NCBI GenBank assembly: GCA_017883135.1
Contig: JADGOE010000004.1
Span: forward strand, 1-64,000
Direction of reading: 5' to 3'
DNA: 64,000 nucleotides
Source of the DNA: Acidimicrobiales bacterium
GTDB lineage: Bacteria; Actinomycetota; Acidimicrobiia; Acidimicrobiales; RAAP-2
Positions 1 through 64,000 of this stretch are shown piece by piece (positions within the stretch are counted from its first letter, which is position 1; the number at the start of each line of letters is the position of its first letter). Below the pieces are notes generated by a model that was not told where the DNA came from, did no database searches, and saw nothing but the letters and a program-made list of their open reading frames with translations. Position numbers and translations under genes: made by a program.

Positions 1-1
1 G

Positions 2-454
2 CTTCGACGCCATCACCCGAGGCAGGAGCCCAGTGCGGTAGTGCCGCACGCTGGGATCTGTGCGGGGGGCCGCCCGAGAGGGCGGTCCCTACCGCGATCC
101 TGCCTCCATCGGATCGAGGGCATCGCCGATGGCTTCGTGCCGGCCATCTACCAGCGGTACAGCTCGTTGGTGGACCGGGTGATCACTGTGCACAGCGACG
201 AGGCGATCGTCGAGATGCGCCGGCTGGCGCGTCGCCACGGGTTGCTCGTGGGACCGAGCTCGGGGGCGAACATGGTGGCAGCGCATCGCCTGCTAGAAGA
301 GGTTCCTGATCTCGCGACGGTTGTGACCATCTGCTGTGACGAGGGAGAGAAGTACCTGAGCGAGTACTTCACAGTCGCCCCTCCCGAGGAGGGCGCGGTG
401 CCTTTGGAGCTCGATGTGGAACCGGGGCCGGCTCCAGTTCCGACCGAGCCCTAG
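2..454 (+). CDS. Cysteine synthase / cystathionine beta-synthase-like protein, C-terminal fragment
   Basis: The gene runs off the left edge. From about base 107 the protein is clearly the C-terminal part of a PLP fold-type II enzyme of the CysK/CysM/CBS group: it has an HRIEGIADGF segment, then DEAIVEMRRLA, then GLLVGPSSGAN, which is the C-terminal glycine/serine loop of the family, and it ends about 35 residues after EKYLSEYF. The active-site lysine and the substrate loop lie outside the window, so the substrate cannot be told. The roughly 35 residues before HRIEG are arginine- and glycine-rich and do not resemble the family, so the join there may contain an insertion or a sequence error. 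A GTG at 41 would give only a fragment. Family assignment is confident; function as a true cysteine synthase is inference. Confidence 0.75.
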   Translation, partial: LRRHHPRQEPSAVVPHAGICAGGRPRGRSLPRSCLHRIEGIADGFVPAIYQRYSSLVDRVITVHSDEAIVEMRRLARRHGLLVGPSSGANMVAAHRLLEEVPDLATVVTICCDEGEKYLSEYFTVAPPEEGAVPLELDVEPGPAPVPTEP

Positions 455-617
455 CCTCGACCTTCCGCAGGCGGGTTACCGAGCTGGTGCCGACTCGGCG
501 ATCTCGCGGAAGGTGCCCCATGTGCCGGGCTGGTGTCGCCGACTGGCGAATGATCCCTTGTACCGGCCGGTCGGCGGCGGTACCGTGCAGTGGCGGGGGC
601 CTTCGGTGGAGGTGTCT

Positions 618-911
618 ATGGCGTTCCTTCAGGTGATCGAGGTGACGACCACGCGGCCCGACGAGGTAGAGGCGATGGTCGGCGAGTGGCGTACGAAGAC
701 CGCAGGACGCCGGACCTCCTTGCGGGGCACCTTTACCCGGGACAGGGACCGCCCCGACACCTATGTCCAGATCGTGGAGTTCCCCTCCTACGAGGACGCC
801 ATGGCCAACTCGGCGCTTCCCGAAACGGCGTCGCTCGCCGGGCAACTGGCCACCTTGTGCGACGGGCCGATCGCGTTCCGCAATCTGGACGTGCTCAGTG
901 TCGATGAGATG
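618..911 (+). CDS. Small antibiotic-biosynthesis-monooxygenase-like (ABM fold) protein lacking its own stop
   Basis: The ATG follows a GGTGGAGGTG ribosome-binding stretch. The product begins MAFLQVIEVTTTRPDEVEAM, contains SLRGTFTRDRDRPDTYVQIV and FPSYEDAMANS, and is about 98 residues long where homologous dimeric alpha+beta barrel proteins normally end. I see no catalytic residues that would fix a reaction. The frame has no stop: it stays open through the next gene and runs in the same frame into the SDR, ending at 1997. I place the end at the usual domain boundary. A TGA sits at 905-907 in the +2 frame, so one missing base near 900 would restore a normal stop. The domain is a good match; the true end is uncertain. 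Confidence 0.6.
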
Positions 912-945
912 TCACCGTCAGGTCAATCGAGTGGAGGGAACGCCA

Positions 946-1137
946 ATGGGCCGAAAAGTTGCTGCCTGCAGAGACTTCCCGAGCGACAACGGCTGCACCC
1001 TCGCCATTCCCGGAGAGGAGGACGAGGTCGTTGTCGCTACCACCCAACACGCCGTGTCCGCTCACGGACACGAGGATACCGACGAGGTGCGGGGATGGCT
1101 GCGCCAGAACCTGAAGGACGAGGTCCCTACCCAGTAG
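946..1137 (+). CDS. DUF1059 family small protein
   Basis: This 63-residue protein starts MGRKVAACRDFPSDNGCTLA and ends in a helix with DEVRGWLRQNLKDE. Length and pattern (an early RDFP segment with paired cysteines, an A-x-H-x-x-x-x-H-G region, an acidic amphipathic C-terminus) are those of DUF1059, a family of unknown function often found beside small stress or monooxygenase genes. A good ribosome-binding site, GTGGAGGGA, lies six bases before the ATG. It overlaps, in another frame, the stop-less frame that starts upstream at 618. No biochemical role can be assigned. Confidence 0.8.
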   Translation: MGRKVAACRDFPSDNGCTLAIPGEEDEVVVATTQHAVSAHGHEDTDEVRGWLRQNLKDEVPTQ

Positions 1138-1157
1138 GGGGACGCTCGCCACAGTCT

Positions 1158-1205
1158 CGGGTGGCCGGGTGGCCGGGTGGCCGGGTGGCCGGGTGGCCGG
1201 GTGGT
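1158..1205 (+). repeat. 8-bp tandem repeat CGGGTGGC, six units
   Basis: Five perfect copies of CGGGTGGC are followed by a sixth that ends in T instead of C. The unit is 8 bp, so each gain or loss of a copy shifts any reading frame crossing it. It lies between the DUF1059 stop and the SDR start, 36 bp before the ATG at 1242, inside the frame that stays open from the monooxygenase-like gene into the SDR. It may also affect spacing of the SDR promoter or ribosome-binding region. Confidence 0.9.
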
Positions 1206-1241
1206 CACCGGACGATTCGGAATCCGTCCTACAGTCTGGCG

Positions 1242-1997
1242 ATGACTCCGACACGTTTCGATGGACGGTCCGCGCTTGTCACCGGAGGAGCCTCCGGTAT
1301 CGGGCGCGCCACAGCGCTGAGACTTGCCGCTGAGGGGGCTACAGTGGTCGCAGCCGATGTGAATGCCGAACTGCTCGAGAAGCTCTCGGCGGATGCGGAC
1401 GGCCTCGGGGGATCCATCACCACCCTTGTCGGCGACGTGAGTTCCGAACGTGGAGTCGAGACCATGGTTGCTGAATCGCATGCCCGACTCGGCAAGCTCG
1501 ATGTCGTTGTCAACGTCGCCGGCGTGCTGTCGTTCTGCCATACCCACGAGCACTCGTTGGATGAGTGGAACCGCCTGATCACGATCAACCTCACCGGGAC
1601 GTTCCTCGTCTGCCGCGAGGCGATCCCTCACTTGTTGGCCACCCGTGGCAATATCGTGAACCTCGCCTCGACCGCGGCGCACAAGGGCCAACCGTGGGCG
1701 GCGGCCTACGTCGCGTCGAAGGGCGGCGTCCTCGCCCTCACACGGGCGCTCGCCGTCGAATACGCAGCCGCGGGTCTGCGAGTGAACAGCATCAGCCCCG
1801 GTGCAATCGACACGCCCATCACGGCGGCCTTCCATCTGCCCGAGGGCGCTGACATCGCGCTGATCAACCGGGTGTCGCCGATGGGGAAGTTCGGAACGCC
1901 CGAAGGGATCGCCGCGGGGATCGCCTACGTGGCGTCGGACGAGGCATCTCACATGAATGGGGCCGACGTCCTCATCGACGGCGCCACAACGGCCTGA
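1242..1997 (+). CDS. Short-chain dehydrogenase/reductase (SDR)
   Basis: This 251-residue classical SDR has the Rossmann TGGASGIG motif near residue 13, a VVAADVN acidic loop after beta-2 that suggests NAD(H) preference, NVAG in the middle, and the catalytic Ser (NLASTAA) and YVASK Tyr/Lys pair. The C-terminal SPGAIDTPI and DGATTA ends are typical of the family. The substrate cannot be read from the sequence. The ATG at 1242 is chosen because the SDR domain begins there. The frame is open upstream without a stop, but the intervening peptide is low-complexity, so I do not treat this as a real fusion. Confidence 0.9.
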   Translation: MTPTRFDGRSALVTGGASGIGRATALRLAAEGATVVAADVNAELLEKLSADADGLGGSITTLVGDVSSERGVETMVAESHARLGKLDVVVNVAGVLSFCHTHEHSLDEWNRLITINLTGTFLVCREAIPHLLATRGNIVNLASTAAHKGQPWAAAYVASKGGVLALTRALAVEYAAAGLRVNSISPGAIDTPITAAFHLPEGADIALINRVSPMGKFGTPEGIAAGIAYVASDEASHMNGADVLIDGATTA

Positions 1998-2027
1998 TCG
2001 CACCGGTGACCGGAATGCGATCCGGCA

Positions 2028-2522
2028 TCAGCCGAGGGTCGAACGTCCCTCGGTGGCCCACCACTCTGCAGTGAGCCTGAGGCCCTTGATCGACGCCCTT
2101 GGCATCAGCTCCTCGTAGGTGCGCCGGTACCCGGTGTGGGCGATCAGCCAGGCATCACCGCTCTTCACGTACTGGTCGGTGTAGAACGCCGCGCCCTGCA
2201 CGTTGAACCCGGTGTCGGTCAGGATCACCACGTCCTCCAGTGCCCACACGCCGGTGGCCTCCGTCGGGCTGGCCAGGTCGATCTCGGGGTGATGGCAGCG
2301 GTGGCTGCTCAGCATCGTCGTGGCACCCATCGAGGTCCGGAGGAACTCCATGATGGCGTCGCGCCCCTCGAATTCGTAGAGCCCGCCGCCATACCTGGCG
2401 GTGGCATCGGGGGTGAAGCAAGTCTCGATCTCGTCCCATAACTTCTGATCGAGGCATCGCAGATAGCGGTACTTCAGTCGCTTGATCAACTCGATCTCGA
2501 CGAGATCCTCGGGCGTCATCAT
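2028..2522 (-). CDS. SnoaL-like / nuclear transport factor 2 family protein
   Basis: The 164-residue protein starts MMTPEDLVEIELIKRLKYRY and continues with LDQKLWDEIETCFTPDATARY, the usual N-terminal helix and first strands of the NTF2-like cone fold. It then has EFEGRDAIMEFL, SSHRCHHPEID and WLIAHTGYRRTYEE. Such proteins are isomerases, dehydratases or ring-cleaving partners of SDR enzymes in steroid, terpenoid or aromatic pathways; which one applies here is not visible. It is the last gene of the leftward set after the dehydrogenase and SDR, 57 bp downstream of the dehydrogenase stop. A GGAGGA ribosome-binding site precedes two consecutive ATG codons. Confidence 0.8.
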   Translation of the reverse strand: MMTPEDLVEIELIKRLKYRYLRCLDQKLWDEIETCFTPDATARYGGGLYEFEGRDAIMEFLRTSMGATTMLSSHRCHHPEIDLASPTEATGVWALEDVVILTDTGFNVQGAAFYTDQYVKSGDAWLIAHTGYRRTYEELMPRASIKGLRLTAEWWATEGRSTLG

Positions 2523-2579
2523 TGCTCCTCCATGCGTTGGGGATTGCGAAACGGACGGCTGCGTGCACTGGACCCGGAT

Positions 2580-3659
2580 CTACCGGATGGTCCCCTTGCC
2601 GGCGATGAGCGGCAGATCGAGTGCCGTGACCCACCCGGGTGGCAGGTCGTTGACCGCCGGAACCGCGTTGAGCGCCCGCAACCCCGTGGCCAGGCAGCCG
2701 GCCGCGGCCGCATCGCGGCCACTTCCGTCGGTGAAGCGGAACGCGGTCTCTTGGATGATCGAGGGTGACCCGTCGATCTCGACGCGGTAGACGTCGTTCT
2801 GGGTGCCCCGTGGCCAGTCGGGTGCAGCGTCTTGGCCGACCCGGTTCACGTGCTCGAGGCAGATCCGTGGCTCGCCGTTGAAGATGCCGTTGATGGTGAA
2901 CCTGATGGCGGCGACCTCACCCGGGTTGATCAGGCCCTTTGCCGTGGTGATCGGCCTGTCGGTGACCCACTTCTCCCACGTGCTGGTGATCTCGTCGAGT
3001 TCGATGCCGACCGCGTGGGCCATCATCGGAACGGTCGCGCCCCACGCCATCACCAGGATGTCGGTGTGCTCCAGCAGGGGGGTGAACTCGGGTGGCCTCC
3101 CGATGCCCATCTCGGTCTCGTAGTCGCCTTCGTAGTTGATGTAGTCCAAGATCTCGAGTGCCCGAACCTGGCGGACCTCCCCGCACAGGCCCATCAGGGT
3201 CATCGGAATGAGGTCGTTGGCAAAGCCGGGATCGATGCCGGTGGTGAAGCACGAAGCACCGCCCGCGGCGCATGCGTCGGTGATCGGATCGATCCACGCG
3301 GGTGGGTTCTGGGCCATTGCCGGCCACACCCAGGGAGTCATGGCGGTCGAGCACACGTCGATGCCGCCCCGGAGGAACGCGCCAATATCGCGAATGTTGT
3401 CTGCGGCGCCTGCCGCGGTCGGGCCGTAGTGGACGAGCGCATCGGGTCTGAGGGCGATCAGCGCGTCCACGTCGTCGGTCGCGGCAAGCCCGATCGGGTC
3501 GATACCGCAGATCTCGCCGACATCCCTCCCGACCTTGTCCGGGCTCTTCACACCCACCCCGACCAGTTCGAAAGCGGGATGACGGACGATCTCGGGGATC
3601 ACCATCTTGCCCACGAAGCCGGTGCCCCATACGACGACCCGCTTGGCCGCCCCGGTCAT
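2580..3659 (-). CDS. NAD(P)-binding dehydrogenase of the dihydrodipicolinate-reductase / diaminopentanoate-dehydrogenase type
   Basis: The 359-residue protein starts MTGAAKRVVVWGTGFVGKMV, a GxGxxG Rossmann motif, followed by VDALIALRPDALVHYGPTAA, the loop found in DapB-like N-terminal domains. The middle, with CFTTGIDPGFANDLIPMTL, matches the family often annotated as 2,4-diaminopentanoate dehydrogenase-like or DapB N-terminal domain protein in actinobacteria, where it accompanies lipid or sterol catabolism genes. The ATG overlaps the stop of the upstream SDR by four bases (ATGA), so the two are translationally coupled. Substrate unknown. It is not a lysine-pathway DapB: it is longer and lies in an SDR/SnoaL operon under a TetR regulator. 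Confidence 0.75.
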   Translation of the reverse strand: MTGAAKRVVVWGTGFVGKMVIPEIVRHPAFELVGVGVKSPDKVGRDVGEICGIDPIGLAATDDVDALIALRPDALVHYGPTAAGAADNIRDIGAFLRGGIDVCSTAMTPWVWPAMAQNPPAWIDPITDACAAGGASCFTTGIDPGFANDLIPMTLMGLCGEVRQVRALEILDYINYEGDYETEMGIGRPPEFTPLLEHTDILVMAWGATVPMMAHAVGIELDEITSTWEKWVTDRPITTAKGLINPGEVAAIRFTINGIFNGEPRICLEHVNRVGQDAAPDWPRGTQNDVYRVEIDGSPSIIQETAFRFTDGSGRDAAAAGCLATGLRALNAVPAVNDLPPGWVTALDLPLIAGKGTIR

Positions 3660-4435
3660 CGCAGCATCTCGCCCGAGTTGACGAGCAGGTACTGGCCGGT
3701 GACGGCTTTGGCGCGGTCTGACGCGAAGAATGCGGCTACGTCGGCCACCTCGCCGTCCTCGGTCATCCGGCGCAGTGGGAACTTGCCGACGATGCCGTCG
3801 AGGACCTCTTCTTTCGTCCGCCCCTGGTGCTCGGCAGTGCCGGTCACGAACATCTCCACGGGCGGTCCCCACATCCACGACGGGATCACCATGTTGAAGC
3901 GAATGTTGTCGGGTCCGAGTTCGTCGGTCAGGTAGTACATCGCGGTCAGCAGCGCGCTCTTGGAGGCTGCGTAGCCGCCTTGGGGCATCTGGGGCTGAAA
4001 CATGGACTGCGATCCGATCAGCACCACGGACCCACCGCCACCGGCCTTCATCGCTTCGGCTACAGGGCGGATGACGGTGAGCGCACCGATGACGTTGGTG
4101 TCGAAGGCTGCACGCCAGTCTTCGAACTTCAGGTCGTACAGGCCGCCCCACGCGTGCTCGAACGCCGCCACCTGGATCAGCGCGTCAACCGATCCGAAGC
4201 GGCGCTCTGCCTCTTGGACCAGGGAGGCGCAGGACTCGGGATTGGTGATATCCGTCACATGGGTGGCGACGCGCTCGCCGCTCGGGTCGAGCTCGCCGGC
4301 GATTGACTCCAAGCTGGCAGCGGTACGCGCGGCCAGAACCACGTTCGCACCGTCGCGGAGGGTGCTCGTGGCGCATTCGCGGCCGAGGCCTCCGCCGACG
4401 CCGGTCACCAGTACGGTCTTGTTCTGCAGGATCAT
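3656..4435 (-). CDS. Short-chain dehydrogenase/reductase (SDR), first gene of TetR-controlled operon
   Basis: This 259-residue SDR has TGVGGGLG near residue 12, a VLAAR loop after beta-2 that fits NADP(H) use, VLIGSQS with the catalytic serine, and the GGYAASKSAL active-site Tyr/Lys. NAG is replaced by QVAAFEH. I chose ATG at 4435 because AAAAGGTGG lies directly before it and a -10-like box is seven bases upstream, so the message may be nearly leaderless; a GTG at 4441 in the same frame is the alternative. It is coupled by ATGA to the dehydrogenase downstream and faces the TetR gene across the palindrome at 4453-4470. Confidence 0.85.
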   Translation of the reverse strand: MILQNKTVLVTGVGGGLGRECATSTLRDGANVVLAARTAASLESIAGELDPSGERVATHVTDITNPESCASLVQEAERRFGSVDALIQVAAFEHAWGGLYDLKFEDWRAAFDTNVIGALTVIRPVAEAMKAGGGGSVVLIGSQSMFQPQMPQGGYAASKSALLTAMYYLTDELGPDNIRFNMVIPSWMWGPPVEMFVTGTAEHQGRTKEEVLDGIVGKFPLRRMTEDGEVADVAAFFASDRAKAVTGQYLLVNSGEMLR

Positions 4436-4441
4436 GTCCAC

Positions 4442-4480
4442 CTTTTATCTGTTTGACACCACTGTGTCAATCTGTAAATT
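4442..4480. promoter_or_regulatory. Palindromic TetR operator inside two overlapping divergent promoters
   Basis: Positions 4453-4470 hold a perfect inverted repeat: TTGACAC, four bases, GTGTCAA. Each arm contains a consensus -35 hexamer TTGACA. Rightwards, TTGACA at 4453-4458 is 16 bp from TAAATT at 4475-4480, and the TetR GTG (4488) begins seven bases after that -10. Leftwards, TTGACA at 4470-4465 is 17 bp from TAAAAG at 4447-4442, and the SDR ATG (4435) begins six bases after it. Thus both messages could be leaderless and a dimer on the palindrome would cover both -35 boxes. The palindrome is seen directly; its use by the adjacent TetR is inference from family behaviour. Confidence 0.7.
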
Positions 4481-4487
4481 GTGTCCG

Positions 4488-5244
4488 GTGAGGCGCGTTC
4501 CGTGGTCGGGCCGGATCCCGGCCGACGAAGACGATGCTCGGCGCCGGATCATGACTGCAGCGGTCCGGTGTGTGCAGCTACACGGGATCGACCGGACCAG
4601 TGTCTCCATGATCGCGTCGGAGGCCGGGGTGTCCCGGCCGACACTGTACGCGTACTTCGAGAACCGCGACGAGATCATCGACCAGGCGGCCATCGCTGCC
4701 ACCGAGTCGTTCGTGGAGCGGGTGGTCGCCCATGCCCGCACGTTCGAGTCGGCATCGGAACGCCTGGTCGAGGCGACGTTGTTCTCCATCCGTGGGATCC
4801 ATGCCGAGCCCGCACTGGCGATGAGGTTCCGCGCCGGCCAGCTGATGCCGGGCCCCCTCACCGTTGATGAGCTGTTCTACGCCAAGGCCTGCTTGGGACC
4901 GGTGGTGGAGCTTGCACCGAGCCTCGAGTCCTGGATCGACGAGGCCTCAGAGCTCGCGGCCCGTGTGGTCATTTCGCTGCTCAGCCGCGAACCTGTGCAG
5001 GTACGGACGGAGGTAGAGGACCGATGTCTTCCTGAATCGGTGGTGGCCACAGGCGCTCGGCATCGCCGGCGGCGGTCGAGTAGCTGCTCCTCGGTCGGTC
5101 GGGTCCAGACATACGGGGGGTGCTCGACGCCCTGCGCCCGACGCCTCTCCGGGGCCGGAGGGCGCAGATGGTACACCCTACTACGGACCTTTGGCCCTGG
5201 TCTTGCTGGAATGGCATGCAAGAAGATGGGGGCACACCGCATGA
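4488..5244 (+). pseudogene. TetR/AcrR family transcriptional regulator with frameshift near the C-terminus
   Basis: The N-terminus has a clear TetR helix-turn-helix: ARRRIMTAAVRCVQLHGIDR, then SVSMIASEAGVSRPTLYAYF with NRDEII after it. The ligand domain continues to about 5020 in frame with the GTG at 4488. There the frame is lost: from 5023 the next frame encodes DVFLNRWWPQALGIA, the usual end of such regulators (a ...FLxRWWPQALGI tail), and a single extra C in GACC at about 5019-5022 explains the shift. In the corrected frame the protein would extend to a TGA at 5242-5244. In the frame as written, translation instead runs on to 5435. Divergent from the SDR operon, it very likely represses it and itself. 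Whether the shift is real or a read error is open. Confidence 0.75.
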
Positions 5245-5264
5245 ACGATGATGGAGGTGCAGTG

Positions 5265-5435
5265 ATGATCTTGAACCTGTCCGAGTCGCTCGCCGAGGAG
5301 CTCAGCGACACGCTCGGGGAAGTGGTGAGCGACATGAGCAGCGAGATCGCCGATACCGACAATCCGAACTACCGGGCAAAGCTGCAAGCCCGCAGGGAGC
5401 GGTTGGCGGCCATCCGAACCGAGCTCGGCGCATGA
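5265..5435 (+). CDS. Small acidic helical protein, 56 residues, unknown function
   Basis: The ATG at 5265 is preceded by GGAGGTG at a good distance. An upstream in-frame ATG at 5241 overlaps the TGA of the frame-corrected TetR gene (ATGA), which would give a 64-residue form. The product begins MILNLSESLAEELSDTLGEV, continues SDMSSEIADTDNPNY, and ends in a basic helix AKLQARRERLAAIRTELGA. It is predicted fully helical with two amphipathic segments and no membrane segment. I do not recognise the family. The position suggests co-transcription with the TetR gene. Confidence 0.55.
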   Translation: MILNLSESLAEELSDTLGEVVSDMSSEIADTDNPNYRAKLQARRERLAAIRTELGA

Positions 5436-5629
5436 AGCCCCGGCTCGGCTCCCGCCGGCGGGTGCCTGGCTGCTGTGCCGAGCGGGTGCTGCGACGACCG
5501 TGCCGTCTCGCTGTTGGGAGACGCGACCTGCTTCGGCGACCCGGCACGCCCTGAACGCCTGCACCGCACTTCTGGCGCCCACCTCTCATCGACCCGGATG
5601 CTGACGAGAGGGCGCTCACCGGCAAGGAC

Positions 5630-6031
5630 CTACCCACCCAAGAAGCTGAGCCGCACCTGACGTTCGGGGTTGTCCCCGTTCACATCGACCAGGACCACGC
5701 TCTGCCAGGTTCCGATCTGGAGCTTCCCGCCCAGGACGGGGATGGTCAGCGACGGACTCACCAGTGCCGGAAGGACGTGGTCGGCACCGTGCCCTCGGGC
5801 ACCGTGCCGATGGCGGTAGCGATCGTCCCGGGGAAGCAGGCGGGCGAGTGCCTCCCCCAGATCGTGCTCCGAGCCCGAACCCACCTCCATCAGGGCGAGG
5901 CCGGCCGTGGCATGGGGAGCGAACACGTTGATCAGCCCGTCGCCGCGGCCCGCGCCGAACCCCCGCACTTCCTCGGTCAGATCGACCACGGTCCGGCCGC
6001 TGGTGTCGACGAGTACCAGCGACGATTCCAT
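5630..6031 (-). CDS. yjbQ: YjbQ / UPF0047 family protein (secondary thiamine-phosphate synthase enzyme)
   Basis: The 133-residue protein matches the whole YjbQ fold. It has TSGRTVVDLTEEVRGF near the start, INVFAPHATAGLALMEV with the conserved His, a disordered DRYRHRHGARGHGADHVLPAL region where the family has a GHxNG/HaHLk loop, and the end motif LGGKLQIGTWQSVVLVDVN. YjbQ proteins have weak thiamine-phosphate synthase activity and an uncertain main role. The ATG at 6031 gives the standard length. It stands alone on the minus strand between two plus-strand groups. Confidence 0.88.
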   Translation of the reverse strand: MESSLVLVDTSGRTVVDLTEEVRGFGAGRGDGLINVFAPHATAGLALMEVGSGSEHDLGEALARLLPRDDRYRHRHGARGHGADHVLPALVSPSLTIPVLGGKLQIGTWQSVVLVDVNGDNPERQVRLSFLGG

Positions 6032-6188
6032 TCCCCATCATCGCGCCCCGAGGCGTCGTGGCCAGCACGTCTCCCCCTCCGGGTTGGCCCTGGCGCGGAG
6101 GGTCACCGGCACCGTCGGCGAGGAGGGCCACTCCGAACAGGAAGGGGGTGGCTTGAGTTTGGGCCACCGTTTCCTTACGATCTGGGCC

Positions 6189-7280
6189 ATGACGGTCTCG
6201 GGGTCGGTTGCGGGACCCCGGAGCGTCACCTCGCGCACCGAGATCCGTGCCGCTCGAGCGAAGCGTCAGCTGGAGCGCCGGCGTCGTCGACAGCGCCGCC
6301 TCCTGCCCCTCGCGGTCCTGGTCGTGGTGGTCATCGCGGCGATCGTCTGGCAAAGCGACGGCGGGAGCAGCTCCACCCCGGCTCCCACTGCTGCGAAGCC
6401 GACGACGACCACCTCGACCACCGCTCCACCCCCGTATGTGCCACCCGCGGTCAGGACGACGATCGCACCGGTGCTGGCGGGCGAGGGCCAGTGGGTGACC
6501 CAGGACGCTTGGAGCCCGGCGCCGCCTGCGGTCATGACCACGACATTCCGGCCCGACCGATCCCACCCGAGCATCGTCGCCTATGCCTCGTGGCTCCGCG
6601 CCACCACGACGCAGCTGGCCCTCTACCCCGGCAACAAGGGTCCCGGACCCACGACGCTCGATCGCGGGCCGGAGATGGTGCCGGTGGCGGCGCGGCCGAC
6701 CCTGCTGGCCGCGTTCAACTCGGGCTTCTACGAAGCCGACTCCGCCGCCGGCTTCTACGCCCACGGAGAGCTCTACTACCCGATGGTGAACGGGCTGGCC
6801 ACGGTCGTGGCCTATGCGGACGGGACGGTCGACATCGTCGATTGGCACGGTGGCCCCACGCCCGAGGCCGATATCGTGATGGCCCGCCAGAACCTGCCCC
6901 TGCTGGTCGATGGCAATGCTGCCACCGCCGCATCCGATATCCCCAGCCAGTGGGGAGTGACCCTCGGCGGGGCGCCCGCCGTCTGGCGGACCGCCCTCGG
7001 CGTGGATGACCAGGGCAATCTGATCTACGTGGCTGCTCCTTCGCAGACGGGGGCGAGCCTCGCCCAGATCCTCCTCCAACTCGGCGTCGTACGTGGCATG
7101 CAGCTCGACATCAACCCCGAGTGGCCGATCTTCGTGACCTACGGCGGGGCCAACGCCGCTGGCCCGGCACTCGTCGTCCCCAATCCCAACCAGACCGCGA
7201 GCCGCTTCCTGCACTCGAGCACCAAGGACTTCTTTGCGGTCTACCGGCGGGTCCCAGGCGTGGTTCAGCAACCGTGGTAG
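6189..7280 (+). CDS. Membrane-anchored phosphodiester-glycosidase-like (NAGPA domain) protein
   Basis: The 363-residue protein has a short basic cytoplasmic head (RAARAKRQLERRRRRQRR), one membrane segment (LLPLAVLVVVVIAAIVW, about residues 38-55), a Thr/Pro-rich linker (TTTTSTTAPPPYVPP), and an extracytoplasmic domain. That domain has FNSGFYEAD, GFYAHGELYYPMVNG, LGVDDQGNLIYVA and GVVRGMQLDINPEWPIFVTY, motifs of the NAGPA/phosphodiester glycosidase family, also found in exopolysaccharide proteins. The substrate would be a cell-wall or capsule glycan phosphodiester, by inference. ATG 6189 is the first start giving the basic head. The downstream CapA-like gene begins 10 bp after the stop, so the two form a surface-polymer pair. 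Confidence 0.75.
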   Translation: MTVSGSVAGPRSVTSRTEIRAARAKRQLERRRRRQRRLLPLAVLVVVVIAAIVWQSDGGSSSTPAPTAAKPTTTTSTTAPPPYVPPAVRTTIAPVLAGEGQWVTQDAWSPAPPAVMTTTFRPDRSHPSIVAYASWLRATTTQLALYPGNKGPGPTTLDRGPEMVPVAARPTLLAAFNSGFYEADSAAGFYAHGELYYPMVNGLATVVAYADGTVDIVDWHGGPTPEADIVMARQNLPLLVDGNAATAASDIPSQWGVTLGGAPAVWRTALGVDDQGNLIYVAAPSQTGASLAQILLQLGVVRGMQLDINPEWPIFVTYGGANAAGPALVVPNPNQTASRFLHSSTKDFFAVYRRVPGVVQQPW

Positions 7281-7290
7281 AGATACCGCC

Positions 7291-8481
7291 GTGGTGACGG
7301 CGGAGCACTCGCCGAGGCATCGGCACAGTCGACGGCAGGGCGGGTGGCGCCGGTCGGTCGTGGTGACCGTTGCCGTCATTGCCCTAGGTGGGATCGGGTT
7401 GGTTGTCGCCGGACTGTCGGGCAACGGCAACCGGGCTGCTGGGAGCCCGGGGGCCATCACGCCTGCCGGCTCCGGCGCGAAACGGAGCCCCCCGTCCACC
7501 GCGACTGCTGCGGTGGACACCTCGGTCACCATCTCCGCCGTGGGCGACACCGACCTGGGTAACACGCCATCGCTGCCCCCCGAACCCTCCACCTATCTCC
7601 AGCCTGTCCAAGCCGCCCTGTCGGCCCCGATCGTCTTCGGCAACCTGGAGGGCACCCTGACCAGCGTTACCTCGTCGAAGTGCGCGGCCACTTCGACCGA
7701 CTGCTACGCCTTCCGGAACCCTCCCGCCTATGCGCCGATCCTGAAGAGTGCCGAGTTCACCGTGATCAACAGTGCGAACAACCACTCGCACGACTACGGG
7801 GCCCAGGGCCTGGCCGACACCACTGCTGCGCTGCAAGGCGCCGGGCTGGTCCAAGCCGGGCTGCCCGGTCAGATCGGGGTCGTGGCCGTTGGCAACACCA
7901 AGGTTGCCTTTGTCGACTTCGCGCCCTACTCGAACACCAACGATCTGCTCGACCTGCCTGCTGCCAAGGTGCTGGTCCAGCAGGCGAAGGCCGAGGCTGA
8001 CGTGGTGGTGGTGTACATGCACGCCGGCGCCGAGGGCACGGCTGCCGACCATGTGACCGGCCAAGAGGAGACCTATGTCGGCGAGGACAGGGGCAACGCC
8101 AAGGTGTTCGCACATGCAGCCATCGACGCCGGTGCCGATCTGGTGGTCGCCAGTGGCCCACACGTCCTGCGGGGGATGGAGGAGTACGACGGGCACCTGA
8201 TCGCCTACAGCCTCGGTAATTTCGCCGGCTACCAGAACTTCTCCACCAGCGGGACACTGGACCTCTCGGGCATCCTTACGGTGACCCTCACCAGGCACGG
8301 CGCACTGACGAGTGGCCACTTCACGTCGCTCCTGCTCTCGAGCGTCGGCCAGCCGTCGGTCGACCCGTCCGGGTCTGCTGCGCTGTTCGTCGATCAACTG
8401 TCCAGCGAGGACTTCGGTCCGACCGCCGTCAACGTCCTCGCGTCGGGGCAACTCAGCCTGCCCGGGCCCGGGCCCGGCTGA
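7291..8481 (+). CDS. CapA family (PGA_cap) membrane-anchored metallophosphatase-like protein
   Basis: Two adjacent GTG codons (7291, 7294) precede a basic head (HSPRHRHSRRQGGWRR) and one membrane segment (SVVVTVAVIALGGIGLVVAG). The outer domain has the CapA metallophosphatase signature blocks in order: SAVGDTDLG, FGNLEGTLT, NSANNHSHDYG, DVVVVYMHAGAE, DLVVASGPHVLRG and LIAYSLGNF. CapA proteins take part in poly-gamma-glutamate capsule attachment or synthesis, and many actinobacterial members lack a capsule operon, as here: no capB or capC is nearby. The C-terminus is a short PGPGPG tail from a CCCGGG repeat. It follows the phosphodiester-glycosidase-like gene and probably shares its transcript. 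Confidence 0.85.
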   Translation: MVTAEHSPRHRHSRRQGGWRRSVVVTVAVIALGGIGLVVAGLSGNGNRAAGSPGAITPAGSGAKRSPPSTATAAVDTSVTISAVGDTDLGNTPSLPPEPSTYLQPVQAALSAPIVFGNLEGTLTSVTSSKCAATSTDCYAFRNPPAYAPILKSAEFTVINSANNHSHDYGAQGLADTTAALQGAGLVQAGLPGQIGVVAVGNTKVAFVDFAPYSNTNDLLDLPAAKVLVQQAKAEADVVVVYMHAGAEGTAADHVTGQEETYVGEDRGNAKVFAHAAIDAGADLVVASGPHVLRGMEEYDGHLIAYSLGNFAGYQNFSTSGTLDLSGILTVTLTRHGALTSGHFTSLLLSSVGQPSVDPSGSAALFVDQLSSEDFGPTAVNVLASGQLSLPGPGPG

Positions 8482-8490
8482 CCGGTTCCG

Positions 8491-9276
8491 TCAGCAGCCT
8501 CCCGCCGGACCCGGGGTACCCGGGCCTGCCGCCGGCTGGTCGACGGTCCCGATGTTCTCGGGCCGGGGGTTGGGGCCGAGGTGGACGACGTACCAGATGC
8601 CCCGCCACGAGATCAGTGATGCCACCGCGAACGAGCGAACGGTCCCACCGACCTCGTAGACGAGACGCACACCCGGTAGGTGCCAGTAGCCGATCCGGTT
8701 CTCGCATGATCCCGCGGGGATCCATGCCGCGTCTGATGCGGTGGCATTGATAGCGATCAGGGTGGTGGTGGCGCCGGCAACGAGCATCTGGTGGTAGGCG
8801 GCGATATCCAGCCCGTAGAAGGCGATCAGGCGATCGGTGTAGTCGGCGGCCGGGTTCGACAACGTCCCACTCTTCATCTGGAGGTAGGACGATTGGGGGA
8901 AGAACACCGGGAGGCCGGTGGCAATCGAACCGGAGACGATGGCCGACCAGAGCGGTGCCAGCGTCGTCCGGAGGGATGCGTCCACCGGCGGCTCGACCGA
9001 CGTCTGCGGAAGGAGGCCCGGGTCGGTGGTGGTGGTGGCCATCGGCGGCCCGGTGTTGGAAGTGCTCGTGCCCGCCGTGCCCGTCGTGGCCGTCGTCGGG
9101 GTGGGTACGCCGGCCGACGGGGCTGATCCGCACGATGTCGCGCACAGGGTGACGAGCACCGCTCCCCCCACCGCCGCCCCCACGGTTCCGAACCGGCGAG
9201 GGGCGCGCTGGTGCCGGGTACCCGGTGGACGTCTCGGTTGGTCCCGCTCCCACACGGAGAGGGAGCGTACCGCCAC
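8491..9276 (-). CDS. Putative secreted lipoprotein, unknown function
   Basis: The 261-residue product starts at GTG 9276 with a twin-arginine-poor basic region, then a hydrophobic stretch GAAVGGAVLVTLCATSCGS whose ATSC is a weak lipobox. A Thr/Pro-rich linker follows, then a globular C-terminal domain with FYGLDIAAYHQMLVAGATTTL and NRIGYWHLPGVRLVYEV. I do not recognise the domain. Other actinobacteria have similar Thr-rich anchored proteins without assigned function. It converges on the CapA-like gene with only nine bases between the stops. Confidence 0.6.
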   Translation of the reverse strand: MAVRSLSVWERDQPRRPPGTRHQRAPRRFGTVGAAVGGAVLVTLCATSCGSAPSAGVPTPTTATTGTAGTSTSNTGPPMATTTTDPGLLPQTSVEPPVDASLRTTLAPLWSAIVSGSIATGLPVFFPQSSYLQMKSGTLSNPAADYTDRLIAFYGLDIAAYHQMLVAGATTTLIAINATASDAAWIPAGSCENRIGYWHLPGVRLVYEVGGTVRSFAVASLISWRGIWYVVHLGPNPRPENIGTVDQPAAGPGTPGPAGGC

Positions 9277-9340
9277 GGTGGCGCACCCCCTGCCCTCACA
9301 CCCCGGTCCACCGAGGTCCCGATGGTAGATTCAAACGGTC

Positions 9341-10219
9341 ATGGCTCGTGGTGAACCTGACGTCGATACGGCAGCGTTGTTGCGCCTCCGACGTACCAAG
9401 ATCGACACGGTCTACGCCGCACTCGCAGAACTAGGGTCGGGTGCGCCGAAACCCGAGGTCGTCGAGGTGCTCGAAGCCGGGCTCGGGGAGGGCGAACTTG
9501 CCTTTCTGGACGATCTGGAAGGTGGCCACCAGGGTTTGGCCGAACAGGCCGCCGAGGAGTTCGTGCGATTCGAGCCGTCACGGGCCTCCAACGCCGCAAG
9601 CAGCGCCGCGATGGTGCGCATCCTCCTCCTGCAGAGCCTGGACATGGCCTGGTGGGGTGACGTTCCCGACTATCTGGACGACCTGGCCGTCCAGCGCGCG
9701 CCTGAGCTGGTCGACCTGCGTGAGCTGAGGGGGGCTGGCAGGATCGAATTCGGATTCGGGATCGCCTCCGATGGCCTGGTTCATCGCGGGCGCGACTTCC
9801 TCGTCCATCGGTTCTGGCCGGACCGTGAGCCAGGTGGCCCCGGACTGCCGTTCGTCCGAGCGCGACCCGCGATGGTCGCGGCACTGAACGAGATCGCCGC
9901 GGCCACCGCCCGAATGGCGCCGACTGGTGCACCGCCCATCTGGGTCAACTCGATGGTGCGGAGCGTCGAGCACCAGAAGAAGCTGCGCCGGCTGGGTTTC
10001 TCCGCCCTTCTCCCCAGCGCCCACTGCCGCGGCTGGGCGGCGGACATCGAACTGCAGTGGTTCGAGCGCTTCGGGGCCGCCGACGCGTTACGCGAGGTTC
10101 TCCTGGCCCAGCTCGACGCCGGGGTGCTGAACGTGATCGACGAGGGCCGGGCATGGCACGTCTGCCTCGCCCCCGATCATGTCGCCCGCTTCGCCGCCAT
10201 CCACGTCGCCTCGTTCTAG
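9341..10219 (+). CDS. DUF5715-like / M15-type zinc peptidase fold protein
   Basis: The N-terminal 150 residues are helical. The C-terminal part carries WVNSMVRSVEHQKKLRRLGF, then the motif SAHCRGWAADIELQW near residues 225-240, then RAWHVCLAPDH. The pattern S-x-H-x-x-G-x-A-x-D followed by W-H is the zinc-binding arrangement of D-Ala-D-Ala carboxypeptidase-like (VanY/M15) folds and of the DUF5715 group. No signal peptide is visible, which is unusual if it acts on cell wall. A TAGATT -10-like box at 9326-9331 lies ten bases before the ATG. The asparagine synthase gene begins eight bases after the stop. Fold assignment is good; activity is inference. Confidence 0.65.
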   Translation: MARGEPDVDTAALLRLRRTKIDTVYAALAELGSGAPKPEVVEVLEAGLGEGELAFLDDLEGGHQGLAEQAAEEFVRFEPSRASNAASSAAMVRILLLQSLDMAWWGDVPDYLDDLAVQRAPELVDLRELRGAGRIEFGFGIASDGLVHRGRDFLVHRFWPDREPGGPGLPFVRARPAMVAALNEIAAATARMAPTGAPPIWVNSMVRSVEHQKKLRRLGFSALLPSAHCRGWAADIELQWFERFGAADALREVLLAQLDAGVLNVIDEGRAWHVCLAPDHVARFAAIHVASF

Positions 10220-10227
10220 GGTCTTCC

Positions 10228-11844
10228 ATGTGCGGAATTGCATTGCTGGTCGGACCTGGTGCGTCCCAGGCGCGGCCGGAGTTCGACACCATGGTCGCTG
10301 CCATCTCCCCCCGAGGGGAGAGCCTCGAGCTCTGGTCGGCCGACGATGCGCTGCTGGCCACGTCCCGGCTGAAGATCGTCGACCGACAGCACGCGGTCCA
10401 GCCCTGGGTGAGCGGCGACGGGCGATGGTCGCTCTGTTACAACGGCGAAGTGTTCAACCATGCCTCCCTGCGGGAGCGTCTCGCGGCTGAGGGCATTGGG
10501 CAGCGTTCGCTCTCCGATACCGAAGTGGTGATGGAGGCGTTCCTCGCCTGGGGCGAGGATGCGTTGCTGGCGTTCCGGGGCGAGTTCGCCTTCGCTGCGT
10601 TCGAGCATTCGACCGGGTCGGTCTTCCTGGCGCGTGATCCGGCGGGCGTCAAGCCGCTGTACTGGGGCCGGAGCGGCGGTCGCCTCTACGTGGCGTCGGA
10701 GGTCAAGGCGCTGACCTCCCTCGGTGCGCAGGTCTACGAGGTCCCGCCGGGGCACTGCGGCATGGCACTGGTCGGTCAGGACCCGGAGCTCCATCCCTAC
10801 ATCGACCTGTTGCGGCTCGGCGAAGGCCAACCCGCCCTCGCCGACATCGACGAGGCCAAGGCAGCAGTGGTGACCACCTATCGTCAGGCCATCTCGCGCC
10901 GGGTCGACACCGACCTGCCGGTCGGTGTGATCCTTTCGGGAGGGCTCGACTCGTCACTGGCCCTCGTCCTCGTCAAGGAACTCCACCCGGACTGCGTCGC
11001 GTTCACCGTTGGGACACCCGGCAGCGAGGATCTTGCCTATGCCCGGCGGCTGGCCCTGGACCTCGGTGTTCCCCACGAGGTGGTGACCGTTCGGCCCCGT
11101 GACATCGGGATGAAGGAGGTGCGCGAGGCCATCCGCGTGTCAGAGGCGACCGAGTACGGCGATGTCATCAACGCGGTGGTCTCCCTCAAGGTGTTCGAGC
11201 GCGTCCATCAGTGCGGCATCAAGGTGGCCATCACCGGCGACGGCTCCGACGAGCTGTTCGGGGGATATGGAATGTACGGGAGCGTCGTCTCGGCCGACCG
11301 CCGCCAACTGTTCCTCCACAAGATCGCCCAGCTGAGCCGAACCGAGCTCCAGCGGGTGGATCGCACGTCGATGGGCCTGCAGGTCGAAGCCCGGGTTCCC
11401 TATCTCGACCTCGACATGCTGTTGCTCTCCATGCGCATACCGTCCGATCTCAAGATCAAGGACGGTTACGAGAAGTGGATCCTCCGTGAAGCATTCGCCG
11501 ATGTGCTCCCGGGGTACATCACGGCCCGGCACAAGAGCCCCATGTCGTACGCGAGTGGCCTGCACGAACGCGTCCGGTTGTTCAAACCGTTCTTCCCGCG
11601 GATCTACCGGTCCTTCGGCTACGAGGTACTCGGGCCGATGCGACGCGACTTCTCGCTCGAGCTGCTCCGCCACAGCAACGACCTCGACGCGGCATTGGCT
11701 GCTGCCACACAGGGTGGCGACTACTCCGTGGGCGAGCGGGCGAGAGACCTTGCCGGTGCGCTGCGCTGGAACCTTCGCAATGCTGCATTCGCCAACCGCC
11801 GTCCGTCGCCTGACCCGGGCATCGATAGGCGTACAGATGGATAG
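10228..11844 (+). CDS. asnB: Asparagine synthase (glutamine-hydrolysing)-like
   Basis: The 538-residue protein has the two AsnB domains. The ATG is directly followed by TGC, giving the N-terminal nucleophile Cys2 (MCGIALLVGPG) of a class II glutamine amidotransferase, with SLCYNGEVFNH and the RDPAGVKPLYW region. The synthetase domain has the PP-loop SGGLDSS at about residue 237 and GDGSDELFGGYGMY. It converts aspartate to asparagine with ATP and glutamine. Some short homologues instead amidate secondary metabolites, but no biosynthetic cluster is near. It sits between a peptidase-fold gene and the tag gene with very short gaps, so one transcript is likely. Confidence 0.88.
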   Translation: MCGIALLVGPGASQARPEFDTMVAAISPRGESLELWSADDALLATSRLKIVDRQHAVQPWVSGDGRWSLCYNGEVFNHASLRERLAAEGIGQRSLSDTEVVMEAFLAWGEDALLAFRGEFAFAAFEHSTGSVFLARDPAGVKPLYWGRSGGRLYVASEVKALTSLGAQVYEVPPGHCGMALVGQDPELHPYIDLLRLGEGQPALADIDEAKAAVVTTYRQAISRRVDTDLPVGVILSGGLDSSLALVLVKELHPDCVAFTVGTPGSEDLAYARRLALDLGVPHEVVTVRPRDIGMKEVREAIRVSEATEYGDVINAVVSLKVFERVHQCGIKVAITGDGSDELFGGYGMYGSVVSADRRQLFLHKIAQLSRTELQRVDRTSMGLQVEARVPYLDLDMLLLSMRIPSDLKIKDGYEKWILREAFADVLPGYITARHKSPMSYASGLHERVRLFKPFFPRIYRSFGYEVLGPMRRDFSLELLRHSNDLDAALAAATQGGDYSVGERARDLAGALRWNLRNAAFANRRPSPDPGIDRRTDG

Positions 11845-11856
11845 GGCGACGGCACC

Positions 11857-12474
11857 GTGAGCGGAGAGTGCTCACGGCGACCCACGGTCGAACCGGAGAT
11901 GCAGCGGTGCGGATGGGCTGAGAACTCGGAGCTGATGCGTCCCTACCACGACGAGGAGTGGGGGGTGCCGTCGCGAGACGACGGCCATCTGTTCGAGATG
12001 CTCGTACTCGAGGGAGCGCAGGCGGGGCTGGCCTGGTCGACGGTACTTGCCAAGCGGGAGAACTACCGCCGGGCCATGGGCGGCTTCGATCCACGCCGCG
12101 TTGCCGACTACGACGAGGCCAAGGTGGTGGAACTGTTGGACGATCCCGGTATCGTCCGCAATCGCCTGAAGGTGCGGGGCGCCGTCAAGAATGCCAATGC
12201 ATTCCTCGCCGTTCGCGAGACGCACGGTTCGTTCGCCGAGTACCTGTGGGCGTGGGTCGACCGGGCGCCGGTCGTGAACCACCCGAGCTGCCTTGCCGAC
12301 CTGCCCGCTCACACCGAGCTGTCGGATCGAATCAGCGGGGATCTCAAGCGCAGGGGGTTCACCTTCGTCGGATCGACCATCGTCTACAGCTATCTGCAGG
12401 CCGTGGGTCTGGTGGACGACCACTTGATCACCTGCCCGCAGAAGCGCACGGGCAGCGACGGGATGACACGGTGA
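11857..12474 (+). CDS. tag: DNA-3-methyladenine glycosylase I
   Basis: This enzyme excises 3-methyladenine from DNA. The Tag family blocks are all present: RCGWAENSELMRPYHDEEWG at the start, LFEMLVLEGAQAGLAWSTVL, FDPRRVADY, GIVRNRLKVRGAVKNA, VNHPSCLADLPA and GFTFVGSTIVYSYLQAVG, with zinc ligands in the N-terminal Cys/His and the C-terminal DDH...C region. The usual family start is MxRCGWA, which here would be the ATG at 11899; the GTG at 11857 adds 14 residues and is 12 bases from the asnB stop. I kept GTG as the coupled start, with the ATG as a real alternative. Confidence 0.92.
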   Translation: MSGECSRRPTVEPEMQRCGWAENSELMRPYHDEEWGVPSRDDGHLFEMLVLEGAQAGLAWSTVLAKRENYRRAMGGFDPRRVADYDEAKVVELLDDPGIVRNRLKVRGAVKNANAFLAVRETHGSFAEYLWAWVDRAPVVNHPSCLADLPAHTELSDRISGDLKRRGFTFVGSTIVYSYLQAVGLVDDHLITCPQKRTGSDGMTR

Positions 12475-12607
12475 GGGTGAAGGGGTCGCGGACCTAGAGT
12501 TGGGGCGCGGCAACACCCCCGTCGGGACTCCCCGGGCGGAGCCGATGACATGAGCCGGCCCGGGTGCCAGATGGTCCAGCCCGACAACCACTGAGGAGAT
12601 CGCCACG

Positions 12608-13660
12608 ATGAGCCGCGTTGCAGGGACCTCGGTGCTCGAACGTGAGATCCGTTCACAGCCGGCAATGCTGGTCGGGCGCGGCTCCATCGGCGCCGAAGCG
12701 GCCATTCGGGTGGCGGGCCACTTGCGGGCACACGGGGCCGAGCACCTGCTGGTGGCGGCCCGGGGGAGCTCGGACAATGCGGCCCAATTCGGGCAGTACC
12801 TTCTGGCAGACCGCCTGCGGATCCTGGTCTCGCTGGCCACGCCGAGCGCCTACGCCGATCCTCGGCGCGCCCCTCGGCTGGATCACATGGGGGTGATCGG
12901 CATCTCGCAGTCGGGCCAGTCGCCGGACATCGTCGCGGTCCTGGATGCAGCCCGCGCACAGGGCCGACCGACAGCGACCATCACCAACGACGAAGGATCC
13001 CCACTCGCCCGGGCCGGCGACCTGGTCCTTCCGCTTGCAGCGGGCGAGGAGCAGGCCATCGCCGCCACCAAGACCTATCTGGCATCGTTGGCCGCCCTCG
13101 TCGAGTTGGCCGATGCCTACGACCCCGCCGGCGCGATCCCATGGGCTGCGCAGCTTCCGGCGCTGGTGAACGAGGCAATCGAGCAGGCATTCGCCGCCGA
13201 TGGCGCCGGAGCGGTGGTGGCCGCCGCCCCTTCACTGACCGTGGTGGGCCGGGGGCTCGGCTACTCCGCGGCGATGGAGGCCGCGCACAAGATGCGTGAG
13301 GTGAGTGGCGTCCTCGCGGAGGCATGGTCGGTACCGGACCTGCTCCACGGGTCAATCGCCGGGCTCCATGGGCAGAGCGCCGTGATGCTCATCGCCACCC
13401 CGGACTTCGCGCCGGCCTACTGGCGCGGGATCGTCGAACAGGTGCTGCCACGGTCGAGCGACCTGGTCGTCGTCAGCGACGACGCCGATCTCCGCGGCCT
13501 CGGCCGGGCCGGTATCCACCTGCCGGCCGGTCCGGCACCGTGGGTCTCCTCGGGGTTGGCCGTGGTCGCAGGACAAGTCCTCGCCGTCGTGGTGGGCCAA
13601 CGCCTCGGCGTGGATGTCGACCGGCCGGAGGGGCTCTCGAAGGTGACTCGCACCCGGTAG
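12608..13660 (+). CDS. SIS-domain sugar isomerase (GlmS C-terminal / AgaS-like)
   Basis: The 350-residue protein consists of two SIS domains without a glutaminase domain. The first has LLVAARGSSDNAAQFGQYLL and GVIGISQSGQSPDIVAVLDA; then EEQAIAATKTYLASLAAL, the signature of the GlmS isomerase half; the second has SLTVVGRGLGYSAAMEAAHK and EAWSVPDLLHGSIAGL. Free-standing proteins of this shape deaminate or isomerise amino-sugar 6-phosphates. GAGGAGATC precedes the ATG by a good distance. It points toward the glycosidase-amidohydrolase-ROK operon on the other strand, which suggests that the region breaks down amino sugars, though this is inference. Confidence 0.88.
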   Translation: MSRVAGTSVLEREIRSQPAMLVGRGSIGAEAAIRVAGHLRAHGAEHLLVAARGSSDNAAQFGQYLLADRLRILVSLATPSAYADPRRAPRLDHMGVIGISQSGQSPDIVAVLDAARAQGRPTATITNDEGSPLARAGDLVLPLAAGEEQAIAATKTYLASLAALVELADAYDPAGAIPWAAQLPALVNEAIEQAFAADGAGAVVAAAPSLTVVGRGLGYSAAMEAAHKMREVSGVLAEAWSVPDLLHGSIAGLHGQSAVMLIATPDFAPAYWRGIVEQVLPRSSDLVVVSDDADLRGLGRAGIHLPAGPAPWVSSGLAVVAGQVLAVVVGQRLGVDVDRPEGLSKVTRTR

Positions 13661-13696
13661 CCGTCCAGGGCGGCATGGTGGCTCAGAAGGAGTGTG

Positions 13697-15240
13697 TCAG
13701 GCCACCGGTGCCGGGCGCGCACCCGGCGGCTGATCCCACCGTTGGCGGCCGGTCAGGTGCTCCCACGCGGTCCACGCGAGCAGGCCGGCCATGCTGGCCA
13801 TGGCGGCTCCGGTGCGGACCCTGCCGGTGTCGACATCCCACGACTCGCAGGCCAGTCCGTGGTCCATCGGCGTCCCGACCAACTGGTCGAGCGGATCCCC
13901 GTCGCAGGTGTCGCGGTCGAGGAGCCGATTGGCCAGATCGAATCCCGACGGATAGGGGAAGTGGGGGGCGCCTGCACCGGAAAATCGCCCGTTGTAGTGA
14001 TACCTGTTCCCCTGGTGGAGCCACGACCGTGTGGCCTGCTGGATCGGGTCGGTGGCACCCCCGACCCCCCAGTAGGGGAGGGTGCGCAGGCTGAGGGGCG
14101 GCTCGTCCCGCACCTCGAGGTTGCCATCGACATCGCACGCCCAGGCCCACCTCCGACCGTGTGGACCGTCGATGGTGAGCCGCTCTTGCATCGTGGCGCG
14201 GATAGCCGCGGCGCGGCGGCGGTGCTCGCTCGCCGCCTGGCCGGCAGCGAACCCGTCACCCTGCTCGATCCCGCACCCGCCCGCCTGTTCCGTCAACGCG
14301 GCGAGGGCGTCGAAGGCCGCAGCGACCACGGCGTTGCAGGTGGTCACATACGGAAAGGCGGTCGGGTCGTCGGTCGGAAGCAGAAAGGTCCCGTAGAGGT
14401 CCCAGTGGGGATGGCGCCATGGCTCGACGGTCGACCCGAAGCGGCCGAGGGCCGCCAGGACCGCCCGCTCCTCGAGGATCGTCCAGTCACCGGTTGCCTG
14501 GACGTAGCGTCCGACCGCCACCAGGGGTGCCGCCGCCTGGTCGAGCTCGAAGCCAGGGTAGAGCGAGGTGCCGTTGAGGTAGAGGGCGTGCTCGGCCACC
14601 CGCGGGCCGGCGGCCGCCAAGGACGCGACGAGCACCTCCCGGGAGCGGGCCGGATCGGTGAGGAGCAGTGCGGGAAAGGTCCAGCAGTAGGCGTCCCGGC
14701 TCCAGAAGGCGGCCGACACGTAGTAGTGGGGGCTCCGCGACGTCACCACCACCGGTGTGCCGGTGTCGAGGCAGTTCCCCTGGGCGAAGTAGTAGTTGAA
14801 GAAGAGGTTGGTGTTGACCCGGTGGGCCAGTCCGGGCCGAGCATCGCCGACGGGAAGCGCGTGGGCGGCCAGCCACGCGCGGGAGGTCTCCCACAGGGCG
14901 TCGAACCCGCGGCGCCGGAGGTGGAGCGACGTGGTGGCTGCACCATCGGGTTCGGTGGCCACGCCGATGTAGAGGTCAGAGGTGAGCGTCTCGCCCGGCT
15001 CCACGGCCTCCTCGCGAGTTGCCCTCCATCGGGGAGTTGTTCCTCCCCCGGTCGCGTCCACCCCGTCACCGCCCCGCCACGCGATGGCCAACAGGGGGAG
15101 GCCTGCGGTCAGCGAGACGACCCGGCTGCCGGTCCAGGGGTCGTCGTGGGCCAGAAGCTCGCCGTGGACCGCCTTCGAGCGAAGATGGGTCAGGGAGCTG
15201 GTGTCCCAGCGACCTGACCATCCGAGCCTGACCTCGCAAG
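13697..15240 (-). pseudogene. Six-hairpin-type glycosidase, 3' part (gene interrupted by IS element)
   Basis: This is the larger part of a glycosidase gene cut by the element at 15241-17351. With one copy of the 8-bp duplication removed, the 5' part (17759-17352) joins exactly in frame to 15232-13697, giving 647 residues across the site as ...SLAVDPCEVRLGWSGRWDTS. The catalytic-domain region has FFNYYFAQGNCLDTGTPVV, YYVSAAFWSRDAYCWTFPAL and HPHWDLYGTFLLPTDDP, typical of (alpha/alpha)6-barrel glycoside hydrolases; the exact GH family (GH15/63/125-like) is not certain. An internal start in the fragment would lack the N-terminal beta domain, so it is probably inactive. It was the last gene of the ROK operon. 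Confidence 0.75.
15233..15240. repeat. Target-site duplication, left copy (CTCGCAAG)
   Basis: Eight bases, CTCGCAAG, directly abut the left inverted repeat and are repeated exactly at 17352-17359 after the right inverted repeat. An 8-bp duplication is the known hallmark of IS1595-family insertion. Removing one copy with the element restores the glycosidase frame. Confidence 0.95.
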
Positions 15241-15264
15241 GGCACTGACATACCTGTCACACCC
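15241..15264 (+). repeat. Left terminal inverted repeat of the IS1595-like element
   Basis: The 24 bases begin GGCACTGACATACCTGTCAC and are the exact reverse complement of 17328-17351. The GGC start fits IS1595-family ends. Confidence 0.95.
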
Positions 15265-15300
15265 GGTCGGGCAGAGTCCCAGGTCGGGGGGCGATAGGCG

Positions 15301-16377
15301 ATGACCCGCTACCGTTGGGTGTCCCGGCCGCAGGTTGGAGCCATGGTGGCCGATGACTGGGTCGAGAACCTGGAGGTCGATCTAGTGCCCCGTGTGCCTG
15401 AGGACGAGCTTGAAGCCGTTGTCTTTCTCTATTCGGGCCGTACGGTCAGGGAGAGTCGAGTAGCCGCTGCGAAGGGGCGCAAAGGTGGGGCTACAGGGTT
15501 CATGGTGGGCGAGCCCTTCATCCACGGCAGCACCCTGGACCACCATATGTACGTGGTCACCAATCGTCATTGCGTCGAAGGCAAAGCCATCACCATACGG
15601 GCGACGGTTGAGACTGAGACTGGCCCAGCTGTGGCTTTTGAAGACACGAAGGATGGGGAATGGCTTCTCAGCGACGATTTCGACGTGGCCGTTCATCTCT
15701 GGAAATCGGGCGCTGAAACCTCGGCCGCACACGTGAGTAGTTCATTGCTCAGCCACGACGACATGCGGAGAATCAACGTGGGTGCCGGAGATGAGGTCTA
15801 CACGATCGCTCGATTCATCCACCAGGATGGCGGGGAGAAGAACCATCCGATCGTTCACAGTGGCATGGTGGCGAAGCTACCTCTGGACCCGATCAGGAAT
15901 CCCCACACGAAGAAGGACGAATACGACTTCTTAGTTGAGACGTACTCGCGGGGCGGCTACAGCGGCTCGCCGGTGACGCTCTACATCACGCCCGAGCAGC
16001 CGGTGCTGACCCGCGGTCGGCGCAACATTGGTCCGCAGATTCTTGTTCTTGGCGTCATGTGGGGACATATCAAGACGTTCGAGCCAGTGATCGACCCCGA
16101 GATTGAGGACGACGACAAGAGCACTGGAACGGTTGTCGGGTTAGACACGATGGTCGCTGGTGTGGTCCCCGCCTGGGAGATAATGAACCTGATCAATCGC
16201 CCCGATGCTGTGGCGCAACGTAAGGAATGGGAGGAGCAGATGAGGGAATCGAAGAAATCATCCATGCGTGCGATGCCTCAATCGGAGGCAGTGACGGACT
16301 CCGAGGACTCGATCGACAAGACAAAAGACCTGGTGGGCAAGCTGCTCCAGGTGCCCAAAGACGAGCCGGAGGACTAG
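15301..16377 (+). CDS. Trypsin-like (chymotrypsin-fold) serine protease, IS passenger
   Basis: The 358-residue protein has a trypsin-like catalytic triad in the correct order and spacing. His90 is in YVVTNRHCVEG, Asp128 in SDDFDVAVHLW, and Ser221 in RGGYSGSPVTL (the GxSGxP oxyanion motif). GGATGFMVGE before the His is the usual buried N-terminal strand region. No signal peptide or membrane segment is present, so the enzyme is cytoplasmic. The charged C-terminus (QRKEWEEQMRESKKSSM and beyond) is a helical tail of about 60 residues. Start is ATG 15301, 36 bases inside the left repeat; ATG 15343 with TTGGAG is an alternative. It lies wholly within the transposon and is therefore mobile. Possible roles are host defence or aiding element maintenance; both are inference. 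Confidence 0.85.
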   Translation: MTRYRWVSRPQVGAMVADDWVENLEVDLVPRVPEDELEAVVFLYSGRTVRESRVAAAKGRKGGATGFMVGEPFIHGSTLDHHMYVVTNRHCVEGKAITIRATVETETGPAVAFEDTKDGEWLLSDDFDVAVHLWKSGAETSAAHVSSSLLSHDDMRRINVGAGDEVYTIARFIHQDGGEKNHPIVHSGMVAKLPLDPIRNPHTKKDEYDFLVETYSRGGYSGSPVTLYITPEQPVLTRGRRNIGPQILVLGVMWGHIKTFEPVIDPEIEDDDKSTGTVVGLDTMVAGVVPAWEIMNLINRPDAVAQRKEWEEQMRESKKSSMRAMPQSEAVTDSEDSIDKTKDLVGKLLQVPKDEPED

Positions 16378-17309
16378 GCCGCGTGATTGTCGGTCAACTC
16401 CTTGTAGGTGATCCGGCGACCGTGGGCACCTGCCGTCGCAAGGCGCATCCGGCCCAGGTCGGCCTCACCGCGATTGTTGTAGGAGAACGCCCGCTCGTCG
16501 ATGTAGCGGTTCGTGTGGCGACGCATGTTGTGGGTGTACGTCCCCCGCCATGCCCGCTTGTAGAGCGTCCAGAAGTTCTCCATCGTGTTCGTGTGCACGA
16601 CGCCGCAGACGTACTCGCGGGAGTGGTTGACGGACTTGTGGGTGAAGTCCTCGTCGAGTCCCAGGTACGCCCGAGCCTCATCGGTATAGACCGTGGCACC
16701 CGACTCCACCCATGCCCGCACGTTGGACTGCAGGGTCGCCCGGTCGGGAGTGTTGACCATGGTGGCGACGACCGGTCCGCCGCGCTGGACGGCACCTTGA
16801 ATCGCCACCTTGTCGACACCACCCGTGCCGTGAATCCGCTCAGCCCGCAGATGACCGTGCATGAACTTGGCCTGTCCGCCGACGTAGGTCTCGTCGACCT
16901 CTACGGTCCCGTCGAGCTTGGCGAAGGTGTCGGTCGCCATGGCGTGGCGAATCCGGTGGAGCATGAACCATGCCGTCTTCTGCGTGACTCCGAGCGCCCG
17001 GCCCAACTCGTGGGACGAGACGCCATTCTTGGAGTTGGCGATGAGCCACACGGCCGGGAGCCACTTGTCCCACCCGAGCGGAGAGTCCTCGAAGATGGTC
17101 CCGACCTTCAGGCTGAACTGACGCTTGCATCCCTTGCACTTCCAGATGCGACGCGTAGTGAGGAACGAGGTCTCTTTGTGGTCGCACCTGGGGCACACGA
17201 CTGGCCCGTCCTGCCACCGCATCTGACGCACGAAATCGAAGGCCAGATCGGGGTCCGAGAAGTACTGGACTGCCTGGATGAGGTTCGTGGGCTGGGGCTT
17301 CGTTGCCAT
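16374..17309 (-). CDS. IS1595 family (ISXO2-like) transposase
   Basis: The 311-residue transposase starts MATKPQPTNLIQAVQYF and has an N-terminal zinc ribbon (CPRCDHKE ... WKCKGCKRQF, about residues 36-62), a helix-turn-helix stretch (NSKNGVSSHELGRALGVTQK), and the ISXO2-like DDE core. The core has VEVDETYVGG at about 137, VYTDEARAY at about 208, and HTNTMENFWTLYKRAWRGTY at about 240, where the family has an Asn/His plus a Glu/Lys. All catalytic positions are present and the reading frame is whole, so it may be active. It begins 19 bases inside the right repeat. The frame is open upstream through the repeat into the glycosidase 5' part, so host-promoter readthrough could express it. Confidence 0.93.
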   Translation of the reverse strand: MATKPQPTNLIQAVQYFSDPDLAFDFVRQMRWQDGPVVCPRCDHKETSFLTTRRIWKCKGCKRQFSLKVGTIFEDSPLGWDKWLPAVWLIANSKNGVSSHELGRALGVTQKTAWFMLHRIRHAMATDTFAKLDGTVEVDETYVGGQAKFMHGHLRAERIHGTGGVDKVAIQGAVQRGGPVVATMVNTPDRATLQSNVRAWVESGATVYTDEARAYLGLDEDFTHKSVNHSREYVCGVVHTNTMENFWTLYKRAWRGTYTHNMRRHTNRYIDERAFSYNNRGEADLGRMRLATAGAHGRRITYKELTDNHAA

Positions 17310-17327
17310 GTACCTATTGTCGCAAAT

Positions 17328-17351
17328 GGGTGTGACAGGTATGTCAGTGCC
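17328..17351 (-). repeat. Right terminal inverted repeat of the IS1595-like element
   Basis: The 24 bases end ...GGTATGTCAGTGCC and mirror the left end without a mismatch. The transposase ATG lies 19 bases inside, so its promoter probably overlaps this repeat. Confidence 0.95.
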
Positions 17352-17359
17352 CTCGCAAG
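17352..17359. repeat. Target-site duplication, right copy (CTCGCAAG)
   Basis: Exact copy of 15233-15240, immediately outside the right inverted repeat. Confidence 0.95.
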
Positions 17360-17759
17360 GGTCCACGGCGAGACTCCGGTAGGCGAGCCGCATCACCACG
17401 CCCCGTTCGTCGGTCGGAGCGCAGTACCAGCCCTCGAGGAACCCCGAAGGGCAGGCGCAGGTGAAGTGAGGCAGCCAGTGACCCACGCGTTGCCACTGGA
17501 GCGCCCCGAGCTCGACAGGCTCGCCGGCGACGATGAGCACCGGTTGGACCAGGTGATGCCCGTTGCCGTCCCCCCTCGCCTCCACCAGGCCCAGGGCGCG
17601 TTCGACCAGGACGCCCAGTGAGTGCACCGACCCGTCCTCCCCGCTGATTTCGGAGAGCGAGACCCACAGGTTGCCGGTCGGGAGGAAGTGGGGATGGTCG
17701 GGGACCTCGGGTGCGTTGGTCGCCAGGCCGGTGCCTCCGGCACTGCCGGGGCTGGTCAC
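17352..17759 (-). pseudogene. Six-hairpin-type glycosidase, 5' part (gene interrupted by IS element)
   Basis: This 136-codon piece holds the start of the glycosidase whose remainder is at 13697-15232. GTG at 17759 overlaps the stop of the upstream amidohydrolase (GTGA), so this start fits the operon; a GTG at 17768 is in the same frame. It encodes HFLPTGNLWVSLSEISGEDG, a serine-rich strand, and FLEGWYCAPTDERGVVMRLA, an N-terminal beta domain. The frame runs uninterrupted into the transposase. By itself it cannot make an enzyme. Confidence 0.8.
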
Positions 17760-18712
17760 GTCGAGCACACTTCGAGACCCAACAGTCGGGCCGCGTTGCC
17801 CGCGTACACCAGGTGGCGGTCGGCGTCGGAGAGTCCCAACCGGGCCACGATGCGCACCTGCTCGTCGTAGTAGGCACGCACCAGCCCCCTCGGGAACTGG
17901 GCGGAGTCGGAGCCGAACAGGATCCGGTCGGGCCCGATCGTGTCGAGGAATTTGGCGAACAGGTCACCCAGTGAGAGCGGATAGGGCATCCAGCGGACCC
18001 ACTCGTTGTTGCCGGAGGTGTCGACATGCACGTTCCGACAGGCCCAGGCCAGCTGCAGGAGGTCGCCGGGGTAGCTGCAACCGAAGTGGGGGACCACGAA
18101 GGGCACCTCGGGAAACGCCTTGGCCACCGAATGCAGCCGCAGAGGACTGATGCTCACATGGTCGGCGATGCCGCCACCGCCGTCCAAGGTGCCGAAGTGA
18201 ACCAGCACCGGGATCCCCAGTTCGTCGGCCACCTGCCACACCGGATCGAGGGACGGGTCGTCGATGGGACCGTCCAGCGCCGGGGCAAACACCTTGTAGC
18301 CGCAGAGACCGTCCCCGGTGACGGCCTGTCTGAGCTCGGCCGCCGCATCCGGAAGGAACGGATCGTGATGGGCGAACCCGAGCATACGCGGGTGGTCGGC
18401 GATGGCTGCGGCCAGGGCGCGATTGCCCCCGCCGGTGACGAAGACCACCGCCTCGAGATGTGCCGCCTCGATCTCGCCGGACCACCGGTCTGCCTGCGCC
18501 TCGGCTGCCAGCACGGTCTCCTCGGGGAAGGGGAACGATCGGGCCGACCACCACTGTTCCTGATACCAGCGCCAATTGCGGTGCAGGATGTCCGCCTTCC
18601 GGTCACCGTGGCGCAGGCGGTAGCGCTCCTCGGATGCCGGGCGATGCTCGTCGGGAACCGGAAGGTGGGCATGGAAGTCGACGATGGGGAATCCCCACTG
18701 ACTGGTGCGCAT
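17756..18712 (-). CDS. Amidohydrolase family protein (amidohydrolase-2, TIM-barrel metal hydrolase)
   Basis: The 318-residue protein starts MRTSQWGFPIVDFHAHLPVP, with the D-x-H-x-H metal motif at about residues 12-16. It contains GLCGYKVFAPALD (strand with the bridging Lys), IPVLVHFGTLDGG (third metal His), VVPHFGCSYPGD (fourth His) and RILFGSDSAQFP (metal Asp). It is of the ACMSD / 2-pyrone-dicarboxylate-hydrolase-like amidohydrolase-2 group, acting as hydrolase or decarboxylase; the substrate is unknown. It overlaps the glycosidase start by four bases and follows the YtcJ-like gene by 19 bases. Confidence 0.83.
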   Translation of the reverse strand: MRTSQWGFPIVDFHAHLPVPDEHRPASEERYRLRHGDRKADILHRNWRWYQEQWWSARSFPFPEETVLAAEAQADRWSGEIEAAHLEAVVFVTGGGNRALAAAIADHPRMLGFAHHDPFLPDAAAELRQAVTGDGLCGYKVFAPALDGPIDDPSLDPVWQVADELGIPVLVHFGTLDGGGGIADHVSISPLRLHSVAKAFPEVPFVVPHFGCSYPGDLLQLAWACRNVHVDTSGNNEWVRWMPYPLSLGDLFAKFLDTIGPDRILFGSDSAQFPRGLVRAYYDEQVRIVARLGLSDADRHLVYAGNAARLLGLEVCST

Positions 18713-18731
18713 ACCGTCTGGCGGCGGGGCT

Positions 18732-20436
18732 TCAGGCACCCGCGCCGGATCCTTGCGAACCGGCTGGCGCCCCGGCGCGCGGCGGCGCCTCTGCGAAGAG
18801 CGCTGAGGGATCGTGGACCGCGTGGCCCCCGACCAGGGTGGCCACCACGTCGATGGCCCCGATCCGGCCAGGTTCGACCGAGGTGGGATCGTCACCGAGT
18901 ACCACCAGGTCGGCCAGGTATCGGCCGGCAATCGTCCCGTGGGCATGTTCGGCATGGGCTGCCCGCGCCCCGCCGGCGGTGTAGCACTCGAGTGCCTCGG
19001 AAGGGGACAGGCGCTCGTCGGGGCAGAAGACGCCCCCGCCGGCCGTGGTGCGCTCGACCATCGCCTGCATCCCCGTGAGGGGTGAGCCGGCCGCCACCGG
19101 GCGGTCGGAACTTCCGACGACGTGCACCCCGGCTGCCACCAGGCTGCGCATGCGGAAGAAGTTCTGTGCGCCTTGGGACTCGCCGAGCAGTTCGAGCAGG
19201 GCGTCACCGAAGTCGGTGACGAAGAGCGGTTGGAGGACGACGCTCATGTCCATTCGGGCCAGGCGCTCGACCTGATCGTCGCGGATCATCACTCCGTGCT
19301 CGATGCGGTGCCGTGGTGTGGTTCCGGCGCGGGCCGGATACCGGCCGCCGCCGGCCGCTTCGTCGAGGGCATCCAGTACCAGGTCCAGTGCGGCGTCCCC
19401 GATGGCGTGGGCGGCCACCTGCCAGCCGCCTCGGTGGGCATCGATGATCGACTGCCGGAGGATCGCCGGGTCGTTGTCGAAGCCCCCTTCGATCTCCCCG
19501 TCCGGACCGGTGGTGGCAGCGGTGTTCCCGAGCCCCGAACCGTCCACCCATACCTTCATGGCTCCGAGTGAGAGCCAGGTGTCGCCGAACCCGGTGTGGA
19601 CACCGAGATCCAATCCGCTGGTGATGCCGTCGTCGCGGTGGGCCACCAGCGAGTGGAACAGCTCGTTGTGTGCCATCAGGTGGCCCCGGGTGTGCAGCCG
19701 CCCGGGTCGCCCGGGCCAGCTGGTAGGCGGCCAGCTCGACCGGTGAGTGGTCGATACCGGGGCAGCCGATCCCGGCATCGGTGAAGCTGGTGATCCCCTC
19801 GGTCAGGTACTGCGCGGTGGCCCGGTCGATCGCGGCGGCCAACTGCTCGATCGAGGAGGGGCCGACGTACTCCTTGACCAGGTCCATGACTGCCTCTTGG
19901 AGGAGTCCGGTCGGACGTCCGTCGGAGTCGACGACCACCTGCCCGCGTGCCCCCTCCCCGAGTGCGCCGGATATTCCCACCGCGTCGAGGACGGCGCTGT
20001 TCACCACGCACGAGTGTCCCGACAGGTGGGTCAACCACACCGGCCGCCCGCCGCCCGCCCGGTCGAGCTCCTCACGGTGGGGGTACTCGTCGGGGGCGAG
20101 GCCGTTGCCGAACCCGAAACCGATGACCCACTCCTCGGGTCCCAGACCGGTGGCGTAGGTAGCCACGGCATCGAGGGTGGCCTCGATGCCGTGGAGCTCG
20201 TTCAGCTCGAGGTGGACCAGGCCCAGGCCGAACGAGGTGGTGTGGCAGTGGGCGTCGTGGAAGCCGGGGGTCACTGTCGCACCGTCCAGATCGACCGTGA
20301 CCGACGCGCTGAGGTCGGCCAGGTCCTCGTCGACGCCGACGATGTGGCCGTTCCAGATCCCGAGCGACGTGGCCCGGGGGCGCCGACCGTCCATGGCGAG
20401 GATGCGAGCGTTGCGGACGAGAAGGTCGAGTTCCAT
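18732..20436 (-). pseudogene. YtcJ-like amidohydrolase (amidohydrolase-3) with a frameshift
   Basis: The gene begins at ATG 20436, overlapping the ROK stop by one base (TGATG). The first 250 codons encode LDLLVRNARILAMDGRRPRA, TPGFHDAHCHTTSFGLGL (metal HxH) and ITSFTDAGIGCPG. At about 19701-19706, in a CCCGGG run, the frame changes. The new frame carries GRLHTRGHLMAHNELFHSLV, MKVWVDGSGLGNTAATTG, QVAAHAIGDAALDLVLDAL, RHRIEHG and VGSSDRPV, the proper second half of the family. The span is 1705 bases, one more than 568 codons, so a single extra base explains it. If repaired, the enzyme is a secondary N-acyl or formamide hydrolase of unknown substrate. Confidence 0.82.
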
Positions 20437-21683
20437 CAACCCGTGACCTCCTCGGTGTGCCGAGGGGATCGGCGCCGGGCCGCTTCCCCGGGAGATTCCG
20501 ACGGGGTCTCGATGGCGCTTGCCAGCAGGGCGATCGAACGCCGGAACTCCTCGTCGCCGCAGGCATCGATCACCGCCCCGAGGTGCCGGTACGCGGATTC
20601 GAGGGCGATCGCCAGGGCTCCCAGTGCACCGGCACTGTCACCAAGTTGGGAGATCTCGAGCTTTGGGGCCGTCTTCAGGGCTTCGCCCAATCGATGCTGC
20701 AGGCGGGGGAGGACGTCGCCCAGCGACATCGACACCCCACCACCGATGACGATGACCTCGGGCTCGTAGGCGAGGGCACATGCCATGCAGCCGGCGAACA
20801 GGGCGTCGAGCACCCTCGTGCGCAACCGGGCCGCCGGGCCGAGGTCGTCACTTCCCAGCACCGCCCCGGGGCTCGGATCCACCAGCCCCAGCTCCGTTGC
20901 CGCCCTGACGATGGCGGTTCCGCTGATGACGTCCTCCAGCGTGGTCCCATCGAGCTCCACCGGCAGCATCCCGATCTCACCGACCAGCCCGGTCGCCCCG
21001 GTGAGCAGGCGGCCGTGCACGGCGACCCCTCCGCCGACACCGGTGCCGATGGTTATCATGACCGCGACTTCGGCTCCACGTGCGGCCCCGGCGCAGAGCT
21101 CACCGATCAGTGCCAGGTTGGCGTCGTTCTCGATGACGCAGGTCCCGTGCGACCTGGCCTCGAGCTTCCGGCGGAAACGGGTGCCCTCGATGGCCCGCAG
21201 GTTGGGCGCGTGGCGGATCCGCCCGGTGCCGGGCTGCACCACACCGGGGACTCCGACGACGGTGGCGGTGGGCAGCGTCCGGCCCTGATCGGCACAGGCC
21301 TTGGACACCTGATCCGCGATCCACGCCGAGAGGTCCTTGGAGGTGCCCCGGTTGGTGGTGGGGCAGCGCCACGCCGAGACCGGCCGGGCCCGGTGGTCGG
21401 CCAGGACGAACCGGGTGGAGGTCGCTCCGATGTCGACGCCGCATACCAGGTCGTCGGCGCCCGCGAACTCGAGGGTCTGGGCGGAGCGGCCGATGGCCGA
21501 CCCGTTGATTGGCTGTCCCTCGACGATGCGACGGTCCTCGACCAGATGGCGCACCAGGCGGGAGACCGTCGCCTTGCTGAGGCCTGTGTCGGCCACGAGC
21601 TGCTGGCGGCTCGACTCGCCGCGCAGCACGAGCGACCGCATCAGGGCTGCCTCGTTCTGGAGACGGGCGTCCGAGGTTCTCAA
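20436..21683 (-). CDS. ROK family transcriptional regulator / sugar kinase-like protein
   Basis: The 415-residue product starts at TTG 21683 (MRTSDARLQNEAALMRSLVL), the standard ROK-repressor N-terminus, followed by a winged helix with LVADTGLSKATVSRLVRHLV. The sugar-kinase-like domain has CGVDIGATSTRFVLAD, VGVPGVVQPGTGRIRHAPNL, ENDANLALIGE and MITIGTGVGGGVAVHGRLL. The ROK zinc motif (GHx...CxCGxxGCxE) is missing: where it should be, the sequence is GLVGEIGMLPVELDGTTLED. It is the first gene of the operon with the two amidohydrolases and the glycosidase, and by family precedent would sense a sugar and control them. Lack of zinc ligands may alter effector binding. Confidence 0.85.
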   Translation of the reverse strand: MRTSDARLQNEAALMRSLVLRGESSRQQLVADTGLSKATVSRLVRHLVEDRRIVEGQPINGSAIGRSAQTLEFAGADDLVCGVDIGATSTRFVLADHRARPVSAWRCPTTNRGTSKDLSAWIADQVSKACADQGRTLPTATVVGVPGVVQPGTGRIRHAPNLRAIEGTRFRRKLEARSHGTCVIENDANLALIGELCAGAARGAEVAVMITIGTGVGGGVAVHGRLLTGATGLVGEIGMLPVELDGTTLEDVISGTAIVRAATELGLVDPSPGAVLGSDDLGPAARLRTRVLDALFAGCMACALAYEPEVIVIGGGVSMSLGDVLPRLQHRLGEALKTAPKLEISQLGDSAGALGALAIALESAYRHLGAVIDACGDEEFRRSIALLASAIETPSESPGEAARRRSPRHTEEVTG

Positions 21684-21774
21684 CGGGGTTTCCCGGGTGT
21701 AAGTTTCACATTGAGACCTTGTTCTAGGGTTGTATCGGTGCGTTGTCAAGGCTGGACGGGTCCGGGGAGCCTCG
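21684..21774. promoter_or_regulatory. Divergent intergenic region with imperfect palindrome, candidate ROK operator
   Basis: Ninety-one bases separate the divergent ROK and C69 starts. They contain an imperfect inverted repeat TGTAAGTTTCACA at 21698-21710, whose outer arms TGT/ACA match, followed by an A/T-richer stretch with TTGAGA at 21711-21716 and TATCGG 16 bases further, a weak rightward promoter. ROK repressors often bind inverted repeats near their own start. The assignment is tentative. Confidence 0.35.
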
Positions 21775-22974
21775 ATGTGTGATTCGTTCGTGACCATCAC
21801 CGACCAGGGGGTGATGTTCGCAAAGAACAGCGACCGTGATCCGAACGAGTCCCAGGTGCTCCAGTGGGTCGAGGCCGCCGACCACCAGCCCCGAGACCGG
21901 GTCACCTGTACGTGGATCGACATCCCCCAGGTCGCCCGGACCCACGCCATGGTGGTCTCCCGCCCGTGGTGGATGTGGGGGGCGGAGATGGGGGCCAACG
22001 AGCACGGAGTGGTCATCGGCAACGAAGCCGTGTTCACCAGAGGTTCCAGTGAGGAGAAGGCCCTGCTCGGAATGGACCTGGTGCGGCTGGGCCTCGAACG
22101 GGCCACCACCGCGGAGGGGGCGGTCGGTGTCATCGTCGAGCTGCTCGAGCGCCATGGGCAAGGCGGACCGTGCAGCCACGAGCACCCGCGATTCACCTAC
22201 GACAGCAGCTTTTTGGTGGCCGACCCCGCGGGCGCGTTCGTGTTGGAGACCGCCGGCCGCCGGTGGGCCACCGAGCACGTCACCGGCCCGGGGCGGAGCA
22301 TCTCCAACGGCCTGTCGATCCCCCCGTTCGCCAAGGCGCACGGCAGCCGGGTGCGTACCTGGGTGGCGGCGGCCTCCGCCCGCCGGCGGTTGACGGAGCC
22401 ACGGGCCTGTCGAGCCACCGGCCCGGCCGATCTGATGGCGGCGCTCCGCGACCACGGCGGCACCCCATCCCCGCGGTGGTCGGCCTTCCACGGCGGCCTC
22501 GTCGCCCCCTGTGTCCACGCCGGCGGGGTCCTCGTGTCCAGTCAGACGACCGCGTCGTGGGTCTCCGACCTGCGGGACGGGCCCAGCCACTGGGCCACCG
22601 CCACCTCGGCACCGTGCACGTCGCTGTTCAAACCGGTGGAGGTCGGCACACCGGTGGACCTCGGTCCGTTGCCGACCGACTTCTTCGATGGTTGGACGAC
22701 GTGGTGGCGCCACGAGCTCCTGCACCGGACCACCATGGCTGACCACGGCACACTCTTGCCGCGCTACCAGCACGCCCGCGCCCGGACCGAGTCGCGGTGG
22801 CTCGCCGACCCGCCCTCCTCGCGGTCGGCGTTCCGAGAGGCCGATCAGCTCGAGCTGCAGTGGGCGGCCGACGTGTCCTCGGCCCACCTGCCCGACGGCC
22901 GACCCACGTGGGTCCGCCGATCGTGGGAGCGGATCGACCGGGCCGCGCACATCGACAAGGAGCTCGACAAGTGA
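21775..22974 (+). CDS. Secernin-like C69 family Ntn hydrolase / dipeptidase
   Basis: The ATG is followed by TGT, giving MCDSFVTITDQGVMFAKNSD, with Cys2 as the N-terminal nucleophile and the conserved FAKNSDR segment of C69/secernin proteins. Further blocks are GAEMGANEHGVVIGNEAVFT, LLGMDLVRLGLERATTAEGA, FTYDSSFLVADP and SISNGLSI. At 399 residues it matches secernins. Bacterial C69 members cleave dipeptides or act on acyl-amino compounds; which one applies here is unknown. The stop overlaps the GTG of the flavin oxidase downstream (GTGA), so they are coupled and perhaps act on the same amine compound, which is inference. Confidence 0.85.
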   Translation: MCDSFVTITDQGVMFAKNSDRDPNESQVLQWVEAADHQPRDRVTCTWIDIPQVARTHAMVVSRPWWMWGAEMGANEHGVVIGNEAVFTRGSSEEKALLGMDLVRLGLERATTAEGAVGVIVELLERHGQGGPCSHEHPRFTYDSSFLVADPAGAFVLETAGRRWATEHVTGPGRSISNGLSIPPFAKAHGSRVRTWVAAASARRRLTEPRACRATGPADLMAALRDHGGTPSPRWSAFHGGLVAPCVHAGGVLVSSQTTASWVSDLRDGPSHWATATSAPCTSLFKPVEVGTPVDLGPLPTDFFDGWTTWWRHELLHRTTMADHGTLLPRYQHARARTESRWLADPPSSRSAFREADQLELQWAADVSSAHLPDGRPTWVRRSWERIDRAAHIDKELDK

Positions 22975-24332
22975 CCGACACCCGCGTACTCGTCATCGGG
23001 GCCGGCCTGTCCGGCCTGGCCGCCGCGCGCAGGCTGGTCTCGTCCGGCGTGGACACCCTGGTGCTCGAGGCCCGCCCGCGGGTGGGGGGCCGGACAGAGG
23101 GTGGGCACACCGCCGAGGGGACCCCGGTCGAACTGGGCGGGCAGTGGGTGGGGCCGACTCAGACCCGGATGTACGCCCTGATCGAGGAGCTCGGGCTCGA
23201 GACGTTCCCGACCTACAACACCGGCCAGCACGTGGTGCAGCTGGGTGGCTCGACGAGTCGGCTGGCCTCCAAACGGGGAGCAGTGCCGAAACTCAACCCG
23301 TTCGTGCTCGCCGACCTCTTGCAGGGGATGACACGGTTCAAGCGCCTGGCCGATCAGGTCCCGCTCGACCAGCCCTGGACAGGGCCCAAGGCCAGGACTC
23401 TCGACAGCCAGACGCTCGAGACGTGGATCCTCCGGAACCTCCGCACCCGGACGGCGCGCAGCTACTTCCGGGTGGCCACCGAGGCGGTCTTCTCGGCGGA
23501 GGCCGGCAACCTCTCGGCACTGCACGCCCTCTTCTACGCCCATTCCGGCACCGACTTCGAGGGATTGTTGAGCACCGATCGGGGGGCGCAGCAGGATCGG
23601 ATCGTCGGGGGGTCGATCCGCATCAGCGAGGCGACGGCGGGTGGCCTCGGCGACCGGATCCTCCTCGACAGCCCGGTGCGGCGGATCGAGCAAGGGGCAG
23701 CACGGGTGAAGGTGACCACCCGGAGCGGAGCGGACTACCAGGCCGAGCGGGTCATCGTCACGCTTCCTCCGACACTTGCCGGACGCCTCGAGTACGACCC
23801 GATCCTCCCGTCGTGGAGGGACCAGCTCACCCAACGACTGCCTGCCGGCTCGGTCATCAAGCTCTACGCCGTGTACGACGAGCCGTTCTGGCGGAGCGAC
23901 GGCCTGACCGGTCAGGCGGCATCCGATCGGGGACCGGTGAAGGTGACTTTCGACAACTCGCCCCCCGGGGGGAGCCCGGGCGTGATGATGGGGTTCATGG
24001 AGGCCAGCGACGGCCGCGCGGCGGCCCGGCTGTCCCTCGAGGAACGCCGCGCCGCCGCGGTTGCCTGCTTCGTCCGGTACTTCGGGCCCAAAGCCGCCAC
24101 GCCGGTCGAGTACATCGAGCGGGACTGGATGGCCGAGGAGTTCAGCCGCGGCTGCTACGGCGCCCACTTCACACCCGGTGTCTGGAGCGACTTCGGGTCG
24201 GCCCTCACCGAGCCGGTGGGCCTGGTGCATTGGGCCGGTGCGGAGTGCGCCCCGGTGTGGAACGGCTACATGGAGGGCGCGGTCCGGCCGGGGGAGCAGG
24301 CGGCCGACGACGTCGTGGCGGCGCTGGCCTGA
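22971..24332 (+). CDS. Flavin monoamine oxidase family protein
   Basis: The 453-residue protein starts VTDTRVLVIGAGLSGLAAAR (FAD dinucleotide-binding motif) followed by VLEARPRVGGRTEGG, the GG-doublet of amine oxidases, and LGGQWVGPTQTRMYALIEEL. Late motifs are LVHWAGAECAPVWNGYMEGA, where FAD is bound at the C-terminus, and SRGCYGAHFTPGVW. The family oxidises primary or polyamines to aldehydes with release of H2O2; some members act on other CH-NH groups. It is coupled to the C69 hydrolase by a GTGA overlap and ends 18 bases from the convergent aminotransferase stop. Confidence 0.88.
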   Translation: MTDTRVLVIGAGLSGLAAARRLVSSGVDTLVLEARPRVGGRTEGGHTAEGTPVELGGQWVGPTQTRMYALIEELGLETFPTYNTGQHVVQLGGSTSRLASKRGAVPKLNPFVLADLLQGMTRFKRLADQVPLDQPWTGPKARTLDSQTLETWILRNLRTRTARSYFRVATEAVFSAEAGNLSALHALFYAHSGTDFEGLLSTDRGAQQDRIVGGSIRISEATAGGLGDRILLDSPVRRIEQGAARVKVTTRSGADYQAERVIVTLPPTLAGRLEYDPILPSWRDQLTQRLPAGSVIKLYAVYDEPFWRSDGLTGQAASDRGPVKVTFDNSPPGGSPGVMMGFMEASDGRAAARLSLEERRAAAVACFVRYFGPKAATPVEYIERDWMAEEFSRGCYGAHFTPGVWSDFGSALTEPVGLVHWAGAECAPVWNGYMEGAVRPGEQAADDVVAALA

Positions 24333-24350
24333 TCCGGGGGCGCTGCCCGG

Positions 24351-25559
24351 TCAGGCGGTGGCGGCCGCCGCGGCAGCGACCACGTCCGCCAGCCGTTCGA
24401 GCTCCTCGTCGGTGTTGTAGTAGTGCGGCGACGCCCGGACGACCGCGTCCGGCCCGGGTCCGGTCATGTCGAGCCGGGCGAAGTGGGAGTCGCTCACCGA
24501 GACGTTGATGCCGGCTGACGTCGCCGCCCGGGCCACCAGTGCGGGCGGCGTCCCGTCCACGGTGAAGGTGACGATGCCGCAACGACGTTGCCCGCCGTCG
24601 TGGAGGTGCACCCCGTCGATTCCGGCCAGCGCGTCACGCAGCCGCTCGCCCAGGGCGCCCACCCGGGCGGCGATGGCGTCGAGACCGAGGGCCAGTGCGT
24701 GGTCGATGGCCACCCCGAATCCGACATGGGCGGCAACGGGGACCTCGAACTCGAGGAAGCGGTCGGACCCGGACCGGAGCTGGTAGTGGTCGGCGTCGTG
24801 CCACAGGGCCGCGCTCCAGCTGATCCCGGGTGGCCGCAAGCGTTCGGCAAAGGAGGACTGCACGTAGAGCAGCCCGGTGCCCCTCGGTCCGCGCAGCCAC
24901 TTGCGGCCGGTGGCCGTGGCCACGTGGCAGCCGATCCGGCCCACGTCCACCGGCAGCTGACCGGTGCTCTGGCAGGCATCGAGGAAGAAGGGGACTCGGG
25001 CCCTCCGGCAGGCCGCACCGACCTCCTCGACCGGGTTGACCAGCCCGCGGTGGGTGCCGACGTGGGTGACGGCTGCCATGGCGACGTCCCCGGTACCGAG
25101 CGCGTCTGCCAGCGCATCGAGGTCGATGGTGCCGTCGGCGGTGCTCTCCACCACCGCGATGGTCGCCCCGGTCAGCTCGCAGACCTGCATCAGCCCGAGG
25201 TAGTGGCTGTCGTAGGCGAGCCGATCGGCAAGGATCCGCTGGATCCGACCGATGCCGCCGCCCAGGGCGAAGCCCCACAGCGCCTTGGTCCACGACTGGG
25301 TGTCCGATCCGGTCACCACCACCTCGCCGTCGTCTGCCCCGAGCAGTCGGGCGGCCGAGGAGCGGAGCTCCTGCAGCCGGCCGGCGGCCGAGGAGGCGGC
25401 CTCGTAGCCGCCCACTTCCGCCTCCAGCGCGAGATGGCCCACCACGGCGTCGAACGTCGCCCTCGTGGGCAGTGCGGCGCCGGCGTTGTTGAGGTGGGCT
25501 CTCCCGTGGCAGCCGGGCGTTGCCGACCGTTCGGCTTCGACGTCGATGGTCCAAGGCAC
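24351..25559 (-). CDS. Class V aminotransferase / cysteine desulfurase-like PLP enzyme
   Basis: The 402-residue protein begins GTG 25559 (MPWTIDVEAERS) and has HLNNAGAALPTRATFDAV, the N-terminal substrate loop of class V enzymes, VVVTGSDTQSWTKALWGFAL, VTHVGTHRGLVNPVEEVGA, PFFLDACQSTGQLPVDV (PLP-ring Asp/Gln), and ATGRKWLRGPRGTGLLYV, where Lys forms the Schiff base. Its short GRKWLRGPRG loop is typical of EgtE- or isopenicillin-epimerase-like members, but none of the other egt genes are near, so the substrate is unassigned. Confidence 0.82.
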   Translation of the reverse strand: MPWTIDVEAERSATPGCHGRAHLNNAGAALPTRATFDAVVGHLALEAEVGGYEAASSAAGRLQELRSSAARLLGADDGEVVVTGSDTQSWTKALWGFALGGGIGRIQRILADRLAYDSHYLGLMQVCELTGATIAVVESTADGTIDLDALADALGTGDVAMAAVTHVGTHRGLVNPVEEVGAACRRARVPFFLDACQSTGQLPVDVGRIGCHVATATGRKWLRGPRGTGLLYVQSSFAERLRPPGISWSAALWHDADHYQLRSGSDRFLEFEVPVAAHVGFGVAIDHALALGLDAIAARVGALGERLRDALAGIDGVHLHDGGQRRCGIVTFTVDGTPPALVARAATSAGINVSVSDSHFARLDMTGPGPDAVVRASPHYYNTDEELERLADVVAAAAAATA

Positions 25560-25641
25560 AACCGCGGAGGCTAGCAACTGGCCTGGCGGATCCCGTGTGC
25601 CGATGCGGCGCACGGCCCCCCGACCTCGCTAGGGTCGGAGC

Positions 25642-26253
25642 ATGTCGGATCCGAGAGGGCCGCTTGACCAGAGCACCGTCGATCCCGATCCTCTGGTGCA
25701 GTTCGGTCGATGGTTCGACCAGGCGGCGACCGCTACTGACAGCCCCGAGGCCATGGCGGTGGCCTCCGCCGATCACCTGGGCCGCCCGTCGGTGCGGATG
25801 GTGCTGCTCAAGTCGTTCGGCGAGGACGGATTTGTGTTCTTCACCAACTACGACAGCTGCAAGGGCCACCAGTTGGCCGACAATCCGCACGCCTCCCTCC
25901 TGTTCTACTGGGAGCCCCTGGGTCGCCAAGTGCGGATCGAGGGCGAGGTGGGACGCACCAGCGAGGCGGAGTCCGACGCCTACTTCGCCACCCGGCCCCA
26001 CGCCAGTCAGATCGGGGCCCATGCGTCCCAGCAGAGCCGGGTCATCGAAAGCCGCGAGTCACTGGATCGCAAGGTGGAGGCGCTGGAGGCCCGGTACGCC
26101 GGCCGGTCGGTGCCCCGGCCCAGCTGGTGGGGCGGCCTGCGGGTCACACCTGGGGAGTTCGAGTTCTGGCAGCAACGCGACAACCGGTTGCACGATCGCA
26201 TCCGGTACACGTCGGACGGTGACGTCTGGCGCATCACCCGTCTCCAGCCCTGA
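25642..26253 (+). CDS. pdxH: Pyridoxamine 5'-phosphate oxidase
   Basis: The 203-residue protein is a full PdxH, which makes pyridoxal 5'-phosphate from pyridoxamine or pyridoxine phosphate using FMN. Seen are MAVASADHLGRPSVRMVLLK, FVFFTNYDSCKGHQLADNPH (FMN phosphate contacts), FYWEPLGRQVRIEGEV, ATRPHASQIGAHASQQSRVI and the C-terminal GGLRVTPGEFEFWQQRDNRL with HDRIRY, the PdxH signature. It is divergent from a PLP-dependent aminotransferase gene with 82 bases between them. Confidence 0.95.
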   Translation: MSDPRGPLDQSTVDPDPLVQFGRWFDQAATATDSPEAMAVASADHLGRPSVRMVLLKSFGEDGFVFFTNYDSCKGHQLADNPHASLLFYWEPLGRQVRIEGEVGRTSEAESDAYFATRPHASQIGAHASQQSRVIESRESLDRKVEALEARYAGRSVPRPSWWGGLRVTPGEFEFWQQRDNRLHDRIRYTSDGDVWRITRLQP

Positions 26254-26356
26254 GCCGCGGGTCGGACGGGCCCCGGCGGCATCGGAAGGGCCGGCCCGAT
26301 CGCACGGCGGCTCGGCGGATCGGTAGGGGTGCACCCGTGCGCAGTATGTTCTTGCC

Positions 26357-27553
26357 ATGGCAGACGACACGTCATTGGTGCACGATCGGACCAGCCAGCT
26401 GTTGGAGGAACTCGATCCCCGGACGGCGTCGTTCGAGGAGCTCCGCTCGCGTCAGTACGACCTCGGACTGGCCTGGCTGGGCTTTCCCGAGGGGTACGGC
26501 GGGCTCGACCTTCCCCCGGGTCTCCAGCGCGAGGTGGATCGTCGACTGGGGGAGGCCGGTGCCCGCTCGCCGGCGGCGCGGGAGTTCTTCGGGCTGACCA
26601 TGGCCGGACCGACCGTGGTCACCCATGGGTCCGACGATCTCCGCGACCGGCTGCTCCGGAAGACCTTCACCGGCGAGGTGTCCTGGTGCCAGCTGTTCAG
26701 TGAGCCCGGATCGGGGTCTGACCTTGCCGGACTCTCCACCCGGGCCGTCCGCGACGGCGACGAGTGGGTCATCACCGGGCAGAAGGTCTGGAACACGTTG
26801 GCCCACATCGCCGACAGGGGGATGCTGGTTGCACGCACCGATCCCGAGTTGCCGAAGCACAAGGGACTCACCTACTTCGCCCTCGACATGCACGCCGCAG
26901 GCGTGGAGGTACGGCCGTTGCGCCAGTTGACCGGCGAGGCCGAGTTCAACGAGGTGTATCTCACCGAGGTGCGCGTCCCCGACGCCGATCGCATCGGAGA
27001 CATCGGCGAGGGATGGAGGGTGGCGATGACGACGCTGTCCAACGAACGCAGCTCGATCGGAGGCGGGGTCGGTCCACCGACCCGTGGATCGGGCTCGATC
27101 GCCGAGGCGGTGCGGATATGGCAGAGCGACGGGTTCCGGAAGAACCCGGTCGACCGCGACCGCCTGATGAAGTCGTGGATCGAGTCGGAGGCCTTGCGGT
27201 TGACCAACATGCGGGCCAGCCAGAACCGGAAGGCCGGCAATCCGGGTCCCGAGGGCTCGATCGCCAAACTGATGTTCGCCGAGGTCAACATGCGCATCTA
27301 CGAGCTGTGCGTCGACCTGCTGGGCCCGGCCGCCCTGGTCGACTACGACTACACGATGCGGCGGGCCGAGACCCTCGGCCTGATCGGGCCTCCGGGGTCT
27401 GCTCGCAAGATGTTCCTCAGGTCGCGCGCCAATTCGATCGAGGGCGGCACCTCAGAGATCCAGCGCAACATTCTGGGCGAGCGGATCCTCGGGCTCCCCG
27501 GCGATGTACGGGTCGACAAGGAGATGTCCTGGTCGAAGGTGCCGAGGAGTTGA
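26357..27553 (+). CDS. Acyl-CoA dehydrogenase
   Basis: The 398-residue protein has the three-domain ACAD layout. It has an N-terminal helical part with LAWLGFPEGYGGLDLP, then the FAD/substrate middle domain (TGEVSWCQLFSEPGSGSDLA; VITGQKVWNTLAHIADRGML), and a C-terminal helical domain ending with RSRANSIEGGTSEIQRNILG and ERILGLP, the family signature. It removes hydrogen from an acyl-CoA, passing electrons to ETF. The catalytic base is usually a Glu in the C-terminal domain; I cannot place it with certainty. A thioesterase gene follows and probably shares the transcript. Chain-length specificity is unknown. Confidence 0.92.
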   Translation: MADDTSLVHDRTSQLLEELDPRTASFEELRSRQYDLGLAWLGFPEGYGGLDLPPGLQREVDRRLGEAGARSPAAREFFGLTMAGPTVVTHGSDDLRDRLLRKTFTGEVSWCQLFSEPGSGSDLAGLSTRAVRDGDEWVITGQKVWNTLAHIADRGMLVARTDPELPKHKGLTYFALDMHAAGVEVRPLRQLTGEAEFNEVYLTEVRVPDADRIGDIGEGWRVAMTTLSNERSSIGGGVGPPTRGSGSIAEAVRIWQSDGFRKNPVDRDRLMKSWIESEALRLTNMRASQNRKAGNPGPEGSIAKLMFAEVNMRIYELCVDLLGPAALVDYDYTMRRAETLGLIGPPGSARKMFLRSRANSIEGGTSEIQRNILGERILGLPGDVRVDKEMSWSKVPRS

Positions 27554-27614
27554 TGCGCGCGGTCCGAGGACGCGTCAGGACCGGCGCCGACACCGTGCCC
27601 CGTCTTCACGAACG

Positions 27615-28424
27615 GTGACCAACGCCCGGGAGTTCTTCGGCATGGAGCCGGTCGGCGACGATCTGCACTGGCGGCTCGTCGTCGTTCCCGAGCTGACCAC
27701 ACCCGGCAATTTCCTGTTCGGTGGGTGCGGCCTGGGTGCGGCTCTGGTTGCCCTCGAGGCGGCCTCGGGGAGGCCTACCGTGTGGTCGACAGCCCAGTAC
27801 CTCTCGTACGCGCCGACCGGTTCGGTCCTCGACCTGAGCGTGACGCTGGCTGCCGAGGGTCGTCGTGTCACACAGGGCCGGGTGGTGGGCAACGTGGGCG
27901 ACACCGAAATCCTCACGGTCAACGCCGCGGTCGGCTCACCGGGCCGCCTGGATGCCGGCGGGGTGTGGGTCACGCCACCGGACATCCCCCCTCCGGACGA
28001 GTGCGCCCCCCAGCGGCTGCCCGACTTCACCTCTCCCTCGATCTTCGACCGGATCGAGAGGCGACTGGCCCAGGGCCGGTCGTTCGACGAGATCGGTGCA
28101 GGCGCTCCCACCCCCGGGTCTCCCACCAGCGCCCTGTGGGCCCGCGTGCCCGGGCATCTCGAGCCGTCGGCGGCCACCCTGGCCATCATCGGGGACTACG
28201 TCTCGGGCGGGGTGTCGCAACCATTGGGTCGGCGGGTCATGTCCCGGAGCCTCGACAACACCTTGCGGGTGGTGCGTCTCGAGCCGACGGAGTGGGTCCT
28301 GTGCGACATCCGGATGCAGGCGCTCGTCGACGGCTATGGCCAGGGCGTCGCCTACCTGTGGTCGGAGCAGGGGTCGCTGCTGGCCACTGCAAGTCAATCG
28401 ATGAGCGTGCGCTTCTGGGAGTAG
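27615..28424 (+). CDS. Acyl-CoA thioesterase-like (tandem hot-dog) protein
   Basis: The 269-residue protein from GTG 27615 has NFLFGGCGLGAALVALEAAS in the first half, followed by WSTAQYLSYAPTGSVLDLSV and TLAAEGRRVTQGRVV, the pattern of the first hot-dog of TesB-type enzymes. The second half has SLDNTLRVVRLEPTEWVLCD and IRMQALVDGYGQGVAYLWSE, matching the second hot-dog. It likely hydrolyses acyl-CoA. It starts 61 bp after the acyl-CoA dehydrogenase stop. Confidence 0.78.
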   Translation: MTNAREFFGMEPVGDDLHWRLVVVPELTTPGNFLFGGCGLGAALVALEAASGRPTVWSTAQYLSYAPTGSVLDLSVTLAAEGRRVTQGRVVGNVGDTEILTVNAAVGSPGRLDAGGVWVTPPDIPPPDECAPQRLPDFTSPSIFDRIERRLAQGRSFDEIGAGAPTPGSPTSALWARVPGHLEPSAATLAIIGDYVSGGVSQPLGRRVMSRSLDNTLRVVRLEPTEWVLCDIRMQALVDGYGQGVAYLWSEQGSLLATASQSMSVRFWE

Positions 28425-28527
28425 GTGGAGGTGAGGGGTCCGCGGACGACCGGTCCGCTGCCGGTCGTCATGGATGGACCACAGCCCATACTGTTTCGAC
28501 AGGCGAGAGAGCCGACAGGGAGAGACG

Positions 28528-29577
28528 ATGAAGATCAGCACCATGCTCAGCTACTCCGGGGGATTCCGGAAGGCAGCCGCGCAAGTCGCCGAGTTCGAGA
28601 AGGCCGGGTTGGACCTGGTGTGGGTGGCCGAGGCCTACGGTCTCGACGGCCCCAGCCTGATGGGGTACCTGGCCGCCCTCACCGAGCGGGTGGAGATCGG
28701 GTCGGCCATCCTGCCCATCTACACGAGGACGCCCACCCTCATCGCCATGACCGCCGCCGGGGTGGACACGCTGTCCGATGGTCGCTTCCACCTGGGGCTG
28801 GGCTCGTCGGGGCCCCAGGTCATCGAGGGCTGGCACGGAGTCCCCTTTTCAGCACCGATCGGGCGCACACGGGAGATCATCGACGTGTGCCGCAAGGTGT
28901 GGGCACGTGAGGGACCACTGGTCCACGAGGGCACGTACTACAACATGCCGCTGCCGGCCGGCGAGGGGACCGGCCTGGGCAAGGCGTTGAAGATCATCGC
29001 CCATCCGGTGCGGGCGTCCATTCCGGTCTGGGTCGCCGCACTCGGCGAGAAGAACGTGGCGATGACCGCGGAGGTGGCCAACGGGTGGATCCCGATGCTC
29101 TTCGTCCCCGAGAAGGCCCGGGCGGTCTGGGGTGCCTCCCTCGACGCCGGACAGGCCAAGCGCGATCCCTCGCTCGGGCCGTTGCAGATCACGGTGGGCG
29201 GGGTGCTGGCCATCGGGGAGGGTGACGAGGTCACCGGGCTGCGCGAGCTGGCACGGCCCATGGTGGCGCTCTACGTGGGCGGCATGGGAGCCAAGGGAAA
29301 GAACTTCTACAACGACGTGGTGAAGCGCTACGGCTTCGAGGAGGAGGCCGAAAAGATCCAGGACCTCTACCTGAGCGGGAAGAAGGCGGAAGCCGAGGCG
29401 CTGGTGCCCGACGAACTACTGGAGGCGACGTCCCTCTGTGGCCCCGAGAGCTACGTGGCCGAGCGCATTGCCGCCTTCGCCGAGGCCGGCGTCACCCATC
29501 TCCAGGTGATCCCGGTGCCGCTCGGCGATCAGCAGCCGGTCGACCTCATCGCCAAGGTGAAGGAACTCGCCGGCTAA
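28528..29577 (+). CDS. LLM class F420-dependent oxidoreductase
   Basis: The 349-residue protein starts MKISTMLSYSGGFRKAAAQV with a GGGAGAGACG-type ribosome-binding region. It is a luciferase-like TIM barrel with LVWVAEAYGLDGPSLMGYLA, RVEIGSAILPIYTRTPTLIA, and DTLSDGRFHLGLGSSGPQVI, matching the F420-dependent subfamily (WVAEAYG and LGxGSSGPQV blocks). Coenzyme F420 use is inferred from the subfamily and from the actinobacterial setting; FMN use cannot be excluded. The substrate is unknown. It stands downstream of the fatty-acyl genes. Confidence 0.88.
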   Translation: MKISTMLSYSGGFRKAAAQVAEFEKAGLDLVWVAEAYGLDGPSLMGYLAALTERVEIGSAILPIYTRTPTLIAMTAAGVDTLSDGRFHLGLGSSGPQVIEGWHGVPFSAPIGRTREIIDVCRKVWAREGPLVHEGTYYNMPLPAGEGTGLGKALKIIAHPVRASIPVWVAALGEKNVAMTAEVANGWIPMLFVPEKARAVWGASLDAGQAKRDPSLGPLQITVGGVLAIGEGDEVTGLRELARPMVALYVGGMGAKGKNFYNDVVKRYGFEEEAEKIQDLYLSGKKAEAEALVPDELLEATSLCGPESYVAERIAAFAEAGVTHLQVIPVPLGDQQPVDLIAKVKELAG

Positions 29578-29585
29578 CCCGAGTG

Positions 29586-29972
29586 CTACTCGCCTGAGAC
29601 CAGGTCGCTTTCGGTGAGGTCGATCGAGTCCAGTGTGAGCAGCGAGTCGAGCTGGGCTGCCATGCGCTCGATCTCCTCGGCGTCGTAGTAGCTGCGATTC
29701 AGGGTCAGCGTGAGCTGCTTCTGCACCAGTGAGAGCGCGTCCTCCGCATCGGCCGCCGCGTCGTAGACGGAGAAGAGCCTCGCCTGCATGGCCTGGGCCG
29801 ACACGAACCGGGTACCGCGCTCGTGGGCCTCGGCGGGTAGGGACCGGAGGGCATCGCCAGGGGTCAGGGCGTCCGAAGCGCCGACGTCCGGGGTGCCGGC
29901 CGACTGCGTTGCATCTGCCGGTTCCCCGACACTGTCCCCGCTGGCCGTCCGTCCCTCACTGGCTCGATCCAT
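29586..29972 (-). CDS. Hypothetical acidic protein, 128 residues
   Basis: From ATG 29972 the product begins MDRASEGRTASGDSV, has an acidic disordered N-terminus (EPADATQSAGTPDVGASDAL), and a helical C-terminus (FSVYDAAADAEDALSLVQKQ; SYYDAEEIERMAAQLDSLLT). No signal or membrane segment. A GTG at 30017 would add 15 residues. Just upstream, 29996-30012, lies a perfect 7-3-7 inverted repeat CGAACGG-CAC-CCGTTCG that could be an operator or a leader hairpin. I do not recognise the family. The stop is nine bases from the LLM oxidoreductase stop, and the genes converge. Confidence 0.5.
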   Translation of the reverse strand: MDRASEGRTASGDSVGEPADATQSAGTPDVGASDALTPGDALRSLPAEAHERGTRFVSAQAMQARLFSVYDAAADAEDALSLVQKQLTLTLNRSYYDAEEIERMAAQLDSLLTLDSIDLTESDLVSGE

Positions 29973-30112
29973 CACCCATCGTCCCTTTCGTGCTGCGAAC
30001 GGCACCCGTTCGGGCACCGTTCTTCCTCACTCCCATATAACACCGGATGTGGCGGATTCTTCCGCCAGCAGCGGAAATTCTCGTCCGTGGACCTCGCCGG
30101 CCGACCCGCGTG

Positions 30113-30916
30113 TCAGGCAATCGGGTGGTAGTCGACCCCGGCCACCGCACCCTCGCTGCTGGCCGCGTGCCGGATGTCGAGTGGCACCACGCCGAATGCC
30201 TCCCGGACGTCCTCGAAGGGTTCTTCGACGTGGTCCCAGAGCGTGAAGTCCGCGGCGAACGTGTCGCCGGTGGTCTGCAGCCCGCGGTCCCACGCCACCC
30301 AGAACTTGGCCGGATCCAGCGCACCCCTGTAGCTGCCGGCCAGCTTGTTGAACTCGATGCCAAGGTGCCACGAGTAGATGACCGGCAGGATGTGGCCGTC
30401 CATGGGGTAGACGGGGTGCATCCGCTAGGTGAAGGTCGACACCAACAGCTCCCCCAGGGGAGTCGTGTCGTAGCCGGACAGTAGGTGGGTGCAGTCGTGG
30501 GGCGTGGCGAAGATCTCGTTGACCGCCCCGGGTAGCCCCGGGAAGGCGAATCGGTGCCGGTCGTAGAACGACCAGGACTGGTGCCCGAAGGTTCCCGGTT
30601 CGAGGGACGAGAGCTCCTGGTAGCGCTGCGCCACATGGTCGGCCCGGCCGTCGCCGTCATAGGGCAGCAGCCAGTGGTTGATGTCATCGATGTCGGCCAG
30701 GTCGAGGCGCCCATCGGTGACGCTGGCCAGGTTGCGGTCTCCCATGTCGGCGATGACCGGGCCGAGGTCGGCGCTCAGGCTCTCGGCCAGGTCCTCCAGC
30801 CACTCATCGTGACGGTCCAGACCTCGGGCGAAGTCGAGGACCTGGCCGATGCGTCGGCCATCCAGCGTCCCGTCCACCAGTGCCATCACCGCGAGGATCT
30901 CGATCGAGGTGGCCAC
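30113..30916 (-). pseudogene. COQ4-like fold protein interrupted by an in-frame TAG
   Basis: Two fragments in one frame are separated only by TAG at 30425-30427 and one codon: the first ends GELLVSTFT, the second starts MHPVYPMDGHILPVIYSWHL. The first contains HDCTHLLSGYDTTPLGE, which fits exactly the HDxxHx11E zinc motif of COQ4-family proteins. The second has IEFNKLAGSYRGALDPAKFW, plausible for the family's C-terminal half. COQ4 proteins help quinone biosynthesis and can bind a lipid; bacterial relatives are often unassigned. A GTG at 30916 is the only visible start, and the frame looks coding for 40 codons above it without a start, so the 5' end may also be damaged. No unusual stop-reading element is seen. 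Confidence 0.6.
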
Positions 30917-31048
30917 CTGCGCGGCGTCGTCGAGGGCGGCGGCCAGCTGGGCCGGGCTCGACGACGCCAGAGTGCCGATGTCGGGCGCATCCCGGCCGGC
31001 ACCGGTGCCCTGAACGCGGCATAGCGTCGGCTCCGAACACCCTGTCGA

Positions 31049-31924
31049 TCAGGACGGCGGGGGACCTTCGGTACGCTCGGGCAGCAAGAGGATCGCCCCG
31101 GTGAAGAAGCACAACGCGCCGATCAGTGTCCCGAGGTTGGAGAGCTCCGAATTGTGGATCTCGCCGGTCGCCGGAACGATGTAGCCGGTCACCGCCGAGC
31201 CCCCGAACGCGATCGATCCCATCAGGTTGAGGAGGGTGATCCACCAGGCCAGACGCTGGGGCGACCACGCCACCCAGCCGTGGCACACTTCGAACCAGGC
31301 CAGGCCGCTGGCGATGAGGAAGCATGCCGACCCCAGGGCATCCGGCCTCCAGACGTGTTGGTGGGCGGCTTGGGCGGTGAGTTCGACACGCACTGCATTT
31401 CCGGTGGAGATGTTGAAGTAGAGCGTGCCGATCAGTTGGATGGCGGTGGCCCACCAATCGATCTGTCGGGGACGGTAGACGAAGACCCGTCTCCATCCGT
31501 GTGCCGGCCCGCCATCGGCCGCATCAACCGACTCCCGATACTGCAGGAACCCGGCACCGGTGAAGAAGAGGGAGCCCAGGAAGAAGGTGATGGCATCCGC
31601 CCGGATGCCGACAGCATCCGCGTAGCCCGGGAGGGCGCCGAGGGCGAAGAGGGCGGCGCCCACCGCGAACAGGACGCCGATCCACCAGCCCCGGGCCCCG
31701 GGGTCCCACCAGGTCCCACCCGACGCTCGTTCCGGGGCGGTGTGTTTGCGCTGGCGACGCGAGTCCCATCGGGCCACCAACCCGTCGGGCCGCTCGGACT
31801 CGATGAATGAGACCACCGGCCCCGGGCCGCCCGATTGCCCGGGAGGTCCTGCCGGTGCCGCCGGTGGAGTGCTGGCCGACCGGTGGTCTCGACCCGGCGG
31901 GATGTCCGACCTGTCCGGCTCCAT
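31049..31924 (-). CDS. YrhK-like multi-spanning membrane protein
   Basis: From ATG 31924 the 291-residue protein has a disordered Pro-rich head and then WWIGVLFAVGAALFALGALP, ITFFLGSLFFTGAGFLQY, WWATAIQLIGTLYFNISTG, ACFLIASGLAWFEVC, WWITLLNLMGSIAFGGSAV and LGTLIGALCFFTGAILLLPE, about six membrane segments. Each helical pair begins with WW and holds LGTLYFN- or GSIAFG-like turns, as in YrhK-domain proteins. No transport or enzyme motif is visible. Its start is divergent from the plus-strand gene at 32045, with 120 bases between them that should contain both promoters. Confidence 0.65.
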   Translation of the reverse strand: MEPDRSDIPPGRDHRSASTPPAAPAGPPGQSGGPGPVVSFIESERPDGLVARWDSRRQRKHTAPERASGGTWWDPGARGWWIGVLFAVGAALFALGALPGYADAVGIRADAITFFLGSLFFTGAGFLQYRESVDAADGGPAHGWRRVFVYRPRQIDWWATAIQLIGTLYFNISTGNAVRVELTAQAAHQHVWRPDALGSACFLIASGLAWFEVCHGWVAWSPQRLAWWITLLNLMGSIAFGGSAVTGYIVPATGEIHNSELSNLGTLIGALCFFTGAILLLPERTEGPPPS

Positions 31925-32044
31925 TCCCTCAGTATCGCCCCGCCGGTGGCGGCCCGGCCGTTCGAGTGGCCGCCTTCCTCTGCGAAGATGAGCGACCGCG
32001 GTGCCGTCCCGGCCGGGGACGGACGGATTCGAGAGGGAATGCAG

Positions 32045-33118
32045 ATGGAAGGTGCCATCACCGACGGCGACCGGGCGACGATGCTGCAGGCCGCCCTGTC
32101 CAAGGTCGCCAGGGTGGAGCTCAAGGCCGCCCTGGCGCTGACAGTCGATCCGCAGTTCCAGACCTCGAAGGCAGTCGCCAACGCCCTCAATGCGTTGCGG
32201 AGGCATGCCGACCCGGTTGCGGCTGTCAGTCGGACCCAGTACCGGGCCGCGGTGCCCTACCTGGCGGCGGTGATCAGCGACGACTGCCTGGCCAAAACCA
32301 TCGAGGTGCTGGGAGATCATTCGGACGATCCGACGGAGGAGCAGCTCGTCGAGGCACTCGGGACGGTCCGCGAGTCGTTCTCCGACGTCACCATCGCCGT
32401 CATGCTTGCCTCCGTCGCCGGCGGCGACATGCCCGCCTCCGATCTCTGCTTCGGTCTGCTGGCCGCCGAAGGGCGCTACGGCCTGACCGACTGGTCCAAG
32501 GCCGAGGACACCCACGGCGAACCCGGTCGGGTCGGGCCAGAAGGCGGCACGACCACACCCGAACAGCGCGAAGCGCGGCGCCTGAAGAAGCAGAGGGACT
32601 CCGAAGAGCGCCGCAAGAAGATGGAGGCCTCCCGCAAGGCGGCAGAACAGGTCAGACGGGCGAAGAAGAAGGAGCGGTCGAGCGCAACCGCGGATCTCGA
32701 TGCCGTGTCACCGGGCGCGGCCCGATCCGGTGCCAGGGTCGCCCCCCGCCTGACCCGACGCGCCACGCTCACCCCGGCCCAAGAGGAGGAGTTCGACCGC
32801 GGCGATCCTTGGGCGGCTGGCGTGGTATTCGCCTGGGTGCCCTTCGATTCCGTAGGCCCCGGCGGGTCCGACCTCGACGGCAAGTCGCGGCGCTGCGTGG
32901 TGGTGGCCGGGTCGCCGACCCACCTGCTGGTGCGGCCCGGGTACTCCCAAAGCGGGGTGAAGGGCCGCGATTGGAAGTCGGTGGCACTCAGCCACTGGAA
33001 GGCGGCCGGGTTCGACCAGCCGACCTGCATCGATGCGGAGATGCTGTCCGTTCCCCGCGAACCGGAGGCCTCGCCGGTGGGTTGGCTCTCACCGGAGGAC
33101 TGGAACGCACTCTGGTAG
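32045..33118 (+). CDS. Helical protein with charged coiled-coil and PemK-like C-terminal domain, unknown function
   Basis: The ATG at 32045 is chosen because GAGAGGG lies seven bases before it; ATG 32039 is too close and ATG 31988 lacks a site. The 357-residue product has a helical N-terminal part (ALSKVARVELKAALALTVDP; SDVTIAVMLASVAGG), then a basic coiled coil (EQREARRLKKQRDSEERRKK; EQVRRAKKKERSS), then a beta-rich end with FDRGDPWAAGVVFAWVPF, GKSRRCVVVAGSPTHLLVRP and GYSQSG. This end resembles the PemK/MazF barrel (GxxxxxxxP...K.R..VVV...vlvrP) but lacks a clear partner antitoxin. Treat the resemblance as a hint. Confidence 0.55.
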   Translation: MEGAITDGDRATMLQAALSKVARVELKAALALTVDPQFQTSKAVANALNALRRHADPVAAVSRTQYRAAVPYLAAVISDDCLAKTIEVLGDHSDDPTEEQLVEALGTVRESFSDVTIAVMLASVAGGDMPASDLCFGLLAAEGRYGLTDWSKAEDTHGEPGRVGPEGGTTTPEQREARRLKKQRDSEERRKKMEASRKAAEQVRRAKKKERSSATADLDAVSPGAARSGARVAPRLTRRATLTPAQEEEFDRGDPWAAGVVFAWVPFDSVGPGGSDLDGKSRRCVVVAGSPTHLLVRPGYSQSGVKGRDWKSVALSHWKAAGFDQPTCIDAEMLSVPREPEASPVGWLSPEDWNALW

Positions 33119-33193
33119 GACCGGGTGCCGTAGGACCGGACGCCATCGTGTCGATCGGACCACTGACAAGCGGCCGCCCCGACCTGGTGGTCG

Positions 33194-35077
33194 TCACTCG
33201 GCGGTTTCGACCTGGCTTCTTCCCAGGCCGGCTGTCAGCACCCGCTCGCCGGAAGGTGAGAGGGCAGCCTGCGATCCCGTGATCACCCCGAGGATCTCGT
33301 CGCCGATCAGCTCCTCCTTGTCGAGCAGAGCGTCTCGGAGGGCCTCGACCACGTCGCGGTGCTCCTCGAGCATGCGGCTCACCGACTCCTTGGCGGCAAC
33401 CAGTACCCCTTCGACCTCGGCGCGGCCACCGTCGGTGGAGAGGACTTTGGAGACGATGCCACCTGTCGGGTACTCCATCGCCGCCGAGGAGACCAGGGTG
33501 GTGCCCATGCCCAGCAGGCCGACCATTTGACAGGCGTTGACGGTGGCAGCCTGCAGGTCACTGGCCACCCCGGTCGAGGCTTCGCCGAAGAACAGCTCCT
33601 CGGCCACCATGCCTCCGAAGGCGATGTCGATGAGGGCGTTCACCTCGGTTTTCGTCTGGGTGAACCGTTCCTCTTCCTCGGAGTGGGCCAACATGCCGAG
33701 TGCGTCCCTGCGCTTGATGATGGTGAGGACTTCGAGTTTGCGACCCTTGCCCACCAGCCAGGCGACGGTGGCATGTCCCGCCTCGTGGGTTGCGATGGTC
33801 CGTCGTTCGGCCTCGGTGTACTCGACGGGCTGGGCCAGGCCAATCTCCTCGGTCATCTTGGCGTGGTGGAGGTCGTCCCACGAGAGCCGGCCCGCTCCCC
33901 GGCGGAGGGCCCATACCAATGCCTCGTTCATCAGGTGCTCGATCATCACCGGCGAGTATCCGGCGGTGAGGGCGGCCAGCGTCTCGCGGCGTGCCGGATC
34001 GTCGAGGTCAGGTTCGTGGGCCTTCTTGCCCAGGTAGTAGTCGATGATGTCCCGTCGGCCCGCCCGGCTGGGCAGCCCGAAGTAGATGTTCCGGTCGAAA
34101 CGGCCGGGGCGGAGCAGTGCCGGGTCGAGGTCGCTCGCCCGGTTGGTGGCGCCGATGACCAAGATGTTGGCCGGGACGTGCGTCGGCTTGTCGATGCGGC
34201 GGTGGCCGGGCAGCCAGGCGTTGACCGCGTCGACGAGCAGGCCCTTCACCCGCAGGGAGAACGGTGTCTGCTCGAAGGACTGGAGTTGGATGAGCAGTTC
34301 GTTGACCACACCGGGGACACCGTCGCCCTGACGTTGTCCCGACCCGCGAGCGCCGCCGATCGCGTCGAGCTCCTCGATGAAGCCGATCGCCCCACCCTCG
34401 CGTCGTGCGTGCTTGCGGAGTGCCTTGAAGTAGGCCCGGATCTTGCGGTTGGTCTGGCCGTAGAACATCGACTGGAAGGCGGAGGAGGAGACGAAGAGGA
34501 ACGGTACCCCGGCCTCGGCGGCCATGGCCTTGGCCATATAGGTCTTGCCGGTACCCGGAGGACCTTCGAACAGGATCGCCTTGCGCGGCGAACCGCCCAT
34601 CTGCTCGGCGAAAGTCCGATGGGCCAAAAAGAGATTGAGCGTCTTGGTGACCTCTTCGACCAGGGTCTCGGACCCCCGAACGTCGTCGAATGTCATCTTC
34701 AGCTCGTCGGGCCGGTAGAGGATGTGGGGTGAACGTCCGGCTGCGAGGAGCGGGACCACCATCACCAGAACCAGCACCGTCATCAGGGCGATGGCCGGAA
34801 GCAAGGGCTGAAGCGACACCGGCAGATGAGGCACCGGCAGGGATGCGCCCGGATCGAAGATGTCCCGGAGGATCAGCAGCACGGCCACTGGGGCCAGCAC
34901 CATGGCCACTCGCTGCAGCCGGGTGCTCCGTGACCGCTCGCGGTGGGCGCCGACGTCGGTGGTCGCCACCTTGGCCACGCCCTTGGTCCCCAGCGCGGAC
35001 AGCATGCCGGTCGAGCCACCCCGGTCGGAGCCGGATGCGACGGGCTCCTCGATGCCGACTACCTGCTCACTCCCCAT
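33194..35077 (-). CDS. FtsH-like membrane-bound AAA+ zinc metalloprotease
   Basis: The 627-residue protein has two N-terminal membrane segments (VAMVLAPVAVLLILRDIF and LLPAIALMTVLVLVMVVPLL), the AAA domain with Walker A GPPGTGKT near 171, a Walker B of the form GFIEELDAIGG, and the sensor/SRH part GATNRASDLDPALLRPGRFD. The M41 protease domain has HEAGH near 431 and the distal EASTGVASDLQ. The periplasmic loop is only about 15 residues where classic FtsH has some 70, and the Walker B aspartate-glutamate pair is written EE instead of DE. It degrades membrane or regulatory proteins with ATP. Upstream, 35078-35372 (295 bp) holds no gene that I can see; it contains a short GGACCTGGTGCT-type repeat. 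Confidence 0.85.
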   Translation of the reverse strand: MGSEQVVGIEEPVASGSDRGGSTGMLSALGTKGVAKVATTDVGAHRERSRSTRLQRVAMVLAPVAVLLILRDIFDPGASLPVPHLPVSLQPLLPAIALMTVLVLVMVVPLLAAGRSPHILYRPDELKMTFDDVRGSETLVEEVTKTLNLFLAHRTFAEQMGGSPRKAILFEGPPGTGKTYMAKAMAAEAGVPFLFVSSSAFQSMFYGQTNRKIRAYFKALRKHARREGGAIGFIEELDAIGGARGSGQRQGDGVPGVVNELLIQLQSFEQTPFSLRVKGLLVDAVNAWLPGHRRIDKPTHVPANILVIGATNRASDLDPALLRPGRFDRNIYFGLPSRAGRRDIIDYYLGKKAHEPDLDDPARRETLAALTAGYSPVMIEHLMNEALVWALRRGAGRLSWDDLHHAKMTEEIGLAQPVEYTEAERRTIATHEAGHATVAWLVGKGRKLEVLTIIKRRDALGMLAHSEEEERFTQTKTEVNALIDIAFGGMVAEELFFGEASTGVASDLQAATVNACQMVGLLGMGTTLVSSAAMEYPTGGIVSKVLSTDGGRAEVEGVLVAAKESVSRMLEEHRDVVEALRDALLDKEELIGDEILGVITGSQAALSPSGERVLTAGLGRSQVETAE

Positions 35078-35372
35078 GGCCCCTCCAGTTGTCGCCGCAG
35101 GCGCCTTGCGGCCCCCAGCTTCTGATCACAGGCGGAACCCTTCGACTGTGTGCCCCGGTTGTCCAGAACGACCGTGGCTCGGAGCACACACCTCGGCGGA
35201 CGCGGCCGAACCTACGGTGGGTCCGGGGCCCCGTCAACTGGCCTCGCGGAGTGTGCTCGCATGCCTGCTGCGAGTGGGCGAAGGGGCCTGGCGGTCGCGG
35301 CCGGCACTGCCGCGGACCCGGACTTGGCGGAGGACTTGGCGCTGGACCTGGTGCTGGACCTGGTCCGGGTGA

Positions 35373-36338
35373 CTACCGGCCGACGGGGGTGGGCACCGGA
35401 AACTCCCGAACCTCGAAGTCCGAGAGGATGGTCGCACACAGCGCGGCGTCGACGAGCGAGCACGACACCTCAGCGATGTTCACAGCGGTGCCGTAGCTCA
35501 CCGCGGACGCCACCTGGGGGAAGATCACCGCTCCGGTGACCGGTTCGACGCCGCCCGAGCTCTCGAGGCTCCCGATCACACCGGCGGGGTCGGTGACGGA
35601 CGCGATATCCGGGGTGGGCATCGTCGCCTCCTCGCCGGTCGGTTTGGTTCCCGAGCAGTGGGCCACCTGTAGTTGCCAGGCGGCAACTGCGAAGAACGGG
35701 CAGACCCGTGCCACCCCCTGGGCGCGGCCGGTGCTGTCGAAGGCGGCAAAGACGCCTTCGGTCCCGGCGGGCGGGCTTCCGTCGACCGGCGGGTTGGGGT
35801 TGCCGGGCGGGTAGACGGCCATCCCCGCTGCGCCTTGGTTCGCCTGGACCACCGAGCAGATCCATCCGACGGGTCCCAACAGCGTGTGGGCTCCGTCGGA
35901 GTAGAACTCGACCTTGCCCACCAGTGCGGTGGGGATCGGTGCCAACAGGATCGTCGGGTTCCACCCTTGTCCGCCCGAGGGGACGGTGGACTTGGTGGTG
36001 GTGCTGGTGTTGGTGGTGCTGGTGCTGGCACTGGTGACGCCGACGCTGGTGACGCCGACGCTGGTGGTGCACGTGACTACCGGAAAGGCCACTGCCACCT
36101 CGCCGTTGAGCGGCGTGGTGGTCGCTGATGTGGCCGCGGCGCTGGTCGAAGCCGGGGGTGGCGGGGTTGTCGAGGTCACCCCGAGCAGCGAGCTCCCACA
36201 TCCGGCAAGTGCCAATCCGGCCACTCCGGCCACGCCGGCAGCGCGGACCACTCCGGTCACGCGGAGCTCGCCGAGGCGCAGCAGCTCGCACCTGATGCGG
36301 CGCCGCCACGGCCGGCCTGTCGGGTCTCCCAGCATCAT
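35373..36338 (-). CDS. Putative lipoprotein with Thr-rich linker, unknown function
   Basis: The gene starts at two consecutive ATG codons (36338, 36335). The 321-residue product has a basic head (GRPWRRRIRCELLRL), a signal with GVAGVAGLALAGCGSS whose LAGC is a good lipobox, a Thr/Ser-rich linker with the short repeat VGVTS twice (a 15-bp direct repeat near 36030-36066), and a globular part with PIPTALVGKVEFYSDGAHTL, ARVCPFFAVAAWQLQVAHCS and YGTAVNIAEVSCSLVDAALC. Four or more Cys suggest disulfides. The family is not recognised. Confidence 0.65.
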   Translation of the reverse strand: MMLGDPTGRPWRRRIRCELLRLGELRVTGVVRAAGVAGVAGLALAGCGSSLLGVTSTTPPPPASTSAAATSATTTPLNGEVAVAFPVVTCTTSVGVTSVGVTSASTSTTNTSTTTKSTVPSGGQGWNPTILLAPIPTALVGKVEFYSDGAHTLLGPVGWICSVVQANQGAAGMAVYPPGNPNPPVDGSPPAGTEGVFAAFDSTGRAQGVARVCPFFAVAAWQLQVAHCSGTKPTGEEATMPTPDIASVTDPAGVIGSLESSGGVEPVTGAVIFPQVASAVSYGTAVNIAEVSCSLVDAALCATILSDFEVREFPVPTPVGR

Positions 36339-36391
36339 GGGTCGCGACGATATGCCACCGTCGCTCCGAACCGGTGCTTTGCGTCGGCGGG

Positions 36392-37275
36392 CTAGAGCAG
36401 CGCCACCGGGGTCCCGATGCGTGCCAACTTGTCCGGGTTGCGCATGATGCGGATGGCGGTGACCCGACCGCCACGCACTTCGAAGGCGGTGACCAGGTCG
36501 ATTTCGCCGTCGAGCGACACGATCAGGCCGAAATCGCCGTTGACGATTGCCGGCAGCACCGCCGTGCGGTCGGACTGACGGCCGGCCAGGTTGACCAGGA
36601 ACCGGGCCACTCGAGGCCCGCCGACCACCGGACGCGGGGCGGCCCTCTTGCGACCGCCTGCATCCGAGACGCAGACCACGTCCGGGGCGACGCACTCGAG
36701 GACCCGGTCGACGTCGCCGACCGCGATCGCCACCAACAAGGCATCGACCACCGATCGGTCGGATCCCGCATCCCGAGGTGCGGGAGGCCGCCTGACCCGC
36801 CGGCGGGCGCGGCTGGCGATCTGCCGACAGGCAGCCTCCGACTTGGCCACGGTCGCGGCGATCTCGGTGAACGGAACGCCGAACACGTCAGCCAGCAGGA
36901 ACACCGCCCGTTCGACCGGTTGGAGCTGGTCGATCACGGTGAGAAATCCCAAGCGCAACGAATCGGCCAACTCGGCGGCCTCGGCCGGCTCCTTGTCGGT
37001 GACCAGGGGCTCGGGGAGCCACGGGCCGATGTACGCCTCACGGCGGCGGCGGCGGCCCTGAGATGGTCGAGCGCGATCCGGGTGGTCACCGTGGTCAACC
37101 AGGCTTCGGGCCTGTCGACCTGCTCGGGGCGACGTGTCTGCCAGCGGAGCCAGGCATCCTGTGCCACGTCCTCGGCGTCGGCGATGGTGCCCAGCATCCG
37201 GTAGGCGAGCCCCACCAGGCGCGGTCGCTCGTTCTCGAAGATGTCGGTGGAGGCCTCCGAAGCGCCGACGGTCAT
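36392..37275 (-). pseudogene. SigJ-like ECF sigma factor with SnoaL-like C-terminal domain, frameshifted
   Basis: The first 85 codons give the sigma-2 region (FENERPRLVGLAYRMLGTIA, then DAEDVAQDAWLRWQ and RPEAWLTTVTTRIALDHLRA). In a run of five GGC triplets (37042-37056 on the given strand) the frame slips. The next frame reads REAYIGPWLPEPLVTDKEPA and then ADSLRLGFLTVIDQLQPVER with AVFLLADVFGVPFTEIAATV, the sigma-4 helix-turn-helix, followed by a SnoaL-like domain with DVDRVLECVAPDVVCVSDAG. The span is 884 bases, one short of 295 codons. The start ATG overlaps the stop of the FAD oxidoreductase (ATGA), so the sigma factor was made with it. Whether the lost base is biological is unknown. Confidence 0.82.
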
Positions 37276-38525
37276 GTCACCATCTTGGAGGAGTTGGGGC
37301 GATCCTGCCCGACCAGGTGGCCCGAAGCCCGACCGCTGGCCAGCGATGCGTCGGGGAGCAGCCCGACCGGACCCACCCAGTCGCCGGCGATCGCCACACC
37401 GGGCACGCCGGAATCCTCCACCTTCGGCCGGCCGGCGAGGCCCCCGGTGGCCGCTCTGGGCAGTGCACCGGCGACCGAGATGTGGGCCAGAAAGCGGCTG
37501 ACCACCACGTCACCGGGCCGGACGCCGGCATGGGACGCGTGGTCCTCGAGCTGGGGCCGGTCCTCGGCGGCGCTGCGGGCGCCGTAGCGGATGACCGCCA
37601 CAACTGCCTGACCGGTGGGTGCCTGGCGCGCCGGAGGCGACTGCACGGTGACATAGAGCGGTTCGTCGAGGGACAGCACGTAGCCGGGCTCTGGGATGCG
37701 CCTCACCCCCTGGTCGAGACATGCGGCGGTGACCGGCGGGCCGAGCTCCTGCCACCCCGGTTCGGCCGGGAGCAACCGGCGGACTGCTGCCGGGCCCCCG
37801 GCGGCCAGCACGACCCGGTGGGCCACCAGCGAGCCGTTCTGGGAGCGGACCTCGACATGGTCGCCGTGCCGGTCCACCCCGGTTACCTGCACGCCCGTGC
37901 GGATGTCGAGCGACCGGGACAGAACCGTGACAAGCTTACCCCACCCACCGTGCAGATAGAGCACACCACCGCGGGCGGCAACCTGCAGCTGGGCGGCCGC
38001 CGCGTCGGCGCTGAACTCGTCGACGTCGGCGGCATACGTGCCCAGACGGATCAAGGCGCGGATCACCGCCTCGGCGTCGGCTCGCAGGTCGTGGCCGGCG
38101 AGCCAGTCGGCCACCGACACCGTGCCGAGCCGGGCCGTCCTGGTCAAGGGCAGGAGGCCGAGGAACCTGATCAGCTGCGCTTTGGATCGGGCGCTGAGGA
38201 CGTCGGTCCGCACGAGGGTGCCCGCGCCGGTCGGCAGGAGGTGCCGGCAGCCGGAGGTAAGGGCCTCGTAGCGACCGAGCGGCGGGGCGAGTCCCTCCGG
38301 CGTGACGCCGAGGGAGCGCAGCACCGAGAAGCCCGGTCCGCCCCGGTAGAGCGCATGGGCACCCATGTTGAGGGTGAACCCATCCCGCTCGACGGTGCGG
38401 GCCCTGCCCCCCGGACCGTGGGCCTCGAGCACCAGCACCCTGGCGCCGCCCTGCTGTGCGGTGGCCGCAGCGCTCAGCCCGGCCAGACCAGCACCCACCA
38501 CGATCACGTCCCAATCGGTCTTCAT
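37272..38525 (-). CDS. FAD-dependent oxidoreductase, phytoene-desaturase-like
   Basis: From ATG 38525, with AAGGGGG ahead, the 417-residue protein shows MKTDWDVIVVGAGLAGLSAA (FAD-binding), VLEAHGPGGRARTVERDGFT (GG doublet), NMGAHALYRGGPGFSVLRSL, and near the end VPGVAIAGDWVGPVGLLPDA, the FAD-binding C-terminal motif. This is the group of NAD(P)/FAD amine-oxidase-like proteins with phytoene-desaturase character but no carotenoid genes nearby. It is the first gene of a pair with the SigJ-like sigma factor; SigJ-type factors are known to sit beside oxidoreductases. Confidence 0.82.
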   Translation of the reverse strand: MKTDWDVIVVGAGLAGLSAAATAQQGGARVLVLEAHGPGGRARTVERDGFTLNMGAHALYRGGPGFSVLRSLGVTPEGLAPPLGRYEALTSGCRHLLPTGAGTLVRTDVLSARSKAQLIRFLGLLPLTRTARLGTVSVADWLAGHDLRADAEAVIRALIRLGTYAADVDEFSADAAAAQLQVAARGGVLYLHGGWGKLVTVLSRSLDIRTGVQVTGVDRHGDHVEVRSQNGSLVAHRVVLAAGGPAAVRRLLPAEPGWQELGPPVTAACLDQGVRRIPEPGYVLSLDEPLYVTVQSPPARQAPTGQAVVAVIRYGARSAAEDRPQLEDHASHAGVRPGDVVVSRFLAHISVAGALPRAATGGLAGRPKVEDSGVPGVAIAGDWVGPVGLLPDASLASGRASGHLVGQDRPNSSKMVT

Positions 38526-38761
38526 ACCCCCTTGACGCCGACCGGACCGGGTTTGTGACACCTCTCGCGGGATTGCCCCGAGTGCGACGGTCGCGCTCCG
38601 GCGCGACGGTCGCGAACCGGAGCGTTCTGCCTGCATCCCGGCATAGAACTGTGCTGACGTGGCATGATCGTCGGTGAAGGAAGAGCGGCGGCACGCCGGC
38701 CCGTCAGAGCCCACCGTCCCGAGCCGCCATGCAGACTCACTAGAAGGGAACGGGAAGCACC

Positions 38762-39475
38762 ATGACCGACGTGACCCCATCTGATCCGAACGAGCAGACG
38801 CCACCGCCCGCCGCCCCACCGGCAGCGGGTCCCGGCGGCAACCCCCCGCCGCCATCCGCCGCCCCACCGGCAGCGGGTCCCGGCGGCAACCCCCCGCCGC
38901 CACCCGCCGCCCCCACCTATGGTCAGCCGCCTGCCGGCGCACCGCCGGCGGCTGGCGCTCCCTACGGCTACGCGCCCGTACCGGTCGACAGCCAGGGCCG
39001 CCCCCTGGCCGAATGGTGGCAGCGCCTGGTCGCGTTCATCATCGACGCGTTCATCATCGGAACCGTGTACTGGATCCTGACCGCCATCGTCGTAGCCTCA
39101 TCGGTGGGATCCAACAGCTTCACCGGGTTCGGCATCAAGTATTGGATCGTCGAGCTGATCGTCGGACTCGGCGGTGTCGCCTACTTCGCCTTCCTCGAGG
39201 GGAGCGCGCGGGGCCAATCGGTGGGCCAGATGGCCCTCGGCATCGCCGTGCGCGACTCGGAGACGGGTGGACCGATCAACGTACAGCGCGCCGGTATCCG
39301 GATGGTGATCCTGTACCCGTGGATGGTGCTGATCTGCATACCGTTCGTCGGCTGGATCCTCGGAGCCATCGCCTCGATCTGGACCTTGGTGTGCGGCCTC
39401 TCGCCACTGTGGAACCCCGGGCAGAAGGGCTACCACGACATCGCACAGAAGACGACGGTCATCAAGGTCCGCTAG
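38762..39475 (+). CDS. RDD family membrane protein with Pro/Ala/Gly-rich N-terminus
   Basis: The 237-residue protein begins with about 75 disordered residues, including two copies of PPAAGPGGNPPPPxAA, followed by LAEWWQRLVAFIIDAFIIGT, the RDD signature start. Three or four membrane segments follow: VYWILTAIVVASS, VELIVGLGGVAYFAFLEGSA, and the pair VILYPWMVLICIPFVGWILG with AIASIWTLVCGLSPLW. Conserved GQSVGQMALGIAVRD and GYHDIAQKTTVIK are present. The role of RDD proteins is mostly unknown; some transport ions. AAGGGAACGGGAAG precedes the ATG. A strong hairpin follows the stop at 39520-39553. Confidence 0.87.
   Translation: MTDVTPSDPNEQTPPPAAPPAAGPGGNPPPPSAAPPAAGPGGNPPPPPAAPTYGQPPAGAPPAAGAPYGYAPVPVDSQGRPLAEWWQRLVAFIIDAFIIGTVYWILTAIVVASSVGSNSFTGFGIKYWIVELIVGLGGVAYFAFLEGSARGQSVGQMALGIAVRDSETGGPINVQRAGIRMVILYPWMVLICIPFVGWILGAIASIWTLVCGLSPLWNPGQKGYHDIAQKTTVIKVR
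38809..38904 (+). repeat. Two tandem copies of a 48-bp unit in the RDD gene
   Basis: The unit begins CGCCGCCCCACCGGCAGCGG at 38809 and again at 38857 and is repeated nearly perfectly, with a T/C difference at the end. It encodes 16 residues rich in Pro, Ala and Gly. Because 48 is a multiple of three, copy changes alter only linker length. Confidence 0.9.
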
Positions 39476-39519
39476 ATCCAGTCGCCCGCGGTCCACGGCC
39501 GCGGACATCTGACGTCGCG

Positions 39520-39553
39520 GGAAGAGGCGGCGCCGATCGGCGCCGCCTCTTCC
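39520..39553 (+). terminator. Perfect 34-bp palindrome, probable terminator of the RDD gene
   Basis: A 17-bp stem, GGAAGAGGCGGCGCCGA and its exact complement, lies 44 bases after the RDD stop with no loop in the DNA. No T-run follows, as is common for intrinsic terminators in high-G+C actinobacteria. It could also be read from the other strand. Confidence 0.65.
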
Positions 39554-39916
39554 ACGTCCACGCAACGTCGGTCGACACAACGTCGCGACGTTCGACCTCC
39601 CTAACCAGCAACCATGACGTGGACCGCGGTGGCCGCGACGCGCATCAGACGAACTGAGCGCGTCTCGATCGATCAGTTTGGGGAGTGCCTACAGGGCGAT
39701 GACCGAACCCGATCCACGGGCCGGGGGTGTCTTGGCCTGCCTGGCGGAGTTTGAGCTACTGCAGGGGAGGTGTCTGCCCCGAAGGTGGGGGTGGCGGCAT
39801 TTGGCCCGGCGGAGGCGGAGCCTGTTGCGGGTAGCCGGGCTGTGCCTGGGGGTCACCGACCGCTCCGGGCATGTCCCCCCCCGGTGTGTCACAGCTCGTG
39901 AGTAGGGTCCCTGACC
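39554..39916. other. Non-coding stretch with one doubtful 38-residue minus-strand frame
   Basis: No credible gene is seen here. The minus strand carries ATG 39872 to TAG 39756 with a G-run ahead, encoding 38 residues rich in Pro, Gln and Gly (PGYPQQAPPPPGQMPPPPPS). This looks like the disordered head of an RDD- or DUF4190-type membrane protein whose body is absent, so it may be a leftover fragment. The recC promoter should lie at the right end. Confidence 0.3.
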
Positions 39917-42900
39917 ATGATGCATCTGTACTCGGCGGATCGGGCACGGCCCCTGGCCGCCCGATTGGCCGAGGTGCTCGGCGAGCCACCGTCCGATGCG
40001 ATGGCCCCCGAGTGGATGGCGGTGCCATCGGACGGCATGCGCCGCTGGCTGACGCTCGAACTCGCGGGCTACTTGGGAGCCTCCGGTACGGGTGGCACCG
40101 ACGGCGTGGCGGCGAACATCCAGCGGGCCTACCTCGGAACGCTGAGAGCGTGCATCCTCGCAGCCGACCGGCGTGGTCCAGGGCCCGATGCGGACCCCTG
40201 GGGCATCGAACGACTGGTCTGGTCGGTGCTGGCCGTCGCCGAGCAGCACGCGGACGACCCTGTCCTGTCGACGTTCGTCGCCTTGCCTGCAGGTGCGTCT
40301 CGATATGCCAGGGCCCGCCGGGTTGCAGACCTCTTCGACCGCTACCACCTGCACCGCCCCGAGATGATCCGCGCCTGGTCCACCGACAGGTTGGTCGACG
40401 GCACCGGGCGGAACATCGCCGACCACGCCGCCTGGCAGCCCCACCTCTGGCGGCTGGCACGGGCACACATCGGGGAGCCGAGCCCACCGGAGCGCCTTCC
40501 CGCTCTGTTGGACCGGATCAGAGCCGACACCCTGACCCTCGACCTTCCGAGCCGGCTGATGCTGTTCGGGTTCACCCTGCTGCCCGGCGGTGGTCTGCTC
40601 GAGTTGACCCAGGCCCTGGCACATCACCGTGAGGTACACCTGTTCCTCCTCGAGCCGTGCCACCTCGATGCCGACCGGCTGCTCCAGTGCAGTCCCGAGC
40701 CCGCCGACGGCGGGTGGAGGCCGCGGGTCGGCGACCCGACGGCGGAGCTGGTCCACCAGCCGCTGCTTCGTTCGTGGGGGCGCCTCCACAGAGAGACGGC
40801 AGTGCTGCTGGCCGATGCCGCAGCCGAGGACCTCCCTGTGCCCGAGCGTGTGGGCACCACTTCCGAGGAGGTGTTGCCCACCTCTCTCCTCGGCCGCCTG
40901 CAGCGCGACGTCAGGGTCCATCAGGTGCCGGGCACTCCACTGCCCTTCGACGCCTCGGACCGCTCCATCCAGTTCCACGCCTGTTACGGACCCACCCGCC
41001 AGGTCGAGGTGGCGCGTGACGCACTCCTGCATCTGCTTTCGGCGCCGGATTCGGACCTCACCGAGGACGACATCGTGGTGCTCTGTCCTGACCTGGACCG
41101 TTTCGCCCCGCTGATCGAAGCCGTGTTCGGCCCGTCCGCCGATCCACTGGCCGCGGGTTCCACCTGGTCCGGGCCGACCGGCGACGATCCGGGCGCACCG
41201 GCCCTCAGGTATCGCATCGCCGACCAGTCGATCAGAAGCACCAATCCGGTCCTCGGCGCAACTTTGGCGCTGCTCGAGCTGGTTGCCGGCCGATTCGAGG
41301 CGGCCCCGGTACTCGACTTCCTGTCCCTGGCGCCGGTCAGGGAGCGATTTCGGTTCAGCGATGCAGACCTGGCCACCGTCGCCGAATGGGTGACGAAGAC
41401 CAACGTCCGATGGGGTCTCGACCCTGGCCACCGTGCGCCCTTCGGGTTGCCTGCCTCCATGGCCACCAACACGTGGCGGGCCGGGCTCGACAGGCTCCTG
41501 CTCGGCTCCGCCGTCTACGACGAGGATCTCACGCTGGCTATCGGCGACGTCGCCCCCTTCGGGGTCGAGGGCACCGACGTCGGAACCGTCGGTCGGCTGG
41601 CCGAACTGATGGACCGCCTGGGCCAGCTGGCCGCCGACACGACAGCTGCACGACCGATCGCTCACTGGGTCGAGAGGATGCGGCAGGCGTGTGACGCCCT
41701 GTTCGCAACCCCGCGTGACGCCGGGTGGCAGACAGAGGCTCTCCAGCGAATGCTCGCCGACCTCCTCGACGAGGCCACCACCGACGGAGTGGCATCGACG
41801 GTGTCGCTGGAGTTCGTCGATGTGAGGAGGCTGCTGGACGGTCGATTGGACTCCATGCCGGGCCGTCCCGATTTCTTCCGCGGCGGCATCACCGTCACTT
41901 CGATGACTCCGCTCCGGTGGATCCCTTACCGGGTGGTCTGCCTCCTCGGTATGGACCAGGCGTCCTTCGGATCGGTGACCGCAGCCGGCGACGACCTGGC
42001 TGCTGCCGCACCTCGTGTAGGGGATCTCGATCCCCGGGCCGAAATCCGCGAGTCGCTGCTCGAGGCGGTGCTCGCCGCCGGCGATCACCTGGTGGTGGTG
42101 CGCGACGGCCACGACGTAAGAAGCAGCCATGAGGTCCCCCGAGCGGTGGTCACCGCCGAACTCTTCGACGCGGTGGCGGCATTGGTGGTACCCGAGCAGC
42201 GGGCAGCATTCGAGACTCACCTCGAGGTGGTCCATCCCCGACAGTCCTTCGACGAGCGGTGTTTCGAGAGGGGAGCGCTGGTCGGCGAGGTCACCTGGGG
42301 GTTCGACGGAGCTGATCTCGAGGGTGCGGTGGCAAGGCGAAGTCGAACGCTTGGGACGGAGTCGTCGGTGGCCACTCCGCTCGAACAGCTCGATGCCGGC
42401 GTCATCGGTCTGGCCGAGCTCCACGCGTTCTTCAAGAGCCCGGCAGAAGCGTTCTTCACCCAACGGCTCGATGCGCGCCTGCCCAGGTCGGACCAGGAGG
42501 CCAGCGCTCTGCTGCCGGTGGAAGTCGGTGCGCTCGACAAGTGGCACATCGGAGACCGCCTGCTCGAGGCACGGCTGGCCGGTGCGGGGACCGAACAGTG
42601 GGAAGCGACCGAACGGGCGCTCGGCACCCTGCCACCCGGTTTACTCGAGCGTAGGTTCGTGACCGAATTGGAGGCCGAGGTCGAGGAGCTGGTGAGCACC
42701 GCGCGGCGCAATGGAGCGCAGGACCGGATCACCGAGTACTTCGAGGTCGACCTCACCCTGGGGAACGGCACGCGGATCGTGGGCTCCGTTCCCCTGCGGC
42801 TCCACGCGCTGTCGCCCGGACCGGCACGCATCCAGTACTCCCGCATGAAACCGCTCCACCGGGTGGATGCCTGGCTCGACCTGATGGCTCTGGTCGGGTC

Positions 42901-43375
42901 CGATCCGTCGGTGAGCTGGCGGTCCCTGGTGGTCGGCCGGAGCGCCGACTCCAAGGTGTCGGGGGCCGAAGTGGTCGACCTGGTCCCGTCGGTCGGGATG
43001 TCCGACAGGGCAGCTGACGCAGTTGGAGCGCTGGAGGTTGCCGTCGACTGCTACCGGCGTGGGATGACCGAGCCGATCCCGCTCTTCCCGAGCTTCTCCT
43101 ACGAGGTCCACCGCCACAAGGACAATCGCACGAAGTGGATCCGGTTCGGAGGTGGCGGCGATGGCGACGACGCCGCAGTGAAGTTGGCCTTCGGTTCGCC
43201 CAGCTTCGACGAGATCATGGCGCTGCGCGCACGGGCGGGTGATCCTCCGGGCACCGGCGGTCGGGTCGCGAGGTTCGCCGGCCACCTCTGGGGGGCGATC
43301 GAGGCCTCGACGGACGAGGCCGTGCCCACTTCGAGCCCGGTGCCGTCCGCGGGCCCGCCTGGTGGTCGGCCGTGA
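39917..43375 (+). CDS. recC: Exodeoxyribonuclease V subunit gamma (RecC)
   Basis: The 1152-residue protein has the RecC helicase-like fold without ATPase motifs. Seen are the start MHLYSADRARPLAARLAEVL, APEWMAVPSDGMRRWLTLEL, FGFTLLPGGGLLELTQALA, IQFHACYGPTRQVEVARDAL, GITVTSMTPLRWIPYRVVCL with LGMDQASF, and a C-terminal nuclease-like region with SYEVHRHKDNRTKWIRFGGG. RecC splits the duplex and recognises Chi in RecBCD. Length is close to the enterobacterial protein. Its stop overlaps the GTG of recB by four bases. Confidence 0.93.
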   Translation: MMHLYSADRARPLAARLAEVLGEPPSDAMAPEWMAVPSDGMRRWLTLELAGYLGASGTGGTDGVAANIQRAYLGTLRACILAADRRGPGPDADPWGIERLVWSVLAVAEQHADDPVLSTFVALPAGASRYARARRVADLFDRYHLHRPEMIRAWSTDRLVDGTGRNIADHAAWQPHLWRLARAHIGEPSPPERLPALLDRIRADTLTLDLPSRLMLFGFTLLPGGGLLELTQALAHHREVHLFLLEPCHLDADRLLQCSPEPADGGWRPRVGDPTAELVHQPLLRSWGRLHRETAVLLADAAAEDLPVPERVGTTSEEVLPTSLLGRLQRDVRVHQVPGTPLPFDASDRSIQFHACYGPTRQVEVARDALLHLLSAPDSDLTEDDIVVLCPDLDRFAPLIEAVFGPSADPLAAGSTWSGPTGDDPGAPALRYRIADQSIRSTNPVLGATLALLELVAGRFEAAPVLDFLSLAPVRERFRFSDADLATVAEWVTKTNVRWGLDPGHRAPFGLPASMATNTWRAGLDRLLLGSAVYDEDLTLAIGDVAPFGVEGTDVGTVGRLAELMDRLGQLAADTTAARPIAHWVERMRQACDALFATPRDAGWQTEALQRMLADLLDEATTDGVASTVSLEFVDVRRLLDGRLDSMPGRPDFFRGGITVTSMTPLRWIPYRVVCLLGMDQASFGSVTAAGDDLAAAAPRVGDLDPRAEIRESLLEAVLAAGDHLVVVRDGHDVRSSHEVPRAVVTAELFDAVAALVVPEQRAAFETHLEVVHPRQSFDERCFERGALVGEVTWGFDGADLEGAVARRSRTLGTESSVATPLEQLDAGVIGLAELHAFFKSPAEAFFTQRLDARLPRSDQEASALLPVEVGALDKWHIGDRLLEARLAGAGTEQWEATERALGTLPPGLLERRFVTELEAEVEELVSTARRNGAQDRITEYFEVDLTLGNGTRIVGSVPLRLHALSPGPARIQYSRMKPLHRVDAWLDLMALVGSDPSVSWRSLVVGRSADSKVSGAEVVDLVPSVGMSDRAADAVGALEVAVDCYRRGMTEPIPLFPSFSYEVHRHKDNRTKWIRFGGGGDGDDAAVKLAFGSPSFDEIMALRARAGDPPGTGGRVARFAGHLWGAIEASTDEAVPTSSPVPSAGPPGGRP

Positions 43376-46300
43376 CCGGTGGGGGCGATATCCGGTTCGA
43401 CCTGGCGGAGGACCTTCCGTCCGGGAGATTGGCCATCCAGGCCAGCGCCGGCACCGGCAAGACCCATGCGCTCGCCGCGCTGGCCACCAGGTTCATCGCA
43501 GAAGGCGGGATCTCAGCCTCTGAGCTGCTGATCGTCACGTTCACCCGAGCTGCAACCGACGAACTGCGGGCAAAGGTCCGCGAACAGCTGGTCAAGGCAG
43601 CCGACCACTTGGGCGGCGGGCCACCGTCGCCTACAGACGACGAACTGCTCCGCCACCTGGGCTCGACCGATCAACGGCAACGGCTCGATCGACTCACCAG
43701 GGCGATCACCGAGTTCGACGCGGCCACCATCACCACCATCCACGGATTCGCGACCCAGGTCCGGAGTGCGCTCGGGACCTCTGCCGGTATCGACCCCGAT
43801 GCCAGGCTCGTCGACGACGCCGGCGATCTGATCGCGGAGACCTGCTCCGACGTCCTCGCGGCAGCAGCGATGGACGGCAACTCGGCCGATGACCTTCCGG
43901 GGTTGGGCGGGTTGATAGAGGCCACCAGGCTCGCCGTCGGCCGGCCCCATCTGGCGCTCGCCCCGTCGCCGGACCAACCGGGCGCGAATGCAGGTCAGCG
44001 ACTACTCGGGCGGCTGACGGCGGAGTCGATCCGTGCGATGTCCGACCGACGTCGCCGCAGCGGCACGCTCGGTTTCGACGACGTGCTGATCGAGCTTCAG
44101 GCGGCACTGGCGGGTGCCGGCTCCGCCGGAGTCGTCGAGACCCTGCGGAGCCGGTTCAAGGTGGCCCTCATCGACGAGTTTCAGGATACGGACTCCGTGC
44201 AGTGGGACATCTTCTCCAGAGTGTTCGGAGACAGGCATGCAGGTACCACGCTGGTGCTGGTGGGCGACCCCAAGCAGGCCATCTACGGCTTCCGGGGAGC
44301 AGACGTCGAGGCCTACCTCGGTGCCGTTGCGGGGCACACCCGGGCCGAGCGCCGTTCGCTTGCCGTCAATTGGAGATCCGACGGTGCCGTCCTGAGCTCA
44401 CTGGGGGCGCTGTTCGAGCGAGCGACGTTCGGCGACCCCGGCATCCCATTCGTTCCCGTGGAGCCGGCAGAGCCGAATCGACACCGTCGACTGCTCGATG
44501 GTCGGGGTGATCCGATCCCTGCGGTGTCCGTGCGTCTGGCCATCGGGCCGGGCATCGCCCGGAACCAGAACGCGACTCAGATCAGCACTGACGCGGCGGC
44601 AATGGCCATCGACCATGACCTCGCCGCCGGCATTCGCGAGCTCCTCGCAGACGGGCGGATTCCCGAGGCGGGTGAAGAGGGCCCGCACCGCCCGGTGCGG
44701 CCCTCGGACATCGCCGTGCTGGTGAGCACCAATGCGCAGACCTTGGCAGTTCAGGTCGCGCTCGTTGACCAAGGGGTGCCCGCAGTGGTTGCCAACAGCG
44801 GCAACGTGCTCGAATCACCTGCCGCCGACCAGCTCCGGTACCTGTTGAACGCGATGGACCGGCCTTCGGACACGCGGCGGGCGCGCACGTTCGCCATGTC
44901 GTGGTTCATCGGTTGGGACGCACGTCAGCTGGTGGCCGCATCGGATGACGACCTCGCTGAGCTGCAGGATCATCTGCGCACTTGGTCCGAGATGCTCGCC
45001 GACCATCCGGTGGCAGAAGTGCTCGCCCAGGTGTGGTCGGCCCGCGGCCTGGTCGCCAGGGTCCTGGGTGGGAACGACGGTGATCGGAACCTGACCGACC
45101 TCGATCATTTGGCGGAACTGTTGCACGGCTCGACCCCCACCGGCCTCTCCAGCGTGGGCGGCCTGTTGGCGGTGCTCGACGCCGAGCCGGAAAAGGGAGC
45201 CGACACGGACGTGGACGGGAACGTTGCGGCGCGCCGGGTCGAGTCCGACGCCGACGCCGTGCAGATCCTGACGATCTGGAAGGCCAAAGGACTCCAGTTC
45301 CCGATCGTCTGCCTTCCGAGCCTGTGGCGGAACCCCACGCGCGATCCGGTCATCTATACCGACCCGGACACCGGAGTGAGAACGCTCGACCTGACCAAGG
45401 GCCAGCCTTGGCCGGACAAGAGGAGCGCGGAAGAACGAAAGCGGGAGGCTGCCGCGACCAGCCTGGGCGAACAGCTGCGCCTGCTCTACGTGGCGATGAC
45501 CCGGACGAAGCACCGGGTCATCGTCTGGTGGGCGAACGCACAGAACAGTAACAAGACGGCGCTCGCCCACCTGCTCTTCGCCCGGGCGGACGGTGCCATC
45601 GACCCCGAATCGTACGGTGCCCCCAAGGTCACCATCCCACCTGACGGGGACATCGAGGCCGCCCTCCAGACGGTCGCAGAGCGGGCAGGTGGTTCGATGG
45701 CCATCGCGTCCATCGATACCCCGACGGGCACCGCCGGCAGGTGGATCGATCCCCACGTGGCGCCATCGCTGCAAGCACTCGAGGTGGCGCGCTTCGACAT
45801 CGACCTCGATCGGTCGGCGCAGCGTTGGTCCTTTTCTGCCATCACCCAGCGAGCGTCGGTCCCCAGCTTCGATCCTTACGACCCGTCCCTCTCCGATGGC
45901 GGTTCGGGCGACGAGCAGTGGACTGGGGATGGCGACGTCGAGCCGGGTGAGGGCGGGGAGCTTCAGGGGTCGGGCACCCCCCGGGCGGTCCAGGGCATGA
46001 CCGACGAGCCCGGGGCACTGGCGTGGCTTCCGGCCGGCGCCGCCTTCGGCACGCTTGTCCACTCGGTGCTCGAGGACGTCGACTTCACTGCAAGGGACGT
46101 CGAGGAGTCGCTGGCCAAAGGAGTCGACGGCCAGCTGGCATGGCGGTCGCTGGATCTCACGCCGATCGCCGGCACCGCCGACACGCCGGCCACCGGCCGC
46201 GGGTTGCTGATCGACGGCCTGCGGGCCGCGATCCTCACCCCGCTCGGATCGCAGTGGGGTGACATGCGTCTTGCCGACATTGCTCCGGCCGACCGACTCA

Positions 46301-46875
46301 ACGAGGTCACCTTCGACCTGCGCCTCGGGGGGGCGGGCAGGCACGCCCAGGTACGTGATATCGGCCGGTTGGGGGATTCCCACCTCGCGTCGAGCGATCC
46401 CTTGCGACCGTGGGCAGCCGGGTTGGCCGGGGGATCGATCGACCTGGAGCTGGCCGGCCACCTGACCGGATCGATCGACCTGGTGATGCGGATTCGCGGC
46501 GACGGCGGCAGGGAGCAGTTCGTCGTCGCCGACTACAAGACCAACAAACTGAATCCGCGGCGGCAGGCGCCCAGCAGCGACGACTACCGACCCGAGCGCA
46601 TGGCGGAGGCGATGGTCGACCACGACTACCCCCTGCAGGCGCTGCTCTACTCGGTGGCGCTCCACCGGTACTTGCGGTGGCGCCTCCCCCGGTACGAACC
46701 ATCTTCACACCTGGGCGGCGTCGCCTACTTGTTCCTGCGCGGCATGACCGGGCCCCGGGTCGCCCGCACCGACGGCCGCCCCCACGGTGTGTTCGGATGG
46801 GCGGTCCCCCCAGCGCTGGTGGTCGAGCTCAGCGACCTGCTCGACGGCCGGCTCGTCCTGGGCGGAGCATCGTGA
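43372..46875 (+). CDS. recB: Exodeoxyribonuclease V subunit beta (RecB helicase-nuclease)
   Basis: The 1167-residue protein has the UvrD/Rep-type helicase core and a RecB nuclease domain. Walker A is IQASAGTGKTHALAALATRF near residue 25, followed by ELLIVTFTRAATDELRAKVR, FKVALIDEFQDTDSVQWDIF (Walker B/motif II), LVGDPKQAIYGFRGADVEAY, and ILTIWKAKGLQFPIVCLPSL with LLYVAMTRTKHRVIVWWANA (motifs V and VI). The nuclease motif is FVVADYKTNKL with Asp and Lys, and EAMVDHDYPLQALLYSVALH follows. All catalytic parts look whole. GTGA overlaps join it to recC and recD. Confidence 0.94.
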   Translation: MTGGGDIRFDLAEDLPSGRLAIQASAGTGKTHALAALATRFIAEGGISASELLIVTFTRAATDELRAKVREQLVKAADHLGGGPPSPTDDELLRHLGSTDQRQRLDRLTRAITEFDAATITTIHGFATQVRSALGTSAGIDPDARLVDDAGDLIAETCSDVLAAAAMDGNSADDLPGLGGLIEATRLAVGRPHLALAPSPDQPGANAGQRLLGRLTAESIRAMSDRRRRSGTLGFDDVLIELQAALAGAGSAGVVETLRSRFKVALIDEFQDTDSVQWDIFSRVFGDRHAGTTLVLVGDPKQAIYGFRGADVEAYLGAVAGHTRAERRSLAVNWRSDGAVLSSLGALFERATFGDPGIPFVPVEPAEPNRHRRLLDGRGDPIPAVSVRLAIGPGIARNQNATQISTDAAAMAIDHDLAAGIRELLADGRIPEAGEEGPHRPVRPSDIAVLVSTNAQTLAVQVALVDQGVPAVVANSGNVLESPAADQLRYLLNAMDRPSDTRRARTFAMSWFIGWDARQLVAASDDDLAELQDHLRTWSEMLADHPVAEVLAQVWSARGLVARVLGGNDGDRNLTDLDHLAELLHGSTPTGLSSVGGLLAVLDAEPEKGADTDVDGNVAARRVESDADAVQILTIWKAKGLQFPIVCLPSLWRNPTRDPVIYTDPDTGVRTLDLTKGQPWPDKRSAEERKREAAATSLGEQLRLLYVAMTRTKHRVIVWWANAQNSNKTALAHLLFARADGAIDPESYGAPKVTIPPDGDIEAALQTVAERAGGSMAIASIDTPTGTAGRWIDPHVAPSLQALEVARFDIDLDRSAQRWSFSAITQRASVPSFDPYDPSLSDGGSGDEQWTGDGDVEPGEGGELQGSGTPRAVQGMTDEPGALAWLPAGAAFGTLVHSVLEDVDFTARDVEESLAKGVDGQLAWRSLDLTPIAGTADTPATGRGLLIDGLRAAILTPLGSQWGDMRLADIAPADRLNEVTFDLRLGGAGRHAQVRDIGRLGDSHLASSDPLRPWAAGLAGGSIDLELAGHLTGSIDLVMRIRGDGGREQFVVADYKTNKLNPRRQAPSSDDYRPERMAEAMVDHDYPLQALLYSVALHRYLRWRLPRYEPSSHLGGVAYLFLRGMTGPRVARTDGRPHGVFGWAVPPALVVELSDLLDGRLVLGGAS

Positions 46876-48746
46876 GCCTCCGCCCTGCACCGGGTCCGGG
46901 TGTCGTGGTGCCGCGCGGCCTGTCAGCGCTTGCCCCGTTCGTCGATGCAGATGTGTTCGGCTCCTTCGAGGTCCAGCTTGCCGCCACGGTGCTGCGCCTG
47001 CAGCCCGACGTCACCGCGGACGTCCTGGTGGCACTGGCACTTGCCGCTCGGGCCCCCCGGTTCGGTCACGTCTGTGCCGAGCTCGACCGGGTGGTCGAAC
47101 AGATCGCCGGAAGCGGCGAGGACGAAGGTGCTGTCCGCGCACTGCCCTGGCCGGCGGTCGGCGATTGGGCCCGAGCCCTGAGCGAGTCGTCCATCGTGGC
47201 CACCCCGGGGGAGGCCTGGTCCGAACCGGTCCGACCTCTGGTGTGCGACGGGACCCGCGTCTATTTGCAGCGGTACTGGCACTACGAGTCAGCGGTGGCC
47301 GGCGACCTCTCGGAGCGTGCCCGTCGAAGGCCCGCCCCCTCGGCAACGTCTGCGCCGGGAGGTTCCGGCGGCGCGCTGGTGGCTGCACTCGACGCCCTGT
47401 TCGGACCCGAGGACGGTCAGGCGCCCGATCTTCAGCGGGAGGCGGCCCGCCGCGCCCTGACCGAGGGCGTGTCGATCATCGCCGGGGGTCCGGGGACGGG
47501 CAAGACCCATACGATCGCCCGGCTCCTGGTCGCAGCCCATCTGGTCGCAGTTGAAGAGGGTCGTGACCTCAAGGTCGCCTTGGCTGCTCCCACCGGAAAG
47601 GCCGCGGCCCAGATGGGCCAGGCGGTGAAGGCCGAGGTGCTGGCCCTCGAGGTTGCCGGCGTGGTCGGGGCCGCTCTGTCCGCCACCTTGGCGGCCACCG
47701 AGGCGATGACCGTGCACCGCCTGTTGGGATGGCGCCCCGGGACCCGCTTCCGGCACGATCGGTCCGACCCCCTCGTGCACGACCTCGTGATCGTCGACGA
47801 GACCTCGATGGTGTCGCTTCCGTTGATGGCCAAGCTGCTCGATGCGGTCAGGCCCGAGTCGTCCCTCGTGTTGGTCGGCGATCCCTTCCAGCTGGCCAGC
47901 ATCGAAGCCGGCACCGTCATGGGTGACGTGGTGGGCCCGGCCGAGGAGTCCGGCCGGCGGGGCGCCTCGGTGCTCGACGGTCGGGTGACGGTGCTGCGGC
48001 GGATGCGCCGGTTCGCCGAGGGCTCGACCGTCGCCGCTCTGGCCGAGGCGGTGCGCACGGGGGATGCCGATGGCGCGCGCGAATGGCTCGGCCGCGATCG
48101 GGCTGACGTCCAGTGGGTGCGTGACGACGATGCCGCCGGCCTGGAGGAGGTGCACCAGCTGGTGGTCGCCGCAGGCATCGACCAGGCCGAGGCTGCGCTC
48201 GGTGGTGACGCGCTCGCGGCGATCGACGCGGCACACCGCATCAAGGTGCTGACGGCTACCCGGCGCGGCCCTCGTGGCCTCTACGACTGGAGCGACCGGA
48301 TCGAGGCGGCCGTGGCCGACGGGGTGCCGGCCCTGAGGCGCTCCCGGAGGTGGTATGTCGGCCAGCCGGTCATCGTGACCGGAAACGATCCGATCAATCG
48401 GGTGTTCAACGGCGACGCGGGTGTGGTGGTGGGCCGCGACGGCGGCGTCGGTGTGGCGTTCCTGTCTGGCGAGGAGGTCCGCTACCTGCCGCCCTCCCGA
48501 CTCGACCGGGTCGAAACCTGGTGGGCGATGACCATCCACAAGAGCCAAGGGTCCGAGTTCTCCCATGCCGTGGTGTCCCTCCCCGAATCGGGATCGCCCA
48601 TCCTCACCCGTGAGCTGCTCTACACCGCGGTGACCAGGGCCAAGGAGCGGCTGACCATCGTGAGCAGCGAGGCCTCGCTGCGGGCGGCCATCGGTCGGCC
48701 GATCGCCCGTGCGTCCGGACTGCGGGACCGTCTCTGGCCCACCTGA
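46872..48746 (+). CDS. recD: Exodeoxyribonuclease V subunit alpha (RecD helicase)
   Basis: The 624-residue SF1 helicase starts at GTG 46872, overlapping recB (GTGA). Motifs: GVSIIAGGPGTGKTHTIARL (Walker A, about residue 205), VALAAPTGKAAAQMGQAV (Ia), LVIVDETSMVSLPLMAKLL (II), LVLVGDPFQLASIEAG (III), and WWAMTIHKSQGSEFSHAVV with LLYTAVTRAKERLTIVSS (V-VI). It supplies the 5'-3' motor of RecBCD. The set is complete, so this organism can make RecBCD. Confidence 0.94.
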   Translation: MSLRPAPGPGVVVPRGLSALAPFVDADVFGSFEVQLAATVLRLQPDVTADVLVALALAARAPRFGHVCAELDRVVEQIAGSGEDEGAVRALPWPAVGDWARALSESSIVATPGEAWSEPVRPLVCDGTRVYLQRYWHYESAVAGDLSERARRRPAPSATSAPGGSGGALVAALDALFGPEDGQAPDLQREAARRALTEGVSIIAGGPGTGKTHTIARLLVAAHLVAVEEGRDLKVALAAPTGKAAAQMGQAVKAEVLALEVAGVVGAALSATLAATEAMTVHRLLGWRPGTRFRHDRSDPLVHDLVIVDETSMVSLPLMAKLLDAVRPESSLVLVGDPFQLASIEAGTVMGDVVGPAEESGRRGASVLDGRVTVLRRMRRFAEGSTVAALAEAVRTGDADGAREWLGRDRADVQWVRDDDAAGLEEVHQLVVAAGIDQAEAALGGDALAAIDAAHRIKVLTATRRGPRGLYDWSDRIEAAVADGVPALRRSRRWYVGQPVIVTGNDPINRVFNGDAGVVVGRDGGVGVAFLSGEEVRYLPPSRLDRVETWWAMTIHKSQGSEFSHAVVSLPESGSPILTRELLYTAVTRAKERLTIVSSEASLRAAIGRPIARASGLRDRLWPT

Positions 48747-48805
48747 GCCGAGCCCCGGATCCGGTGGCACTTGGCCGCCTCGCCCTTCCGCTCTAGCCTG
48801 GCCGG

Positions 48806-50209
48806 ATGGACGAGCACGCATCTGCACTGGAAGTCGCCGCGGCCATCAGGGCCAAGGTCGTGAGCCCGCTCGAGGTGCTCGACTCGTGCCTTGCCCGGGT
48901 CGATGCCCGCAACCCGGGTCTCAACGCCGTCATCTGGCGCAACGACGAGGAGGCCCGGGCCGAGGCCGGAGCGCTCGGGGAGCGGATCGCCGCCGGGGTG
49001 GAGGATCTTCCTCCCTTCGCCGGCGTCCCGATTCCGATCAAGGACCTGACGCCGGTGGCCGGACAGCCGTTGACCTACGGCTCGCGCGGCGCACCCGATG
49101 GACCCAGCGCCGTCAGCGAGTCGATCGTGGAGGCCTTCGTCGGTGCCGGCTTCATCCTCACCGGGCGGACCAACACCCCCGAGTTCGGCTCGATCACCGT
49201 GACGGAGAACGATCGGTTCGGAGCCACCCGCAACCCGTGGAACCCGCAGCACACCTCGGGTGGCTCGAGCGGGGGAGCCGGGTCCGCGGTCGCCGCGGGC
49301 ATGTTCCCTGTTGCCCACGCCAACGACGGGGGCGGTTCCATCAGGATCCCCGCATCGTGTTGCGGCCTGGTGGGCCTCAAGCCGAGTCGTGGACGGGTGG
49401 CCTCCACCATTCCGGGGTGGCAGGGCATGGCAACCGAAGGTGCACTCAGTCGGACGGTGGCCGACACCGCCGCCGTGCTCGACGTCATCAGCGCCCCCGA
49501 CCCGCACGCCTGGTGGAACGCCCCGGTTCCGGATCGCCCGTTCGCCGAGGAGGTCGGTGCCGACCCGGGTCGCCTGCGGGTGGCATTGTGCACCGCGTCT
49601 GCCCTGGGCCTGCCGGTGGCCGACGAACCGGCGGCCGCCGTCGAACGTGCGGGGCGACTGCTGGAGTCCCTGGGCCACCAGGTGTCGAGGCTGGATGCCG
49701 ATGTGTTCGACCCGTCGGGGCTCGGTGCCTTCCTCAACGTGGTCAACTCCGGCCTGAGCGAGGCCGCCGACATCGACTGGGACAAGGTCGAGGCGCACAA
49801 CCGGGCCGGCTATGCCGCAGCCGAGGCCGTGGACAGCGTGACCTTCGTCCGCTCGTTGGGCGAGCTGCAGCGCATGACCCGCACCATCGTGAAACGGTTC
49901 GATGACGAGTTCGACCTGCTGGTGACGCCCACCATGACCGTCGAGCCGCCGAAGGTGGGCCTTCTCGAGGCGGTGCACGCCGGTGCTGGTGCGCCGGTCA
50001 TCGACATCGTGGCCATGGCCGCGTTCACTGCCGTCTACAACATCACCGGCCAGCTGGCCATCAGCGTTCCCCTCCACATGGGAGCGTCGGGTCTTCCGGT
50101 GGGGGTCCAGATCGTTGCAGGACCCTGGCGGGAAGCGCAGTTGATCCGGGTGGCGTCCCAACTCGAACAGGCGGACCCCTGGGTTGATCGGTTTCCCGTC
50201 TTTGCTTGA
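48806..50209 (+). CDS. Amidase (amidase signature family)
   Basis: The 467-residue protein has the Ser-cisSer-Lys triad of the amidase signature: Lys in FAGVPIPIKDLTPVAGQPLT, then NPWNPQHTSGGSSGGAGSAV with the cis-Ser, and VAHANDGGGSIRIPASCCGL with the nucleophile Ser. These are GatA-like, but no gatB or gatC is nearby and the C-terminus is short, so it is a free amidase. Substrate unknown. It starts 59 bases after recD. Confidence 0.9.
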   Translation: MDEHASALEVAAAIRAKVVSPLEVLDSCLARVDARNPGLNAVIWRNDEEARAEAGALGERIAAGVEDLPPFAGVPIPIKDLTPVAGQPLTYGSRGAPDGPSAVSESIVEAFVGAGFILTGRTNTPEFGSITVTENDRFGATRNPWNPQHTSGGSSGGAGSAVAAGMFPVAHANDGGGSIRIPASCCGLVGLKPSRGRVASTIPGWQGMATEGALSRTVADTAAVLDVISAPDPHAWWNAPVPDRPFAEEVGADPGRLRVALCTASALGLPVADEPAAAVERAGRLLESLGHQVSRLDADVFDPSGLGAFLNVVNSGLSEAADIDWDKVEAHNRAGYAAAEAVDSVTFVRSLGELQRMTRTIVKRFDDEFDLLVTPTMTVEPPKVGLLEAVHAGAGAPVIDIVAMAAFTAVYNITGQLAISVPLHMGASGLPVGVQIVAGPWREAQLIRVASQLEQADPWVDRFPVFA

Positions 50210-50269
50210 GAGACGTGCCCACGCCGGCGTTGATGAGTATCTTTCGGTTGCCGACAGAACGGAGAAGCC

Positions 50270-51652
50270 ATGACGGTCATCGATGAGACGGTTCGCCAGC
50301 ACAAGTTCTTGCTCGAGGAGAGCGAGATGCCGACGGCCTGGTACAACATCATCCCCGATCTGCCCTCGCCCCCACCCCCGGCCCTCCACCCCGGCACGCT
50401 CGAGCCCGCCGGCCCCGACGACTTCGCTCCGCTGTTCCCGATGGAGCTGATCCTCCAAGAGGTCAGCACCGAGCGCTACATCGACATCCCCGGTGGGGTG
50501 CTCGACGTCTACCGGCAGTGGAGGCCGTCCCCGCTCTACCGTGCCCACCGCTTGGAGCGGGCCCTCGACACTCCGGCGCGCATCTATTACAAGTACGAGG
50601 GCGGCTCGCCGGCGGGCTCGCACAAACCCAATACCGCGGTGCCCCAGGCCTATTACAACGCCAAGGCAGGGGTGAAGCGGCTGACCACGGAGACCGGTGC
50701 CGGGCAGTGGGGAACTGCGCTGGCCTACGCCTGTGCCATCTACGGGCTCGAGTGCGAGATCTGGCAGGTCGGTGCCTCCTACGACCAGAAGCCCTACCGG
50801 CGAATGATGATGGAGGCGTTCGGGGGCAAGGTGCACCGCTCACCGAGTGCTCTCACCGCTGCCGGCCGGGCCATTCTGGCAGCAGACCCCGACAGCCCGG
50901 GCTCCTTGGGCATCGCCATCTCCGAGGCGGTGGAGGTGGCTGCACCCGACCCGGAGGTCCGCTACGCACTGGGCAGCGTGCTCAACCACGTGCTGATGCA
51001 CCAGACCATCATCGGCGAGGAGGCCCTCTTGCAACTGGCCAAGGCCGGCGAGCGATCGCCGGACCTGCTGGTCGGCTGCACGGGCGGAGGTTCGAACTTC
51101 GGTGGTCTGGCCTTCCCGTTCCTGCGGGAGAAGATGGCCGGCAACATGAGCCCGGTGATCCGGGCGGTGGAGCCGGCGTCGTGCCCGTCCCTCACCCGTG
51201 GCATCTATGCCTACGACTTCGGGGACACCGCCGGCATGACCCCGCTCATGAAGATGCACACCCTCGGGCACGACTTCATCCCCGACCCCATCCACGCCGG
51301 TGGCCTGCGCTATCACGGGATGGCGCCGCTCATCTCCCACATCTACGAGCTCGGCATGATGGAGGCCATTGCCATTCCGCAGCTTGAGTGCTTCGCCGCG
51401 GCCATGCAGTTCGTCCGGGCCGAGGGCATCTTGCCCGCACCCGAGCCCACCCATGCCATCGCCGCGGCCATCCGCGAGGCGGTCGCCTGCAGGGAGTCCG
51501 GTGAGGAGAGGGTCATTCTCACCGCGCTGTGCGGGCACGGCCACTTCGACCTGGCCGCCTACGACTCGTACCTGAGCGGGCGGATGGTGGACGAGGAAGT
51601 CAGCGAGACCCGTCTCGCCGAAGGGCGCTCGACGGTGCCGTCGGTGGCCTGA
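50270..51652 (+). CDS. TrpB2-type tryptophan synthase beta-like protein
   Basis: The 460-residue protein is the longer TrpB2 form (usual length about 450) with a separate N-terminal extension. Seen are [40 protein letters not shown] (PLP Lys in SHKPN), [40 protein letters not shown] (phosphate loop), and [20 protein letters not shown]. Free TrpB2 makes tryptophan from indole and serine without TrpA, or acts as a salvage serine enzyme. No trpA lies in the window. The start ATG 50270 has an AACGGAGAAG site. Confidence 0.93.
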
Positions 51653-51672
51653 GCGCGGCACTCGGAGGGCGG

Positions 51673-53631
51673 TCAGTCTCCGTCGTGGGCAGGGGCGTGC
51701 TCGGCCAGATCGGAGTGGCGCACCCAGGTGGCGTACATCTCGGCGTACCGACCCCCAGACGCCACCAACGCCGCGTGGGATCCGACCTCGATGATGCGGC
51801 CGTGGTCGACCACGGCGATGTGGTCTGCCCGCATGGCGGTGGACAGGCGGTGGGCGATCAGGATGGCGGTGCGGTTCTCGAGGAGGGCATCGAGGGCGGC
51901 CTCGATCTTCGTCTCGGACTGGAGGTCGAGGTTGGAGGTGGCCTCGTCCAGCACCAGCACCCGGGGCTGGGCGAGGAAGGCCCGGGCCAGGGCGATCAGC
52001 TGGCGTTCGCCCGAAGACAGCGTCTGGCCCCGCTCGTGGACCACGGTGTCCAGCCCGGCGGGCATGCGGTCCACGACGTCGCCGAGACCGACCTTCTTGA
52101 CCGCTTCGTAGATCTCATCGTCACTTGCGTCAGGCTTGGCGAACGCGAGGTTGTCCCCGATGGTCCCCGCGAACAGGAACGGCTCCTGGGGCACCACGCC
52201 GAGTTGGCTGCGCAGTGACCGCATGGTGACGCCGCGCAGGTCGTGGCCGTCGATGAGCACCCGACCGGCGGTCGGGTCGTAGAAGCGGGTGACCAGTTTG
52301 GCCAAGGTCGACTTGCCGGCACCGGTCGGCCCGACGAAGGCCACCGTCTCCCCGGGGGCGACCCGCAGCTCGACGTCCTCGATGACCAGGCGTCCGGGGT
52401 CGTAGCCGAACGAGAGGTGGTCGAACACGATCTCTCCCTCGATGGGGGGCAGTTCGATGGCGTCGAGCGCCTCGGTCACCTCGGGCTCGGTATCGATCAG
52501 GTTGCGGAGCTTGTTCACCGAGGCCTGGCCCTGTTGGTAGGTGTTGTACTGCTGCACCAGCAACTGGATGGGCTGGAAGAACCGGTTGAGGTACAAGAAG
52601 AAGGCGACCAGGGCACCGATCGACAGGGTGTGGTGGAGCACCATCTCCCCACCGATCGCCAGCAGGACGGCCTGGCCGAGCACGCCGAGCAACTGGGTGC
52701 CGGGCCCGTAGACGGCGTTCACATGTGCCGTGTAGTTGTTGGCGTCGCGGTAGTCGCCCACGACGTTGCGGTGGTGGATCACATTGTGGCGCTGGCGGTT
52801 GTGCGCGGTCACGATGCGCACGCCGTGGAGGCTCTCGGACAGGTCAGCCAGCACGTTGGCGATGCCGTCGCGCACCTGGTCGTAGCCGCGTTCGGAGGCC
52901 CGCTTGAACCACAGGGAGGCCACCACCAGGGCGGGGACGATCAACACCACGGTGATGGCAGCCAGGCGCACGTCGGTGGTGAAGAGGATGACGGTGATCA
53001 CCACCATGGTCAGTGCCTGGATGGCCAGCTGGGAGAGCCCGTCCTGCAGCAGCTGCTGGAGGTTCTCGATGTCGCTGGTCATGCGGCTCATGACCACCCC
53101 GGCCTTCTCCTCGGTGAAGAACCCGAGGGAGAGGCGCTGGAGGTGGGCGAAGGCCTTCACCCGCAGGTCGTTCATCACCCAGGCGGCCAACCGGCCGGTC
53201 ACCTGGACCTGATACCGCTGGGCCAGCGCGGTGATCACGATGAAGACCAGGTAGGCGGCGGCCATCACGACCACGACGGCGAAGTGCTCGTGCCCCGGCG
53301 ACATCCCGTCGTTGATGGCGATCTCGGTGAGCTTCGGCCCGGTTTGGGCGGCGACGGAGATGACCACCACCAAGGCGCCGGCCAGCGCGAGCATCCACGG
53401 GTACTTGGTCAGCAGTCGCCACAGGGTCAGCCGCTTGAGGTCGGCCTCGGAGCCGTTCTGGTTGAAGACGACATCCGGTGCGGCATGCTCTGGCTCGGAG
53501 GCCAGCAGCCTGTCCACCCCGCTCTGGAGCTCCGAGGGGATGCCGGCAAAAGGGAGCCCGGGCGCGGCAGGGCGGCCGAACCCGCCCGGGGCCCCGCCGA
53601 ATCCGCCTCCCATCCCTCCGCCCCAGGTCAT
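51673..53631 (-). CDS. ABC exporter half-transporter, second subunit (canonical ATPase site)
   Basis: The 652-residue protein has a Gly-rich head (MTWGGGMGGGFGGAPGGFGR), six membrane segments, and an ATPase domain with Walker A GPTGAGKSTLAKLVTRFYDP, Q-loop VVPQEPFLFAGT, signature LSSGERQLIALARAFL, Walker B VLVLDEATSNLD with the catalytic Glu, and AHRLST. It is the partner of the next gene (ATGA overlap), as a heterodimeric type IV exporter for drugs or lipids. A MarR gene precedes both. Confidence 0.92.
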   Translation of the reverse strand: MTWGGGMGGGFGGAPGGFGRPAAPGLPFAGIPSELQSGVDRLLASEPEHAAPDVVFNQNGSEADLKRLTLWRLLTKYPWMLALAGALVVVISVAAQTGPKLTEIAINDGMSPGHEHFAVVVVMAAAYLVFIVITALAQRYQVQVTGRLAAWVMNDLRVKAFAHLQRLSLGFFTEEKAGVVMSRMTSDIENLQQLLQDGLSQLAIQALTMVVITVILFTTDVRLAAITVVLIVPALVVASLWFKRASERGYDQVRDGIANVLADLSESLHGVRIVTAHNRQRHNVIHHRNVVGDYRDANNYTAHVNAVYGPGTQLLGVLGQAVLLAIGGEMVLHHTLSIGALVAFFLYLNRFFQPIQLLVQQYNTYQQGQASVNKLRNLIDTEPEVTEALDAIELPPIEGEIVFDHLSFGYDPGRLVIEDVELRVAPGETVAFVGPTGAGKSTLAKLVTRFYDPTAGRVLIDGHDLRGVTMRSLRSQLGVVPQEPFLFAGTIGDNLAFAKPDASDDEIYEAVKKVGLGDVVDRMPAGLDTVVHERGQTLSSGERQLIALARAFLAQPRVLVLDEATSNLDLQSETKIEAALDALLENRTAILIAHRLSTAMRADHIAVVDHGRIIEVGSHAALVASGGRYAEMYATWVRHSDLAEHAPAHDGD

Positions 53632-55559
53632 TGCGGGCTCCGGCCGTTGCGGCCGGGGTCGTGGTCGTCGGTGTCGAGCCCGGGGGCCGGGCCCTCCTCC
53701 CGTTCGGCGTCTGCTTCGAACTCCGCCGCCTGGGCCAGCACCTCGGCGTACAGGGGGGTGGACTCGAGCAGCTGGGCGTGGGTTCCGTCGGCCACGACCC
53801 TCTGCTGGTCGAGCAGCACCACCCGGTCGGCCAACGAGATCGTCGAGAGGCGGTGGGCGACGATCAGCGTGGTCCGCCCCTGCATCTGGACCCGCAGGCT
53901 TGCGTGGATCATCTGCTCGACCTGCACGTCGATGGCGCTGGTGGCATCGTCGAGGACCAAGATGGGCGGGTTGACCAGCAGGGTCCGGGCGATCGCGATG
54001 CGTTGCCGTTGGCCACCCGACAAGGTGTAGCCGCGCTCGCCGACCACGGTGTCGTACCCGTCGCCCAGACGGCTGATGAACTCGTGGGCACCCGCTGCCC
54101 TGGCAGCGGCCTCGACCTCCTCGAGGGAGGCCGATGGTTTGCCATAGGCGATGTTGTCGCGCACGGACACCGAGAACAGGAACGGCTCGTCCAGTACCAC
54201 CCCGACGTTGGCCCGCAGGCTGGCAAGGGTCAGGTCGCGCACGTCGTGGCCGTCGATCTCGATCGAGCCGTGGCGAACGTCGTAGAAGCGGTTGAGCAGG
54301 CGCGCCACCGTCGACTTGCCGGCTCCGGTCCGTCCCACCAGCGCCACCGTCTCCCCCGGGGCGATGTGCAGGTCGAAGTCGGCCAGTACCAGGCGCTCGG
54401 CATCGGCGGTGTAGGCGAAATCGACGTGGCTGAAGCGGATGTCCCCGCTGCAGTCGACCAGATCGGCGGCATCGGGCTTGTCGGTGACGGTCGGCTGCTC
54501 GTCGATGATCTCGTAGATACGGTCGGCCGAGGCCGCGGCGCGCTGGCCCATCATGATCAGCATCCCCAGCATCATGAACGGTGCCTGCAGCATCAGCAGG
54601 TAGGCGTTGAAGGCCAGGATCGCGCCGATGCCCAGGGTGCCGTGGATCACCATGTAGCCGCCGAACAGCAGCACCAGGACCAGGCCCAGCTGCGGAAGGT
54701 TCTGCACCAGGGGAGTGAATCGGGCGCGCAGGTCGGCGTCTTTGATGTAGCCCCACTGGACCCTTTCGGCCGCGCCCTGGAGCGCGCGGAGCTGCTGCTG
54801 CTCGGCGGCGAACGACTTGACCACCCGTACCCCGTTGACGTTCTCGTCGACGATGGTGGCTACGTCGGCCAGGCGCGACTGGATGATCCACGACACCGGA
54901 AACATCGAGTTCCGCATCTTCACACCGGTGAAGTAGACGAAGGGCATGGTGGCCATGGCGATGAAGGCAAGGGGGACGCTGATGGACAGCATGAAGACGA
55001 ACGCGACCACCGCGATGGAACACTGGACGAGGATCATCGGGGCGAAGGTCATGTACATCTGCACCGACCGGATGTCCGAGTTGGCCCGTGAGATCAGCTG
55101 CCCCGACTGCACCCGGTCGTAGAACGAAAACGACATCTTGGTGAGATGTTCGTAGATGATGTTCCGGAGGTCGTACTCGATGTCGTAGGCGGTCTCGAAC
55201 AGAAAGAGGCGCGAGATGTACCCGGCGACGCCGCCGGCCACACCGAGGCCCACGATCCACCACACGTAGTGGCTGAGGGGGACGGTGTGCTTCTCGATGG
55301 AGTTGTCGATGGCATGGTTCAACAGGTTGGGGATCTGTACCACCAGCACCAGGCCAGCGAAGGAGAGCACCAGGGCGGTGATGAAGATGCCCTTGTGGGC
55401 ACGCATCACCGGCAGGGCGCGCCGCAACCACGAGAGGGTCCGGTCCGGGTCGATGGTGGCTCGGGGCGCCTCGTTCCGAGCTGCCTCGCCGATGGGGACG
55501 AACTCGGTGCCCTCCTCAGCAGGTTCGGTGCTCCGTGGCCGAAGGGTGGGGGCCTTCAT
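53628..55559 (-). CDS. ABC exporter half-transporter, first subunit (degenerate ATPase site)
   Basis: The 643-residue protein has a disordered head, six membrane segments (TALVLSFAGLVLVVQIPNLL and others), and an ATPase domain with Walker A GRTGAGKSTVARLL, signature TLSGGQRQRIAIARTL, and H-loop AHRLST. The Q-loop reads VVLDEPFLF where PQ is usual, and the Walker B is ILVLDDATSAID with Asp in place of the catalytic Glu. This is the pattern of the non-hydrolysing site in heterodimeric exporters. GGAGGTCGCG precedes the ATG at 55559, which overlaps the MarR stop by four bases (ATGA). Confidence 0.92.
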   Translation of the reverse strand: MKAPTLRPRSTEPAEEGTEFVPIGEAARNEAPRATIDPDRTLSWLRRALPVMRAHKGIFITALVLSFAGLVLVVQIPNLLNHAIDNSIEKHTVPLSHYVWWIVGLGVAGGVAGYISRLFLFETAYDIEYDLRNIIYEHLTKMSFSFYDRVQSGQLISRANSDIRSVQMYMTFAPMILVQCSIAVVAFVFMLSISVPLAFIAMATMPFVYFTGVKMRNSMFPVSWIIQSRLADVATIVDENVNGVRVVKSFAAEQQQLRALQGAAERVQWGYIKDADLRARFTPLVQNLPQLGLVLVLLFGGYMVIHGTLGIGAILAFNAYLLMLQAPFMMLGMLIMMGQRAAASADRIYEIIDEQPTVTDKPDAADLVDCSGDIRFSHVDFAYTADAERLVLADFDLHIAPGETVALVGRTGAGKSTVARLLNRFYDVRHGSIEIDGHDVRDLTLASLRANVGVVLDEPFLFSVSVRDNIAYGKPSASLEEVEAAARAAGAHEFISRLGDGYDTVVGERGYTLSGGQRQRIAIARTLLVNPPILVLDDATSAIDVQVEQMIHASLRVQMQGRTTLIVAHRLSTISLADRVVLLDQQRVVADGTHAQLLESTPLYAEVLAQAAEFEADAEREEGPAPGLDTDDHDPGRNGRSPQ

Positions 55560-56023
55560 CGCGACCTCCGGGACTGCCGGTAGGCCCCGAAGGCCCTGCG
55601 CCAGACCATCAGCCCGTCGAAGGCTCGGTCCGCCTCCTCGGAGCTGCCCAGGCATCCGGCGATCTCGTCCAGCCGGCCGGTCACTGCGGCATCCGCTGCG
55701 CGGAGGGCACGCCGGCCGACCTCGGTGAGGACGTGGTCCACCCGCCTCCGGTCGGCCACCACGGTCCTGCGCTCCACCAGACCCCGTGCCACCAGTCCGT
55801 CGACCACCGCGGTGATGGTGGGTGGGCGTACCGCAAGCCGTTCGGCCAGGTCGGAGGAGACAGCAGAGCGCTCGTCGAGCAGGCCGAGGATCCGATACTG
55901 CGGAAGGGAGAGGTCCACCGTGCCAAGGCCGATCTCCACCTGTTTCGCCAGCCATGCTGCGGTGCGGCCCAGGGTCCGGCGGTCGCCCACGTCGATCGGA
56001 TCGGAGATCGGTTCGGAGCTCAC
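55556..56023 (-). CDS. MarR family transcriptional regulator
   Basis: The 155-residue protein has the winged helix of the family: LGTVDLSLPQYRILGLLDER, SAVSSDLAERLAVRPPTITA with VVDGLVARGLVERRTVVADR, and the beta-wing RRRVDHVLTEVGRRAL. It is the first gene of the operon with the two ABC subunits and most likely represses it until a drug-like ligand binds. The start is GTG 56023. The short A/T-richer stretch CATAGTTAGAGTATCGAAGG upstream should hold the promoter and operator, but no clear palindrome is visible. Confidence 0.9.
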   Translation of the reverse strand: MSSEPISDPIDVGDRRTLGRTAAWLAKQVEIGLGTVDLSLPQYRILGLLDERSAVSSDLAERLAVRPPTITAVVDGLVARGLVERRTVVADRRRVDHVLTEVGRRALRAADAAVTGRLDEIAGCLGSSEEADRAFDGLMVWRRAFGAYRQSRRSR

Positions 56024-56084
56024 ATAGTTAGAGTATCGAAGGAACTTGGCCGTCCGTGCAGGCCGTCACGCGGCGGCGCCGGCC

Positions 56085-57101
56085 TCACCGGGCCAGGTGG
56101 TGTCCCTCGAAGAATCGGATCATCAGGCCGGTGGCGTCGACCTGGTTGCTGGTGGCACCGAACCTGCCGGCCGGAAGCGTGACCGGGGAGCCCGGCCACG
56201 AGTGGCCACCGCCGACCAGGGTGTACAGGATGGCGGCGCTCTCCTTGCCGCAGCTGGGCCAGGCGCGCCGGATCACCTGGGAGGCCGGTCGGGTCAGCCT
56301 CGGCGTCGGGTTGCAGCGGTCGAGGGCGGCCCAGTTGGCCAGATTCTGTTCGACCCCGACGACCGGCGCGCCGGAGAGTGCCGCCCCGGTTCCGCCGGAC
56401 CGGTAGGCGACGATGGGGTCGGCGGTGCCGTGGAAGGCGATCACCGCGATCGGACCGGTGCAGGGTCGCAGGAGGAACTCGGCCGCCACCAGGCCGATGG
56501 CCGCGATCCGGTGGCCACCGGCGCAGGCGGCGATGGCGGCGAACTCCGATCCGAGCGAGATGCCTGCGGCGTAGACCCGGGCCGGGTCGACGCAGTAGCG
56601 GGACGAGAGGTCGGCGATGAGGGCGGAGACGAAGGACAAGTCGACGGTGGCGGCATCGGGAAGTGACACCTGCCACTGCTTGGACTCGGCATCGGGTGTG
56701 GCCACCAGAAAGCCGGAGCGAGACGCCCGCGCTGGCATCTGTGTGTAGACGGACGTCTCGATGGCATCCGAGCCGCTCCCGTGGAAGAGCAGGATCAAGG
56801 GAGTCGGGCTCGAGGGCCGGTACCGGGTGGGCACGGCCAGCCGGTAGGTGCGGGTGAGGCCGGCCACCTGCAGCGACTGGACCACATCACCGGTGGCGGA
56901 TGCCGTGGTATCCGGCCTGGGCACCGGGGTGCGGCCGCACCCGGTCGATGTAGGGGCCGAGCCCGCCGGAGGGACGGTCCGATCGGCGGGGCTGTGGCCG
57001 TACGATCCGGCGCCATCGGTGACGACGACGGCAGTCACCGCACCGCCCAGCGCGATCAGGCCTGCAGCGAGCACCACCCAGAGCCGCCAGCGGCTCCTCA
57101 T
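56085..57101 (-). CDS. Secreted alpha/beta-hydrolase, PHB-depolymerase/feruloyl-esterase-like
   Basis: The 338-residue protein has a signal anchor (RLWVVLAAGLIALGGAVTAV), a disordered linker, and an esterase domain with PTPLILLFHGSGSDAIETSV (oxyanion HG), RVYAAGISLGSEFAAIAACA (GxSxG nucleophile), IAVIAFHGTADPIVAYRSGG (Asp region), and VGGGHSWPGSPVT with the His. This is the poly(3-hydroxybutyrate) depolymerase / LpqC family; the true polymer or ester is unknown. It lies 61 bases from the MarR start. Confidence 0.83.
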   Translation of the reverse strand: MRSRWRLWVVLAAGLIALGGAVTAVVVTDGAGSYGHSPADRTVPPAGSAPTSTGCGRTPVPRPDTTASATGDVVQSLQVAGLTRTYRLAVPTRYRPSSPTPLILLFHGSGSDAIETSVYTQMPARASRSGFLVATPDAESKQWQVSLPDAATVDLSFVSALIADLSSRYCVDPARVYAAGISLGSEFAAIAACAGGHRIAAIGLVAAEFLLRPCTGPIAVIAFHGTADPIVAYRSGGTGAALSGAPVVGVEQNLANWAALDRCNPTPRLTRPASQVIRRAWPSCGKESAAILYTLVGGGHSWPGSPVTLPAGRFGATSNQVDATGLMIRFFEGHHLAR

Positions 57102-57152
57102 CGGTTCCGTCTCCGCCGACCCGACCGGCTCATCGTGCGACCGGTCCAGGTG

Positions 57153-58598
57153 TTACGAGACCAACCCAGCGGTGGTGATGTTGAGCCCGTCGACGCTCTT
57201 GGAGCGGTGGACGACCTGGACCTCGGTGAACTCGGCCAGGCCCCAGGGCCCGTTCTCCACCCCGATCCCGCTCCATTTGAAGCCTCCGAACGGCTGCTGG
57301 GGGGCGAGGGCGATATGGGTGTTGACCCACGCCGTGCCACACTCGAGCCGGCTGGCGACCTCGGCGGCGCGATCGCTGTCCGCGCTCCACACCGAGCCCG
57401 AGAGCCCGAAGTGGGTCGCGTTGGCCCGTTCCACTACGTCGTCGATGTCCCGGTAGGAGATCACCGGCAGGGCGGGTCCGAACTGCTCCTCGTCGACGAT
57501 GCGGGTCCCGTCAGACAGGCCGGTCAGGATGGTCGGCTCGAAGAAGTAGCCGGGCCGGTCGATGGCGCGCCCACCGGTGGTGGCGGTGGCCCCGTGGGAG
57601 AGCGCATCGGCGACCAGCTCCTTGACCCGTTCGAACTGGGGTGCGTTGTTGATCGGACCGAGCTTGGTGTCGGGTTCGGTGCCATCGCCCACTTTGATCG
57701 ACGAGGCCTGTGCGGTGAGGGCGTCGACCACGCCGTCGTAGAGGGCCTCGGGAACGTAGACCCGCTTGATGGCCGAGCACACCTGCCCGTTGTTGTTGAA
57801 GGCACCGGCGAAGATGGCCTTGCCCACGATGGCCGGGTCGGCATCGTCGAGCACGATCGCCGGGTCGTTGCCGCCGAGCTCGAGGGTGACCCGCTTGAGG
57901 TCCGGAGCGGCCGACTGCGCGACCTTCTTACCTGTTTCGATGGAGCCGGTGAAGCTGATCTTGCGGGGGACCGGGTGGGAGGTCATCCACCCGCCGAGTT
58001 CGTCACCGCCGCTGACCACGTTGAGCACGCCGGGGGGCATGACGCCACGCAGGAGCTCGGCCGTCTTCAGGGTGGTCAGGGGGGTGAAGGGCGATGGCTT
58101 GAGGACCAGGGTATTGCCGGCCAGCAGGGCCGGGGCGATCTTCCAGAAGGCCAGAGCGAGCGGGAAGTTCCATGGCGTGATGGCGGCAACCACGCCGACC
58201 GGCCGGCGCACCACTTCGACCAGGGCCTCGGCATCGTCCTGAATCACCTGTGCCGGGGTCTCCAGGTTGGCGAAGTACTGGCACCAGATAGCCGAGGCGA
58301 AGACCTCGATGTTGGCGTCGGCGAGCGGCTTGCCCTGCTCGGCGGTGAGGATCGGGGCCAGTTCCCCGGCCGATCCGAGCAGGACGTCGGCCATCTTCAA
58401 CAGGACCGCCCGTCGGGCGCCCTCGTCCGACCTCCAGTCCCGCTGGGCCTTGGAGGCGGCGTCGAATGCAGCGTCGAGCTGCTGGGAGCTGCACTCGGGG
58501 GCGTGGGCGAACACCTCGCCATTGGCCGGATTGACCACGCCGAACGATTCCGCCGCCGGTACCGAGTCGCCACCGATGGTCATCACGAAGTCGGACAT
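57153..58598 (-). CDS. Aldehyde dehydrogenase family protein
   Basis: The 481-residue NAD(P)-dependent enzyme has VAAITPWNFPLALAFWKIAP, VLKPSPFTPLTTLKTAELLR, FTGSIETGKKVAQSA, the catalytic Glu in VTLELGGNDPAIVLDDAD, the catalytic Cys in NNNGQVCSAIKRVYVPEALY, and EEQFGPALPVISYRDIDD. Start ATG 58598 is preceded by GGGGG at six bases; ATG 58604 overlaps that site and is less likely. With the GabT-like gene at the right end this could serve GABA or aminoaldehyde breakdown, but they are not adjacent. Confidence 0.93.
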   Translation of the reverse strand: MSDFVMTIGGDSVPAAESFGVVNPANGEVFAHAPECSSQQLDAAFDAASKAQRDWRSDEGARRAVLLKMADVLLGSAGELAPILTAEQGKPLADANIEVFASAIWCQYFANLETPAQVIQDDAEALVEVVRRPVGVVAAITPWNFPLALAFWKIAPALLAGNTLVLKPSPFTPLTTLKTAELLRGVMPPGVLNVVSGGDELGGWMTSHPVPRKISFTGSIETGKKVAQSAAPDLKRVTLELGGNDPAIVLDDADPAIVGKAIFAGAFNNNGQVCSAIKRVYVPEALYDGVVDALTAQASSIKVGDGTEPDTKLGPINNAPQFERVKELVADALSHGATATTGGRAIDRPGYFFEPTILTGLSDGTRIVDEEQFGPALPVISYRDIDDVVERANATHFGLSGSVWSADSDRAAEVASRLECGTAWVNTHIALAPQQPFGGFKWSGIGVENGPWGLAEFTEVQVVHRSKSVDGLNITTAGLVS

Positions 58599-58709
58599 GC
58601 GCATCCCCCAGGATCGGTCGTTAGGTTCTGGTTGAAGCTAAGACTCGGCCCACCCCCGTTGTCAAGGAGGCGGCCGGCTGCTCGCCCCCATCCCGGCCCG
58701 GCGGCGAGG

Positions 58710-60929
58710 TCAGGTAGTGACGTGGTCCGGTCCGCCTGTCGGCGCCGGCCCGTCGGGAAAGCTGCCCGGTGGCGGGAGGTCCGGGTCCACGGAGATGCGG
58801 GGGAGTATCCGGTCGAGCCAGCCGGGGAACCACCAGTTGGCCTTGCCGAACAGGAGCATCAGCGAGGGGACGATGGCCATGCGGATCACCAGTGCATCCA
58901 TGAGGATGCCGGCGGCCAGCCCGAGCCCGAACTCCTTGATCACCCGCTGACCGCCCAGGATGAAGGACCCGAACACGAGGATCATGATCAGGGCGGCAGC
59001 GGTGATCGACTTGCCGGTTGCCGCCAGACCCTTGCGGACGGCGGTGCGGTTGTCCCCGGATGTGAGCCACTCCTCTTGGATGCGGCTCACCAGAAAGACC
59101 TCATAGTCCATCGACAGCCCGAACAGGATGGCGAACATCATCACCGGTAGGAACGCCTCGATGGGCCCTGGGCCGCCGACCTGAAAGACCGATCCCAGCC
59201 AGCCCCACTGGAACACCGCCACCAGAACGCCGAACGCGGCGCCGATGGAGAGCAGGTTCATGGCGGCAGCGGTCAGCGGGATGACGATGCTGCGGAACAC
59301 CACCGCCAGCAGCAGGAAGGAGAGCGCAACCACCAGGCCGATGAACAGGGGCAGCTTGGAGGTGAGCACCCGGGCGAAGTCCGCGAAGATTGCAGTGTTT
59401 CCGCCGACATAGACGGTCACGCCCGTGCCGGCGACCGCGGAGGGGATGGTCTGCTGTCGGATGTGGTCGATCAGGTCGGTGGTGGAGGCATCCTGGGGGG
59501 CCGACGACGGGTACACGGTGATCAGCGAGACCTGCTTGCCGTCTTTGGCCGGTAGGACGACCGGCGGGTTGACACGGCTGACGTCAGGTTGCCTGCCTAC
59601 CTGGACGGCCAACCGGTCGAGGGCCTGTCGGTCGGCTTGTCCGGAGTTCACCGTCACCAGCAGCAGCGGCCCGTTGAAGCCGGCCCCGAACCCGGAGGCC
59701 AGCAGGTCGAACGCCTGTCGGGTCGTGGTGCTTGCCGGATCGTTGCCCTGGTCGGAGGAGCCCAGTCGCAGCGAGAAGAACGGGAGGGCGACCACGACGA
59801 TGATGATGAGCGCCACCAGGGCCGGCAGCACCGGGCGGTCCTGGATGAACCTGGCCCACCGGGGCCAGAAGCCCTTGGTGCCGGCACCCACCACCCGGGG
59901 GCCGTTTGCGGCGAGCTCCTTCTTCTGGCGCCTGGACAGTACCCGGGGACCGATGAACCCGAGGAAGGCAGGGAGGAGGGTCAGTGCCGCGACCATGGTG
60001 AACAACACGCCGATCGCCGCGGCGATGGCCAGCCCGTAGAGGAACGACACGCCGAGGGCGAACATGCCGAGCAGGGCGATGCACACGATGATGCCTGCGA
60101 AGAGCACGGCTCTCCCCGACGTGTTCACCGCGTTGGCGATCGAGGACTCGACGTCGTCGCCGGCGATGAGGCCCTGCCGGTGCCGTGTCACGATGAACAG
60201 CGCGTAGTCCACTCCCACGCCGAGCCCGATCAGCAGTACCAGCTGGGTGGAGAACACGGGCATCTTCAACAGGTGGCTGAGGAGCCCGATGAGACCGATT
60301 GCCGTCCCCAGCGAAGCCAGGGCCGACAGCAGGGGCAGGGCCATGGCGAACACCGAACCGAAGACCAGCAACAAGACGACGCCGGCCAGAATGATCCCGA
60401 GCAGCGAGCCGCCGAAGGACTGGCGATCGGCCGACTCGGCCACCGGGCCTGCCACCGCCACTTGCAGGTCGGGCCCTTGTGCCGTCTGGGCGGTGGCCAC
60501 GAACTGCTTTGCCAGTGCGGTGGAGATGTTCTGCGACTGGGTGTCGAAGGTGACCGTGGCGAATGCGGTGGTCCCGTCGGAGCTGATCTGGGTGGAGGGG
60601 GGAGGGTAGGGCCTGGCGATGGTGGAGACATGGGGTACGGCGGCCACCTTGGCCAGCATCGCGTCGACCGAGGCCTGCACCGCCGGATCGGTCACCTTGG
60701 TGCCATTGGTGGTGTGGAGCACGATCTGCTCGCGGTCGCCGGCCACGTTCGGGGCTGCCGACTCCAGTAGGGAAAGTGCCTGTGTCGACTCCGTATTGGG
60801 AAGCGAGAAGGTGTTCGAGTACGCGGTGCCCACCAGCTGGGAGAGCGCGCTGGTCGCGATCAGTGCCCCCAGCCACACCAGCACCACGATCAACCGATGG
60901 CGCACGCACCACCTGGCAATTGCCTTCAT
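58710..60929 (-). CDS. MMPL family RND transporter
   Basis: The 739-residue protein has the two-fold MMPL/RND layout: a first membrane helix (RLIVVLVWLGALIATSALSQ), a large outside loop (to about residue 170), a helix bundle (IILAGVVLLLVFGSVFAMAL; LVLLIGLGVGVDYALFIVTR), and a second copy after about residue 370 (PALVALIIIVVVALPFFSLR; FAILFGLSMDYEVFLVSRIQ). GVDYALF and SMDYEVF hold the membrane Asp/Tyr pairs that carry protons. It exports lipids or drugs. The 5' side faces the phosphatase gene across 261 bases. Confidence 0.93.
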   Translation of the reverse strand: MKAIARWCVRHRLIVVLVWLGALIATSALSQLVGTAYSNTFSLPNTESTQALSLLESAAPNVAGDREQIVLHTTNGTKVTDPAVQASVDAMLAKVAAVPHVSTIARPYPPPSTQISSDGTTAFATVTFDTQSQNISTALAKQFVATAQTAQGPDLQVAVAGPVAESADRQSFGGSLLGIILAGVVLLLVFGSVFAMALPLLSALASLGTAIGLIGLLSHLLKMPVFSTQLVLLIGLGVGVDYALFIVTRHRQGLIAGDDVESSIANAVNTSGRAVLFAGIIVCIALLGMFALGVSFLYGLAIAAAIGVLFTMVAALTLLPAFLGFIGPRVLSRRQKKELAANGPRVVGAGTKGFWPRWARFIQDRPVLPALVALIIIVVVALPFFSLRLGSSDQGNDPASTTTRQAFDLLASGFGAGFNGPLLLVTVNSGQADRQALDRLAVQVGRQPDVSRVNPPVVLPAKDGKQVSLITVYPSSAPQDASTTDLIDHIRQQTIPSAVAGTGVTVYVGGNTAIFADFARVLTSKLPLFIGLVVALSFLLLAVVFRSIVIPLTAAAMNLLSIGAAFGVLVAVFQWGWLGSVFQVGGPGPIEAFLPVMMFAILFGLSMDYEVFLVSRIQEEWLTSGDNRTAVRKGLAATGKSITAAALIMILVFGSFILGGQRVIKEFGLGLAAGILMDALVIRMAIVPSLMLLFGKANWWFPGWLDRILPRISVDPDLPPPGSFPDGPAPTGGPDHVTT

Positions 60930-61002
60930 TCTGGCGCACTCCTCATGATCGGATCTCTGGCGGCCCGGTATGGGACCTTATTGGTGGCCACCGCCCGAGC
61001 CG

Positions 61003-61014
61003 GTCACCGGTGAC
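61003..61014. promoter_or_regulatory. 12-bp palindrome GTCACCGGTGAC in the divergent MMPL/phosphatase region
   Basis: A perfect inverted repeat lies 74 bases upstream of the MMPL ATG and 176 bases before the phosphatase ATG. The region 60930-61190 otherwise holds no gene. It is a candidate operator, without a known binder. Confidence 0.3.
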
Positions 61015-61190
61015 ATTGTGGTCGATGGACCGGCCGCACCGGTGGTTCATCGGCGTTTCAGGTGTCCCACCTTGAGGTATCCGGCGTTTCCGGCCCGGGG
61101 GCACCCCGGATCGGGGAGGCTGGCTGCGCGAGGCCCAGGTCCGCCGGCGCTGCGCACGGAGCGGCCTTCCTGGTGCACCATGATGAGGGC

Positions 61191-61943
61191 ATGCAATCGG
61201 TCGGTCGCCTGATCCCCCTGGAGGGAGCCTTCAACTTCCGCGACCTCGGTGGGTACGCGGGCGTCGATGGTCGGGCCACCCGATGGGGCCGGCTGTTCCG
61301 CAGCGACACCCTGCACGAGCTCACCCCCAACGATGTCGATGCACTCCGCTCGAAGGGTCTGGCCACGATCGTCGATCTGCGGACATCCCGCGAGCTGGTT
61401 CGGACCGGTAGAGGACCGCTCGAGCCGGAGCCGATCTACTACCGCCACCTCGCCGTGGTCCGCGAGGGCGAAGGGGATGCGGTGGTGGCACCGGCTCCTC
61501 GCGGAGACGACCTTGCCGACCGCTATCTCTGGTATCTGGAGGTCGGCCGCCAGGCGCTGGTCGACGCGCTCACCCTGTTGGGCGATCCGGCCAGCTTCCC
61601 GCTGGTCTTCCACTGCGCTGCGGGCAAGGACCGCACCGGGGTGCTGGCCGCGCTGGTGCTCGACATCCTGGGTGTGGAGCGTGAGGTCATCGTGGCTGAC
61701 TATTTGATCACTGCCGAACGGATGGAGCTGATCATGGGCCGCTACCGGTCCGACCCCGAGTTCGCGGCGAGGCTGGCCAAGGTGCCCGCCACGCGCTTCA
61801 GTGTCGAGGCCGGCACGATGGAGCGGTTCCTCGGTGGCCTGCACGATCGGTTCGGGGGAGCCTCTGCCTGGGCCACCGACGCCGGTGTACCGCCGGGATC
61901 GCTGGAGCGAATGGAAGAGCTCCTGCTCGCTTCGGCCGACTGA
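61191..61943 (+). CDS. PtpB-like tyrosine phosphatase
   Basis: The 250-residue protein starts MQSVGRLIPLEGAFNFRDLG, with the NFRDLGG motif of the PtpB/DSP-LipA class, GRLFRSDTLHELTPNDVDAL, IVDLRTSREL, and the active-site P-loop VFHCAAGKDRTGVLAALVLD (HCxxGKDR, Cys about 142, Arg about 148). It dephosphorylates phosphotyrosine and possibly phosphoserine or phosphoinositides. The C-terminal helical lid is present. The ATG 61191 is chosen for the domain start; GTG 61173 is in frame. Confidence 0.9.
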   Translation: MQSVGRLIPLEGAFNFRDLGGYAGVDGRATRWGRLFRSDTLHELTPNDVDALRSKGLATIVDLRTSRELVRTGRGPLEPEPIYYRHLAVVREGEGDAVVAPAPRGDDLADRYLWYLEVGRQALVDALTLLGDPASFPLVFHCAAGKDRTGVLAALVLDILGVEREVIVADYLITAERMELIMGRYRSDPEFAARLAKVPATRFSVEAGTMERFLGGLHDRFGGASAWATDAGVPPGSLERMEELLLASAD

Positions 61944-62045
61944 CGGGCGCCTGCTGCCTGCGTCGGCCGAGGCGGGCGGTGAGGACCCGCCGGCCCGCCC
62001 GGGGCCAGCCGTCCTGCGGGGCTCATCGCGCTCTACACTTCAGGT

Positions 62046-62645
62046 GTGGTCGCCTCCGTGTGGGTCCCGTTGCTGGCCGGAATGCTGCTGGTGCTCGGCC
62101 TGATGATGGCAGCGGTGGGCGTTGGTGCGTTCCTGCTCTGGCGCCTCACTCGTCGGAAGTGGCGGGCTTTCCGCTCGCACGGCGCCGTGGTGGGCGCCGT
62201 TGCCCTGTGGGAGGCCACCGCCACCGGTCGCGCGCGACGGGGGCCGTATCCGGCGACGGACATGCCCCAATGGGCTCCGCGCCGGGTCCGCAAGGAGATG
62301 TGGCGGGCGGTCGACCGGGCCGATGCCGCGGTCCGGGCCGCTGGCGACCTCGGCGCTCCGACTGCCGAGCTGCCGTCGCTCTGCCGGCGACTGCACGCCG
62401 CGGCAGTGGACCTGGACCGGGTGTTACGGGTCGATCCGGCCGGTGCGGTGCCGGTGGAGGTCTGCACCCAGGCGATCGATCTGATCGGGGCCGCGTCGGA
62501 CGTGCAACAGGCTGCGGTGGCCTCGGCCAGTGACGCCAGCGGTCAGCGCGTGAGCGGGCTTACTCGCGACGCGGTCCATGAGATCCAGCTGCTCGACGCG
62601 GGCCTGGCCTCGGCCCGGGCTGCGTTGCCCCACCCGCCACGCTGA
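62046..62645 (+). CDS. Membrane-anchored helical protein, unknown function
   Basis: From GTG 62046 the 199-residue product has one N-terminal membrane segment (LLAGMLLVLGLMMAAVGVGAFLLW region), a basic stop-transfer (RLTRRKWRAFR), and a cytoplasmic helical part with MWRAVDRADAAVRAAGDLGA, CRRLHAAAVDLDRVLRVD and DVQQAAVASASDASGQRVSG. No family is recognised. It lies 102 bases after the phosphatase gene and could share its transcript. Confidence 0.65.
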   Translation: MVASVWVPLLAGMLLVLGLMMAAVGVGAFLLWRLTRRKWRAFRSHGAVVGAVALWEATATGRARRGPYPATDMPQWAPRRVRKEMWRAVDRADAAVRAAGDLGAPTAELPSLCRRLHAAAVDLDRVLRVDPAGAVPVEVCTQAIDLIGAASDVQQAAVASASDASGQRVSGLTRDAVHEIQLLDAGLASARAALPHPPR

Positions 62646-62711
62646 GCCCGCGGTAGACGGGCGGTCACCCCTCAGGCCGGTATCCCATGTGCGCCCGGGG
62701 GCTCCGCCGGA

Positions 62712-63999
62712 TCAGTCAGCCGACCCCGACAGCACTTCGTCGATCGCCCCGGCCAGGACGTCCAGCCCATCGCCCAGCAGGTCCTCTTCGATGACCAACG
62801 GCGGGAGCAGTCGGATGACGTTGCCGTAGCTACCACAGGAGAGCACGACCACACCGGCCCGGTGGCAGGCCGAGGCGATGCGCTTGGCGGCCTCGGCGTC
62901 GGGCTCCTTGGTGCCCGGCCGGACCAGCTCCAGGGCCATCATCGCTCCGCGGCCCCGGACATCGCCGATACCCGGGTGCGAGGCCTGCAGCGGGCCGAGT
63001 CTGGCGGTGACGGTCTGCCCGATGCGTCGTGCCGCTTCCGCCAGGTCCTGATCCTTCATGGTGTCGATGGAGGCCAACGCCGCAGCGCATGCCACCGGAT
63101 TGCCCCCATAGGTCCCGCCGAGGCCACCGACATGCACGGCATCCATCAGGTCGGCGCGACCGGTCACCGCCGCCAGCGGCATGCCCCCGGCCAGGGCCTT
63201 CGCCGTGGTCATCAGATCGGGTACCACTCCTTCGAAGTCGCAGGCGAACCAGTCCCCGGTCCGGCAGAAGCCGGTCTGGACCTCGTCGGCAGCGAACACG
63301 ACGCCGTGGTCGCGACACCAGGCCGCCACTGCCGGAAGGAAACCGGTAGCGGGAACGATGAAGCCGCCCTCGCCCTGGATCGGTTCGATGAGCACGCAGG
63401 CCACACTGTCGGCGCCGACATGGCGTTCGATCTGTTCGATGGCCCGTTCCGCGGCCTGCTCGCCGGTCATTCCGTCGGGATCCCGATAGGGGTAGGACAT
63501 CGGGACCCGGTAGACCTCGGGTGCGAAGGGTCCGAACCTGTCCCGGTAGGGCATGTTCTTCGCGGTCAGCGACATGGTCAGGTTGGTGCGACCGTGGTAG
63601 GCGTGGTCGAATGCGATCACCGCTTGGCGTCCGGTGACGTGGCGGGCGATCTTGACGGCGTTCTCCACGGCCTCGGCACCGGAGTTGAACAGAGCGGTGC
63701 GCTTGGGTTCGCTGCCCGGAGCCAGCGTGTTGAGCGCTTCGCACACCGCGACGTACGCCTCGTAGGGACTGACCATGAAGCAGGTATGGGCGAATCGGCC
63801 GATCTGGGCCTGTACCGCGTCGACCACGGCCGGGGCGGCATGGCCAACGCTGACCACGGCGATCCCCGCGCCGAGATCGATCAGTGAGTTGCCGTCGACA
63901 TCGACCAGAATGGCCCCGGACGCCTCGTGGACGTAGACCGGAAGGACGGAGCTGACCGCGGGCGAGACTGCGGCCGAACGGCGACGGTCGAGCTCTTTG
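62712..63999 (-). CDS. gabT: Class III aminotransferase, 4-aminobutyrate aminotransferase (GabT)-like, partial
   Basis: The start lies beyond the right edge. The visible 429 codons hold most of the enzyme: VYVHEASGAILVDVDGNSLI, FNSGAEAVENAVKIARHVTG (phosphate loop), VIAFDHAYHGRTNLTMSLTA, VACVLIEPIQGEGGFIVPAT (Asp after the EP), VFAADEVQTGFCRTGDWFAC, and PDLMTTAKALAGGMPLAAVT with the PLP lysine. The pattern is that of GabT, which converts 4-aminobutyrate and 2-oxoglutarate to succinate semialdehyde and glutamate; related omega-amino-acid use is possible. Confidence 0.9.
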   Translation of the reverse strand, partial: KELDRRRSAAVSPAVSSVLPVYVHEASGAILVDVDGNSLIDLGAGIAVVSVGHAAPAVVDAVQAQIGRFAHTCFMVSPYEAYVAVCEALNTLAPGSEPKRTALFNSGAEAVENAVKIARHVTGRQAVIAFDHAYHGRTNLTMSLTAKNMPYRDRFGPFAPEVYRVPMSYPYRDPDGMTGEQAAERAIEQIERHVGADSVACVLIEPIQGEGGFIVPATGFLPAVAAWCRDHGVVFAADEVQTGFCRTGDWFACDFEGVVPDLMTTAKALAGGMPLAAVTGRADLMDAVHVGGLGGTYGGNPVACAAALASIDTMKDQDLAEAARRIGQTVTARLGPLQASHPGIGDVRGRGAMMALELVRPGTKEPDAEAAKRIASACHRAGVVVLSCGSYGNVIRLLPPLVIEEDLLGDGLDVLAGAIDEVLSGSAD

Positions 64000-64000
64000 G

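Follow-up and report, generated by a model that had tools for sequence, protein, structure and literature searches.

Small insertion sequences are usually regarded as bearing little beyond a transposase. The locus studied here, within a 64,000-nucleotide stretch of DNA that we call the window, raises the question of what a serine protease is doing between the ends of such an element, and whether its presence there is accidental.

Anatomy of the element and its passenger

A complete IS1595-family element occupies positions 15241-17351 of the window. The features in and around it are as follows.

13697-17768, minus strand: interrupted host gene, 650 aa when its parts, 13697-15240 and 17352-17768, are joined without one copy of the duplication
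15233-15240, no strand: left copy of the target-site duplication (TSD), 8 bp, CTCGCAAG
15241-15264, plus strand: left terminal inverted repeat, 24 bp, GGCACTGACATACCTGTCACACCC
15301-16377, plus strand: passenger, an HtrA-fold/trypsin-like serine protease of 358 aa (His90/Asp128/Ser221)
16303-16374, plus strand: C-terminal tail of the protease, approximately residues 335-358, with a predicted helix at 335-349 and the motif DLVGKLLQVPKDE, matching stand-alone small ORFs of related IS1595 elements
16374-17309, minus strand: IS1595-family transposase, 311 aa, with zinc ribbon and DDE domain, convergent with the protease
17328-17351, minus strand: right terminal inverted repeat, 24 bp, perfect reverse complement of the left
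17352-17359, no strand: right copy of the target-site duplication, 8 bp, CTCGCAAG

The ends, GGCACTGACATACC, are inverted repeats starting with GG and, together with the 8-bp duplication, are those expected of the IS1595 family; the 25th outer base also pairs, by accident. A perfect 24-bp inverted repeat inside an 8-bp repeat is far beyond the reach of chance. Moreover, in-silico excision of the element with one copy of the duplication converted the two gene pieces of the occupied site into a continuous 650-codon ORF on the minus strand. By eye, this split host gene resembles a glycoside hydrolase. The transposase matches the NCBIfam IS1595 family (NF033547, 6e-52), Pfam DDE_Tnp_IS1595 (PF12762, 3e-35) and the zinc ribbon PF12760, all above their cut-offs. 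Its catalytic residues, D139, D210, E244 and K251, fit the arrangement DE(T/S)Y-G, VYTD, (I/M)EN-FW, K described for a family member of the IS1016 type (PMC12561309). The element is intact and has transposed. A first-pass annotation had called it a complete IS1595-like element with 24-bp ends, an 8-bp duplication and an intact transposase, and on this the ends, the duplication, the restored gene and the profiles agree. The transposase is present in a single copy in the genome, as is the protease, and the 3′ ends of the two ORFs share a few bases around their stop codons. With a passenger ORF unrelated to transposition (15301-16377) inside a TSD-bounded element, the locus has what defines a transporter IS (tIS).

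The passenger had been described as a 358-residue protein with His90, Asp128 and Ser221 in trypsin order. This description holds: the three residues are invariant in an alignment of 20 relatives, and an AlphaFold2 model (mean pLDDT 81) has an HtrA fold spanning residues 22-306. The model superposes on Deg/HtrA 3qo6 with a Z score of 21.1 over 204 residues at 3.0 A, and Foldseek likewise matched it to Deg/HtrA proteases. Triad and modelled fold together are those of a trypsin-like (chymotrypsin-fold) serine peptidase. Pfam Trypsin_2 scores the window protease at E 4.5e-5 and 24.7 bits, under the curated cut-off of 27.6, and the L034 relative above that cut-off. A search of solved structures by sequence gave no true relative, but the fold search did find one. 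No PDZ domain, as expected of HtrA/Deg, is present in the model, and there is no room for one because residues 307-358 form only helices. Nor did we see a signal-peptide-like stretch at the N-terminus (by eye, no predictor), in line with the first-pass annotation; the protease is probably cytoplasmic.

Recurrence of the protease and other cargo

One account of this locus is that an ordinary IS happened once to capture a protease gene from a chromosome and that no selection was involved. The single protease copy in the genome is compatible with this, as is the scarcity of relatives in the phylum, with protease matches in only 3/296 Actinomycetota genomes, the source genome counted. Plasmid and phage collections yielded no relatives of the window protease. 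However, G167, one of the two other genomes with a match, contains the same convergent pair in a TSD-bounded IS1595 element, the protease being ~30% and the transposase 52% identical. A wider scan of genomes turned up 20 loci from Actinomycetota, Gemmatimonadota, Acidobacteriota, Armatimonadota, Pseudomonadota and others, and an IS1595 transposase adjoins the protease at L054 (the same as G167), L055, L057, L058 and L064. Viral contigs scanned by protease alignment returned poor patterns and no match with a two-sequence alignment, whilst a four-sequence alignment worked; two transposase-baited scans of viral contigs gave L075 and then L154, L166, L179, L195 and L198.

In all, the convergent protease-transposase pair was found at 12 loci (the window, L034, L055, L057, L058, L064, L075, L154, L166, L179, L195 and L198) whose hosts belong to at least four phyla (Actinomycetota, Acidobacteriota, Gemmatimonadota and Pseudomonadota). 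Clean 8-bp duplications flank half of them (the window, L034, L055, L058, L166 and L198), three TSD-bounded protease elements being from Actinomycetota. The duplications are ambiguous at L154 (a run of AT) and L195 (7-9 bp), and no target duplication was found at L057, L064, L075 or L179. The Rubrobacter element at L055:3162-5170 (the same as L051) is TSD-bounded with both genes frameshifted, representing either a decayed copy or assembly errors. These twelve loci, spread over at least four phyla and with the triad intact throughout, contradict a one-off capture, which we regard as scarcely credible.

At the remaining genome loci, and on viral contig L053, the protease stands without a detectable IS1595 transposase. 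In the protease tree, transposon-borne and free kinds are intermixed, requiring 8 changes, at least 4 of them forced by well-supported branches, although long branches leave uncertainty; therefore capture or loss has been repeated. A single origin of the transposon-borne proteases is, with the same reservation, unsupported by the tree.

The transporter habit extends beyond proteases. Among 54 TSD-bounded IS1595 elements chosen by transposase alone, we identified as cargo DUF3800 proteins (5), PAPS-reductase/SspD-like proteins (3), N6-methyltransferases (2) and PIN proteins (2), as well as SocA/Panacea, Schlafen-AlbA and one trypsin-like protease. Elsewhere, L041 carries an MTase-HNH and L044 an HsdM/HsdS-like cargo. 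Since related elements carry other cargo, bearing a passenger is a habit of the group and no accident. The first-pass annotation had proposed a mobile protease module, to be checked by looking for homologues beside IS1595 transposases in other genomes. Such homologues exist, and neither outcome that would have refuted the module came about: relatives are not confined to sites outside transposons, and related elements do not lack passengers in the way that would betray a single capture.

Several cargoes are of note in their own right. DUF3800 is the commonest identified cargo in the 54 elements (by eye, at L079, L134, L139, L114, L161 and others). The PAPS-reductase-like proteins (SspD/DndC-like; L127, L140 and L167) have no other phosphorothioate-system genes in the element. 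L211:3435-6512, also one of the 54, TSD-bounded and with a 20/20 end match, carries a C5-cytosine methyltransferase and an NgoFVII-type endonuclease, apparently a whole type II restriction-modification pair. L037:5086-8599 carries a ClpP-class (SDH) serine proteinase, of unrelated fold, beside a stand-alone ORF of the kind described below.

The cargo of the group leans towards defence-type genes. In PADLOC, the PDC-S45 family matches the window protease (E 1.6e-8) and 19 of the 20 protease family members, and LmuA matches 6/20. The PADLOC 'PDC' families are candidates only (PMC11514479), and a defence role for the protease is plausible by inference from these matches, protection against phage not having been shown. 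The window element holds only protease and transposase, with no sensor, partner or nuclease gene.

The C-terminal tail

Alignment revealed a feature overlooked by the first-pass annotation: transposon-borne proteases extend some 40-50 residues beyond the end of their free relatives and finish in a tail of 20-50 residues, which the free ones do not have. At the same position, other IS1595 elements have a stand-alone ORF of 41-95 aa, convergent with the transposase. These ORFs share a common motif, which in subgroup 1 is 'F(E)...lls VPKsE'. Those tested had no match among Pfam or NCBIfam families, a comparable small ORF is unannotated in two public plasmid records that we checked, and ISCsp2 of a Comamonas plasmid has no such ORF. 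A third type of tail ORF, without annotation in the two plasmid records, adjoins IS1595 transposases at L244:3300-3506, L245:3309-3509, L203, L215 and L216; in L244 and L245 it is unrecognised by both of the profiles described next.

Tail profiles were made solely from stand-alone ORFs of other IS1595 elements, profile 1 from subgroup 1 and profile 2 from subgroup 2. Profile 1 matches the C-termini of the proteases of L075 (4e-10), L034 (5e-9) and the window (2e-3). Profile 2 matches L154, L198, L055 and L058, and weakly L179 and L064, plus two methyltransferases and a membrane protein. None of the 12 non-transposon proteases matched, and a general profile scores poorly on the L057, L195 and L166 tails. 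For most transposon cargo tails, 0/200 shuffles scored as well. Within its group the window tail scores lowest, at 8.6-12.5 bits with only 13 residues aligned, and 1 of 20,000 composition-preserving shuffles was as good. Across 3,325 ORFs of at least 120 aa from all loci, the distance from the end of an above-threshold tail match to an IS1595 transposase was always between 0 and 723 bp and mostly no more than 16 bp; one of the matches was itself a transposase ORF. Since it was mainly through their transposases that these loci had been retrieved, the test and the choice of loci are not independent. When 198 genomes were searched throughout, four of the five best places fell within IS1595 elements and the fifth adjoined an assembly gap.

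It is the amino-acid sequence of the tail that is conserved: Val is encoded by all four of its codons, and pN/pS is 0.67 compared with 0.95 and 1.28 in the shifted frames. A DNA-level cause, namely base constraint at the end of the transposase, was ruled out for subgroup 1: there the tail does not overlap the transposase gene, and third positions are free to vary. The same control cannot be applied to subgroup 2, many loci of which have the tail running antisense across the 3′ end of the transposase. From these comparisons we infer that the protease tail is a fusion with the small accessory peptide of the element lineage.

Such fusions could be trivial. The tail may be merely a small accessory protein encoded by the IS, with captured genes reading through into it, so that cargo and tail are independent and the cargo is a plain passenger. 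Many relatives do have the tail as a separate ORF of 41-95 aa beside other cargo, and the cargo is highly varied. However, fusion recurs in several tail subtypes with unrelated partners. Besides the protease, these are N6-DNA methyltransferases of the type I/IIG kind (L156:2221-4638, L158:1009-3462 and L194:4621-6993, two with an HsdR-N-like part) and, by eye, a membrane protein (L159). This suggests more than accident, although no expected rate was modelled, and we consider simple read-through rather unlikely without discarding it.

Moreover, the tail goes with the transposase. Over 34 elements, tail and transposase similarity are correlated (Mantel rho 0.60, P 5e-4). For the ten proteases, rho is 0.45 (P 0.004) between tail and transposase, 0.22 (P 0.085) between tail and cargo and 0.12 (P 0.24) between transposase and cargo. 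Within subgroup 1 alone, the tail-transposase correlation is not significant (Mantel rho 0.19, P 0.21). The stand-alone tail of L189, an element without protease, is nearest to the tails of L179, L064, L195 and L198, which also have the nearest transposases. As judged by these similarities, tail type was shown to track the transposase more than the cargo. It is conceivable, and for now no more than a tentative proposal, that this unannotated C-terminal peptide is a tag tying proteases, DNA methyltransferases and membrane proteins to their cognate transposase, the tag co-evolving with it whilst defence-type cargo is exchanged.

The same tracking could also mean that the protease serves the transposon and is no defence gene. 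Tethered to the transposase by its tail, it would set how often the element transposes by cleaving the transposase, a regulator of the host or a competing copy. The convergent arrangement with the transposase, the two stop codons being only a few bases from each other in the window and in L034 among others, and the single copy in the genome also fit this idea. Yet sister elements have methyltransferases, membrane proteins or nothing in place of the protease, which is therefore unnecessary for transposition, and stand-alone relatives exist outside any IS1595 element. We find a self-serving protease unlikely.

Proposed mechanism and comparison with known systems

Taken together, the explanation that we favour, and hold to be reasonably probable, is a transporter IS1595 element whose cargo, a protease of defence type, is joined to the accessory peptide of the element; we propose that this peptide makes contact with the transposase. 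What the tail does, and that the protease acts in defence, are inferences without experiment. Several points weigh against this reading: the weak tail of the window, the lack of a significant correlation within subgroup 1, the poor general-profile scores of three tails, the protease loci without a target duplication and the absence of a sensor or partner gene from the element. As the anatomy shows, the transposase acts on the 24-bp ends and inserts the element with 8-bp duplications. The passenger is an HtrA-fold serine protease, probably cytoplasmic and of a type associated with defence, for which fold and triad are in evidence and defence is presumed. Its C-terminus appears to be fused to the accessory peptide of the element lineage, for which many relatives have a mini-gene of its own, convergent with the transposase. 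The tail may then dock on, or be recognised by, the cognate transposase, for which there are no contact data, and the tagged cargo would thereby stay functionally tied to the element. The protease might cut proteins of phage or competing elements, protecting host and element, or, less likely, trim the transposase or its regulators. With no nuclease in the element, the simpler guess is that the protease cleaves proteins of phage, competitor or host directly.

One IS family here repeatedly bears defence-type enzymes, some of them joined to a conserved element-encoded peptide. Should the peptide bind the transposase, it would give transposons a new means of retaining and controlling their cargo, and would serve as a motif for finding further cargo, unknown defence genes included.

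Siguier, Gagnevin and Chandler reportedly described IS1595-family 'transporter IS' in 2009. The 'transporter IS' work of that year is cited in PMC3129680 and PMC12561309. The window element has in common with transporter IS an IS1595 transposase with zinc ribbon, the DDE-K signature, GG-type ends, 8-bp duplications and a passenger between the ends. Membership of IS1595 and carriage of a passenger are thus already established kinds. We found no report in the open literature of a protease passenger or a passenger-fused tail peptide in IS1595, ISfinder and the 2009 paper being outside the scope of that search. Therefore protease cargo and tail fusion are provisionally undescribed as far as the open literature shows, the novelty of the tail ORF being put forward without comparison to ISfinder or the 2009 paper.

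The protease itself resembles HtrA/Deg proteins (DegS, Deg1 3qo6) in fold (Z 21) and His-Asp-Ser order; unlike them it lacks a PDZ domain and an apparent signal peptide, and its C-terminus consists of a helix and the IS1595 tail. Trypsin-like proteases that activate a partner nuclease are known from several defence systems (PMC12799240). Like the proteases of Lamassu (LmuA), Hachiman and AVAST (PMC12799240), and like PDC-S45, the window protease is a trypsin-like peptidase without a secretion signal. Unlike those of Lamassu, Hachiman and AVAST, it has no partner nuclease or fused sensor and so does not form the paired genes typical of them. Moreover, whereas the defence proteases are joined to a defence enzyme at its N-terminus, the window protease stands alone in a transposon and bears its tail at the C-terminus.
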